IMG/VR virus record: IMGVR_UViG_3300042876_001059 | Span: 1 to 38,397 of that record | Length of the DNA: 38,397 nucleotides | Source: a virus | Direction: 5' to 3' (one strand) | Part shown: positions 1-38,397 of the stretch, in pieces | Numbering within the stretch: the first letter of the stretch is position 1 | Layout of the letters: the number at the start of each line of letters is the position of its first letter | Notes under the pieces: generated by a model | The model's database searches: none | Seen by the model: only the letters and a program-made list of their open reading frames with translations | Told to the model about the DNA's origin: nothing | Made by a program: the position numbers and the translations under genes

Positions 1-1
1 G

Positions 2-1000
2 GCGCGGCCGGGGCTCATGCGGCACCGGAAGTTCGCCCGGCTGGCGCGGCTGCTGGGCGGGGACGTGGCGCGGGCGCGGGGCCACCTCGAGATGGTCTGG
101 GAGGTCGCCTACGAGAACGGCGACGAGCTCCTGGGCGACGCCGGCGACGTGGAGCAGCTGGCGGCCTGGCGCGGCAAGCCGGGGCAGCTGGTCGACGCGC
201 TGGTGCAGGCCGGCTTCCTCGACGCCAGCCCGGAAGGGTTGCGGGTGCACGACCTCTGGGACCACGCGCCGGACTACGTCCGAAAGCGGCGGTCGAGGGA
301 GAGCCAGCGCCGGACGAAGGGCGCCGAACTCGCCCGCCCGGCGGACTCCGACCGGACGGTGACCGGTCACCGTCCGACGAACGGGAGGACTCGCGCTCCC
401 GCACCCGCTCCCGCACCCACACAAGAGGCACTCTCCCCTCGCGCGAGCGCGCCCGCGCGGGACCAGGACGAGAAGCAGGCAGAGACGAAGAGCGCGGCAT
501 CGCCGGGAACCGTGGGACCTGAGGGCGGCTCGACTGCGGCCGCCCGCCTTGACCCGACCCCGGCCCCCGTCGGGCATCCCACGGAGGGGGCCACTTCCAC
601 CGCCGCCGAGCAGGCGGCGAGGGACACCGCCCGGGCCATCGGTGCGGACCACCGGCTCCGCGCCCTGGCCGACGCCGACCTCGACGCGCAGTTGCCCCGG
701 ACGGCGGCGCTGCTGGCCTGGCTGCGGGAGCACCAGGTGCCGCTCGACCACGCCGCGAAGGGCGCCGGTCGAAAGGCCATCGAGCAGGCCCTCGACGGCC
801 AGGCGCTGGACGCGGTGGGCCCCCGCGTGGCGGAGGCCTGGCGGCGCTCGCCGCGCGGGACGCTGGGCTGGTTCATGCACGAGATCGCGCCGGCGCTGGA
901 CCGGCCCCGCGCCAGCTCGGCGGCGGACATCCGCTTCGGCGTGGCGCCGCCCGCGCCGCACACCGCGTTCCCGGAGGACACCTACCGTGCCATCGAATAG
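2..1000 (+). CDS. Replisome organiser-like protein (5' end outside window)
   Basis: Likely phage replication initiator/organiser that recruits the helicase loader encoded next. The N-terminal ~100 residues look like the winged-helix domain of phage replisome organisers (RHRKFARLARLLGG, then an aromatic helix, and LRVHDLWDHAPDYVRKRR closing the domain). A long Pro/Ala/Thr linker (about 100-200) and a C-terminal helical domain with WFMHEIAPAL follow, a typical layout for this class. An ATG exists at 17, but the frame is open to the left edge and the domain seems to begin upstream. The gene at 38345 at the right end is in frame with it if the window is circular, giving about 350 residues. It overlaps the next gene by 14 bases. 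Assignment rests on domain layout and position, not a diagnostic motif. Confidence 0.6.
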   Translation, partial: ARPGLMRHRKFARLARLLGGDVARARGHLEMVWEVAYENGDELLGDAGDVEQLAAWRGKPGQLVDALVQAGFLDASPEGLRVHDLWDHAPDYVRKRRSRESQRRTKGAELARPADSDRTVTGHRPTNGRTRAPAPAPAPTQEALSPRASAPARDQDEKQAETKSAASPGTVGPEGGSTAAARLDPTPAPVGHPTEGATSTAAEQAARDTARAIGADHRLRALADADLDAQLPRTAALLAWLREHQVPLDHAAKGAGRKAIEQALDGQALDAVGPRVAEAWRRSPRGTLGWFMHEIAPALDRPRASSAADIRFGVAPPAPHTAFPEDTYRAIE

Positions 1001-1700
1001 CCCGCAGCCCCTTGGAGCGTTCTCCGAGAAGATCCTGGCGATGGCCAGGGCCGCCGAGGGCGACCCCGGCACGCAGGCGCGCCTCGACGAGTTGGCCGAG
1101 GAGGCGATCCGGGCCGAGACCGAGGGGCGGCGCCGCCGGCGGGAGCGGGAGTGGGAGGGCCGCGGCATCCCCGAGCGGCTCTGGCTCATGCTGCACGAGA
1201 GCGAGAGCGGCGGGCCGGGCGGGCCGGAGGGGACGGCGGCGCTCGCCGCGGTGGGGAAGTTCCTGGGGCCGGAGGAGACCCGGACGGTGCTGGTGCTCTC
1301 CGGCGGCGTGGGCGTCGGGAAGACCCTGGCGGCGGCGTGGGGGTGCGCGTTCCACCTCGGGCGGTTCGTGAAGGCGCTCGACCTGGTGCGCGCGGGGCTC
1401 TTCCCCGACGACCGCGGCTTCTGGCCGGCCATGCAGCGGGCCGGCCTGCTGGCCATCGACGACCTGGGCGGCGAGCCGCTCGACTCGAAGGGCTACGGGC
1501 ACGTGGCGGTGGCGGACCTGCTGGACCGCCGCTACGACGCGAGCCGGAAGACCATCGTGACCACGAACCTGCCCCGGGCCGACTTCCAGGCCAGGTACGG
1601 CAGCTCGGCGGGCATCCGGCTCTGGGACCGCATCCGCGAGGTGGGGGTGTGGGCCGACCTGAAGGGCCCGTCGATGCGGCGGGTCGGGGGCGCGACGTGA
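987..1700 (+). CDS. DnaC/IstB-like helicase-loader ATPase
   Basis: AAA+ ATPase of the DnaC/IstB type, expected to load the host replicative helicase onto the phage origin (family knowledge). Visible motifs are Walker A GGVGVGKT (residues 106-113), Walker B LLAIDDLGGE with D158 and D159, a sensor-1-like TTNLP near residue 192, and RLWDRI near the C-terminus carrying a probable arginine finger. The N-terminal ~70 residues are charged and helical. I chose GTG at 987 because a GGAGGA stands at 973-978 with good spacing; the open frame continues further upstream but only as an alternate-frame shadow of the preceding gene. About 237 aa, normal for the family. Its stop overlaps the next start (GTGA). 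Confidence 0.82.
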   Translation: MPSNSPQPLGAFSEKILAMARAAEGDPGTQARLDELAEEAIRAETEGRRRRREREWEGRGIPERLWLMLHESESGGPGGPEGTAALAAVGKFLGPEETRTVLVLSGGVGVGKTLAAAWGCAFHLGRFVKALDLVRAGLFPDDRGFWPAMQRAGLLAIDDLGGEPLDSKGYGHVAVADLLDRRYDASRKTIVTTNLPRADFQARYGSSAGIRLWDRIREVGVWADLKGPSMRRVGGAT

Positions 1701-1897
1701 CGGCGCGGCGGCCGACCGAGGCCGAGGTCCGGGAGCGCATCCGCGCGGCCGGCGAGCGCATCGCCAGGAACGGCCGGGCCGGGAAGGTCCTCGCCGACGT
1801 GGCGCCGGTGAGCTCGACGCCGGCGCCGCCGGCCGGCGCGGCGCCCCCGCCGGCGCCGTTCCACGACAGGGAGCCAGGGGAGGACGACGATGCTTGA
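1697..1897 (+). CDS. Small hypothetical protein, 66 aa
   Basis: Function not recognised. It begins at a GTG overlapping the stop of the helicase-loader gene (GTGA), a junction style used repeatedly in this genome. The N-terminal half is a charged Arg-rich helix (TEAEVRERIRAAGERIARNG); the C-terminal half is Pro/Ala-rich and ends in acidic residues, so it is probably disordered. The translational coupling on both sides, with the next gene starting 8 bases before its stop, is the main support that it is real. Confidence 0.5.
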   Translation: MTARRPTEAEVRERIRAAGERIARNGRAGKVLADVAPVSSTPAPPAGAAPPPAPFHDREPGEDDDA

Positions 1898-2036
1898 GGC
1901 CTTCTGGGCGGTGCTGACGGTGGCCGGGCTGGTGGCGCTGGCGGGCTGGCTGACGTCGCCGCTCCGGCGCCAGTGGGACCGTGAGCTGCGCCCGCCGGAG
2001 CGCCCGCTCGACCTGGTGGGCCGGAGGCTGCGCTAG
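1890..2036 (+). CDS. Single-span membrane peptide, 48 aa
   Basis: Short gene starting at ATG 1890, with AGGGGAGGA at 1876-1884 as ribosome-binding site, and ending at TAG 2034-2036. The peptide has one hydrophobic segment (residues 4-22, FWAVLTVAGLVALAGWL) followed by an Arg-rich tail (LRRQWDRELRPPERP), predicting an inner-membrane protein with a cytoplasmic C-terminus. It overlaps the previous gene by 8 bases, and the next gene starts on its last base (TAGTG). No family recognised. Confidence 0.5.
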   Translation: MLEAFWAVLTVAGLVALAGWLTSPLRRQWDRELRPPERPLDLVGRRLR

Positions 2037-2875
2037 TGGGCGAGGCCGACCTGCTGCAGCGGCTCTTCCGGTGCGAGCGGTACGTGCACCTCTTCGGCGA
2101 CGCCATGCCGGTGAAGGCCTGCCTGCGCCGGCAGCTCGAGCGGTTGCCGACGAACGACGAGCGGGGCAAGCCCGAGGCGCCCGGCGAGTGGCCGGCGAAG
2201 AACCCCTTCTGCGCGGCGTCCTGTGAGGTCGGCCGCCGGCACCTCGAGGAAGCCCGGGCGCTGAAGGTGCCGGCCGAGACGTGCCTCCGGTGCGGCGGCG
2301 CCCAGGTCGGCGCCGGGAGCGCGGCGCCGTGCGCCAGATGCCCGCCGGACGAGACGGCGGTGCCGCGCGGCCACCTGGCGGTGGTGGCGGAGCCGAGCTC
2401 GCGCATCTGGCAGCCGGGAGCGGTGCCGGACGTGCCCATCGGGGCGCCCAACCCGCGGCAGGCCGCCCGGCTCGAGCAGCAGCGGGCCGAGGTCGAGAAG
2501 CGGGCCCAGGCCAGGGCGGTCGCGGAGCGCAAGGTCCACCAGCAGGAGCCGGCGAGGCCGGCCGAGGAGGAAGGGATGGCGAGGGGAGTGCCAGCGAAGA
2601 AGCGCACGTGCTGCGAGTCGAAGGGCGGCCGGCACCGGGCGGACTGCACCGGGGAGCCGCGGGAGGCCCTGCCGGATGCAGCGGAGGTCCGGGCGCCTGC
2701 CCGGGCCGCGGCGCGCCGGGCGGGCCGCCGGGCGGAGGCGAACGAGGGGCTCGAGCTGCTCACCCTCGAGGACCTGGTCGAGCAGCGGAGCCAGGCGGTG
2801 GCGAAGATGGCGGCGGTGGAGGCGGAGCTGAAGCGCCGCCGGGACGCCATCGCCGAGGCGCTGGGCGAGGGGTAG
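2036..2875 (+). CDS. Cys-rich hypothetical protein with C-terminal coiled coil
   Basis: 279 aa, function unknown. GTG start overlaps the upstream stop. The N-terminal third holds paired cysteines that could bind zinc (CLRCGG at about residues 82-87 and CARCPP at about 99-104). A middle segment is Gln/Glu/Arg-rich and looks helical. A second Cys group (CCESKGGRHRADC) is followed by a C-terminal helix (LEDLVEQRSQAVAKMAAVEAELKRRRDAI) typical of a coiled coil. It lies between replication and packaging genes in a tightly packed cluster, so an early accessory or DNA-transaction role is possible but unproven. Confidence 0.55.
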   Translation: MGEADLLQRLFRCERYVHLFGDAMPVKACLRRQLERLPTNDERGKPEAPGEWPAKNPFCAASCEVGRRHLEEARALKVPAETCLRCGGAQVGAGSAAPCARCPPDETAVPRGHLAVVAEPSSRIWQPGAVPDVPIGAPNPRQAARLEQQRAEVEKRAQARAVAERKVHQQEPARPAEEEGMARGVPAKKRTCCESKGGRHRADCTGEPREALPDAAEVRAPARAAARRAGRRAEANEGLELLTLEDLVEQRSQAVAKMAAVEAELKRRRDAIAEALGEG

Positions 2876-2878
2876 GCC

Positions 2879-3199
2879 GTGGGCGAGGGCGAGCGGGCCG
2901 ACTGCGACGTGGGGGGGTGCGACCGGAAGGCCGCCCCGCGGTGCCCCAAGTGCTGGGGCCACCTGAAGCAGCTGCAGCGGTACGGTCGGACGTACCCGCT
3001 GCAGCCGCGCCTGGACGCGCGCCAGGCGCTCTTCGAGGCGGCGCTCGAGCTCGCTCCGGCGGAGGGGGACCAGGACTTCGAGCGGGCCGAGCGGCGCTTC
3101 TGGGACGCCTTCCGGCGGGCCGCCCGGGAGGCCTCGGTGGGCGAGCTGGTGCAGCTCGTGCGGTTCACGTCGTTGAGGGGACGGGAGAGGGCGGGATGA
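2879..3199 (+). CDS. Small zinc-ribbon-like protein, 106 aa
   Basis: GTG start three bases after the previous stop. The N-terminus has CDVGGCDRKAAPRCPKCWGH followed by LKQLQRYGR. This resembles the common phage motif of a Cys-x4-Cys pair, a second Cys pair and a basic helix ending in RYG, seen in small HNH-like or DNA-binding phage proteins. The rest is helical and acidic with no catalytic HNH residues visible. It overlaps the next gene by four bases (ATGA). DNA or RNA binding is an inference from the motif. Confidence 0.5.
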   Translation: MGEGERADCDVGGCDRKAAPRCPKCWGHLKQLQRYGRTYPLQPRLDARQALFEAALELAPAEGDQDFERAERRFWDAFRRAAREASVGELVQLVRFTSLRGRERAG

Positions 3200-3483
3200 A
3201 GCCGATGCACGAGCGGATCCGCGAACTGGGCCACCAGCTTGCCGACCTGGTGGCGGAGAAGAACGTGGCCTACGGGAGCGCCTTCGAGGCGAGCGGGGAC
3301 TTCCTGCGCCTGCTCTACCCGGATGGCATGAAGCCCGAGCAGTACGGCCAGGCACTGCTGCTGGTGCGGGTCTTCGACAAGCAGATGCGCATCGCCCACG
3401 ACGACGGGGCCTTCGGAGAGAGCCCCTGGCGTGACATTGCGGGCTATGGCTTGCTGGGGGCGGCGAAGGACGGGGGAGGGTAG
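3196..3483 (+). CDS. Nmad1/DUF1599-like small phage protein
   Basis: 95 aa, starting at an ATG overlapping the previous stop. The pattern KNVAYGSAFEASGDFLRLLYP, then LLLVRVFDKQMRIA and a C-terminal FGESPWRDIAGYGLL, matches from memory the small phage family related to DUF1599, called nucleotide-modification-associated domain 1. The invariant features appear to be YG.AF, the K..RIA helix and D.AGY. The biochemical role of this family is not settled; a link to modified-nucleotide metabolism was proposed from gene neighbourhoods. It sits just before the terminase genes. A profile search would be decisive. Confidence 0.55.
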   Translation: MKPMHERIRELGHQLADLVAEKNVAYGSAFEASGDFLRLLYPDGMKPEQYGQALLLVRVFDKQMRIAHDDGAFGESPWRDIAGYGLLGAAKDGGG

Positions 3484-3487
3484 GGCG

Positions 3488-4111
3488 ATGTCGGCGGCGG
3501 GGCGAGATGAGACGGGGCTGACCCCCCGGCAGCGGCGGTTCTGCCTGGAGTACCTGGCGGACAAGGAGCTCAACGCGACGCGGGCGGCCCGCAGGGCCGG
3601 CTACAGCGCGAAGACGGCGGACGTGCAGGCGGCCCGGTTGTTCAGAAACGCTCGGGTCTCGGCCTTCATCGGGGAGCGGCTGAAGAAGCGGGAGGAGAAG
3701 CTCGAGCTGACCGCGGCCCGCATCGACGAGGAGATCGCCCGCCTGGCGCTCCTCGACATCCGGGGCGCCTACGACGCTGAGGGTCGGCTGCTCAACCCCG
3801 CCGACATGCCGGAGGACGTTCGCCGGGCCCTGGCCGGCTTCGAGGAGGAGGCGCTCTTCGACCAGGTCGACGTGTCCGACGGCGAGCGGGACCGGAAGGT
3901 GCGGGTGCAGGTGGGGGTGGTCCGCAAGGTGAAGTGGGCGTCGAAGCCGGAGATGCTGGCGCTGGCGGCGAAGCGGCTGGGCCTGCTCATCGACAAGGCC
4001 GAGACGAAGGTGGTGGAGGAGGTGAAGCCGGCCGACCTCACCGACGAGGAGTGGGCGGCGCTGGCGCTGCTGCGGCACGGGAAGAAGGAGGAGGCCGGTG
4101 CGCCGCGGTGA
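3488..4111 (+). CDS. terS: Terminase small subunit
   Basis: Recognises the packaging site on concatemeric phage DNA and hands it to the large subunit. The N-terminus has the classic Terminase_2-type HTH: LTPRQRRFCLEYLADKELNATRAARRAGYSAKTADVQAARLFRN (residues 10-55, broken by family-typical spacing), then a helix with GERLKKREEKLELTAARIDEEIARLA. The C-terminal domain is acidic. ATG at 3488 lies four bases after the previous stop, and the conserved HTH starts shortly after it, so the longer upstream frame is rejected. 207 aa is a usual length. The next gene overlaps by 14 bases. Confidence 0.85.
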   Translation: MSAAGRDETGLTPRQRRFCLEYLADKELNATRAARRAGYSAKTADVQAARLFRNARVSAFIGERLKKREEKLELTAARIDEEIARLALLDIRGAYDAEGRLLNPADMPEDVRRALAGFEEEALFDQVDVSDGERDRKVRVQVGVVRKVKWASKPEMLALAAKRLGLLIDKAETKVVEEVKPADLTDEEWAALALLRHGKKEEAGAPR

Positions 4112-4598
4112 GGCCCCGAAGGTCCTCCCGGAGCAGCTCTACCCGCGGCGGCTGGCGGTGCGGGCGCTCGAGCTGGTGCTCGGGCACCTGGGCATGTCGG
4201 AGGCCGCGCTGAAGTTCAACGCCGACGACGCGGAGCAGGCCTTCCCCGGCCCCTACCCGGGCGAGGTGCGCATCTACGAGGCCGGCTGGGACCGGGGGCA
4301 GAAGCCCCTCGCCCACGTCTTCCTCGAGGAGGCGGCCGGCCGGGCGCGGGTGGTCATCCCCGCGGCGCATCTCATCGTGCGGCCCAACCACCGGAAGACC
4401 TTCCGGGCGGAGGACGTGGGCATCCAGCGCCACGCGGGCGAGCCCGACGTGGACATGGAGGCCGACCTCTCGCCGGTGCTGGACCAGTTCGGGGTGGTGC
4501 TGCGCACCGTGCCGCAGAAGACGGTGGTGCGGCGCCGGCGCACGCTGGCGGCCGGCGGCTCCTACAAGGGCGCCCTGGGGCTCGGGCGCGGCAGCTGA
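4098..4598 (+). CDS. Unknown conserved-looking protein between terminase subunits
   Basis: 166 aa, GTG start with GGAGGAGG just upstream, inside the end of terS. Stop overlaps the large-terminase start (TGATG). The N-terminal ~50 residues are helical (LYPRRLAVRALELVLGHLGMSEAALKFNADD). The middle part reads like a small beta-rich domain (GEVRIYEAGWDRGQKPLAHVFLEEAAGRARVVIPAAHLIVRP). The C-terminus is basic, including VVRRRRTL. Its position between the two terminase subunits, with translational coupling on both sides, suggests a packaging-related role. I do not recognise a family. Confidence 0.5.
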   Translation: MRRGEAPKVLPEQLYPRRLAVRALELVLGHLGMSEAALKFNADDAEQAFPGPYPGEVRIYEAGWDRGQKPLAHVFLEEAAGRARVVIPAAHLIVRPNHRKTFRAEDVGIQRHAGEPDVDMEADLSPVLDQFGVVLRTVPQKTVVRRRRTLAAGGSYKGALGLGRGS

Positions 4599-6025
4599 TG
4601 GACCGGGCCCGGCTGGCCGCCGCGAAGCGCTCGGTGCCCTGGGCGCCCCAGCCCGGGCCGCAGCTGACGGCCATGCTCTCGAAGGCGGACCAGCTGCTCT
4701 TCGGCGGCGCGGCCGGCGGCGGGAAGACGGCGCTGGCCTGCGGCCTGGCGGTGACGCGGCACACCCGGGCGCTCTTCGTGCGGCGGGAGGCCATCCAGCT
4801 CCTGCCGGTGGTGGACGAGATCGCGGGCCTGCTGGGCTCCCGGGACGGCTACAACGGCTCGGAGAAGGTGTGGCGGCTGCCGGGCGGGCGGACCATCCAG
4901 TTCGGCGGCATCCCCAACCTGGGCGACGAGACGAAGTTCCAGGGGAACCCGCGCGACCTCCTGGTGGTCGACGAGGCGGCGAACTGCCTCGAGGAGCAGG
5001 TGCGCTTCCTGCTGGGCTGGGTGCGCACCACCGACCCTCGGCAGCGGTGCCGGGCGCTCTTCTGCACCAATCCGCCGACCAGCGGCGAGGGCGAGTGGAT
5101 CATCCGGTGGTGGGCGCCCTGGCTCGACCCCAACTACCCCGACCCGGCAGCGCCCGGGGAGCTCCGCTGGGTGGCCATGCTGGACGGCCACGAGGAGTGG
5201 GTGGACGGGCCGGCGCCGGTGCGGGTGAAGGGCGAGCTCTGCCACCCGGTCTCCCGCACCTTCGTGCCATCGCGGGTGACCGACAACCGCTACCTGGTGT
5301 CGACCAACTACATGCGGCAGCTGCAGGCGCTCCCGGAGCCCCTCAGGTCGCAGATGCTGCACGGCGACTTCACGGTGGGCCGGAAGGACGACGCCTGGCA
5401 GGTCATCCCCTCGGCCTGGGTGAAGGCGGCGATGGAGCGCTGGACGCCGGGCCAGGCCGGCGAGGTGACCAGCGTGGGGGTGGACCCCAGCCGCGGGGGG
5501 GACGAGAGCACCATCGCGGTGCGGCGCGGCTGGCGCTACGACGAGCTGGTGCTCGTGCGGCCGGACGCCTCCGGCCTGGTGACCGGGGGCAACCTGGCCA
5601 AGGCGGTGCTGGACGTGGCGGGGGACGTGGCGCCGGTCCACGTTGACGTCATCGGGATCGGCGCCTCGGCGGTCGACCACCTGGACGCCTTCATCGGCGG
5701 CCGGTGCGTGGCGGTGAACAACTCCGCCGCCAGCGAGGCGAAGGACTTCTCCGGGAAGCTGGGCTTCGCCAACAAGCGGGCGGAGACCTGGTGGCGGATG
5801 AGGGAGGCGCTCTCGCCGGACCGGCCGGCGAAGGTGGCCCTGCCGAAGGACCAGCGGCTCTTCGCCGACCTGACGGCGCCCCGCTACAAGGTGACGGCGC
5901 GGGGCATCACCATCGAGGACAAGGAGCAGGTGAAAAAGCGGCTGGGCCGCTCGCCGGACCGCGGCGACGCGGTGGTGCTGGCGGCCATCCGCACGCCGAT
6001 CATGCGGGACCTCCGCGGCGCCTGA
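4598..6025 (+). CDS. terL: Terminase large subunit (ATPase-nuclease)
   Basis: Motor and headful/site nuclease for DNA packaging into the prohead. Visible ATPase motifs: Walker A GGAAGGGKT (residues 36-44), Walker B LLVVDEAAN with D125 and E126, and a coupling-motif-like ALFCTNPPTSGEG. The C-terminal RNase H-like nuclease shows GVDPSRGGD (D296), HVDVIGIG (D350) and GDAVVLA (D457), a plausible acidic triad. 475 aa is a normal length. It starts at ATG 4598 overlapping the upstream stop. Its own stop begins the first copy of a repeated promoter-like element ahead of the portal gene. Confidence 0.93.
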   Translation: MDRARLAAAKRSVPWAPQPGPQLTAMLSKADQLLFGGAAGGGKTALACGLAVTRHTRALFVRREAIQLLPVVDEIAGLLGSRDGYNGSEKVWRLPGGRTIQFGGIPNLGDETKFQGNPRDLLVVDEAANCLEEQVRFLLGWVRTTDPRQRCRALFCTNPPTSGEGEWIIRWWAPWLDPNYPDPAAPGELRWVAMLDGHEEWVDGPAPVRVKGELCHPVSRTFVPSRVTDNRYLVSTNYMRQLQALPEPLRSQMLHGDFTVGRKDDAWQVIPSAWVKAAMERWTPGQAGEVTSVGVDPSRGGDESTIAVRRGWRYDELVLVRPDASGLVTGGNLAKAVLDVAGDVAPVHVDVIGIGASAVDHLDAFIGGRCVAVNNSAASEAKDFSGKLGFANKRAETWWRMREALSPDRPAKVALPKDQRLFADLTAPRYKVTARGITIEDKEQVKKRLGRSPDRGDAVVLAAIRTPIMRDLRGA

Positions 6026-6052
6026 CGGCCTGTCCAGCACCGCCCGTACGCT
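6022..6052 (+). promoter_or_regulatory. Repeated promoter-like element, copy A (before portal)
   Basis: Starts at the terL stop codon: TGACGGCCTGTCCAGCAC then TACGCT at 6047-6052, 24 bases from the T of TGA. The same layout recurs at 14871 and 15476. Read as a promoter, TGACGG and TACGCT would be -35 and -10 boxes with an 18-bp spacer. The portal ATG at 6072 follows, with GGAGG at 6063-6067. Promoter activity is inferred. Confidence 0.5.
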
Positions 6053-6071
6053 GGCCGCGCCCGGAGGCGCG

Positions 6072-7769
6072 ATGCCCGTCGACTGCGTGAAGCTGGCCAA
6101 GGAGTTCGAGCGGCTCCGCACGGAGAGCCTGCCGGCGCGCGCCGTGTGGGACGAGATCGAGAAGTACGTGATGCCGAGGGTGGGCGCCACCAACTCGGCA
6201 TCGCAGGGCGCGCAGGGCGAGTTCACGGCCATCTGGAAGAACCCCGACCGCTGGGACGCCACCGCGCCCAACGGCCTGCGCAAGCTCGCCGCCCACGTGC
6301 ACGGCAGCATGACGCCGGCCGGGGTGCAGTGGTTCAGCGGCGCCTTCCCCCAGCGCGAGGTGCAGGAGGACAAGGCCTCGCGCGAGTGGATCGAGGGCAA
6401 CGCGAAGAGCCTCTGGCAGGGGATCGAGGAGAGCGACTTCCAGGCCGAGATCGCGGCTGCCTACCGGGAGTTCTACGGCCTGGGGAACGCCTTCGTGGTC
6501 CAGGAGGTCGACAACGACGGCGAGTGGAACGGGCTCGACTACAAGGGCGTCCCCATCCGGGAGTGCGAGTTCACCGAGGACAGCCACGGCGAGCTCGAGA
6601 CCTGGTTCCACGACTTCGTGTGGACCCTCGACCAGGTCGCCGACCACTGCGACGAGAAGTACCCCCTGCCGGAGTCCCTGAGGACGAAGCGGGAGAACGG
6701 GTCGACCGAGAAGGTCGAGATGGTCTTCTGCATCTGGGAGCGGGAGGCCTACGACGACCAGGTGGTGGCCGAGGGGGACGCCCTCCCCGAGCTGCGGCCC
6801 TGGGGCGGGGTCTACTTCGTCCGCGGCACCGGGGAGCAGGTGGGCCCCGAGCTCGGCTACTACGACATGCCGGTGTTCCTGGCGCGCCTCGAGCGGACGC
6901 CGGGCTCCCGCTGGGCCCACGGGTACGGCCACCTGGTGCTGCCGCACGCCCGCTTCGTCAACTCGTGGCTCGAGCTCGTGCTGGGCCAGGGCGCCCGCAA
7001 CGTGCAGCCGGCCTACGCCTCGACCGAGGACGGCATCCCGGCGGGCGCGGACCTCTCCCCGGGCAAGGTGGTGGCGGTCAACAACATCGACGCCTTCAAG
7101 GAGCTCATGTCGTCGGGTCGCATCGACGTCGGCATCCAGCTCCTGGAGAGCGAGCGGGCGCAGATCCGGCGCATCCTCTCCGAGGACCAGCTCGACCTGA
7201 AGGACTCGCCGCAGATGACGGCAATGGAGGCGCAGCTCCGCTACGACATCATGCTGAAGCTGCTCGGGCCCGACCTGGCGCGGCTGCAGAGCGAGTTCCT
7301 CGACCGGATGCTGCTGGCGGCCTACCGGGCCTTCTACCGGGCCGGGCGTTTCGCCGAGCCGCCCCCGCTGGTGAAGGAGAAGAAGGCCCAGATGGCCTTC
7401 ACCTACCTGGGTCCGACGGCGCGGGCGCGCCGCGCCGACCAGGTGGCGGCCAACGAGCGCGGAGCGGCCTACGCCGCCGCCCTGCTGAAGATGGGCTTCG
7501 AGGAGATCCGCTTCGCCTTCAAGCCCATCGAGAGCCTCCGCCAGACCTTCGAGGCCCTGGGCGTTCCGACCACCCAGCTCGAGAGCGAGGACACGGTCAA
7601 GAAGCGCATGAACGGCGTGGCGCAGCTGCAGGCGCGCCAGGCCAAGGCCGAGACCGCCCGGGCCGAGGGCGAGGCGGTGCAGCAGGCGGCCGAGGCGCGC
7701 CAGGCGGCCGGCGGGGCCGGCCCGGTGCCGGCGACGCCGCCGCCGGTCGTCGGCCCGCCGCTCATGTGA
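6072..7769 (+). CDS. Portal (head-tail connector) protein
   Basis: Forms the dodecameric portal through which DNA is packaged and ejected. The 565-aa sequence has the T7-like head-tail connector pattern. The N-terminus carries ERLRTESLPARAVWDEIEKYVMP; AAHVHGSMTPAGVQWF and a long mixed domain follow. VVAVNNIDAF and a helical crown region (LLESERAQIRRIL..DQLDLKDSPQMTAMEAQLR) come next, and the C-terminus is Ala/Pro-rich. The KDSPQMTAMEAQLR segment is the recognisable signature of this portal family. ATG at 6072 has GGAGG at optimal distance. It is the first gene after promoter-like element A and is followed after seven bases by a small gene, so it probably heads the head-assembly transcript. 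Confidence 0.88.
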   Translation: MPVDCVKLAKEFERLRTESLPARAVWDEIEKYVMPRVGATNSASQGAQGEFTAIWKNPDRWDATAPNGLRKLAAHVHGSMTPAGVQWFSGAFPQREVQEDKASREWIEGNAKSLWQGIEESDFQAEIAAAYREFYGLGNAFVVQEVDNDGEWNGLDYKGVPIRECEFTEDSHGELETWFHDFVWTLDQVADHCDEKYPLPESLRTKRENGSTEKVEMVFCIWEREAYDDQVVAEGDALPELRPWGGVYFVRGTGEQVGPELGYYDMPVFLARLERTPGSRWAHGYGHLVLPHARFVNSWLELVLGQGARNVQPAYASTEDGIPAGADLSPGKVVAVNNIDAFKELMSSGRIDVGIQLLESERAQIRRILSEDQLDLKDSPQMTAMEAQLRYDIMLKLLGPDLARLQSEFLDRMLLAAYRAFYRAGRFAEPPPLVKEKKAQMAFTYLGPTARARRADQVAANERGAAYAAALLKMGFEEIRFAFKPIESLRQTFEALGVPTTQLESEDTVKKRMNGVAQLQARQAKAETARAEGEAVQQAAEARQAAGGAGPVPATPPPVVGPPLM

Positions 7770-7776
7770 GGACGCC

Positions 7777-7995
7777 GTGGCCCAGACCCTATCGGAAGCC
7801 GAGCAGCTCCTGGCGAGGCGGCGAGAGGCGACCCGCCGCGTCCTGCACTCCCCCGACGGAGAGCTGATGCTCCTCTGGCTCGAGGAGCGGCTGTACCGCG
7901 CCCTGCCGGGCAAGACCGAGGCGGAGATGGCGGCCAACGCCGGCGCGGCCTCGGTCGTCGCCTTCCTGCGCCACCACCGTGAGGTGCAGGGGTGA
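7777..7995 (+). CDS. Small Bbp19-like structural-cluster protein, 72 aa
   Basis: GTG start, seven bases after the portal stop. The sequence [57 protein letters not shown] (given here in parts by its features) has an aromatic helix around residues 28-40, the GKTEAEM turn, and a C-terminal VVAFLR helix. This arrangement resembles small proteins encoded beside portal genes in Bordetella BPP-1-like podoviruses (Bbp19 group). The role is unknown; head assembly is likely from position. The assignment is from memory of the pattern. Confidence 0.5.
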
Positions 7996-9434
7996 CCGGC
8001 CTGCTCCTGGTGCTGGCCCTCGGCCAGCTGCCGAACTACGGCGTGGGCGCCGGCAGCTGCGGGCCCGGGAAGGCGGTGACCGCGCTCAACCGCGGCCGGC
8101 CGCCGACCTGCTCCGCGGTGACCGGGAGCGGCGCGGCGGGCCCGACCGGGCCCACGGGCCCCACCGGGCCGATGGGGCCGAGCGGCCCGCAGGGCGTGCA
8201 GGGGATCCAGGGAGTGCAGGGCCCGGCCGGAGCCGTCGGGCCCACGGGGCCGCAGGGGCCAGCAGGGCCGTCGGGCCCCAGCGGGCCCCAGGGCCCCGCG
8301 GGCGCCGACGGCGCGGCGGGCGCGACCGGTCCGGCCGGCCCGAGCGGGCCCTCGGGCCCGGCTGGCCCGGCCGGGGCCAACGCGACTCCGGCGGGCGCGT
8401 CGGGCGACCTCCAGACCAACAACGGTCTGGGCGGCTTCGGGGCCTACGCGGGCGCCAGCTGCGGCGCGCCCACCCTCCTGCGGGCCATCTCCTCGGCCGG
8501 TGGCGCGACCTGCGCCAGCCTTCGCCTGGACCAGCTGGCCAACCCGACGGGCGACACGGCCTTCACCTACCCATCGGGCGCCAAGCACCTGTGGACGTTC
8601 ACGGGCAGCACGGACAACGCCTTCAGCATCCACGGCGACGGCGCCTTCACGGGCGCAGGCGACCTGGTCCACATCCACAAGACCGGGACCGGCAGCTCGG
8701 CCGGCGCCGACGCGCTGCACGTCGAGGTGGACACCGACACCACGATGACGGGCCTGCGGGTCACGATGGCCAACGCCACCCGGGACGCCATCAACACCAA
8801 CGGCCTGGTGACGGCCGGCGGCTTCGTGGGCCCCCTCACCGGCACCGCCTCGACGGCCAGCGCCCTGTCGACCCCCGGCGCTGCCGGGCAGTTCTGGAAG
8901 AACGGGAACGTCTGGGCCGCCCCGGATTGGACCGACCTCACCGGGAAGCCGGGGACCTTCGCCCCGGTGGACGCCACGGCCTCGGTGACCGGGGGCATCC
9001 GCCTGACGGGCCAGCTCGGCGGGACGGCCACGAGCCCCACGGTGACGGGGGTCACCGGCGCGGTGGTGAGCCTCATCTCCCACGTCAACGGCACCCTGCC
9101 CATCGCCAACGGCGGAACCAACTCCTCCGCCACGCCCACCAACGGCGGCCTGGGCTACGGGACCGGTACCGCGCACGCCTACACCGCTGCCGGTACGGCG
9201 GGCCAAGTCCCGCGCTCGGCGGGCGCCGGGGCGCCGGTCTGGGTGGGCGTGCAGAGCTGCACGAGCTCGGCGACGACCACCTGCACCATCACGGTGGCCA
9301 GGTCGGGCTGCGCGCCGGTGTGCTCGATGACCACCAGCGTCTCGACCACCATGCGCGCCGCCACCAGCGGCACGACGCTGACCTGCACCTTCGGAACGTC
9401 GGGCACCAACACCTGCAACTGCTTTTGCCCCTAG
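7992..9434 (+). CDS. Collagen-like virion-cluster protein with signal-like N-terminus
   Basis: 480 aa. GTG start overlaps the previous stop. Residues 1-12 are hydrophobic ([12 protein letters not shown]), resembling a short secretion signal. Residues about 47-137 are uninterrupted Gly-X-Y triplets ([14 protein letters not shown] and onward), which predict a collagen triple helix. The C-terminal ~340 residues are Gly/Thr/Ser-rich beta-type sequence with motifs typical of phage fibres ([34 protein letters not shown]), ending in a Cys-rich tail. Known collagen-like phage proteins are fibre or head-spike components. Its place between portal and scaffold suggests a capsid or connector fibre. Low-complexity sequence makes homology hard to judge. 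Confidence 0.7.
8130..8378 (+). repeat. Collagen-like Gly-X-Y coding repeat
   Basis: About 28 tandem nine-base units encoding Gly-X-Y within the preceding gene, dominated by GPT, GPS, GPQ and GPA with two GVQ and one GIQ interruptions of the pattern near the start. Repeats of this type change length by slippage, so the fibre length may vary between isolates. Confidence 0.85.
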
Positions 9435-9453
9435 CGGGGCAGGGAGGAAGGAC

Positions 9454-10260
9454 ATGGCGGAAGGGAACGACTGGAAGGCCGGGCTGCCGGAGGAGCTGAA
9501 GGCGGAGCCCATGTTCAAGGACATCCCCGACGTGCCGACGCTGGCGAAGGTCGCTCGGGACCTCAACACCTACAAGGGCGCGAGCCTGCGCCCGCCGGGC
9601 CCGGACGCCTCGCCTGAGGCGCGCAAGGAGTTCGCCGAGAAGCTCGAGAAGCTGGCCCCCGGCGTGATGTACCTGCCGGACGACGAGGCGGCGCGGGCCG
9701 AGGTGGAGGCGCAGGCCTGGGGCAAGCTGGGCCGGCCGAAGGACGCCAAGGAGTACGCCCCGCCGAAGGACCTGGAGCTGCCCGCCGCCGCGCTCGAGGC
9801 GCTGCGCGCGGAGGCGGCGGAGGAGGGCCTGACCCGGAAGCAGTTCGAGGCCCGGGCGAAGCGGGTGGCGGCGGCGCTGGGGAAGTACTCGGCCGACGCG
9901 CAGGCCGCCCAGGCGGCCCTGAAGAAGGAGCTCGGCGGCGCCTACGGCGAGCGGATCGCCATCGCCGCGGCCACCGCGGAGAAGCTCGGCTTCCCCGAGG
10001 GCCTGGTGCAGGCCATCAAGGCGGGCGAGGTCGACCTGGCCACCTTCAAGGCCATCAGCGCCGTGGCCAAGGGCTTCGGCGAGAAGCCCATCGTGGGCCC
10101 GCAGGGCGGCGGCGCGCCGGGCCTGCTGACGCCCGAGGAGGCCCGGCTGAAGGCGGAGGAGATCGCCGCGAACCCCGCCTACTGGGACCCGAGCAAGCCC
10201 GAGCACGAGATGCTGAAGCAGAAGCGCCTGTCGCTGATGAAGCAGGCGTACCCGGACTAG
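9454..10260 (+). CDS. Scaffold-like head assembly protein
   Basis: 268 aa, ATG at 9454 preceded by AGGGAGGAAGG. The N-terminus has DWKAGLPEELKAEPMFKDIPDVPTLAK, followed by LGRPKDAKEYAPP, the signature of phage scaffolding proteins of T7/BPP-1-like podoviruses (conserved W..GLPEEL...P....I.D...LAK and LG.P.....Y). The middle and C-terminal regions are Ala/Glu/Lys-rich helices, and the last ~25 residues are basic and helical (HEMLKQKRLSLMKQAY), as expected for the capsid-binding end. Normally such genes directly precede the capsid gene; here they are separated by over 5 kb of lysis and fibre genes. Confidence 0.8.
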   Translation: MAEGNDWKAGLPEELKAEPMFKDIPDVPTLAKVARDLNTYKGASLRPPGPDASPEARKEFAEKLEKLAPGVMYLPDDEAARAEVEAQAWGKLGRPKDAKEYAPPKDLELPAAALEALRAEAAEEGLTRKQFEARAKRVAAALGKYSADAQAAQAALKKELGGAYGERIAIAAATAEKLGFPEGLVQAIKAGEVDLATFKAISAVAKGFGEKPIVGPQGGGAPGLLTPEEARLKAEEIAANPAYWDPSKPEHEMLKQKRLSLMKQAYPD

Positions 10261-10263
10261 CCC

Positions 10264-10665
10264 ATGCGACTGGCCCCCGGCGTCGATCTCTGGTCCGTCC
10301 GCCCCGAGCTCCTGGTCGTGCTCCAGGTGGCCGACGGCGTCTACCGCGACTTCGGCCGGCAGCTGCTCGTCACGAGCATCTACCGGCCGGGGCCCGGCCA
10401 GCTCCTCCACGGCCGCGGCTGGGCGGCGGACCTGCGGCTCCCCTCGAGGAGCGAGGTCGCGGCCGGGGCGCCCGAGGTGCCCCTCGAGCAGCTCGACGAG
10501 CGGGTGACCGGCGCGCTGCGCGCCGCGCTCGGCGGCACCAAGCCGGGCGGCCAGTGCGACGTGCTCCTCGAGCTGGGCCCGGAGGCGTCGGCCGGCTGGA
10601 CCGGTGCCCACATCCACGTGGAGTTCGACCCGATGCAGCACCCCGAGGCGAAGGCGGGCCTCTAG
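10264..10665 (+). CDS. M15-type peptidase, probable endolysin
   Basis: 133 aa, probable zinc D,D-/L-Ala-D-Glu-type peptidase cleaving peptidoglycan cross-links at lysis. The HxxxxxxD zinc motif is HGRGWAAD (H49, D56) and the second zinc histidine lies in HIHVEFD (H116 and H118), the layout of the M15/MEROPS MD clan. The preceding TSIYRP stretch matches the beta-strand before the first zinc ligand. No signal peptide is visible, consistent with release through the holin-like protein encoded nine bases downstream. ATG is three bases after the scaffold stop. Confidence 0.72.
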   Translation: MRLAPGVDLWSVRPELLVVLQVADGVYRDFGRQLLVTSIYRPGPGQLLHGRGWAADLRLPSRSEVAAGAPEVPLEQLDERVTGALRAALGGTKPGGQCDVLLELGPEASAGWTGAHIHVEFDPMQHPEAKAGL

Positions 10666-10673
10666 GAGAAGCC

Positions 10674-11246
10674 ATGATCCGACGAATCTTCCTGATGTTC
10701 GCGCTGGTCCTCTTCCCCGTCCTGGTGCTGGCGCAGGACGCCCCCGCGCCCACGCTGGACCTCGACCCCATCGCCCTGCTCTCGGCCTTCGTGCACGCCA
10801 TCCAGGGCGGCCAGTGGCCGGTGGCCGCGGTGCTGGTGCTGGTGGGCATCGTCTGGGCCGTGCGGAAGTTCGGGGTGAAGGCCTGGCCCTGGCTCTCGAC
10901 CTCCGAGGGCGGCACGGCGCTGGCCTTCCTGACCGCGGTGGCGGCCACCCTGGCGGCGGCCGCGCTGGTGCCCGGCGCGACCATCACCTGGGGCCTGGTG
11001 GGCTCCGCGGTGGCGGCGGCCTTCACCTCCATCGGCGCCTGGACGGGCGCGCGGCGCCTCCTGCGGATGTTCCTGCCGCTGGTCAAGAAGGTGCCCTGGC
11101 TCTACGGCGCCATCGCCTGGCTCTCGGGCGCCACCGTCGGCGACCAGGTCGAGGCCGGCGCGGCCGCGAGGGTGGTCCCGGTGCCGGCCGACATCTCCAT
11201 GGAGGAGGCGGCCCGCCGGCTGGCGGCGCCGCCCTCGGGCGGCTGA
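10674..11246 (+). CDS. Holin-like multi-span membrane protein
   Basis: 190 aa. ATG at 10674 with AGGAG upstream. An N-terminal signal or membrane segment (residues 4-20, RIFLMFALVLFPVLVLA) is followed by WPVAAVLVLVGIVWAV and two further hydrophobic stretches (ALAFLTAVAATLAAAALV and WGLVGSAVAAAFTSIGAW), then a short hydrophilic tail. Membrane topology and position right after the endolysin suggest a holin. The Ala-Gln after the first segment could be a signal-peptidase site, which would make it a signal-arrest or secreted-N-terminus protein. Stop overlaps the next start (TGATG). Confidence 0.6.
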   Translation: MIRRIFLMFALVLFPVLVLAQDAPAPTLDLDPIALLSAFVHAIQGGQWPVAAVLVLVGIVWAVRKFGVKAWPWLSTSEGGTALAFLTAVAATLAAAALVPGATITWGLVGSAVAAAFTSIGAWTGARRLLRMFLPLVKKVPWLYGAIAWLSGATVGDQVEAGAAARVVPVPADISMEEAARRLAAPPSGG

Positions 11247-11572
11247 TGCGCGGGCGGGTCCTGGCGGCGGGCCTGGCGGCCCTCTGGGCGGTGCGGGCGG
11301 CGGCGGGCGGGCCGCCGGTCCCGCCGCCGGACCATGCCCCCGTGGCGCTGTCCACCGGGGCGAGCTGGACCGCGCCGGCCGGCGGGGGCGTCTGCCTCGA
11401 CCGGCCGGCGGTCGTCTACCAGCTCGAGCGGCAGGCCTGGGACGAGGCGCGCCTCGCCGAGGCGAAGAGGCTGGCCGAGGAGCGGCCGCTGAAGGTGGTG
11501 GCGTGGTCGGCCGCCGCGGGATTCATCGTCGGCGGCCTGGCGGTCGCCATCGTCGCGGCTCGAAGCCGCTGA
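11246..11572 (+). CDS. Small membrane protein of the lysis cluster, spanin candidate
   Basis: 108 aa. The N-terminus is signal-like (residues 1-21, RGRVLAAGLAALWAVRAAAG). A Pro-rich stretch and a short charged helix (YQLERQAWDEARLAEAKRLAEERPL) follow, then a C-terminal transmembrane helix (VVAWSAAAGFIVGGLAVAIVAARS). A spanin or holin partner is possible because it follows endolysin and holin genes, but there is no lipobox Cys and no known family is recognised. Translational coupling to the holin gene supports a joint role. Confidence 0.5.
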   Translation: MRGRVLAAGLAALWAVRAAAGGPPVPPPDHAPVALSTGASWTAPAGGGVCLDRPAVVYQLERQAWDEARLAEAKRLAEERPLKVVAWSAAAGFIVGGLAVAIVAARSR

Positions 11573-11581
11573 GGGGTCATC

Positions 11582-14080
11582 ATGGCGCTGTCGAGCACGA
11601 CCACCAGGCAGACCTACACCGGCAACGGCGCCACGGCGGCCTTCGCCTTCACGATGCGGGTCGACCAGGCCTCCTGGCTGAAGGTCGACCTGGACGAGGT
11701 GGAGCAGGCCACCGGCTTCTCGGTGGAGCTCAACGCCGACCAGGGCGCCTCGCCGGGCGGCACGGTGACCTTCCTGGTCCCGCCGGGCGTCGGGGTGGCC
11801 ATCCGGCTGCGCCGGGCGGTGCCGCTCACCCAGGAGGCGACCTTCGGCCCCTACACGCGCTTCCCGGCGCAGACCGTGGAGCAGTCGCTCGACCAGGTCG
11901 TGATGGCCGCGCAGGACACGGCCTCGGATCTGGTCGACCTGAAGGCGGTGGTGACCAACGAGACCACCCAGGGTGCCGCCATCATCGCGCAGGCGCAGGC
12001 CAGCGCGGCCGCGGCGAGCGCGGCGTCGGCGCAGTCGGTGGCGGACTGGGTCTCGATCCCGGGGGCGGGTCGGGCCGAGCTCCTGAAGAAGCTCGCCGCG
12101 CTGAAGCTGACGGCCGGCCGGGTGACCTGGGTCGGCGACTCCATCACCGAGCAGGGCAAGACGGCCGGGCAGGGGTTCACGCACCAGCTCGAGCAGGCCT
12201 ACCAGGGGATCACCTACAGCAACCAGGGCGTGGGCGGGAACACGACGCTCGACGTCATCGCGCGGCTCCCCGCCATCACCGCCACGGCGGCGAACCTCTA
12301 CGTCCTGGCCATCGGGGTCAACGACGCCCGCTACAACGACGGCCGGGGCGCCACCACGGCGGCGGCCTACGTCGCCAACATGACCACCATCGTCAACGCG
12401 CTGAAGGCGGCCGGTGGCGACGTGGTCGTGCTCTCCATCTGGCCCACCTACGGGAAGGACCAGTTCGCCGCGCTCGGGCGCAAGGCCACCGACGACCGCT
12501 TCCGGGAGTGGAACGCCGCCCTGGAGACCTACTGCAAGGGCGCGGGCGTGCCCTTCGTCGACGCCTACACGCCGATCTCGAGGGCGGTCGGCCTGGGCAA
12601 CGTCACGACCCTGGCGCCGGACGGGGTCCACCCCGACTACAACGGCGCCGCCTACATCGGCACCGCTGGGGCCAAGCTCTACGCCGCCGCCATCCTGCGC
12701 GGCAGCGTGAGCCCGGCCGAGTTCGTGGCCATGCCGGCCCCGGCGGGCAAGGTCTTCTACAAGCTCGTGGTGCCCGACAACGGCGCCGCCAGCGACTGGA
12801 TCAGCGTCCAGAACCTCAACCCCGCCCCGGCCGCCGCCGAGTTCTACGCCTACTCCGGGAACCCGGCGGTGGACGTGACCAACCTCGTCGGGGCCTACAA
12901 CGGCGCCGCGGCGGGGTTCCTCAACAAGGCGGGCGACTGGCCGGCCGTGATCACCTTCAGCTCGGCGTCGTTCCTGACCTCGCTGCTCACCGTCATGCGG
13001 GGGCAGGCGCAGGGCATCCGGGCCTGGGAGCTCTACGTCTCGACCGACCCGGCGGCGCTCACCGACCCGAGCCATCCGACCTGGGTGCTCCACACCCGCG
13101 AGACCTCCACCGCCGCGTGGGCCAACAACCTCGCCCCCGCCAAGCGCCGCGGGGTCTTCTACCGGCTCCAGGTCGACAGCTCCAAGGGGAGCGACGGCAC
13201 GGGCGGTACCACCGGCATCTACGTCAAGGTGTCCAAGGTCTGGGGCGGGACGCCGCCGGTGCGCTGGGCGCACTTCAACGGCGTCGACCAGGACAAGCTC
13301 CGCGGGGACCTCATCTTCAGCGCGGCGGGTGGCAACGTCGCCAACGCGGGCGAGTACCTCAACAACGCGGCGAACACCTACCCCTACCATCTCGCCTGGG
13401 AGGCCGAGGACGACCACGCTTCGCTGGTGCTGGCCTCGGACGTGTCCGGCGGTGCCACGGCGCGCGGCATCAAGGCCTGGAGCCTCTACCGCTCCACGGA
13501 CCCGGCCTCGCTGACCGACGCGGCCCACTCCTCCTGGGTCAAGGTGGCCAGCGGCACGGGGGACCAGACCGTGCCCCTGGCCGGCGTGGCCCAGCCCATC
13601 GCCACCCTGACCCCGAACAGCACCACGCCGAGCGTGGCAGGGGGCAAGACCTTCGTCACCGCGAACACGGCGCCCACCACCATCACCGAGTTCACGGGCG
13701 GGGTCGATGGCCAGGAGGTGACGGTCATCGTCAACGACACGAACACCAGCTTCTCGTTCGTGGGAGGGGTCGGGAAGTTCCGGGGCAACGGGGGCCAGCT
13801 CTTCGCCGCGCCGCAGTACGCCTCGATCCGGGCCATCTACTCGGCCACCCTCGACCGCTGGCTGGCCATCCCCTCCTCGCCGGGCGTGGTGTCGGCCATC
13901 GACATCTCGGGGACGCTCAAGTTCGGCAGCGCCACGATGGTCAGCGCGGGCGCCGGCACGCCCGAGGGCGTCATCACGGCGCCGGTCGGGTCGATCTTCC
14001 TGCGGACCAATGGCGGCGCCGCCACCACGCTCTACGTGAAGGAGTCCGGGGCGGGCAACACCGGGTGGGTGGCCAAGTAG
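11582..14080 (+). CDS. Tail fibre with SGNH/GDSL hydrolase domain
   Basis: 832 aa. The N-terminal ~130 residues match the virion-anchoring head of T7-like tail fibres (TTTRQTYTGNGATAAFAF, then FGPYTRFPAQTVEQSLDQ). An Ala-rich coiled-coil link follows. The SGNH esterase domain (about 175-375) has WVGDSITEQ with S187, a GVGG oxyanion segment (216-219), GVND with N247, and DGVHPD with D347/H350, so all catalytic blocks are intact. Two similar C-terminal modules repeat WELYVSTDPAALTD and WSLYRSTDPASLTD, probably sugar-binding. The last ~40 residues (PEGVITAPVGSIFLRTNGG) match a common fibre tip. Known phage SGNH fibres deacetylate surface glycans during adsorption; that role is inferred here. Confidence 0.85.
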   Translation: MALSSTTTRQTYTGNGATAAFAFTMRVDQASWLKVDLDEVEQATGFSVELNADQGASPGGTVTFLVPPGVGVAIRLRRAVPLTQEATFGPYTRFPAQTVEQSLDQVVMAAQDTASDLVDLKAVVTNETTQGAAIIAQAQASAAAASAASAQSVADWVSIPGAGRAELLKKLAALKLTAGRVTWVGDSITEQGKTAGQGFTHQLEQAYQGITYSNQGVGGNTTLDVIARLPAITATAANLYVLAIGVNDARYNDGRGATTAAAYVANMTTIVNALKAAGGDVVVLSIWPTYGKDQFAALGRKATDDRFREWNAALETYCKGAGVPFVDAYTPISRAVGLGNVTTLAPDGVHPDYNGAAYIGTAGAKLYAAAILRGSVSPAEFVAMPAPAGKVFYKLVVPDNGAASDWISVQNLNPAPAAAEFYAYSGNPAVDVTNLVGAYNGAAAGFLNKAGDWPAVITFSSASFLTSLLTVMRGQAQGIRAWELYVSTDPAALTDPSHPTWVLHTRETSTAAWANNLAPAKRRGVFYRLQVDSSKGSDGTGGTTGIYVKVSKVWGGTPPVRWAHFNGVDQDKLRGDLIFSAAGGNVANAGEYLNNAANTYPYHLAWEAEDDHASLVLASDVSGGATARGIKAWSLYRSTDPASLTDAAHSSWVKVASGTGDQTVPLAGVAQPIATLTPNSTTPSVAGGKTFVTANTAPTTITEFTGGVDGQEVTVIVNDTNTSFSFVGGVGKFRGNGGQLFAAPQYASIRAIYSATLDRWLAIPSSPGVVSAIDISGTLKFGSATMVSAGAGTPEGVITAPVGSIFLRTNGGAATTLYVKESGAGNTGWVAK

Positions 14081-14150
14081 GGCGACCAGCGGTGGAAGTC
14101 CCCTGAACGCGGCATCGTGCGCCTTGACCGGTGGTGCTAGAACCGGCGGC

Positions 14151-14873
14151 ATGGCGCGCTGGTGCCTGATGGCGGCCGTCGCCGCGGTCCTGGGCTGCGG
14201 GGGCCTACCGAAAGAGGATTCGCCGCTTCCCGACGGACGGCCAGCGCTGATCGAGGCGCTTGTGGCTGCGGACGAGGGCCATGGTCGAGTGACCTGGGTC
14301 GGGGAGTCGATCACCGAGCAGGCCCAAAGCGGTCTCGGCTTCACGACCTACATCGAGCGCGCCTACCCGGGCGCCGTCTACTCCAACCAGGGGCTCGGCG
14401 GCAGCACCACCCTGAGCACCCTGGCGCGCCTCGACACCATCCTGGAGACCGAGGGGGGCCTCTACGTCCTGGCCATCGGCATGAACGACGCCCGCTACAA
14501 CGATTCCCGGGGAGCCACCACCGTCGAGGCCTACCTGGCCAACATGCGCCAGCTCGTCAACGGGCTCAGGTCCCGGGGCGCTCAGGTTGTGGTCGTCTCC
14601 ATGTGGCCCACCTTCAGCCGGGACCAGTTCGCGGCGCTCGGCCGCGAGGCAACCGACCGTCGCATGGTCGAGTGGAACGAGGCCGTGCACCGGATGTGCG
14701 CCGAGGAGCTGGGGGTGCCGTTCGTGGACGCCTACCCGCGGGTGGTTCAGGCGGTGGCCCAGCTCGGCGAGGACGCTCTGGTGCCTGACGGGGTGCATCC
14801 CGACTGGAATGGGTCGACGTTCGTGGGCACCGCCGGGCGCGAGCTCTACGCAAGGTCCATCCTGGGACATTGA
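14151..14873 (+). CDS. SGNH hydrolase lipoprotein, paralogue of the fibre domain
   Basis: 240 aa. N-terminal lipoprotein signal with lipobox VLGC (C16) predicts export and lipidation. The body is an SGNH hydrolase very close to the esterase domain of the adjacent tail fibre. Blocks are WVGESITEQ with S53, GLGG, GMND with N112 and DGVHPD with D213/H216. Block I has Glu where the fibre has Asp (GDS to GES); the Ser, Asn and His remain. ATG 14151 is preferred over TTG 14124 because the signal peptide starts there. The close match at base level suggests recent duplication. Inference: it could remove acetyl groups from the lysogen's own receptor. Confidence 0.75.
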   Translation: MARWCLMAAVAAVLGCGGLPKEDSPLPDGRPALIEALVAADEGHGRVTWVGESITEQAQSGLGFTTYIERAYPGAVYSNQGLGGSTTLSTLARLDTILETEGGLYVLAIGMNDARYNDSRGATTVEAYLANMRQLVNGLRSRGAQVVVVSMWPTFSRDQFAALGREATDRRMVEWNEAVHRMCAEELGVPFVDAYPRVVQAVAQLGEDALVPDGVHPDWNGSTFVGTAGRELYARSILGH

Positions 14874-14900
14874 CGGCTTGTCCAGCGGGTCCCGTAGCGT
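14870..14900 (+). promoter_or_regulatory. Repeated promoter-like element, copy B
   Basis: TTGACGGCTTGTCCAGC beginning at the stop codon of the SGNH lipoprotein gene, then TAGCGT at 14895-14900, exactly 24 bases from the T of TGA as in copies A and C. The next ATG is at 14909, only eight bases beyond the putative -10 box, with no Shine-Dalgarno, so a transcript from here would be leaderless or nearly so. Confidence 0.48.
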
Positions 14901-14908
14901 CCTGGGCA

Positions 14909-15478
14909 ATGCTCATCGCGCAACTGGCCCGGGCGCCCCTCGGCGAGCTCGCCCCACCGACCGAGTCGATTCCCTGGCTCTGGCCGGTGCTGGGGGCTGT
15001 CCTCTTCGTGGTCAGCGTGGTGGCCATCGTGGTCCTGGCCTACGAGCGGTGGAAGGCGGCCCAGGCCAAGGACGTGCGGCACCTCATCGGGGAGGACTGG
15101 ACCGGGGACGGCAGCCGGGAGCACCCCGGCCGCCGCGCCGAGCTGGCGCAGCTGGTGCGCGCGACCGTCCAGGAGTCCTTCACCGGGCGGGCCGAGGCAG
15201 ACGCCCACTTCAGGGCGGAGGCGCTCTCGTCCTACAAGACCGAGCTCTCCCGGGAGCTCTCGGCCCACGAGACCAGGGAGCGGGCCTACGTGGACAGCCT
15301 GCGGCAGCTCATCACCGAGAACACGGTGAAGGTCGAGCTCGCCCTGGCCGACGCCAAGCGCCTGGCGGTGCACGTCTCGGCGGAGTACCGCGACCTCTCC
15401 TCCCGGCTGGCGGCCGTCGAGGGCGAGCTGCGCGCGGTGAAGGCCCAGCTCGAGGACCTCCGTCGGGCCGGCGCCTGA
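14909..15478 (+). CDS. Single-span membrane protein with long coiled coil
   Basis: 189 aa. One strong transmembrane helix at about residues 21-45 (IPWLWPVLGAVLFVVSVV, then AIVVLAY) is followed by basic residues. A long Glu/Arg/Ala heptad-rich helix runs to the end (LSRELSAHETRERAYVDSL; LSSRLAAVEGELRAVKAQL). One span plus a coiled coil recalls an i-spanin, but the positive charges just after the helix argue for a cytoplasmic C-terminus, the opposite of Rz. ATG 14909 has no clear ribosome-binding site. It lies between repeat elements B and C. Function unknown. Confidence 0.55.
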   Translation: MLIAQLARAPLGELAPPTESIPWLWPVLGAVLFVVSVVAIVVLAYERWKAAQAKDVRHLIGEDWTGDGSREHPGRRAELAQLVRATVQESFTGRAEADAHFRAEALSSYKTELSRELSAHETRERAYVDSLRQLITENTVKVELALADAKRLAVHVSAEYRDLSSRLAAVEGELRAVKAQLEDLRRAGA

Positions 15479-15505
15479 CGGCCTGTCCAGCACCCCCACT
15501 ACGCT
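15475..15505 (+). promoter_or_regulatory. Repeated promoter-like element, copy C (before capsid)
   Basis: CTGACGGCCTGTCCAGCAC starting at the stop codon of the coiled-coil gene, then TACGCT at 15500-15505. It is identical to copy A over about 25 bases including the last codons of the upstream gene. It lies 150 bases upstream of the major capsid start, at the head of the longest intergenic stretch in the late region. Confidence 0.5.
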
Positions 15506-15654
15506 GAAGCCTACTGCCTGACAGGCGGGACTACCGGCCTCGCGCCGGCCCCACCTCCACCAGGTCGTCGAAGGCGCGGGCCCGGTGACCCGGACTACTC
15601 GCGGCGCGACGGGTTCACCACCCCATCGCCCGCTGAGTCGGGCAGGAGGCCCAC
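15479..15654 (+). other. Leader region of the capsid gene
   Basis: 176 bases with no convincing gene. It contains promoter-like element C at its start and small inverted repeats (GCCTGACAGGC at about 15516 and CCGGCCTCGCGCCGG at about 15534-15548). A clear AGGAGG at about 15644 precedes the capsid GTG. A long structured leader is plausible for the most highly expressed gene. Confidence 0.4.
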
Positions 15655-16554
15655 GTGGCCATCAACGAGATCAGCACCCACTTCGTCAAGACCTTCGAGA
15701 GCAACGCGCTGCACCTGGTGCAGCAGAAGACCTCGAAGCTCCGCCGGACCGTGACCGAGAAGCGGCCCGGCCCCACCGACAAGCACAGCTTCCGCGTCAT
15801 CGCCGCCCGCGGCGCCATGACGGACCGCGCCAACGTCGGCGCCGTCGCCGGGAAGCGCACCGCGACGCCCTACAGCGACACGGTCTTCAACGACCGCGTG
15901 TGCGGCTCGACCCGCAAGGGCACCGCGGACAGCTTCTCCCGCGCCGAGGCGCAGCGCATGCTCGAGGACCCGCAGTCGGCCCTGCTGGCCAGCATGACCA
16001 AGCAGGTCGGCCGCACCTTCGACGACGTCATCATCGCGGCCCTCTTCGCCAACGCCCTGGACTCCCTGGGCACGGTGAACGCCCACCCGGCCGCCAGCCA
16101 GCTCGGCGGCGCGGCCATCGCGCCCTCCTTCGCCCTGGTCCGCCAGGTGCGCGAGACCGCCCTCGAGAAGGAGATCGACCCCGACGAGGAGATGTTCTTC
16201 GTGGTGTCGCCCAACTTCGTCACCACCCTGCTCGACGACCCGAAGGCCACCTCCTTCGACTACGCCAACGCCAAGGCGCTGATGTCGGGCGGCCTGGTCC
16301 AGGGCTGGATGGGCTTCACCTGGATCACCTCCAACCGGCTCACCAAGCCGGTGGTGGGCCCGCCGGCGCAGGTCTACGGCGCCGCCTACACCCGGGACGC
16401 CGTCGGCCTCCTGGTGCTGGACGACGTGCACGCCGAGGTGGGCAAGGACCCCGGCGCCTGGTTCGACACCTCCATCCAGCTCGAGTGCGACATCGGGGCG
16501 GTCCGCATCCAGGACGAGAAGGTGCTCCGGGTGCACTACCTCGAGACCAACTAG
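15655..16554 (+). CDS. Major capsid protein
   Basis: 299 aa, forms the icosahedral shell. The pattern AINEISTHFVKTFESNALHLVQQKTSKLRRTV at the start, SFRVIAARGAM, a central helix with DPQSALLASMTKQVGRTFDDVIIAALF, and a late FVVSPNFVTTLLDD plus GFTWITSNRL match the Phage_capsid_2-type coat proteins of podoviruses. GTG start at 15655 is supported by AGGAGG ten bases upstream. The gene has its own promoter-like element upstream and a strong hairpin downstream, so it can be a separate transcription unit. Position before tail-tube genes also fits. Confidence 0.87.
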   Translation: MAINEISTHFVKTFESNALHLVQQKTSKLRRTVTEKRPGPTDKHSFRVIAARGAMTDRANVGAVAGKRTATPYSDTVFNDRVCGSTRKGTADSFSRAEAQRMLEDPQSALLASMTKQVGRTFDDVIIAALFANALDSLGTVNAHPAASQLGGAAIAPSFALVRQVRETALEKEIDPDEEMFFVVSPNFVTTLLDDPKATSFDYANAKALMSGGLVQGWMGFTWITSNRLTKPVVGPPAQVYGAAYTRDAVGLLVLDDVHAEVGKDPGAWFDTSIQLECDIGAVRIQDEKVLRVHYLETN

Positions 16555-16564
16555 CAGCACGCTG

Positions 16565-16610
16565 GCGCCCAGGGCCGGGCGGCCCCCTTCCTCCGCCCGG
16601 CCCTGGGCGC
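16565..16610 (+). terminator. Strong hairpin after the capsid gene
   Basis: Perfect 18-bp inverted repeat (16565-16582 with 16593-16610, arm GCGCCCAGGGCCGGGCGG) around a 10-base loop, lying 11 bases after the capsid stop. No T-run follows, so it may be a partial terminator or an mRNA 3'-end stabiliser. It parallels the terminator that follows the T7 capsid gene. Confidence 0.7.
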
Positions 16611-16630
16611 TGGTCCTCACCGGAGCCAAC

Positions 16631-17065
16631 ATGCGCCGCCTCGCCCTCGCCTCCCTCCTCGCCGCCCTGGCCCTCGTCCCCGAGCTCGGCTCGGCGCAGG
16701 TCGCCACGAACCCGGCCGTCTCCTGGGCCATCCAGCACCAGCCCGCCGCGGCCGCCGCGGCCACCATCAGCAGGGCAGCGGTGGCCGGGGTGCGGCACGT
16801 GGCCACCAGCGTCACGGTGTGCCTCACCGCCACCGCCGCGCAGACCGGCCTGGCCTTCAACCTGCGCGACGGCGCCACCGGGGCCGGCACCATCCTCTGG
16901 ACGGTGAAGCTCTCCGGGGCGGCCTCGACCAACGCCTGCGTGGCGCTGCCGGTGCACATCGCCGGGAGCCCCAACACCGCCATGACGCTCGAGAGCGCGA
17001 GCGCCCCGGCGGCCACCAACTTCGCCACCGTGGCCCTCACCGGCTACGAGGTGGCCTTCCAGTAG
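16631..17065 (+). CDS. Signal-peptide-bearing protein next to capsid
   Basis: 144 aa. A textbook signal peptide (MRRLALASLLAALALVPELGSAQ, cleavage after about residue 22) precedes a Thr/Ala-rich beta-type domain. That domain has GVRHVATSVTV, AFNLRDGATGAGTILWTV and HIAGSPNTAMTLESASAP. The LRDGATGAGTILW and GSPNTAMTLE segments recur in small uncharacterised proteins of many phages, usually without a signal peptide. Place just after the capsid suggests a virion or decoration protein, but the signal predicts export from the cell, which conflicts. Two Cys could form a disulphide. Function unknown. Confidence 0.6.
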   Translation: MRRLALASLLAALALVPELGSAQVATNPAVSWAIQHQPAAAAAATISRAAVAGVRHVATSVTVCLTATAAQTGLAFNLRDGATGAGTILWTVKLSGAASTNACVALPVHIAGSPNTAMTLESASAPAATNFATVALTGYEVAFQ

Positions 17066-17077
17066 AGGGAGCCGACC

Positions 17078-17362
17078 ATGAAGCCGGGCTTCAACAACGA
17101 CGAGCTGCAGCAGCTGGTGAAGGACCTGAAGGCGGGCAAGAGCTGGGACGAGGTGGTGCGCGAGCGCTGCCACGTGCTGGACCCCGGCGTGCTCGAGGCC
17201 AGCGACTACAAGGCCTGGGCCCACCGCGAGGCCGGCATCGAGCTGGCCGAGGCCCCGCCGCCGCCCCCGCCGCCGCCGGAGGAGCCGGACCTCGAGGAGG
17301 AGCCGGAGCCGGAGCCGACGAACGAGCACGAGTCCCCCCGCGGTCGCCGCGGCAGGCGGTAG
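17078..17362 (+). CDS. Small acidic, proline-rich protein, 94 aa
   Basis: ATG at 17078 with AGGGAG upstream. The N-terminal half is a compact helical region (NNDELQQLVKDLKAGKSWDEVV, VLDPGVLEASDYKAWAHREAGI). A run of eight or so prolines, an acidic Glu/Pro stretch and a basic tail (GRRGRR) follow. The KDLKAGKSWDEVV segment resembles small head-completion or linker proteins in podovirus structural clusters, but no family is assigned. It lies between the capsid-proximal gene and the adaptor gene. Confidence 0.5.
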   Translation: MKPGFNNDELQQLVKDLKAGKSWDEVVRERCHVLDPGVLEASDYKAWAHREAGIELAEAPPPPPPPPEEPDLEEEPEPEPTNEHESPRGRRGRR

Positions 17363-17374
17363 CCCGGAGGCCCG

Positions 17375-17944
17375 GTGGCGTCGGTCATCGAGATCTGCAA
17401 CGCGGCGCTGGCCCGCCTGGCGGTGGCCCGCATCACCTCGCTCGAGGACGCCTCGAGGGCGGCGGAGCTCTGCACCGACCTCTACCCGATCTGCCGCGAC
17501 AAGGTGCTGGAGGCCGCCCGGCCCCGCTTCGCCAGCGTGCGCCGGACCGTGGCGGCTGACGCGGCCGCGCCGGACTGGGGCTACACCAACCGCTTCGCCC
17601 TGCCGGCCACCTGCGTCGCGGTCCTCGAGGCGTGGGAGGGCGACCTGCCGCTCGAGGACTGGCAGGCCGAGGGCGGCTACGTCCTGGCCAACGCGGTGGG
17701 CCCGCTGCGCCTGCGGTGCGTCGACCAGGTCGCCGACCCCGGCCGCTTCTCCCCGGGCTTCGTCGACGCCCTGGTGACCTACCTGGCGCACCGGCTCTGC
17801 GTCCCGCTGACCGAGAACCGCTCCCTCGCCACCGACCTCTGGACCGAGTACCAGGTGGCGCTGAAGGCCTCGAAAGCCGCCGACAACCTGCAGGGCTCCG
17901 GCCGCACGACCACCAGCTCCTGGCTGGCCCGCTCGAGGGGGTAG
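17375..17944 (+). CDS. Tail tubular protein A-like head-tail adaptor
   Basis: 189 aa, forms the ring joining portal and nozzle (as T7 gp11). GTG start with GGAGG just upstream. The N-terminus (SVIEICNAALARLAVARITSLED then AAELCTDLYPICRDKVLEAARPRFA) and the WGYTNRFALPATCVAVL segment are the recognised pattern of this adaptor family (N.AL..LG..RI.SL.D.S..A..C...Y...RD..L....W.FA). The C-terminal helix (ALVTYLAHRLCVPLTEN) also fits. Length is typical. Followed after three bases by the nozzle gene, as in relatives. Confidence 0.85.
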   Translation: MASVIEICNAALARLAVARITSLEDASRAAELCTDLYPICRDKVLEAARPRFASVRRTVAADAAAPDWGYTNRFALPATCVAVLEAWEGDLPLEDWQAEGGYVLANAVGPLRLRCVDQVADPGRFSPGFVDALVTYLAHRLCVPLTENRSLATDLWTEYQVALKASKAADNLQGSGRTTTSSWLARSRG

Positions 17945-17947
17945 GGC

Positions 17948-20071
17948 GTGCCCACCGCCAACCCGGCCCAGCGCACCTTCGCCGCGGGCGAGCTCTCCCA
18001 CCGGATGCGGGGCCAGTTCGGCTCCGAGGTCTACGGGGCCGGGCTCGAGCTCTGCGAGAACTTCAAGGTCCTGCCCCAGGGACCCGTGCTGATGCGTCCG
18101 GGCAGCTGGGACGCCGCGGCCTGGCCGGAGGCGGACCAGCCGCGCCTCTTCGACTTCCGGGTGAGCGGCTCCGCCGAGGACTACGTCTTCGCGGTCGGGG
18201 AGACGAAGGCCCGGCTCTACTCGAAGACCGACGGCCTGGTGGGCTTCCACCCCAACCTGATCAAGAACGGCCACTTCGACAGCCCCTTCGCCGTCTTCTG
18301 GACCCTTAACGGCGGCCTGACCGGTGACGGGTTCCTCGAGGAGGATGGGCGGGACCCGGCCCAGTTCTGGGCCACCCAGGCGGTGCCCACCATCGCCGGG
18401 CACACCTACGCCCTGTCCTTCCGAAGCCGCTACAACGGGGAGGCGGCCGGCTTCCAGCCGAGGTGGGATGTGCTCGCCAACGGCGCAGCGGTGGGCTCCG
18501 CGGCGATGGTATCGGGCGCGGACTGGAGGCTGCACGAGTTCACCTTCGTGGGCACCGGCGCGCCGGTCAGCCTGCGCTTCGAGGCCTTCTCCTCGACCCC
18601 CGGCATCGTGCTGCTGCTCGATGACGTCGTGGTCTACGACCAGGACGGCGCGCTCGTCACGGAACTGGACACCCCGTGGTCGGCGGCCCAGCTGGCCGAG
18701 GTGCAGTATTCGGCCGAGCTGGCCAACGGCCGGGCCTACTTCGTCCACCGGAACGTGCACCCCTGGGTGCTGCACATGGTGCGGCCCGGGGTCATCGACT
18801 GGCACAACTGGTATTCGGACCCCGAGCAGCCGTGGGCGGCCGACAACTGGCCGGGGGTCGTCGAGGCGGGGTTCCAGGGGCGCCTCTGGCTCGGGAGCAC
18901 CCCCAGCGACCCTCACACCCTGTGGGGGTCCAAGAGCGGGAACCCGACGACCTTCAGCCTCGGCACCGGGACGCCGGCGGATGGCATCTCGGTCATCATC
19001 TCGACGAAGGGGCGGCTGGAGTGGATCCAGGGCCAGCGGGTCCTGATGATCGGCTCCGAGGCCGCCGAGCACATCGCCACCGGCAGCGGCAACCTCATCT
19101 CGCAGACCGACATCGACGTGCAGGACGCCAGCGGGTTCGGATCGGCGCCGCTGCAGGCGCGCCACATCGGCGACCAGGTGCTCTTCGTTACGTCGGACCG
19201 GCGGAAGGTGCGCGCCCTCGACTACAGCTGGGAGAAGCAGGCCTGGTTCTCGAAGGCCATCACCTGGCACGCCGAGGACCTCATCGACTCGGACATCGTC
19301 GAGCTGCACTTCGCCCGGTCGCCGGACCCGACCATCCTGGTCGTGCTGGCCTCCGGGGCCCTGCGCGCGTGCACGTACGACCGGGGCGCCGGGGTGGCGG
19401 CCTGGTACCGGGTCGAGCTGGCCTCCGGCCTGGTGCGGTCCGCCTGCGTGGCTCGGACGGCGGTCGGGGACGAGCTCTGGCTCTCGATGGAGCGGGGCGG
19501 GGCGGCGCACATCGAGCGCCTGCCGCTGCACGAGTCCGGGGTGGGCTACTTCGACGCGGCTCATTCCGGCGCGGTGTCGGCCCACACCCCCTTCCCCGGT
19601 GACCCGGCCGTGGCACGCATCTTCGGCCTGAACCACCTCGAGGGGCTGACCGTGGGGCTGCTCATCGACGGTGAGCTGCGCGACGACCTGGTGGTGGCCG
19701 GGGGCGTGCTGGCGCTGCCCGCGGAGGACATCGGGCGGGCCTACCAGGTGGGGCTGCGCTACCAGGCGACGATGCGCACCATGCCGCTCGAGGGCGGGGC
19801 GCCGGCCGGCACGTCCCAGGCGGCCCGCCGCCGCTGGGCGAACATCTGCCTGCGGCTCAACGCCTCGGCCATCCCCCTCGTCAACGGGGAGCGGGCGCCG
19901 GAGCGCCTGCCCGGCACCCCGCTGGACTCGCCCACCGATCTACTGACCGGCGACGTCATCGTGCGCCGCTCCGACTGGGAGGACGACGGCCGGGTGACCA
20001 TCAAGCAGGACCTGCCCTTCAGGACCGAGGTCCTGGCCATCTTCGGCACGGTGCAGGTCAATCAGGTGTAG
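17948..20071 (+). CDS. Tail tubular protein B / nozzle with inserted lectin-like domain
   Basis: 707 aa, the nozzle that seals and opens the tail tube. The start ANPAQRTFAAGELSHRMRGQ, then YGAGLELCENFKVLPQGPVLMRPG and YVFAVGETKARLYS, are the canonical N-terminal blade of this family. The chain then diverges at about residues 99-233 (LIKNGHFDSP through VSLRFEAF and VLLLDDVVVYD), which looks like a carbohydrate-binding jelly roll of the CBM4/9 type. It resumes with the canonical ELDTPWSAAQLAEVQYSAEL and HPWVLH. Later WSGSxNxxxF-type SKSGNPTTFS and TDRRKVRALDYSW-like blocks follow. Insertion of a glycan-binding module at this point is inference from pattern. Confidence 0.82.
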   Translation: MPTANPAQRTFAAGELSHRMRGQFGSEVYGAGLELCENFKVLPQGPVLMRPGSWDAAAWPEADQPRLFDFRVSGSAEDYVFAVGETKARLYSKTDGLVGFHPNLIKNGHFDSPFAVFWTLNGGLTGDGFLEEDGRDPAQFWATQAVPTIAGHTYALSFRSRYNGEAAGFQPRWDVLANGAAVGSAAMVSGADWRLHEFTFVGTGAPVSLRFEAFSSTPGIVLLLDDVVVYDQDGALVTELDTPWSAAQLAEVQYSAELANGRAYFVHRNVHPWVLHMVRPGVIDWHNWYSDPEQPWAADNWPGVVEAGFQGRLWLGSTPSDPHTLWGSKSGNPTTFSLGTGTPADGISVIISTKGRLEWIQGQRVLMIGSEAAEHIATGSGNLISQTDIDVQDASGFGSAPLQARHIGDQVLFVTSDRRKVRALDYSWEKQAWFSKAITWHAEDLIDSDIVELHFARSPDPTILVVLASGALRACTYDRGAGVAAWYRVELASGLVRSACVARTAVGDELWLSMERGGAAHIERLPLHESGVGYFDAAHSGAVSAHTPFPGDPAVARIFGLNHLEGLTVGLLIDGELRDDLVVAGGVLALPAEDIGRAYQVGLRYQATMRTMPLEGGAPAGTSQAARRRWANICLRLNASAIPLVNGERAPERLPGTPLDSPTDLLTGDVIVRRSDWEDDGRVTIKQDLPFRTEVLAIFGTVQVNQV

Positions 20072-20080
20072 GGGGCGCCC

Positions 20081-20455
20081 GTGGATCCGTTCCTCATCTC
20101 GCTGGGCCTGCAGGGCGTCTCGGCCGTCGGGTCGTGGTGGTCGAAGCAGGCCGGGGCCGAGCAGGTCGACGCCAACACCGCCGAGTCGGTGCGGCGCTTC
20201 AAGGCACAGGCGGCGATGGAGCTGGGGGCCGCGAAGGCCGCCGGCGCGGCCTCCGGCGTCGAGTCCGACTCCGCCTCGCTCAACAACGTCGTTGGGAGGA
20301 TGGCGACCGAATACAAGCGCCAGGCCGACCTGCTGCTCCGCGCCGGCGACATCCAGTCCTCCGCCATCTCCCAGGCGGGCACCTTCGGCCTCCTCGGTGA
20401 CCTCGGCGGCGCGATCTTCAGCTACGGCCGCAACGCCGGCTGGGGCAAGGGGTAG
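20081..20455 (+). CDS. Internal virion (ejection) protein, gp14-like
   Basis: 124 aa, GTG start. Small Ala/Gly-rich protein with an N-terminal hydrophobic stretch (PFLISLGLQGVSAVGSWW), a helical middle and C-terminal IFSYGRNAGW. This size and composition, plus position between nozzle and two large ejection proteins, match the smallest of the three podovirus internal core proteins (T7 gp14), which inserts in the outer membrane on ejection. The internal VRRFKAQAAMELGAAKAAG and YKRQADLLLRAGD segments look like the paired helices of that group. Sequence similarity is not diagnostic. Confidence 0.62.
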   Translation: MDPFLISLGLQGVSAVGSWWSKQAGAEQVDANTAESVRRFKAQAAMELGAAKAAGAASGVESDSASLNNVVGRMATEYKRQADLLLRAGDIQSSAISQAGTFGLLGDLGGAIFSYGRNAGWGKG

Positions 20456-20458
20456 AGC

Positions 20459-22222
20459 GTGAAGATCCCCGGCATCAACTACGGCGGCCCGGTCCCCTCG
20501 ACGTTGGGGGCCATCCAGGTGGTGGACGACGCCCAGCGGCGCGCCGCGGCGCAGATCTCCCAGGGCCTGGACGCCCTCGGCCAGGAGATGGTGCGCACCC
20601 AGAGCGAGCAGGCGGCGGTGAGGCTCCAGACCGGCCTGAAGGAGCTCGAGACGGAGATCGCCTCGACGCCCTACATGAGCGCCGAGCAGGTCCGGGAGCG
20701 GCTCGGCCCCGACTTCGAGAGCCTGCGGCCGGAGGTGCGGCAGGAGCTCACCCGCACGGCGCCGGACGGGACCACCGTCGACCGCCAGGACGTGCCCACC
20801 TGGATGGTGGCGGGGGCGCTCTACCAGCGGCGGGCGCGCGAGCTCCAGACCGACGCCGCCCAGAGCATCAGCTTCCCCGGCCACCGGTCGGAGTTCGAGC
20901 GGAAGGCCCAGCTCGAGGTGGCCGACGGCCAGCACCGGATGGTGGTCACCGCGGCGAAGGCGGCCATCGACGACCAGAAGGCGACCCAGAAGGCGACCGT
21001 GGCGCAGCTGGTGCGCCTGAAGGCCTACGACCAGGCGCTCGAGGCGGTGAACACCTCGAAGGCCTGGGAGCCCGGGGAGAAGGCGCAGCTGGTCGAGAGC
21101 GTGCTGGCGCAGAAGCAGGCCGACGAGGAGATCGAGGTGCCGCTCGCCGCGGCGACGGAGGCCGCCAAGGCGCGCCGGCCGAGCGGCGAGGTGGACGTGA
21201 AGCGGGCGCAGGCCATCCTCGACGGGACCGGGGGGCTCGACGCGAAGCAGCGGCTGCGGGCGCAGGCCATCCTGGACGACAAGGTGCGCCAGGCGGCGCA
21301 GGGCTACCAGCAGACCCTCGGCGACGTCATCCTGAAGGCGAAGGCGGCCTGGGAGAACGGCGACCCGGCGCGCGGGATCGCCCCCTACACGGACCCCAAC
21401 TCCTCGGTGCCGCAGGAGCTGCAGGGCTGGCTGCGCAACGCCCAGCACCCCGGCGGCCCGGACGCCTGGGAGCAGCTCCTCGGGTGGCACCAGGGCTACG
21501 TGAACCGGGACCGCGCCAACGCCCAGATCCCCACCCCGTCCCAGACGGCCCAGGCCGCCGAGCTCGAGGCGGACATCGTGCGCGAGACGCAGGCGGGCGG
21601 GCAGCTCTACCGGACCATGCCGGTGGGCGTCTTCGTGTCGCAGTGGGCCGGCCGGCTCACCGCGCCCCAGTTCGACAGGGTCTTCGGGCTCTTCCTGGCG
21701 GCCAACAAGAGCCAGCCCGGCGGCGCCGTCAACCTGGTCTCGGACAAGGCGGTGCTGATGTCGGTCATGCCGCCGGAGTGGCTGCCGGCGAAGCGGGCCG
21801 GCCGCGGCGGGCCGGACCCCGAGAAGCCCGAGACCTGGCCGGCCAACTCGAAGCCCTGGGCGGCCTGGACCGACCTCTCCGAGGCCTTCGACGGCTGGCT
21901 GCGCGCCAACCCCCAGGCCGACGCCAAGGCGAAGACGGCCGAGGCGCAGCGCCTGGTGGCCGAGCGGCTGGCCGAACAGCTCCGGGAGCGCAGCTCGAAG
22001 TGGGGCGCCCCGGCCACCATCACCGGCTTCGAGGCGCGCCGGCGCACCGACCTGGACCGGTCCAACTACGTGCCGGACGAGAGCTTCGAGCCCCCGGTGG
22101 TCCCCGGCGTGCCGCCGGCCGATCTGCCCGCCTACCAGAAGGCGCTGCGCGACCGGGGGATGAAGGCCACCGCGGCCAACGTGCTGGACCTCTGGAAGAA
22201 GGCCCACCCCGAGACGAGGTAG
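20459..22222 (+). CDS. Internal virion (ejection) protein, gp15-like
   Basis: 587 aa, almost wholly helical and Ala/Gln/Glu-rich. It begins IPGINYGGPVPSTLGAIQVVDDAQRRAAAQISQGLDALGQ, a start common in podovirus internal core proteins of this position. Long helices with regular charged faces continue to about residue 320. A more globular C-terminal half includes ITGFEARRRTDLDRSNYV and ends in PAYQKALRDRGMKATAANVLDLWKKAHP. By position it is the second ejection protein (T7 gp15), which lines the periplasmic channel. GTG start lies four bases after the previous stop and the large polyvalent gene follows after three bases. Confidence 0.68.
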   Translation: MKIPGINYGGPVPSTLGAIQVVDDAQRRAAAQISQGLDALGQEMVRTQSEQAAVRLQTGLKELETEIASTPYMSAEQVRERLGPDFESLRPEVRQELTRTAPDGTTVDRQDVPTWMVAGALYQRRARELQTDAAQSISFPGHRSEFERKAQLEVADGQHRMVVTAAKAAIDDQKATQKATVAQLVRLKAYDQALEAVNTSKAWEPGEKAQLVESVLAQKQADEEIEVPLAAATEAAKARRPSGEVDVKRAQAILDGTGGLDAKQRLRAQAILDDKVRQAAQGYQQTLGDVILKAKAAWENGDPARGIAPYTDPNSSVPQELQGWLRNAQHPGGPDAWEQLLGWHQGYVNRDRANAQIPTPSQTAQAAELEADIVRETQAGGQLYRTMPVGVFVSQWAGRLTAPQFDRVFGLFLAANKSQPGGAVNLVSDKAVLMSVMPPEWLPAKRAGRGGPDPEKPETWPANSKPWAAWTDLSEAFDGWLRANPQADAKAKTAEAQRLVAERLAEQLRERSSKWGAPATITGFEARRRTDLDRSNYVPDESFEPPVVPGVPPADLPAYQKALRDRGMKATAANVLDLWKKAHPETR

Positions 22223-22225
22223 AAC

Positions 22226-25200
22226 ATGGCGACCCTGGACGAGCTGGCGCAGCAGCTCGCGGACGAGCAGCGCCAGCGGGCGGACGAGGCCGCCGGCGCC
22301 AAGGCGCCAGACCTCGGCGCGCTCGCCGACAGCATGGTGCAGGAGCGGGCGGCCCGCAGGCAGGCGGACGTGGACCTCCTCCGCTTCCGGGACCAGCACT
22401 TCCCCGTCGAGCCGGCGCGGGCGGCGGACGCCCTGCGCATCGCGGCGGCCACCGGCCAGCAGCCGGAGTACGTGCTGAAGAACTTCGACGCCCTGGCCCC
22501 GAAGGTTAAGCCCTTCCTGGCGGCCGAGGTGGACTGGGACAAGGTCGCGCGAGAGCACCCTGACGTCTTCGGGGCGGTGCTGGATCCGGTGAAGGGGCCG
22601 GTCATCCGGGACGCGGTGGGCGAGCTCCAGGGCGTCTCCTGGGCCCTCACCGGGCGCTGGGAGAACCAGGACGTGGTGGTGAGCCCCGAGGACGCCGCCC
22701 GGAACCGGGCCGCCCTCGAGAACGTCTGGGGCGAGCCGGACCTCTCCGGCGCGCCGACGGAGGCCGGGCCGGCCACCGTCCGCCGCCAGGTGGCCCCCTC
22801 GGCGGTGGGCCGCGCGGCGGAGCGCGGGGTGCAGCAGCAGGAGTACGTCCGCCGGACCTTCGAGGCGGCGACCGGGCAGGCCCAGCCGGGCAACGAGCAG
22901 CGGCTCCAGGACCTCGAGGAGCTGGCCACCGCGGACGTGGGCGCCGACTCGGCGCTGGCGCGGGGCGTACTGGCGCCGGTGGAGATGGCCCCCTACCTCG
23001 CCGGCCGCATCCTGGCGGGCCAGGCGGGCCGGCTGGTGACGGCGGGCATCGGCGCGGCCGTCGGCGCCCTGGCGGGCACCTTCGTGGAGCCTCTCGGCGG
23101 CACGGCGCTGGGCGCGGCGGAGGGCGCGGCCTTCGGCTACGGCGTGGCCGGGCCCGCGGCGGACTACGTGGCCGGGGTGGGCTGGGACACCTACCAGACG
23201 GTGGGCCCGCTCTACCGGCAGCTGACCCAGCTCCGCGACGAGAACGGGGCCCAGCTGCTCACCGACGAGGAGGCGCGCCGGTGGGCCTTCGGGGGCTCGG
23301 CGCTCACCTCGGCGCTGACGGCCGGCCTGGGGGCCAAGTTCGTGCGGGGCGTCGAGGGGGCGCTGGTGCGCCAGACCGAGACGGCCCTGGGGAAGGCGCT
23401 GGCGCAGCGCACGGTGGTCCAGGCCATGAAGGACCTGGCGCGGGAGGGCGGGTCGCACCTGGCCTCCGGCGCGCTCATGCTGGCGGTCCAGAACGCCGGC
23501 ATGGCGGTGACCACCGAGGCGGCCGCGGCGAACTCGAGCTCGCACGAGTTCAGCTGGAGCCGGGTGGGCCGGTCGGCCCTCGAGGGCCTCGAGGCGGGGG
23601 TGCGCGACCTCTGGCTGCTCTCCTTCTGGGGCCCGGGCCGGAAGTTCATCGGCGACGTGGGCCTGGCGGTGGAGAGCCGGCGGGCCGCCCACCAGGTCGA
23701 GCGGTTCGTGGACGCCCTCGACGCGGCCCAGCGGAAGGTGCCCGAGTCGGGCCACACGGTGCTCGACCAGGTGGTGAGCCGCCTGGCTCAGGCCAAGGGC
23801 GGGGATCGCCCCCTGCGCGAGCTCTACTTCCGCAAGGAGGCCTGGGACGCCTTCGCGCAGAAGCTGGGCGTGGACCCCGGGCAGCTCGCCGGCGAGGTCC
23901 TGGGGGACGGGGGGAAGGGCTACGGCGAGGTGCAGCTGCACGGCGGCGACGTGGTGGTGCCCGTCGCCCGCGCCCGCCGGCTGCTGCGCGGCGACAAGGC
24001 GGCCCTGGACTTCGTGAAGCAGGAGGGGCGCGCCGCGCCGGAGCTGAAGAGCGCCCGCGAGGTGGTCCAGGACCAGGTCGACCAGCTCAACCGGATGCGG
24101 GCGGCGGCCGAGACCCCGGACGCGGTGAAGCAGCGGCAGGCGATCTTCGAGGCCATCCGGGGCCGGGCGCTGGCGGCGAAGGAGAACCCCCAGCGCGCCG
24201 CGGACCTGGCGCGGCAGTTCGCCGACGCGGCGGCCGCGGTGGGCGCCCGCCTGGGCGTCCCGCCGGCCGAAGCGGCGGCGATGATGGGGATCGGGCGCCT
24301 GCGCATCGTGGGCGGCCCATCCGAGAAGGTCGCCCGGCTGCGCCAGGAGCGCGCCGCGGCGGCCGCCATGCCGGACATCCTGGGCCTGCTCTCGGCGGAG
24401 AGCCAGGAGCGGATCCGCGTGGCGCTGGGCTCCATCGACCGGTCGAGCGCCCAGGGCCAGGCCATCGCCGAGCTGGCCGCCGGCGCCTACCGGCACCCGG
24501 TGACCGGCCTCCCGAACCGGCTCGCCTTCGAGGAGAGCGCGCGGGCGGCCCGCCCGGGGCAGGTCTTCATCTCCGCCGACATGGCGGGCCTGAAGGCCAT
24601 CAACGACGCCTTCGGCCACGAGGCCGGGGACCGGGCCCTGCGGACCTTCTCCGAGGCCTGGGCGCAGGCCCTGCGCGAGGTGGGGGGCCAGCCGGCGCAC
24701 ACCGGCGGCGACGAGTTCATGGCGGTTGTCCCGCGCGCCGCGGCGCGGCAGGCGGTCGACCGCGCCATCGCCATCCTGCAGGCCAAGGAGCCCCTGCTGA
24801 CCCGGGCCGACCTGGCGCAGCTGAAGGGCGAGCTCCGGGCGCAGGCGGAGGCCTGGTGGCCGGCGGGGGGCGACTTCAAGGTGTCCGCCCGCTTCGGCAT
24901 CGGCCCCACCCCCAAGACGGCCGACGCCGCCGAGCTGGTGGCGCGGCAGGCCCAGATCGCCAAGCACGGCGACATCCGGGCGGGGAAGAGCACCCAGGGC
25001 CACGGGGAGAGCTTCGTCCACGACGCCTTCGACCCGGCCAGCCCGGTGCGCGCCGCGGCCGAGGCGGCCTCCGCCAGGCGCCTTGCCGACTGGCAGGCGA
25101 CGCACCCCGGCCAGGAGGCCCTCGCCGAGGTGGAGCCGGGCGCGGTGGTGGGCACCCGGGCCGCCCTGGGCCAGGGGGAGCACGGCTCCCTCGAGGTGGT

Positions 25201-28200
25201 CCTGGACGACGGGACCGGGAAGCCGCTCGAGGCGGTGTTGCACCTCACCGACCCCAACGCCCTGACGGGCAGCCACGAGTTCGCCCACTGGCTGGTGGAG
25301 AGCCTCTCGCGCATGGCGACGCGCGGCGAGCTCGACAAGGCCGGGGAGACGGGGGTGCCGAGCCTCCGGGAGGACTACGACGCCCTGCTGCGCTGGGCGG
25401 GCTGGGAGAGCCACGCCGCGCGCCAGGCCGAGACGGCGGAGCGGGTGGCCCTGGCCGGGAAGAAGGGCCGGACGGCTGCCGAGGGCCGGCGGCTGCAGGA
25501 GCTGACGGCCAAGGAGGAGCGGGTCTCCTACGCCTGGGAGCAGCTGCTCGGCGAGGGGCGGGCGCCAAGCGCCTCCCTGGCGGGCCCCTTCCGGCGCTTC
25601 AGCCGGTGGGTGGCGCGCATCTACGGGGGGATCGAGGGGGTCGAGGCGAAGTACCGGGACCTCTACGGCCAGGACCTCGGGATGAACGAGGAGGTGCGGG
25701 GCATCTTCCGCCGCCTGGTGGCCAGCCAGGAGGAGATCGCCAAGGCGAAGGCCGGCGAGGAGCACCTGCCCTTCCGGCCGCCGGAGCAGCTGACCCCGGA
25801 GGAGCGGGCCCGGTGGGCCGAGCTCGACGCGAAGGACCGCGCCGCGGCGGAGGCCGCGCTGCTGCATGCCCTGACCCTGGAGACCCGGAAGGACCAGCGG
25901 GAGGTGGTCACCAAGCTGAAGACCGCCATCCGGGAGAAGGTCGACCAGGAGCTCGACGGGAACCTGGTCTACCAGGCGCAGCGCTTCCTCGCCGAGGGGG
26001 TCCTGCGCGCCGGCGAGGCGCCGCCGCCGGACCTCATCGGCCCCGACGGCCAGGTGGCCCGGCTGGATCGGGGCGAGCTGGTGAGGCGCTACGGCGCCGA
26101 CCTGGTGAAGCAGCTCCCGCAGGCCGGCCTGGCCGAGCGCGGCGGGGTGAAGGCGGACGATCTGGCGGCCGCCCTGGGCTTCCCCTCGGGGGACGCCATG
26201 GTGCGCGCCCTGGCCGCGGCGGAGCCCCGGGAGCGGGTGGCGCAGCGGGAGGCGGCCCGGCGGGTGCTGGACCAGCTCGGCCCGGTGCTCCTCGAGGACC
26301 CGGCCCGGCTCAACGAGGCGGCGCTGGACGCCTCCTACACCCCCGAGGCGGCCGAGAAGGTGCTACTCTCGATCCGCTCCATCGCCCGGGATATCGACCC
26401 GACGCTGCCGGCCCGGCTGCCGGCCATCGACCTCGAGCTGCTGCGGGCCCAGGCCGAGCGGCTCATCGGCGAGAAGCCGGTGGGCGAGCTCTCCCCGGCC
26501 TACTACCGGGAGGCGGCCAAGGCGGCCGCCCGGCGGGCCTTCAAGCTGGCGGCCGAGGCGGCGGAGGGGAAGGACGCCGCGAAGCGCCAGGCGGCGCTGG
26601 TGAAGGCCTACGACGAGACCCAGGCGCAGAACCTCTCCGAGATGCTCTACCGGGCTGCCAAGGAGGCCCAGGAGCGGGCGGACGCCGCCCGGGTGGCGGT
26701 GGAGAAGACCGCCGGCGAGGCCTGGCGGGCCGAGCTGGGCCTGGCCTCCCCGATCTACCGGGAGGTGCACGACGAGCTCCTGGCGGCCGTGGGCATCGGG
26801 CCGGCCATCGACCCGGCGGTGGCGCGGGCCTCCTTCGACCAGCTGCTGGGCCAGGCGGCCGCCGACGCGGCCGTGATGGACGAGGGCTGGCAGCCGGTGG
26901 TGCGGGACCTCCTTCGCCGGCCGCGGGAGTGGGCGCAGCTGACCGTGGACGAGGTCCAGGCCCTGCGGGACGCGGTGACCAACATCCGCCGCGCGGCCAA
27001 CCTGAAGAACGAGGTGAAGCTCCTCGACAAGATGACCAGCCGCGGCGACCTCCTCGACGAGATGGAGGCGACGGCGCGGGCCGCCAACCCGGTGCGGGCG
27101 CGGGGCCGGCGCGACGCCGCCACCGAGGGCGACACGACCACCGTGCGCTCCGGCGTGCGGGGCCTGGCCGCCTCGCTGCTGGGGATCGAGACCATCGCCA
27201 CGTACCTCGACGGGGAGAACCGGGACGGCCCCTTCCACCGGCTCTTCGTCGACGCCCTGGTGGCGGCCCGGAACCGCGAGGCCGACCTGGCCAAGCGCTA
27301 CGGCCAGGTGCTGAAGGACGCCTGGGCGGAGATGCCCCAGGAGGTGAAGGACCGCCGCTTCGAGCTGGTGGACCTGCGCCAGGACCTGCCGCTGCGCGGC
27401 GAGCTCGCCGACTCGGCCTGGGTCGACGACTCGGCGGTGCAGCGCACCTACCTCTGGATGGTCTTCCTCAACCGGGGCAACGCGGAGAACCTGCAGCGGC
27501 TCACCGACGGCTACGGCTGGTCGGTGGAGCAGGTCGACGCCGCCCTCGAGCGCCACCTGACGCCGGCCGAGGGGCGCTTCCTGCAGAAGGTCCTCGACTC
27601 GCTCGAGGGGCTCTACCCGGAGATCGCCGCCCTCCACGAGCGCGACACCGGCCTGAAGCCGGGGAAGGTGAAGGCGGAGGCCTTCGAGCTGACGCTGGGC
27701 GGCGAGCGCCAGCGCTTCGCCGGCGGCTACTTCCCGGCCAAGTACGACCCCCGGCCGGGCATGAGCCGGCGGGGCTTCGCGGCGCAGGAGCGGGAGGTCT
27801 CGGCCATCCTCAACCCCGAGAGCCTCTACCCCGGCACGCCGAAGGGGCACACCAAGGCCCGCGCCGTCCAGGTGCACGACGTGCTGAACCTCCAGTGGGA
27901 CGTGGTCCCGCGGCACGTCTCGAGCGTCATCCACGACCTGGCCTTCCGCGAGTACGTCCGCGAGGCGGCCTACATCGTCACCACCGACCGCTTCCGCACC
28001 ATCGTGGCCAGCACCCTGGGGCTGGAATACTTCGACCAGTTCAAGCCCTGGCTGCAGAGCGTGGCCACCGGGCGCGACGCCGCGGTGACGTCGGAGATCC
28101 GCCAGGCCTTCGGGCTCATCATGCTGGGGCGCAGCCGGGCGATGGTGGGGGCCCTGGGCCACCGGATGTCGGTGGCGCTCGGCGACCTGATGAACCCCGT

Positions 28201-29311
28201 GCTGGCCACCCTGCAGCTGCAGGTGCGCCCGGACCACCTGGCCCGGGCCGCGGCGGAGCTCACCCCCGGCGCGCCGGGCTGGCGCGAGCGCTGGGCCTTC
28301 GCCCACGAGACCTCGAAGGAGCTCTCGCACCGCCGGGAGCGGGCGACGCACCAGCTGCGCCAGGAGCTCGCCTCCATCGGGGAGGGGAACGCCCTGATGC
28401 GCTCCCCCAAGACCCGGGCGCTCGGCGAGCTGGTGAAGGGGGCGCAGGAGTCGGCCTTCGTGCTGATGGAGCACACCGACCGGATCGCCTCGACCCACAT
28501 GTGGCTGGCCAAGTACCTCGACGAGAAGGCGGCCGGCGAGAAGGCGGGCCGGCCGGACGCCCACACGCGGGCGGTCCGCGCCGCCGACGACCTGGTGAGG
28601 CGGTCGCAGCCGGCGGAGTGGGCCGGCGAGAAGAGCGCCATCTTGCGCCGGCGCGACGTGTTCGGGACCATCCTGATGTTCTACGGGTGGCTGAACCAGG
28701 TCCACCAGGCGAAGCGGCTGGCCGTGCACCGGGCGGTCGCCCGGTGGCAGATGCCCGGCGCGACGGCCGGGGACCGGGTGGGCGCGGTGGCGCGGGCCGC
28801 CGGCATCCTCCTCGGCACCACCATCGGCGTGGCCCTCGGCGACGCGGCGAGCGGCCACGGGAAGCTGGCCGACGACGAGAGCTGGGCCGACTGGTGGAAG
28901 CGGAAGCTGGTGGCGGGGGAGTTCGTTGACCTGCCCTTCGTGGGCCCCTGGGTGGAGCACATGTACGCCACCCAGGTGGAGGGGAAGCAGGCGCGCTTCC
29001 CGGTGCGGACGGCGCCTGGTCTGGCCTTCGGCGAGAACATCCTCCGGGAGCTGGGGAAGGTGGCGGACGGCGAGACCGCGCCCGACGAGCGCGGCTGGGC
29101 GGCGGTGAAGGCCTCCGGGCTGCTCTCGGGCCTCCCGGTCTCCCAGCTGGTCACCTCGGGCCAGTACGTGACGAGCGGGCGGGCGGGCGAGGACGCGGCG
29201 GCGGGCCGGCCCCTGGACGTGCTGGGCGGGCTCATCTACGGCGAGCGCGACGGCGGGCCGCAGAACCCCCTGACCGGCGCTCAGGAGCTCATCAGCGGCG
29301 GGGGGAGGTGA
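22226..29311 (+). CDS. Giant polyvalent ejection-type protein with GGDEF and HExxH domains
   Basis: 2361 aa, last and largest of the ejection genes. Residues about 257-322 are Gly/Ala-rich hydrophobic, probably membrane-inserting. Residues about 530-590 carry the polyvalent-protein block FRKEAWDAFAQKLGV and GGDVVVP. Residues about 755-905 form a GGDEF domain: TGLPNR (760-765), D785, N793, D802 and GGDEF (827-831), with no RxxD inhibitory site before it. HEFAH (1017-1021), with E1098 or E1105, is a zincin motif followed by the family tail (GRAPSASLAGPFRRFSRWVARIY). Long helices follow; the C-terminal third (GGYFPAKYD near 1833) matches large phage virion proteins. Probably delivered into the host with DNA, though packaging is inferred. 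Confidence 0.78.
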   Translation: MATLDELAQQLADEQRQRADEAAGAKAPDLGALADSMVQERAARRQADVDLLRFRDQHFPVEPARAADALRIAAATGQQPEYVLKNFDALAPKVKPFLAAEVDWDKVAREHPDVFGAVLDPVKGPVIRDAVGELQGVSWALTGRWENQDVVVSPEDAARNRAALENVWGEPDLSGAPTEAGPATVRRQVAPSAVGRAAERGVQQQEYVRRTFEAATGQAQPGNEQRLQDLEELATADVGADSALARGVLAPVEMAPYLAGRILAGQAGRLVTAGIGAAVGALAGTFVEPLGGTALGAAEGAAFGYGVAGPAADYVAGVGWDTYQTVGPLYRQLTQLRDENGAQLLTDEEARRWAFGGSALTSALTAGLGAKFVRGVEGALVRQTETALGKALAQRTVVQAMKDLAREGGSHLASGALMLAVQNAGMAVTTEAAAANSSSHEFSWSRVGRSALEGLEAGVRDLWLLSFWGPGRKFIGDVGLAVESRRAAHQVERFVDALDAAQRKVPESGHTVLDQVVSRLAQAKGGDRPLRELYFRKEAWDAFAQKLGVDPGQLAGEVLGDGGKGYGEVQLHGGDVVVPVARARRLLRGDKAALDFVKQEGRAAPELKSAREVVQDQVDQLNRMRAAAETPDAVKQRQAIFEAIRGRALAAKENPQRAADLARQFADAAAAVGARLGVPPAEAAAMMGIGRLRIVGGPSEKVARLRQERAAAAAMPDILGLLSAESQERIRVALGSIDRSSAQGQAIAELAAGAYRHPVTGLPNRLAFEESARAARPGQVFISADMAGLKAINDAFGHEAGDRALRTFSEAWAQALREVGGQPAHTGGDEFMAVVPRAAARQAVDRAIAILQAKEPLLTRADLAQLKGELRAQAEAWWPAGGDFKVSARFGIGPTPKTADAAELVARQAQIAKHGDIRAGKSTQGHGESFVHDAFDPASPVRAAAEAASARRLADWQATHPGQEALAEVEPGAVVGTRAALGQGEHGSLEVVLDDGTGKPLEAVLHLTDPNALTGSHEFAHWLVESLSRMATRGELDKAGETGVPSLREDYDALLRWAGWESHAARQAETAERVALAGKKGRTAAEGRRLQELTAKEERVSYAWEQLLGEGRAPSASLAGPFRRFSRWVARIYGGIEGVEAKYRDLYGQDLGMNEEVRGIFRRLVASQEEIAKAKAGEEHLPFRPPEQLTPEERARWAELDAKDRAAAEAALLHALTLETRKDQREVVTKLKTAIREKVDQELDGNLVYQAQRFLAEGVLRAGEAPPPDLIGPDGQVARLDRGELVRRYGADLVKQLPQAGLAERGGVKADDLAAALGFPSGDAMVRALAAAEPRERVAQREAARRVLDQLGPVLLEDPARLNEAALDASYTPEAAEKVLLSIRSIARDIDPTLPARLPAIDLELLRAQAERLIGEKPVGELSPAYYREAAKAAARRAFKLAAEAAEGKDAAKRQAALVKAYDETQAQNLSEMLYRAAKEAQERADAARVAVEKTAGEAWRAELGLASPIYREVHDELLAAVGIGPAIDPAVARASFDQLLGQAAADAAVMDEGWQPVVRDLLRRPREWAQLTVDEVQALRDAVTNIRRAANLKNEVKLLDKMTSRGDLLDEMEATARAANPVRARGRRDAATEGDTTTVRSGVRGLAASLLGIETIATYLDGENRDGPFHRLFVDALVAARNREADLAKRYGQVLKDAWAEMPQEVKDRRFELVDLRQDLPLRGELADSAWVDDSAVQRTYLWMVFLNRGNAENLQRLTDGYGWSVEQVDAALERHLTPAEGRFLQKVLDSLEGLYPEIAALHERDTGLKPGKVKAEAFELTLGGERQRFAGGYFPAKYDPRPGMSRRGFAAQEREVSAILNPESLYPGTPKGHTKARAVQVHDVLNLQWDVVPRHVSSVIHDLAFREYVREAAYIVTTDRFRTIVASTLGLEYFDQFKPWLQSVATGRDAAVTSEIRQAFGLIMLGRSRAMVGALGHRMSVALGDLMNPVLATLQLQVRPDHLARAAAELTPGAPGWRERWAFAHETSKELSHRRERATHQLRQELASIGEGNALMRSPKTRALGELVKGAQESAFVLMEHTDRIASTHMWLAKYLDEKAAGEKAGRPDAHTRAVRAADDLVRRSQPAEWAGEKSAILRRRDVFGTILMFYGWLNQVHQAKRLAVHRAVARWQMPGATAGDRVGAVARAAGILLGTTIGVALGDAASGHGKLADDESWADWWKRKLVAGEFVDLPFVGPWVEHMYATQVEGKQARFPVRTAPGLAFGENILRELGKVADGETAPDERGWAAVKASGLLSGLPVSQLVTSGQYVTSGRAGEDAAAGRPLDVLGGLIYGERDGGPQNPLTGAQELISGGGR

Positions 29312-29316
29312 GGCGC

Positions 29317-29361
29317 ATGGCGGGCAAGAAGAAGGGCAAGGGCGGGAAGGGCAACTGCTAG
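29317..29361 (+). CDS. 14-residue Lys/Gly micropeptide
   Basis: Tiny open frame ATG 29317 to TAG 29361 encoding MAGKKKGKGGKGNC, preceded by GGGGGAGG at the end of the giant gene at good distance. The composition (five Lys, five Gly, a terminal Cys) is striking and not what random high-GC sequence usually gives. It is the last right-going gene, and its final four bases overlap the stop of the convergent left-going gene. It could be chance; a nucleic-acid-binding or lipid-anchored micropeptide is speculation. Confidence 0.35.
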   Translation: MAGKKKGKGGKGNC

Positions 29362-29555
29362 GGGCGCTCGGCCGCCGCCACCCGCTCCTCGAGGCGCTGG
29401 ACGGCCTCGCGGGCGCGGGCGGCGGTGGCGCGCTCGTCGGCGACCCTGGCGGCCTCGCCGCGGGCCTCGGCGGCGCGGGCCAGCTCCTCGGCCTCCTCGA
29501 CCTGGTGGCGGGCCTGGAGGAGCTGGAAGCGGAGGTCGGCGAGGGTGGTGGCCAT
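29358..29555 (-). CDS. Short coiled-coil protein, 65 aa
   Basis: Left-going gene with ATG at 29555. Almost all one amphipathic helix (LRFQLLQARHQVEEAEELARAAEARGEAARVADERA, described by parts) with Arg/Glu/Ala heptads, so a small coiled coil. It is the most promoter-distal gene of the left-going strand and is separated from the integrase by the likely attP region. It converges with the late operon. No function can be given; its codon use resembles its neighbours. Confidence 0.45.
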   Translation of the reverse strand: MATTLADLRFQLLQARHQVEEAEELARAAEARGEAARVADERATAARAREAVQRLEERVAAAERP

Positions 29556-29570
29556 GCGGGCTCCCGAGGT

Positions 29571-29590
29571 TCTGCGCTAACTCTACGCTA
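29571..29590. repeat. Integrase arm-type site pair 1
   Basis: Two copies of TCTRCGCTA in the same direction, at 29571-29579 and 29582-29590, 11 bp apart (one helical turn). The same pair recurs at 29775-29793, on the other side of the presumed attP. Such helically phased short repeats are typical of arm sites bound by the N-terminal domain of tyrosine integrases; this is inferred. Confidence 0.5.
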
Positions 29591-29774
29591 CGGCGGTCGG
29601 CCGGGGTCGTCCCGGGTCGCCTGGACGGCCCGGCGGGGGAGCTAACCGCGCAGAATGTCGCGGTCGGTCGCCCTGGTTCGGCTTGGGTCGCAGGCGAGAC
29701 AGGACCCGGCTTACAGGGCGGCTCCGGCATTTTTGCCCTTCTTCCGCCCGGTTGGCTGGGCGGCCCGGGGCGTT
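29591..29774. other. Probable attP core region beside integrase
   Basis: About 120 bases without a gene (29591-29710) plus the 3' end of the integrase gene, bracketed by the paired TCTRCGCTA repeats. It contains several similar GGTCGCCTGG/GGTCGCCCTGG words (about 29616 and 29667) that could be core-type sites. The crossover sequence cannot be fixed without the host attachment site. No tRNA 3' end is recognisable here. Confidence 0.4.
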
Positions 29775-30895
29775 TCTACGCTAATCTGCGCTACGCTCCC
29801 GCCCGAGGACAGGTCCACCTGCAGCACCTGGTGGACGCCCTCGCGCCAGAAGCCGGGCAGCAGGTGGGCGTAGCGCTCGGTGTCGGTGATGCTGGCGTGG
29901 CCCAGGATGCCCTGCAGCTCGCGCAGGTCGCGGCCTGCCATCGCCCACTGGCTGGCGAAGGTGTGGCGGGTCCCCTGGTACCAGGGCTTCGGCTCGAGGG
30001 GCGGCAGCTCGAGCTCGGCGAGGACGCGGCGGAGGTGCTGCGCCGGCGTCGACTTGTCGACGTGCTCCCCGTCGCAGCGCAGGGGCGGGATGACCAGGCC
30101 CGCGCCGCCGCTCTTCAGCTGCCAGGCCTTCAGGATCGGCAGCAGGGGGTCGAGGATGGGCACGGGGCGCGGCTCCCGGTCCTTGGTGAGGCCGCCCACC
30201 TGCTCCGAGACCAGGATGCGGCGGCCGGGCAGGTCGACGCTGGACCACTGGAGGCCGAAGACCTCGCCGGTGCGCAGGCCGGCCAGGGCCCCGATGGCGT
30301 AGGCGATGGAGAGGGGCTCCTCGAGGGCCAGGAAGATGCGCCGCACGTCCGAGAGCTTGGTCACGAAGGGCGTGGTGCGGGGGTCGTGGTCGGAGCGCAT
30401 GAGGCGCAGCAGGCTCTTCGGCATCCGGCGGCAGGGGTTGGCGCTGGCCAGGCCGCGCTCGAGCAGGTCCTCGTAGAGGCTCGAAAGGACGGCCACCACC
30501 ACGCGGATGGTCCCGGGCTTGATGAGGCCGCGCCGACCCTCGACGAAGGCGCGGAGTTCGGCGTGTCCGACCTGGTCGGGCCGGAGGTGGCCGAAGGCGG
30601 GGAGGAGGTGCTTCCGCCAGCGGGAGCCGTCCTCGGCGCCGGCGGCGTGGGTCTCCCGCCTGCGCTCCAACCACTTCGGCGCCAGCTCGCCGAGGGTGGG
30701 GGCGAGGCGGGGGTCGGCGGCGACGCCCAGGCGGCGCTGCATGCCCTCGGCGCGCAGGAGGGTCAGCCGCCGCTCCGCCTCCGCCTTGGTCCTGAACCCG
30801 GTCTCGTAGGTGGGCGAGGAGCGGGGGCCGTAGACGATGGACCAGGCCTGCCCCTCGCGCCGGATGGTCCCGCTGCCACGTGGGCGTCGGCGCAT
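29711..30895 (-). CDS. int: Tyrosine recombinase integrase
   Basis: 394 aa, integrates and excises the prophage by recombination between attP and the host attB. An N-terminal arm-binding domain (SGTIRREGQAWSIVYGPRSSPTYETGF), a SAM-like core-binding domain, and the catalytic domain follow in order. Catalytic residues visible are R208 (AGLRTGEVFGL), R310 in YQGTRHTFASQW, the LGHAS histidine and nucleophile Y342 (TERYAHL). The usual H of HxxR is Gln 307, a variant seen in related integrases. A basic tail (GRKKGKNAG) ends the protein. Preceded in the operon by an excisionase-like gene, and its end overlaps one arm-site pair. Confidence 0.93.
   Translation of the reverse strand: MRRRPRGSGTIRREGQAWSIVYGPRSSPTYETGFRTKAEAERRLTLLRAEGMQRRLGVAADPRLAPTLGELAPKWLERRRETHAAGAEDGSRWRKHLLPAFGHLRPDQVGHAELRAFVEGRRGLIKPGTIRVVVAVLSSLYEDLLERGLASANPCRRMPKSLLRLMRSDHDPRTTPFVTKLSDVRRIFLALEEPLSIAYAIGALAGLRTGEVFGLQWSSVDLPGRRILVSEQVGGLTKDREPRPVPILDPLLPILKAWQLKSGGAGLVIPPLRCDGEHVDKSTPAQHLRRVLAELELPPLEPKPWYQGTRHTFASQWAMAGRDLRELQGILGHASITDTERYAHLLPGFWREGVHQVLQVDLSSGGSVAQISVETPRAAQPTGRKKGKNAGAAL
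29775..29793. repeat. Integrase arm-type site pair 2
   Basis: TCTACGCTA at 29775-29783 and TCTGCGCTA at 29785-29793, in the same orientation as the pair at 29571-29590 and 10 bp apart. This pair lies inside the last codons of the integrase gene. Two phased pairs about 200 bp apart fit the P and P' arms of an attP site. Confidence 0.5.
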
Positions 30896-30905
30896 GGCGG
30901 GGACG

Positions 30906-31157
30906 CTACCTGGGCCCGGGCCCGCCCGGCAACCTGACCATGCGGACGCTCCCGACGGGTTCCGCCGTGAGCTGGCCCCGGGCCAGCCAGCGCTGGATGC
31001 AGCGCTCGGTCACCCCGAAGTGTCGTGCGGCCTCGGGGATGGTGACGACCTGGCCGCCGCGCGAGCGCGCGAGCTCCTCGATCCGCTGCTCCAGGGGCGC
31101 CACGGCCCGCCGGACGGCCGCCTCGACCTGCTGGGCGATGAGTTCCTCGAAGGACAC
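30906..31157 (-). CDS. Excisionase-like HTH protein
   Basis: 83 aa. An N-terminal amphipathic helix (SFEELIAQQVEAAVRRAVAPLEQRIEELA) is followed by a helix-turn-helix of the MerR/excisionase 'HTH_17' type: VVTIPEAARHFGVTERCIQRWLARGQLTAEPVGSVRMVRL (key residues IPEAA, GVTERCIQRWL, wing GSVRM). Such small proteins directly upstream of the integrase are usually recombination directionality factors that bend attP and favour excision. Only eleven bases separate it from the integrase start, and it follows the previous gene by three bases, so the three are one transcript. Confidence 0.7.
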   Translation of the reverse strand: MSFEELIAQQVEAAVRRAVAPLEQRIEELARSRGGQVVTIPEAARHFGVTERCIQRWLARGQLTAEPVGSVRMVRLPGGPGPR

Positions 31158-31160
31158 GGG

Positions 31161-31868
31161 CTACCGCTCCCCCCTCCCCGCCCCGCCGCCCGCCGACTCG
31201 CGCAGTTCGTCGGGAACGCTGTCCGGGTGCCACCACTTCTCGGCGCCGTACTTTTCGGCCGCGGCGATCAACTCGCGCCACTGGGCCAGCGACTCTTCGG
31301 CGCTGGCATCGGACTGGAACTCGCCCTCCCACAGCCGCTCCCGCTTGATCCACGGGTAGCCGGCATCGTGGTTGGGCGTGATGCGGTCGATCTGCGGCTG
31401 GGTGCAGTTGCAGTGTTCGTCTCCGCACCACCACATCTCGGCTCGGACGCGAGTGGTCAGCCACGTCTCGTAGGGGTCCATCCCGCCCATGCTATCTCGA
31501 CTCCCCGCCCCGCCAGAGCGGCGCGCCTCGCGAACCATGAACCACTCGGGCGCCGACTTCTGCGCTTCGCGCCCCGGGAGCGGGTGGGCCTCGCACCAGT
31601 CGCCGCCGGGCGAGTCCTCCTCCTCGCCGTAGTGGGTCGAGACGCAGACCATCCACGCGGCCTCGCCGTGGCAGGTGAAGCACGGGGCCTCGTCGTCCTC
31701 GTCGTACCAGAGCGGGTCGAGGTCGTGCAGCTCGCCCGGCTCGGTGCGGCCCTCGCCGCCGCAGGACTGGCACTCGATGCGGTCCATGGAGGAACCGCAG
31801 CGGGCGCACTGGCACTCCCAGTCGTTGCCGTCTTGGGGCGGCCACCTGGCGATGACGGTCCCGCTCAC
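31161..31868 (-). CDS. Cys-rich zinc-binding hypothetical protein
   Basis: 235 aa. GTG at 31868 overlaps the upstream stop (GTGA), which decides the start over the longer frame. The N-terminus carries CQCARCGSSMDRIECQSCGG, two CxxC knuckles like a zinc ribbon, plus CFTCHGEAAWMVC further on. The C-terminal half is a separate-looking domain (MDPYETWLTTRVRAEMWWCGDEHCNCTQPQIDRI; key residues WWCGDEHCNC) with a WHPDSVPDELR end. A second start at about 31490 (ATGGGCGGG) could make this two proteins. Early left-operon gene; function unknown. Confidence 0.5.
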   Translation of the reverse strand: MSGTVIARWPPQDGNDWECQCARCGSSMDRIECQSCGGEGRTEPGELHDLDPLWYDEDDEAPCFTCHGEAAWMVCVSTHYGEEEDSPGGDWCEAHPLPGREAQKSAPEWFMVREARRSGGAGSRDSMGGMDPYETWLTTRVRAEMWWCGDEHCNCTQPQIDRITPNHDAGYPWIKRERLWEGEFQSDASAEESLAQWRELIAAAEKYGAEKWWHPDSVPDELRESAGGGAGRGER

Positions 31869-32152
31869 GGCTGCACCTTGGCGAGGGAAGCTAGAAGTTC
31901 CTCCGCGGTCTTTCGCGCGTTGACCAGCGCGTCGTAGTCGCCCCACCACTGGCCGTGCCTGTGAGTCTCCAGCATCCGCCGCAGCGCCTCGGCCAGGGCG
32001 TCGCGCTGGGCCGCAGCCGTCTGAGCCTTCGTCTGCTCTCGCAGGGCGCTGGCCTCCGCCTTCTCAGCGCGGGCGCGGAGGGCGGCGAACTCTGCCGCAG
32101 TCGACCCGTCCGTGAGCCTACGAATCTCGCAATCTGGACAGTCCCTAGCCAT
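31865..32152 (-). CDS. Small CxxC protein with coiled coil, 95 aa
   Basis: Begins MARDCPDCEIRRL (one CxxC near the N-terminus), followed by a long Ala/Glu/Arg helix (FAALRARAEKAEASALREQTK) and a tail HRHGQWWGDYDALVNARKTAEELLA. ATG at 32152 has GGGGGAGC eight bases upstream, which I prefer over the longer frame. The tail resembles small phage proteins encoded in early operons, without known function. It overlaps its neighbours by four to eight bases on both sides. Confidence 0.5.
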   Translation of the reverse strand: MARDCPDCEIRRLTDGSTAAEFAALRARAEKAEASALREQTKAQTAAAQRDALAEALRRMLETHRHGQWWGDYDALVNARKTAEELLASLAKVQP

Positions 32153-32402
32153 TGCTCCCCCTCCGCGTGCCGCCCGCCGGGCAGTCTCGCTGATGCCCAC
32201 CCATGACGATCTGCTGGACGCTGCAATTGCACCGTTCCCAGCGCGTTACTGGGTAGGGCGAGGCGGCCGGGGCGGGGGCATCGAGGGCGGCCGCCAGGTC
32301 GTCCAGTCGCTGCATCAGCGGAGGGCCGCCCGCTGGGAAGCCCTCATTGAACCACTCGTGGACGGACCGGGCAGCTGCCTCGATCAGCTCGGCGCGCGTC
32401 AT
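32145..32402 (-). CDS. Small hypothetical protein, 85 aa
   Basis: The N-terminus TRAELIEAAARSVHEWFNEGF is helical, the middle is Pro/Ala-rich, and the C-terminus has ERCNCSVQQIVMGGHQRDCP. The CxC...H...C arrangement could bind a metal ion. Start overlaps the upstream stop (ATGA). It resembles small genes of early operons in having one metal-binding cluster and no enzymatic motif. Function unknown. Confidence 0.48.
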   Translation of the reverse strand: MTRAELIEAAARSVHEWFNEGFPAGGPPLMQRLDDLAAALDAPAPAASPYPVTRWERCNCSVQQIVMGGHQRDCPAGGTRRGSNG

Positions 32403-32743
32403 GGCCGGAGGTCCTCCGCCAGGACGCAGGCCTGGGCGAGGGCGAGGGTGCGCCAGCGCTCGAGGGCGGCCTCTAGGCGGCGGAGCTCATCCCGGGCGAT
32501 GGTGAGGCTGCGCTTCGTATCCTCGGCCTCAACCGCCAGCTGGGCGACCGAGGCGCGCTCCTTGGCTAGGGCGCGGGCGAACTCGCGGGCCGGCATCTGG
32601 AAGTAGTCCCGGGAGAGGTGCCTGCCTTCGAGGTAGCAGGAGAGGGACCCGTGGTTGGCGGGGAACGGGCCCACGCCGGGAGCGGGCGTCTGGGCTACGT
32701 GTTCCCCGCAGGCGCAGGTGGCGGGTTTGGTCTTGGCGGTCAC
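32399..32743 (-). CDS. Small Cys/His-motif protein with helical tail, 114 aa
   Basis: N-terminal CACGEHVAQTP and a later LSCYL suggest a small metal site; the remaining ~70 residues are one long Arg/Ala/Glu helix (AREFARALAKERASVAQLAVEA, ELRRLEAALERWRTLAL). ATG start overlaps the upstream HNH gene by four bases. It is one of several small Cys-containing coiled-coil proteins in a row. No function recognised. Confidence 0.48.
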   Translation of the reverse strand: MTAKTKPATCACGEHVAQTPAPGVGPFPANHGSLSCYLEGRHLSRDYFQMPAREFARALAKERASVAQLAVEAEDTKRSLTIARDELRRLEAALERWRTLALAQACVLAEDLRP

Positions 32744-33234
32744 GTGGTCTCCAGGGGCTTGGGGTGCTGGGCAGCGTCGAGGGCGAGCTGCTGGTCGGCC
32801 ATCTGCATGGCCTTGCCGTAGCCGTGCTTCTCGGCGTGGCGCCGGAAGCGGAGGAGCCAGAAGCGGCGGCCGGGGAGGTTGTTGGTCTTCTGGAAGTCGT
32901 GCTCGGCGCAGAGGGCCCAGCAGGTCTCGACGAGCTCGGAGCGGGCCCGGCCGAAGAAGTGGTCCATCGCGGTGGGCTCGCCCGGGCAGCCGCCGGCCTC
33001 GCAGCGCCCGGCGGCGCGGGCGAAGACGGCGCGGCGGACGGCGCGGGTGGCGCCGGTCTCGGCCTGGTGGTCGGAGGCGGCCTCCTTCCGGCGCTCCAGG
33101 CTCTTGCCGAGCCGCTTCCGGTGGCTCTTCTTGTGGCTCTCGACGAGGGGCTCGGCGCGGCGCCGGGCCGGGTGGCCGGCGGGGAGGTCGAGCAGGGCCA
33201 GGATGGCCCAGAGCCAGCGCTTCGGTATCGTCAT
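32740..33234 (-). CDS. HNH-like endonuclease
   Basis: 164 aa. The C-terminal domain reads RRAVFARAAGRCEAGGCPG, then TAMDHFFGRAR, LCAEHDFQKTNN and RRFWLLRFRRHAEKHGY. This has the HNH order: first zinc Cys pair, DH catalytic pair, then C..H with an asparagine pair. Such phage HNH proteins nick or cut DNA and often assist packaging or recombination. The N-terminal 60 residues are basic and helical. ATG at 33234 follows a purine-rich GAAGAAAGAAG. It lies downstream of the pentamer repeat arrays, apart from the packaging genes. Confidence 0.65.
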   Translation of the reverse strand: MTIPKRWLWAILALLDLPAGHPARRRAEPLVESHKKSHRKRLGKSLERRKEAASDHQAETGATRAVRRAVFARAAGRCEAGGCPGEPTAMDHFFGRARSELVETCWALCAEHDFQKTNNLPGRRFWLLRFRRHAEKHGYGKAMQMADQQLALDAAQHPKPLETT

Positions 33235-33265
33235 CGGGTCATCGCTTCTTTCTTCAAAGGGTTCC

Positions 33266-33325
33266 TCGCCTCGCCGCGCCGCGCCAGGGCTTGCCGAGCC
33301 TCGCCTGGCCACACCACGCCTCGCT
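33266..33325. repeat. Pentanucleotide NNGCC array 1
   Basis: Twelve consecutive pentamers with a period of exactly five, mostly NNGCC on the + strand (TCGCC TCGCC GCGCC GCGCC and so on; CNNGG/GGCNN when read leftward). The array lies in the gene-free leader of the HNH gene. Pentamers with the fixed GCC and variable first two bases are not expected from codon use. Confidence 0.75.
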
Positions 33326-33330
33326 CTCAG

Positions 33331-33368
33331 CTGGCGCCACGGGCTCGAACCGTGGTCCCCGTCGCCAG
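33331..33368 (-). other. tRNA T-arm/acceptor-like minihelix
   Basis: On the leftward strand: CTGGCG, seven bases (ACGGGGA), CCACGG, loop TTCGAGC, CCGTGG, CGCCAG. The two 6-bp stems stack into a 12-bp helix like the acceptor plus T arm of a tRNA, and TTCGAGC is a canonical T-loop. D and anticodon arms are absent and no CCA follows. It sits between two pentamer arrays. Could be a structured RNA element, a remnant of a tRNA gene, or chance in GC-rich DNA. Confidence 0.5.
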
Positions 33369-33378
33369 GTGCTGCTCC

Positions 33379-33428
33379 CTGCCTCGCCCCGCCAGGCATC
33401 GCCCCGCCAGGCCCAGCCACGCCGTGCC
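33379..33428. repeat. Pentanucleotide NNGCC array 2
   Basis: Ten consecutive pentamers (CTGCC TCGCC CCGCC AGGCA TCGCC CCGCC and on to GTGCC) reaching the stop codon of the gene at 33428. Same period and consensus as arrays 1 and 3. The tRNA-like hairpin separates it from array 1. Confidence 0.75.
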
Positions 33429-33997
33429 TACGTCTGCTCCTCGAACCTGGTGACCCTGAAGGTCCCGAACGGCCCGCGCTTCTCCGGCCGGAAGTCGCCG
33501 ATGCCGATCTGCTGGCCGGCCTCCTCGAGGAGGCGGTGCGCCAGGTCCACGGTCATCAGCTCGTCGTTGACCACCAGGTCGAACTCGGCTCCCCAGGCGT
33601 TGAAGCGGGGGCGGTAGCGCATCACGCGCCCCTTCGTCGCGGGGATGGTGACCGGCCGGGCGTCGACCTCGAAGTCCTTGGCCGGCCCCTCGCAATTGAG
33701 GATGGTGATGGTGTCGGTGGTCATGCGGATCGCGCTGGGGACGACGAAGCGCGCCGTCTTCCGCGTGCCCTTCATCTTGTGATTGGAGCCGCAGGACCCC
33801 ATCGCGTTGGGGATGGCGAAGGCGCTGAAGAAGAAGGTGCCGTCGGGCGCGATGTACGCCACCTTGCGGGCCTCCTCTCGCGGGTCCTTGTCGGAGACCA
33901 TCGCCGCCCGGCTCTGCCTGCTGGTCTCGGCCGCCTCGGCGAAGCGGTGGATGAGCAGCGGGGTGACGCCTTGGATCTTCACGCGGATGAGCTTCAT
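33428..33997 (-). CDS. Conserved-looking early protein flanked by pentamer arrays
   Basis: 189 aa, function unknown. The start KLIRVKIQGVTPLLIHRF and the end GIGDFRPEKRGPFGTFRVTRFEE form a recognisable pair of motifs (TPLL.HRF and G.GDFRP...GPFG.F.V). Recall suggests they recur in uncharacterised phage proteins near recombination genes. The beta-rich body with a ferredoxin-like rhythm loosely recalls RAMP/Cas7 or single-strand-annealing folds; this is a weak inference. ATG at 33997 has GGGAG upstream. Repeat arrays lie on both sides of the gene, the location where annealing-protein genes are often found in other phages. Confidence 0.55.
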   Translation of the reverse strand: MKLIRVKIQGVTPLLIHRFAEAAETSRQSRAAMVSDKDPREEARKVAYIAPDGTFFFSAFAIPNAMGSCGSNHKMKGTRKTARFVVPSAIRMTTDTITILNCEGPAKDFEVDARPVTIPATKGRVMRYRPRFNAWGAEFDLVVNDELMTVDLAHRLLEEAGQQIGIGDFRPEKRGPFGTFRVTRFEEQT

Positions 33998-34034
33998 GGT
34001 GACTCCCTGCCTCGTTGTGGTTGACGTCGGTGAT

Positions 34035-34089
34035 GCGCCTTGCCGTGCCCTGCCCTGCCACGCGATGCCCAGCCCAGCCCCGCCTGGCA
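34035..34089. repeat. Pentanucleotide NNGCC array 3
   Basis: Eleven consecutive pentamers (GCGCC TTGCC GTGCC CTGCC CTGCC ACGCG ATGCC CAGCC CAGCC CCGCC TGGCA) filling the gap between the gene ending at 34098 and the leader of the gene starting at 33997. Identical design to the arrays at 33266 and 33379, on the upstream side of the same gene. Confidence 0.78.
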
Positions 34090-34097
34090 GCGATGCC

Positions 34098-34430
34098 CTA
34101 TGCCGTCGCCTCCCTTCCGCCCTCGCCCTTCTTGGCGCGCTGGGCGGCCCGCCAGGCCTTCGCCTGGGGGCAGCTGACGTAGTGGTTGAGGCGGAGGGGG
34201 AGGGGGAGGTCGCCGAGGACGGCGGCGCCGGTGAGGACGTTGGCCTGCTCCTTCGACAGGACCTTGGCCACCACGCCGACGCCCGGCCGGATGACCAGCT
34301 GGACGTTGCCGCGCTCGGAGGTGGCGGCGTCCACGGGCATGCGCTTCCCGGTGCTCTCGGAGACGGCCCAGAAGATGGGCTCCCGGCAGGAGCGGCAGCG
34401 CTGGGGCGGCGGCGGGTGGATGGAGGCCAT
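34098..34430 (-). CDS. Small zinc-finger protein, 110 aa
   Basis: The N-terminus has RCRSCREPIFWAV followed by KRMPVDA and a C-terminal HYVSCPQAKAWR. This pattern (CxxC, then an 'I.WA.T..GKRMPVD' strand, ending with H..SCP..) is common in small phage and actinobacterial proteins and makes a single zinc site from two Cys pairs. The middle includes VQLVIRPGVGVVAKVL. Function unknown in all of them. ATG at 34430. Part of the left early operon just before array 3. Confidence 0.6.
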   Translation of the reverse strand: MASIHPPPPQRCRSCREPIFWAVSESTGKRMPVDAATSERGNVQLVIRPGVGVVAKVLSKEQANVLTGAAVLGDLPLPLRLNHYVSCPQAKAWRAAQRAKKGEGGREATA

Positions 34431-34439
34431 GCGGGGTCC

Positions 34440-34628
34440 TCAGGCGGCGCGGAGCTCGGAGGCGGCGGGCGGGTCCACGACCTGGTCGTAGGGGGGCGCG
34501 GCGGGGGCGGAGAGCTCGAAGGCCTCCGCCTCCCGGTCCCACTGGTCGAAGCAGGCCTGGTGCACGTGGCCGAGGTCGCCCCCGGCGTCGAGCTCGGCGC
34601 CGGGCTGGCGGCAGAGGGAGCAGGTCAC
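34440..34628 (-). CDS. Small Cys/His zinc protein, 62 aa
   Basis: GTG at 34628 overlaps the previous stop (GTGA), which fixes the start. The N-terminus VTCSLCRQPG and HVHQACFDQWDREAE make one CxxC and one HxxC pair, a treble-clef-like zinc site. The C-terminal half is acidic and Pro-rich. Similar tiny proteins are common in phage early operons, and none has a known role. Located between two other Cys-containing genes. Confidence 0.52.
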   Translation of the reverse strand: MTCSLCRQPGAELDAGGDLGHVHQACFDQWDREAEAFELSAPAAPPYDQVVDPPAASELRAA

Positions 34629-35323
34629 GGCGCGCCCCCGGCGGCCTTGGCCTGCTCCGGGTGGCGCTCGGTGTGGCAGTCCCAGCAGAGCCCCTCGCCG
34701 GCCGTCAGGGCGCCGCCGGGCCGCTTGGAGCTGCGCCCGCAGGCGGCGCACTTCGGAGCGGCGCGCCGCTCGGCCTCCGCCTTCTTGGACTTCAGATCCT
34801 GCGGCCGCGGCTTGCCCTTCTCGAAGGTGGCGTTCTCGCCGTACTTCTCGATGATGCCGGCCTTCGTGAAGATGCCGGTCTGCTCGATGACGAAGGTGGG
34901 CACCCGGCGGGCCTGGGCGTCGGCGGACCAGCGCACGATCTCGCCGCGCGCCCGGTGCCGCTTCACCGCCTCCTCGCGCGTGCCCACCAGGTCGTCGAGG
35001 GGCTCCTTCTTCGGCGGCGCCTTGGCCTTGGCCGGCGCGGGGGCCGGCTCCCGGACCTTGCCGGCGAGGGCGAGGAGGCGGGCCACGACGGGGTCGGCGC
35101 GGTGGTCGCCCACCTCGGCCCCGGGGATGGAGAGCTGCGGGGCGTCCTGGCCCTTGAGCTGGGCGCGGACGGTGGCGATCTGGCTCTGGACGACCCAGAG
35201 CTCGGCGCCGAGCGCCCGGCCCAGGGAGGCCTTGGCGCTGCGGAGGTCGTCGGCCTGGTCGAGCAGCTGCTCGAGGCGGGCGGTCAGGTCCGCGTGCAGC
35301 TGCGGGGAGAGGGAGGCGGCCAT
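34625..35323 (-). CDS. Hypothetical protein with C-terminal zinc ribbon, 232 aa
   Basis: The N-terminus is helical (LTARLEQLLDQADDLRSAKASLG then VVQSQIATVRAQLKG), followed by a basic Ala/Pro/Lys linker and a central domain (IVRWSADAQARRVPTFVIEQTGIFTKAGIIEKYG in parts). The C-terminus carries CAACGRSSKRPGG and LCWDCHTERHP, two CxxC pairs forming a zinc ribbon. A Lys-rich helix follows the central domain. DNA binding is plausible, no family recognised. It lies nine bases after the XRE gene in transcription order. Confidence 0.5.
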   Translation of the reverse strand: MAASLSPQLHADLTARLEQLLDQADDLRSAKASLGRALGAELWVVQSQIATVRAQLKGQDAPQLSIPGAEVGDHRADPVVARLLALAGKVREPAPAPAKAKAPPKKEPLDDLVGTREEAVKRHRARGEIVRWSADAQARRVPTFVIEQTGIFTKAGIIEKYGENATFEKGKPRPQDLKSKKAEAERRAAPKCAACGRSSKRPGGALTAGEGLCWDCHTERHPEQAKAAGGAP

Positions 35324-35331
35324 CGTCGACC

Positions 35332-35538
35332 TCAGGCCGAGAGGAGGGCGACGGGGGTGGTCTTGAGGGCGCGGGCGAGCTCCTCGAGGGTGTCGAGGGG
35401 CGGGGTGCGCTGGCCCCGCTCGAGCATGGAGATGTAGGAGACGGAGAGCCCGGCCTTGTGGGCGAGGGCCTCCTGGGACAGCTGCAGGTGGGAGCGGCGG
35501 GCCTTCAGGTTGCGGGTGACGATGTCGGCGAGCGGCAT
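35332..35538 (-). CDS. XRE-family HTH regulator, 68 aa
   Basis: Complete XRE helix-turn-helix: LSQEALAHKAGLSVSYISMLERGQRTPPLDTLEELARALKTTPVALL (key residues LSQE.LA..AG.S..YIS..ERG.R.P.L.TL..LA.AL). ATG at 35538 gives just the HTH domain. It sits downstream of the left promoter in the early operon, separate from the two HTH proteins of the immunity region. It could regulate late-early genes or repress the left promoter as a Cro-like protein would. Targets unknown. Confidence 0.82.
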   Translation of the reverse strand: MPLADIVTRNLKARRSHLQLSQEALAHKAGLSVSYISMLERGQRTPPLDTLEELARALKTTPVALLSA

Positions 35539-35561
35539 GGTGGGCTCCTGGTGGTGGGTGG

Positions 35562-35888
35562 TCAGCGGGCTGCGGTGGTGCGGGGCGCCGGCGCCGCCGG
35601 CGGGCGGGCCCGGGCCTGGGCGGCCCGGGCGAAGGCGATGCGGCTGCGGAAGGCGGCGGCCATCCCCGGCGGGAAGTGGTGGATGCGCGACTCCACCTCC
35701 TCGGCCAGGCGGTCGATGGCGAGGAGCAGCTCCGGCGCCGTGGCGGCCCAGCGCGCCAGCTCGACGGCGCTCTCGGGGTCCGCCTCCATGTTCTGGAGGG
35801 TGACGGTGCCGAAGTGCTCGCCGGAGGCGGTGTCGACCAGGAAGGCCACGGGGAAGCCGCCGGCGGACCGCTTGACCGAGAGGGCCAT
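35562..35888 (-). CDS. Hypothetical protein, 108 aa
   Basis: The N-terminal ~35 residues look like a small beta unit (LSVKRSAGGFPVAFLVDTASGEHFGTVTL), then a long helix (PESAVELARWAATAPELLLAIDRLAEEVESRI) and a Pro/Ala/Arg-rich tail. The gene abuts the neighbour upstream by one base. No Cys motif, unlike most neighbours. Function unknown; expression from the left promoter predicts an early role. Confidence 0.5.
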   Translation of the reverse strand: MALSVKRSAGGFPVAFLVDTASGEHFGTVTLQNMEADPESAVELARWAATAPELLLAIDRLAEEVESRIHHFPPGMAAAFRSRIAFARAAQARARPPAAPAPRTTAAR

Positions 35889-36122
35889 CTAGGCGGCCCT
35901 CGCCAGCGGGCGCTCGGCGCAGGGCAGGCAGACGGCGCGCGGCGCGGCGGCCGGGATGGGCCGGGGCCGGTAGGCCTCGAGGAAGAGGTCCAGGAAGTCC
36001 AACTGGGAGGGCTCGTACTCCTCGGCCAGGTGGATCTCGGCGATGGCGCCGCAGGCCTCGCAGGGCCCGCGGCCGGCGGTGGAGCCGGTCAGGCAGCGGC
36101 AGGTGGGGGTGGTGGTCGGCAT
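35889..36122 (-). CDS. First gene of the left early operon, small Cys-rich protein
   Basis: 77 aa. Starts at ATG 36122, with GGAGG at about 36128-36132 as ribosome-binding site and about 20 bases of leader from the promoter at 36149-36177. The protein has CRCLTGSTAGRGPCEACG and a later AVCLPCAERP, four or more Cys that can bind zinc. The middle is acidic (EEYEPSQLDFLDLFLEA). As first product after infection or induction, it is a candidate anti-host or anti-defence protein, analogous in place to lambda N or early left genes; no homology supports this. Confidence 0.55.
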   Translation of the reverse strand: MPTTTPTCRCLTGSTAGRGPCEACGAIAEIHLAEEYEPSQLDFLDLFLEAYRPRPIPAAAPRAVCLPCAERPLARAA

Positions 36123-36148
36123 GTATTCCTCCGTCGGTGACGGAAGGC

Positions 36149-36177
36149 ATCATGTCCATAGGCATGCAGCATGTCAA
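36149..36177 (-). promoter_or_regulatory. Left early promoter (PL-like)
   Basis: Leftward TTGACA (36177-36172), 17-bp spacer, CATGAT (36154-36149). The -35 box is a perfect sigma70 match and the -10 box fits at four of six positions. Two operator palindromes overlap both boxes. The downstream leader carries GGAGGAATAC before the ATG at 36122. Confidence 0.75.
36152..36165. promoter_or_regulatory. Operator OL1-like
   Basis: Imperfect palindrome ATGTCCATAGGCAT between and over the -10 box of the left promoter. Matches the consensus ATGYC-N4-GGCAT shared with the sites in the right promoter. The next copy starts 19 bp away. Confidence 0.7.
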
Positions 36178-36184
36178 TAGGCAT
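36171..36184. promoter_or_regulatory. Operator OL2-like
   Basis: ATGTCAATAGGCAT covering the -35 box of the left promoter. The 18-bp context GCATGTCAATAGGCATGC is the exact reverse complement of the site over the -35 box of the right promoter (37072-37089), strong evidence for a shared regulator. Confidence 0.78.
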
Positions 36185-36229
36185 GCAGGGACCACCAGTG
36201 CTGGTGGCGCGGCGGGCGCCGGGCGTCAA

Positions 36230-36580
36230 CTACTCGTCGGCGAGGGGGAGGATGCTGTCCATGCGCTGGGCCAGGGCGGCCGGCGGCGTGGGCGCGGGCG
36301 GGGCGCCGTTCTCCAGCCAGGCGGACCACTGCGCGGGCGTCACGGCGAGGCCGTGCTTCAAGCGGAAGTCCGTGGAGCAGAGGTAGGTGTGGCAGGCTGG
36401 GCAGAAGTGGCCGACGCCCAGGCTCGACGTGCGCGACCGAACGCCGCAGCCGTCGCACTTCCGCTTTTCCGACCACTTACCGAGGGCCTCGAGCAGCTGC
36501 TCACCGAGCCAGGCCACCAGGAGGAGGCCGGCCCCGCCGACCACTAGGGTCCCGACGGCTCCAAGCGGGTCATGCGTCAT
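36230..36580 (-). CDS. Membrane zinc-binding protein beside repressor
   Basis: 116 aa. N-terminal transmembrane helix (residues about 6-28, GAVGTLVVGGAGLLLVAWLGEQLL), then CDGCGVR and HFCPACHTYLC, a double CxxC zinc motif, and a helical C-terminus. ATG at 36580 overlaps the repressor stop by eleven bases, so it is co-transcribed with the repressor and presumably made in lysogens. Genes so placed often encode superinfection exclusion or other lysogen functions; that is inference, no homologue is recognised. Confidence 0.55.
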   Translation of the reverse strand: MTHDPLGAVGTLVVGGAGLLLVAWLGEQLLEALGKWSEKRKCDGCGVRSRTSSLGVGHFCPACHTYLCSTDFRLKHGLAVTPAQWSAWLENGAPPAPTPPAALAQRMDSILPLADE

Positions 36581-37058
36581 GGTGCACCCGGCCGCTGCGC
36601 CGCGGGCGGGATGCTCCGGGCGGGGAATGGGCCTGGCCCTCTGCGGCAACAGGAACCTGTCCAGGGCGGACCCGAAGGGCCCGCGGTGCGGTGATGCCCG
36701 CGGGCGGCAGCTCCACCTCGACCTGGTGGCGCCGGGCCACCGGCTCGGCCCGCTGCCGGGGGACGTAGGTGCGGAAATACTTTGGGTCCGGGTCGTTGTT
36801 GAAGACGTCGAGGGGGTCCAGCTCCAGGGCGCGGCACGACCGGAAGAGGAAGAGGGCGGAGACGCCGCGGTCGCCGCGGTCCTTGAGCAGCCAGTGGGAC
36901 ACGTACCCCTGGGAGAACCCGATCTCGGTGGCGAGGCGCGAGCTTCCCCAGCCGAGACGCTCCAGCCTTGCCCGAACGTGGGCGCGGAGCCGCTCCTCGA
37001 AGATGGGATCCTTTGCCTCGTTCTTGGCCATGTTGGCCACCGTAGCGACCGCGCTCAT
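36570..37058 (-). CDS. Probable prophage repressor (HTH), CI-like in position
   Basis: About 162 aa. HTH near residues 40-62 (GWGSSRLATEIGFSQGYVSHWLL), similar in its SQGYVS helix to the Cro-like protein, suggesting both bind the same operators. The C-terminal half is Arg/Pro-rich with no S24 peptidase motif (no Ser-Lys dyad, no Ala-Gly cleavage site seen). Start is uncertain: ATG 37058 or 37031, neither with a ribosome-binding site, so translation may be leaderless as in lambda cI. Operators ATGYC-N4-GGCAT lie upstream and overlap the 37058 start. Co-transcribed with the membrane protein downstream. Confidence 0.7.
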   Translation of the reverse strand: MSAVATVANMAKNEAKDPIFEERLRAHVRARLERLGWGSSRLATEIGFSQGYVSHWLLKDRGDRGVSALFLFRSCRALELDPLDVFNNDPDPKYFRTYVPRQRAEPVARRHQVEVELPPAGITAPRALRVRPGQVPVAAEGQAHSPPGASRPRRSGRVHHDA

Positions 37059-37070
37059 GCCGTCGGGCAT
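37057..37070. promoter_or_regulatory. Operator OR3-like
   Basis: Perfect palindrome ATGCC-GTCG-GGCAT at the repressor start (overlapping the ATG at 37058). Same class as the two other right operators, with centres 17 and 16 bp apart. Binding here would block repressor transcription, as OR3 does in lambda. Confidence 0.65.
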
Positions 37071-37073
37071 CGC

Positions 37074-37087
37074 ATGCCTATTGACAT
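37074..37087. promoter_or_regulatory. Operator OR2-like
   Basis: ATGCCTATTGACAT over the right promoter -35 box. In its 18-bp context (37072-37089) it is the exact reverse complement of the left operator at 36169-36186. Confidence 0.78.
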
Positions 37088-37109
37088 GCATGCCTTGAGG
37101 CATAATGAT
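37081..37109 (+). promoter_or_regulatory. Right early promoter (PR-like)
   Basis: TTGACA at 37081-37086, 17-bp spacer, AATGAT at 37104-37109, the same design as the left promoter (CATGAT). The start point predicted is about 37116-37117, which coincides with the ATG at 37117, so the Cro-like mRNA may be leaderless. It also makes the ATGs at 37105 and 37108 unlikely starts. Confidence 0.7.
37090..37103. promoter_or_regulatory. Operator OR1-like
   Basis: Perfect palindrome ATGCC-TTGA-GGCAT filling the spacer of the right promoter between its -35 and -10 boxes. A shorter ATGCCCGGCAT follows at 37108-37118 and may be a degenerate fourth site. Confidence 0.7.
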
Positions 37110-37116
37110 GCCCGGC

Positions 37117-37329
37117 ATGGATGCTCTCGGGCGCTGGATGGCGGAGACGGGCACGAGCCAGGAAGCGCTGGCCGCGAAGCTGGAGGTGAGCCAGGGCTAC
37201 GTCTCCCGGCTCGTGCACGGTGAGCGTCTCCCCGGCCTGAAGGTCGCCCTCGACCTCGAGAAGGTCACCGGCGGCGCCGTGCCAGCCGAGTCCTGGTTCA
37301 AGAAGTCCTCCCCCTCGCGCGCCTCCTGA
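37117..37329 (+). CDS. Cro-like HTH regulator
   Basis: 70 aa from ATG 37117 (alternatives 37105 and 37108 lie upstream of the predicted start point of transcription). XRE-type HTH: ALGRWMAETGTSQEALAAKLEVSQGYVSRLVHGERLPGLKVALDLEKVTGGAVP (key residues SQE.LA..L.VSQGYVSRL..G.R.P). The recognition helix SQGYVSRL resembles SQGYVSHW of the divergent repressor, consistent with sharing the ATGYC-N4-GGCAT sites. First gene of the right early transcript; expected to shut off the repressor and, later, early promoters, as Cro does. Confidence 0.75.
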   Translation: MDALGRWMAETGTSQEALAAKLEVSQGYVSRLVHGERLPGLKVALDLEKVTGGAVPAESWFKKSSPSRAS

Positions 37330-37370
37330 GCCCGGCATGGTCCGCTCCCCCCGCCTCGAAGCGTCGGCCC

Positions 37371-37381
37371 ACGGTTACCGT
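37371..37381. promoter_or_regulatory. Short palindrome before CII-like gene
   Basis: ACGGT-T-ACCGT, a perfect 5-bp inverted repeat around one base, in the 70-base gap between the Cro-like and CII-like genes. It could be a regulator site or a weak structure in the mRNA. It differs from the ATGYC-N4-GGCAT operators. Confidence 0.3.
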
Positions 37382-37399
37382 CAACCCCCGTCAAATCGA

Positions 37400-37789
37400 A
37401 TGGACGCCGCTGGTGGGCCCGACGCTGGGGAGCAGCTGCCCCTGATGCCGGTCAAACAGCACCACCGGGAGAACGGCCGGCGGCTGCTGGCGCTGGTGAA
37501 CCGGGCGCTGGTGGAGAACGGGGTCTCGCGGTCACGGCTCTCCGACGAGCTCGGGCGCGACGCGGCCCAGGTGACGCGGGTGCTGGACGGGGACGGGAAC
37601 CTGCCGGCGGACCTGGTGGCGGCCGTGCTCGAGCTCGACCGCGACCTGGTGGTGCTGGCCGGGCTGGCGGCGGCGCGGGGCTTCGCCCTGGTCAGCCGCG
37701 CCCCGGACCCGGCGGAGGAGGCGCGCCGCTACCGCGCCGAGCTGCTCGACCTGAAGGCGCGCCTCGACAAGGTGCTGGAGGGGACATGA
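37400..37789 (+). CDS. CII-like regulatory protein
   Basis: 129 aa from ATG 37400, or 114 aa from ATG 37445; neither has an ideal ribosome-binding site (GGGGAG lies about 13 bases before 37445). The core GRRLLALVNRALVENGVSRSRLSDELGRDAAQVTRVLDGDGNLPADLVAAVLEL (key residues VSRSRLSDELG..AAQVTRVLDG.GNLP) is an HTH followed by the PADLV helix seen in phage CII/late-regulator-type proteins. The C-terminus is a short coiled coil (YRAELLDLKARLDKVLE), which could mediate oligomers. Second gene of the right early transcript, the place of cII in lambda. Function inferred. Confidence 0.6.
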   Translation: MDAAGGPDAGEQLPLMPVKQHHRENGRRLLALVNRALVENGVSRSRLSDELGRDAAQVTRVLDGDGNLPADLVAAVLELDRDLVVLAGLAAARGFALVSRAPDPAEEARRYRAELLDLKARLDKVLEGT

Positions 37790-38001
37790 CGACGCTGGCG
37801 TGGGTGTGGGCCGTGGCGGCGCTGGCCTTCGTGGGCGGGATGTGGGTGGGGTCCGCGCTCGGGCGGCGGCAGGCGGCTGACCAGGCGGCCCTGCTGACCG
37901 GCGACCTGGCGATGCGCGCCGCCCTGCACGGCGACGACCGGCTGGCGGGCCAGCTCTTCGCAGCCGTCGAGGGGATCCGCTCCCTGGGGGACGGGCGATG
38001 A
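37786..38001 (+). CDS. Small single-span membrane protein, 71 aa
   Basis: ATG overlaps the preceding stop (ATGA). One transmembrane helix (residues 4-26, LAWVWAVAALAFVGGMWVG), then a basic GRRQAAD stretch and a helical soluble tail. A cytoplasmic C-terminus is predicted from the charges. No family is recognised. It is early expressed and co-translated with the CII-like and winged-helix genes. Confidence 0.5.
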   Translation: MTTLAWVWAVAALAFVGGMWVGSALGRRQAADQAALLTGDLAMRAALHGDDRLAGQLFAAVEGIRSLGDGR

Positions 38002-38348
38002 AGCAGGCCAGCCTCTTCGGGCCCACCGGGCCGAGCCGGTGGGCGGACACCGACGCCCCGGCGGCCGCGCCGGCGCCCACCGAGCACCAGGAGCAGGAGG
38101 CCCAGGCCGACCGGGTCGGGAAGCGCATCGACGCGGCGCTGGTGGCCTTCTGCCGGGCGCACGTGGGGCGGGAGGTGCGGATGGCCGACCTCACGGCGGC
38201 GGTGGCCAAGGCGGTCGAGGGGCACGTGGCCCCCGACTCGCCGGGGCGGCGCTTCCGGGCCCTGCGTGCCGACGGGACCATCCAGGCGAGGAACACCGAC
38301 CGAGGGCAGAGCCTCTACCGCATCGACGGCGTCCGGGAGGCCACGTGA
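37998..38348 (+). CDS. Winged-helix-like early protein, 116 aa
   Basis: The N-terminal ~35 residues are Pro/Ala-rich and disordered. The C-terminal domain reads VAFCRAHVGREVRMADLTAAVA, then SPGRRFRALRADGTIQARNTDRGQSLYRI. It resembles a small winged helix whose 'wing' is RN.DRG.SLY, a pattern in phage early proteins placed just before replication initiators. DNA binding is expected. Start overlaps the upstream gene by four bases (ATGA), and the stop overlaps the next start (GTGA). Confidence 0.55.
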   Translation: MKQASLFGPTGPSRWADTDAPAAAPAPTEHQEQEAQADRVGKRIDAALVAFCRAHVGREVRMADLTAAVAKAVEGHVAPDSPGRRFRALRADGTIQARNTDRGQSLYRIDGVREAT

Positions 38349-38397
38349 ACCTGGTGGACGTGGTGGTGCTGCGGCGGGCCGACGAGCAAGTGGCCGG
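38345..38397 (+). CDS. 5' end of next gene, runs off the window
   Basis: Starts at GTG 38345 overlapping the previous stop (GTGA), 17 codons visible (VNLVDVVVLRRADEQVA). The remaining two bases plus the first base of the window restore a codon, and the frame continues without a stop into the replisome-organiser-like gene at position 2. This fits one split gene on a circular map, or a chance one-in-three match of frame. Confidence 0.5.
   Translation, partial: MNLVDVVVLRRADEQVA

What the first reader, a model, noticed from the sequence alone, without database searches (positions are those of the whole stretch)
22226..29311. GGDEF (diguanylate cyclase) domain inside a phage ejection-type protein
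Seen: residues about 755-905 of the 2361-aa protein contain TGLPNR, D785, N793, D802 and an intact GGDEF (827-831), matching metal and GTP contacts of active cyclases. The residues before GGDEF (EVGG) lack the RxxD inhibitory site. Known: active GGDEF domains make cyclic di-GMP, and polyvalent phage proteins can be injected with DNA. Inference: a virion-delivered, feedback-free cyclase could flood the newly infected cell with c-di-GMP, changing motility, surface sugars or defence. The combination is the strongest candidate here for an undescribed system.
Basis: partly seen in the sequence, partly recalled or inferred. Interest (0 to 1): 0.85.

Follow-up and report, generated by a model that had tools for sequence, protein, structure and literature searches.

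The report
Cyclase domain in phage ejection protein
A short-tailed phage carries, inside the giant protein it probably injects with its DNA, a domain with the fold and most active-site residues of the enzymes that make the bacterial signal c-di-GMP; this kind of cargo was predicted in 2017, but related phages show it is a swappable module that could now be tested directly.

Summary
Residues 741-916 of the 2361-aa protein (window 24446-24973) are a GGDEF domain: Pfam E 2.6e-14, AlphaFold pLDDT 85, about 2.2 Å to WspR and PleD. D785, N793, D802 and GGDEF 827-831 are present and the RxxD inhibitory site is absent. Two points weaken 'intact': the phosphate-binding Lys is Arg (R907), and the usual following Arg has no clear counterpart.

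The host protein is a polyvalent internal virion protein of the BPP-1 Bbp10 / phrog_9880 type, with a conserved HExxH domain and a long C-terminal core. The GGDEF sits in a variable slot just before HExxH, where orthologs carry ART, PBECR nuclease, GNAT or nothing. GGDEF occurs in 5 of 80 viral orthologs not chosen for it. One ortholog pair shows a filled and an empty site. About 60 further giant phage proteins carry a distinct viral GGDEF family with invariant catalytic residues.

The best reading is an ejected, I-site-free diguanylate cyclase effector. Activity, virion packaging and effect are not shown. GGDEF in injected polyvalent proteins was already published (Iyer et al. 2017), so this is a new member of a known kind.

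The parts
22226..29311 (+). Giant polyvalent internal virion (ejection-type) protein, 2361 aa
   Evidence: phrog_9880 E 4.4e-151 over residues 1014-2340; distant orthologs in BPP-1, AF, Caulobacter SR18, Vibrio, Xanthomonas CP2 phages; gene order like bbp13-bbp10 and AF gp12-gp16
24446..24973 (+). GGDEF (diguanylate cyclase-type palm) domain, residues about 741-916
   Evidence: Pfam PF00990 E 2.6e-14; AlphaFold model pLDDT 84.9; WspR Z 16.0, 2.3 Å over 143 residues, PleD Z 14.9, 2.2 Å over 141
24578..24580 (+). D785, metal-binding Asp (PleD D327 equivalent)
   Evidence: 41/41 viral-type and 33/37 bacterial sequences have D
24602..24631 (+). N793 to D802, guanine-contacting residues (PleD N335 and D344 equivalents)
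   Evidence: N in 78/78; D802 in 38/41 viral-type and 37/37 bacterial sequences
24704..24718 (+). GGDEF motif, residues 827-831
   Evidence: G828 and E830 in 78/78 and D829 in 77/78 aligned sequences
24944..24946 (+). R907 at the position of the phosphate-binding Lys (PleD K442)
   Evidence: K in 41/41 viral-type and 34/37 bacterial sequences; R in 3 bacterial
23903..24295 (+). Conserved block before the cargo slot (GGDVVVPV..., residues 560-690)
   Evidence: multiple alignment with BPP-1, Caulobacter, Vibrio and IMG/VR orthologs
24320..25180 (+). Variable cargo slot (residues about 699-985) holding the GGDEF
   Evidence: orthologs have ART-PolyVal, PBECR1/5, GNAT, LPD23 or little here
25274..25288 (+). 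HEFAH, HExxH motif of the predicted zincin-like metallopeptidase domain (H1017, E1018, H1021; E1105 downstream)
   Evidence: H, E and H invariant in 58/58 sequences; fold not confirmed against solved structures
25193..29308 (+). Conserved C-terminal core (HExxH domain plus long C-terminal region)
   Evidence: alignments A1, A2; 524 viral relatives detected, 80 kept
17948..20071 (+). Tail protein upstream of the giant gene (bbp13-like)
   Evidence: phrog_376 tail protein E 5.2e-91

Best explanation
A GGDEF cyclase domain is carried as interchangeable cargo in a podophage ejection protein. The long C-terminal core and the HExxH domain are the carrier. The carrier is packaged in the head, leaves with the DNA, and the cargo reaches the cytoplasm, perhaps freed by the HExxH domain. 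There the GGDEF pairs up (ejection proteins sit in the virion as oligomers) and makes c-di-GMP from GTP without I-site feedback, shifting host behaviour or nucleotide-based defence early in infection. Shown here: the fold, the conserved metal and guanine residues, the carrier homology, the slot and its swapping in relatives. Inferred from family and gene order: packaging and ejection. Inferred only: catalysis, product, proteolytic release, benefit to the phage.
For: Fold and domain. Carrier family and synteny. Other effector domains in orthologs (ART-PolyVal in 3, PBECR1, PBECR5, GNAT). Recurrence: 5 of 80 orthologs not chosen for GGDEF have it at the same place. Swap: L136 and L022 align at 389-734/397-751 (48%) and 1016-2271/754-2022 (64%), leaving 281 residues with the GGDEF (787-951) in one and 2 in the other; L074 and L081 show 68% and 72% identical flanks around unrelated middles. 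Selection: in 41 viral-type GGDEFs the metal Asp, guanine Asn, Glu of the motif and phosphate Lys are invariant. The DxAGxK variant of the window also occurs in a solved T. maritima GGDEF (VDLAGFKAIND, 4urs). Oligomeric ejection proteins: PMC11440229.
Against: The phosphate Lys is Arg and the next Arg is unmatched, so phosphate binding may be impaired. The window's domain is a long branch whose place among viral or bacterial GGDEFs is unresolved, so conservation in the viral family need not apply to it. No close relative of the window was found, so selection on this copy could not be tested. No proteomics for this protein family was found. Two relatives (L019, L020) have decayed palms, so not all copies are active.
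Confidence: 0.55

Rival explanations
1. A degenerate GGDEF that binds GTP or c-di-GMP, or senses nucleotides, but does not cyclise; it acts as a sponge or regulator of the carrier.
For: R907 instead of Lys and no clear second phosphate residue; A787; long branch; tandem decayed palms in L019 and L020 show that decay happens.
Against: All metal and guanine residues and the full GGDEF motif are kept; many inactive GGDEFs lose the motif first (general knowledge). Lys to Arg is mild and also seen in 3 of 37 bacterial sequences.
Confidence: 0.25
2. A GGDEF-derived palm used structurally or for nucleic acid handling in the ejectosome, with no signalling role.
For: It lies in an ejection-type protein; the palm fold is shared with Cas10 and mCpol polymerases (PMC12657218).
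Against: The domain is gained and lost between close orthologs while the core stays, other slot occupants are effector enzymes, and the catalytic residues are conserved in the viral family.
Confidence: 0.1
3. An active cyclase made and used only late in infection or in lysogens, not delivered by the virion.
For: YuA-like phages encode a related GGDEF as a free 156-aa protein beside an anti-restriction gene, and lysogens of a Bordetella siphophage with a GGDEF gene form more biofilm (PMC8471281).
Against: Here the domain is fused to a structural-cassette protein.
Confidence: 0.1

Closest known systems
GGDEF-bearing phage polyvalent proteins (Iyer et al. 2017, PMC5512222)
   Same: Large multidomain phage protein predicted to be injected; GGDEF together with a zincin-like HExxH domain; cyclic-nucleotide interference already proposed
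   Different: Their named example is an Acetonema prophage protein with SNF2, methyltransferase and ART; here a BPP-1-type podophage protein with GGDEF as the only recognised enzyme besides HExxH. They call GGDEF 'not very widespread'; the survey here found about 60 giant carriers
Bordetella phage BPP-1 Bbp10 / phrog_9880 giant protein
   Same: Homologous C-terminal core, HExxH domain, similar gene order in the structural cassette
   Different: Bbp10 has no GGDEF; about 24% identity overall
YuA/MP1412-type phage GGDEF protein (phrog_5594)
   Same: Compact phage GGDEF; phrog_5594 is the best PHROG match to the window's GGDEF (7.9e-15)
   Different: Free-standing, SGDEF motif, not in the structural cassette
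PleD / WspR diguanylate cyclases
   Same: Fold (about 2.2 Å), metal and guanine residues, GG[DE]EF motif
   Different: No receiver domain, no I-site, Arg for the phosphate Lys
N4 virion RNA polymerase C-terminal region (PMC12633501)
   Same: Cargo enzyme, then HExxH domain, then large C-terminal region in an ejected giant protein
   Different: No sequence match found; cargo is an RNA polymerase

Membership tests
GGDEF / diguanylate cyclase domain (PF00990) | Family profile and fold | tested here: met
   Pfam 53.8 bits versus cut-off 23.8; TIGR00254 48.4 versus 37.4; WspR Z 16.0, PleD Z 14.9
GGDEF / diguanylate cyclase domain (PF00990) | Metal Asp, GG[DE]EF motif, guanine Asn and Asp | tested here: met
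   D785, G827-F831, N793, D802
GGDEF / diguanylate cyclase domain (PF00990) | Phosphate-binding Lys and Arg of the last helix | tested here: inconclusive
   R907 at the Lys position, no clear second Arg; K913 nearby
GGDEF / diguanylate cyclase domain (PF00990) | Synthesis of c-di-GMP as a dimer | not testable with these tools
   needs biochemistry
Phage polyvalent proteins | Large multidomain protein with unrelated enzymatic domains in shuffled combinations | tested here: met
   GGDEF plus HExxH domain; ART, PBECR, GNAT, LPD22/23 in orthologs; swaps in relatives
Phage polyvalent proteins | Delivered into the host with the DNA | not testable with these tools
   inferred from gene order and homology only
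BPP-1 Bbp10-type internal virion protein | Homologous core and position after tail and internal virion genes | tested here: met
   but the two genes just upstream (20081-22222) have no detectable match
Zincin-like metallopeptidase | HExxH plus downstream Glu | tested here: met
   H1017, E1018, H1021 invariant in 58 sequences; E at the 1098 and 1105 positions in at least 90%
Zincin-like metallopeptidase | Zincin fold | tested here: inconclusive
   model pLDDT 83.5, HExxH on a helix after short strands; best listed match only Z 3.4, none a zincin

The most novel reading that the evidence does not exclude
Phages of several groups share a dedicated GGDEF cassette that they inject to set host c-di-GMP, or to swamp a cyclic-nucleotide defence, before any phage gene is expressed: a virion-delivered second-messenger synthase class, of which the window holds a diverged member.
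Probability: 0.35. Interest if true: 0.8.

Novelty: new member of a known kind. Interest (0 to 1): 0.5.

Why it matters
No experiment found in the literature held here tests whether phages inject a second-messenger synthase. The filled/empty ortholog pairs and the viral GGDEF family with invariant catalytic residues give clean material for such a test. If true, c-di-GMP, which controls motility, surface sugars and some phage receptors (N4, PMC8669472), would come under the control of the virion in the first minutes of infection, and c-di-GMP-sensing defence could be involved.

Tried and rejected
1) A pyrophosphatase (InPase) partner as support for catalysis: 16 of 72 GGDEF giants carry PF18823 and 0 of 85 GGDEF-less core giants do, but the control failed: only 1 of 80 InPase giants has a GGDEF, so InPase is a common domain of other phage giants; dropped. 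2) Single-sequence searches of viral contigs with the window domain or protein gave no relatives. 3) Placing the window domain by tree: neither a viral nor a bacterial grouping is rejected. 4) Sequence homology of the core to solved structures, N4 vRNAP included: none. 5) Zincin fold by structure: no zincin among the listed matches. 6) Many hits in the phage collection from human faeces (MT83xxxx) are unverified scaffolds; the two inspected (L006, L007) look like bacterial genes with GGDEF, so such hits were not counted as phage GGDEFs. 7) Literature on virion proteomics of BPP-1-type giant proteins: not found.

Full report
What is there. The window is a whole virus record of 38,397 bases, GC about 74%. 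The ORF at 22226-29311 encodes 2361 residues. Third-position GC is 0.98-1.00 throughout, so the frame is real and continuous. Pfam finds one domain, GGDEF, E 2.6e-14 at residues 758-856; NCBIfam TIGR00254 agrees.

Structure. An AlphaFold2 model of residues 715-935 made with 78 relatives has mean pLDDT 84.9. The best solved matches are all GGDEF domains: WspR Z 16.0, 2.3 Å over 143 residues; PleD Z 14.9, 2.2 Å over 141. The domain core runs from about residue 741 to 916.

Active site. Against 41 viral-type and 37 bacterial sequences: metal Asp D785 (D in 41/41 and 33/37), N793 (78/78), D802 (75/78), G828 and E830 (78/78), D829 (77/78). D802 is the residue whose change to Ser marks the cGAMP-type (Hypr) cyclases (general knowledge), so c-di-GMP is the predicted product. 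Departures: A787 for the second Asp, also Ala in the solved T. maritima GGDEF 4urs (VDLAGFKAIND); R907 for the phosphate Lys, and no clear partner for the following Arg. The bacterial set was drawn with SGDEF-type patterns, so it is not a fair sample of all bacterial GGDEFs.

The carrier. PHROGs places residues 1014-2340 in phrog_9880 (E 4.4e-151) and the GGDEF in phrog_5594 and similar phage families. tblastn finds the core in 43 phage records, among them BPP-1 Bbp10, Pseudomonas AF gp16, Caulobacter SR18, Vibrio and Xanthomonas CP2 phages. BPP-1 and AF show the order tail protein, internal virion protein(s), transglycosylase/endolysin, giant protein. The window has the tail protein (phrog_376) at 17948-20071, then two genes without detectable match, then the giant gene. 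Eleven giants aligned share the HExxH motif (H1017, E1018, H1021) and a long C-terminal core.

The slot. In those 11 proteins Pfam finds LPD22 in 10, ART-PolyVal in 3, and PBECR1, PBECR5, LPD23, GNAT and GGDEF in one each. These belong to the polyvalent-protein domain set of Iyer et al. 2017. The stretch corresponding to residues 700-1025 varies from 168 to 1109 residues among the orthologs. An alignment-based scan of viral contigs detected 524 relatives of the core and kept 80. Five carry GGDEF in the same place: L080, L074, L085, L019, L020. L019 and L020 have two palms in tandem, the first decayed.

Swapping. L136 (GGDEF 787-951) and L022 (none) align at 389-734/397-751 with 48% identity and at 1016-2271/754-2022 with 64%. 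Between the blocks L136 has 281 residues and L022 has two. L074 and L081 share 68% and 72% identical flanks around unrelated middles. This shows that the GGDEF is a cassette in these relatives; in the window it lies in the corresponding place.

The viral GGDEF family. Searching with three phage GGDEFs gave 71 viral loci. About 60 of them lie in ORFs of 1000-6000 residues, with the signature [YF]H[IV]SGDEF and a C-terminal K..RE..G.RA.RG. Nineteen of these giants scanned with Pfam carried, besides GGDEF, InPase, LPD22, RadC, LPD38, LPD1, Kinase-PolyVal, ddrB-ParB, SNF2 and ART-PolyVal. YuA-type siphophages encode the same domain as a free protein. In a tree most viral sequences group together (SH-aLRT 93). 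The window's domain shares His before the motif with the viral type (34/41 against 1/37 bacterial) but is a long branch, and neither a viral nor a bacterial placement is rejected. L085 groups with Myxococcus phage Mx1-like cyclases, so GGDEFs may have entered these carriers more than once.

Mechanism. Podophage ejection proteins form tetramers and octamers in the virion (PMC11440229), which could supply the dimer that cyclases need. Iyer et al. proposed that HExxH domains free individual domains of polyvalent proteins. In the N4 virion polymerase a cargo enzyme is followed by an HExxH domain and a large helical domain (PMC12633501), a similar plan to that here, although no sequence match was found. 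My model of the HExxH region is confident (pLDDT 83.5) but matched no solved zincin, so peptidase activity stays a motif-based prediction.

What is known. Iyer et al. 2017 state that GGDEF domains in polyvalent proteins suggest use of cyclic nucleotide signals, to interfere with host responses or act against rival elements, and call them not very widespread. A GGDEF protein of temperate Bordetella siphophages has been linked, by correlation, to hyperbiofilm in lysogens (PMC8471281). Host c-di-GMP can decide phage entry (N4, PMC8669472). Searches of the open library for phage-delivered or phage-encoded diguanylate cyclases found no experimental study of delivery; subscription journals are mostly missing.

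Verdict. The additions here are the slot and swap evidence, the empty-site pair, the size of the viral GGDEF family, and the caution about the phosphate-binding residues. Activity and delivery remain to be shown.

Noticed in passing
L019 residues 758-1081 and L020 residues 826-1156 of the giant ORFs: Two tandem GGDEF-like palms in one chain, the first with a decayed motif (SGTDF/NGTDF), the second HGDEY/SGDEL; resembles a built-in heterodimer of palms.
   Followed up: no
L003 5956-6917 (Pseudomonas phage MP1412): Free phage GGDEF protein directly beside a KlcA-type anti-restriction gene in YuA-like phages.
   Followed up: no
L005 5854-6585 (Myxococcus phage Mx1), L168, L085: A second phage GGDEF lineage (DxNDFGxxNK, the K of LK replaced by G), in Mx1 encoded between a prohead protease gene and the capsid gene.
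   Followed up: partly
IMG/VR loci L108-L160: InPase domain (PF18823) often near the GGDEF in giant phage proteins; the control search showed InPase is common without GGDEF.
   Followed up: yes
window 11582-14080: Tail-fibre-like protein with a GDSL lipase/acylhydrolase domain (PF13472 E 3.9e-24), perhaps acting on surface sugars.
   Followed up: no
window 20081-22222: Two genes between the tail gene and the giant gene with no detectable homologs, at the place of the internal virion and transglycosylase genes of relatives.
   Followed up: partly
window 33329-33417 (-): Predicted tRNA-Ala (GGC), on the strand opposite to the structural genes.
   Followed up: no
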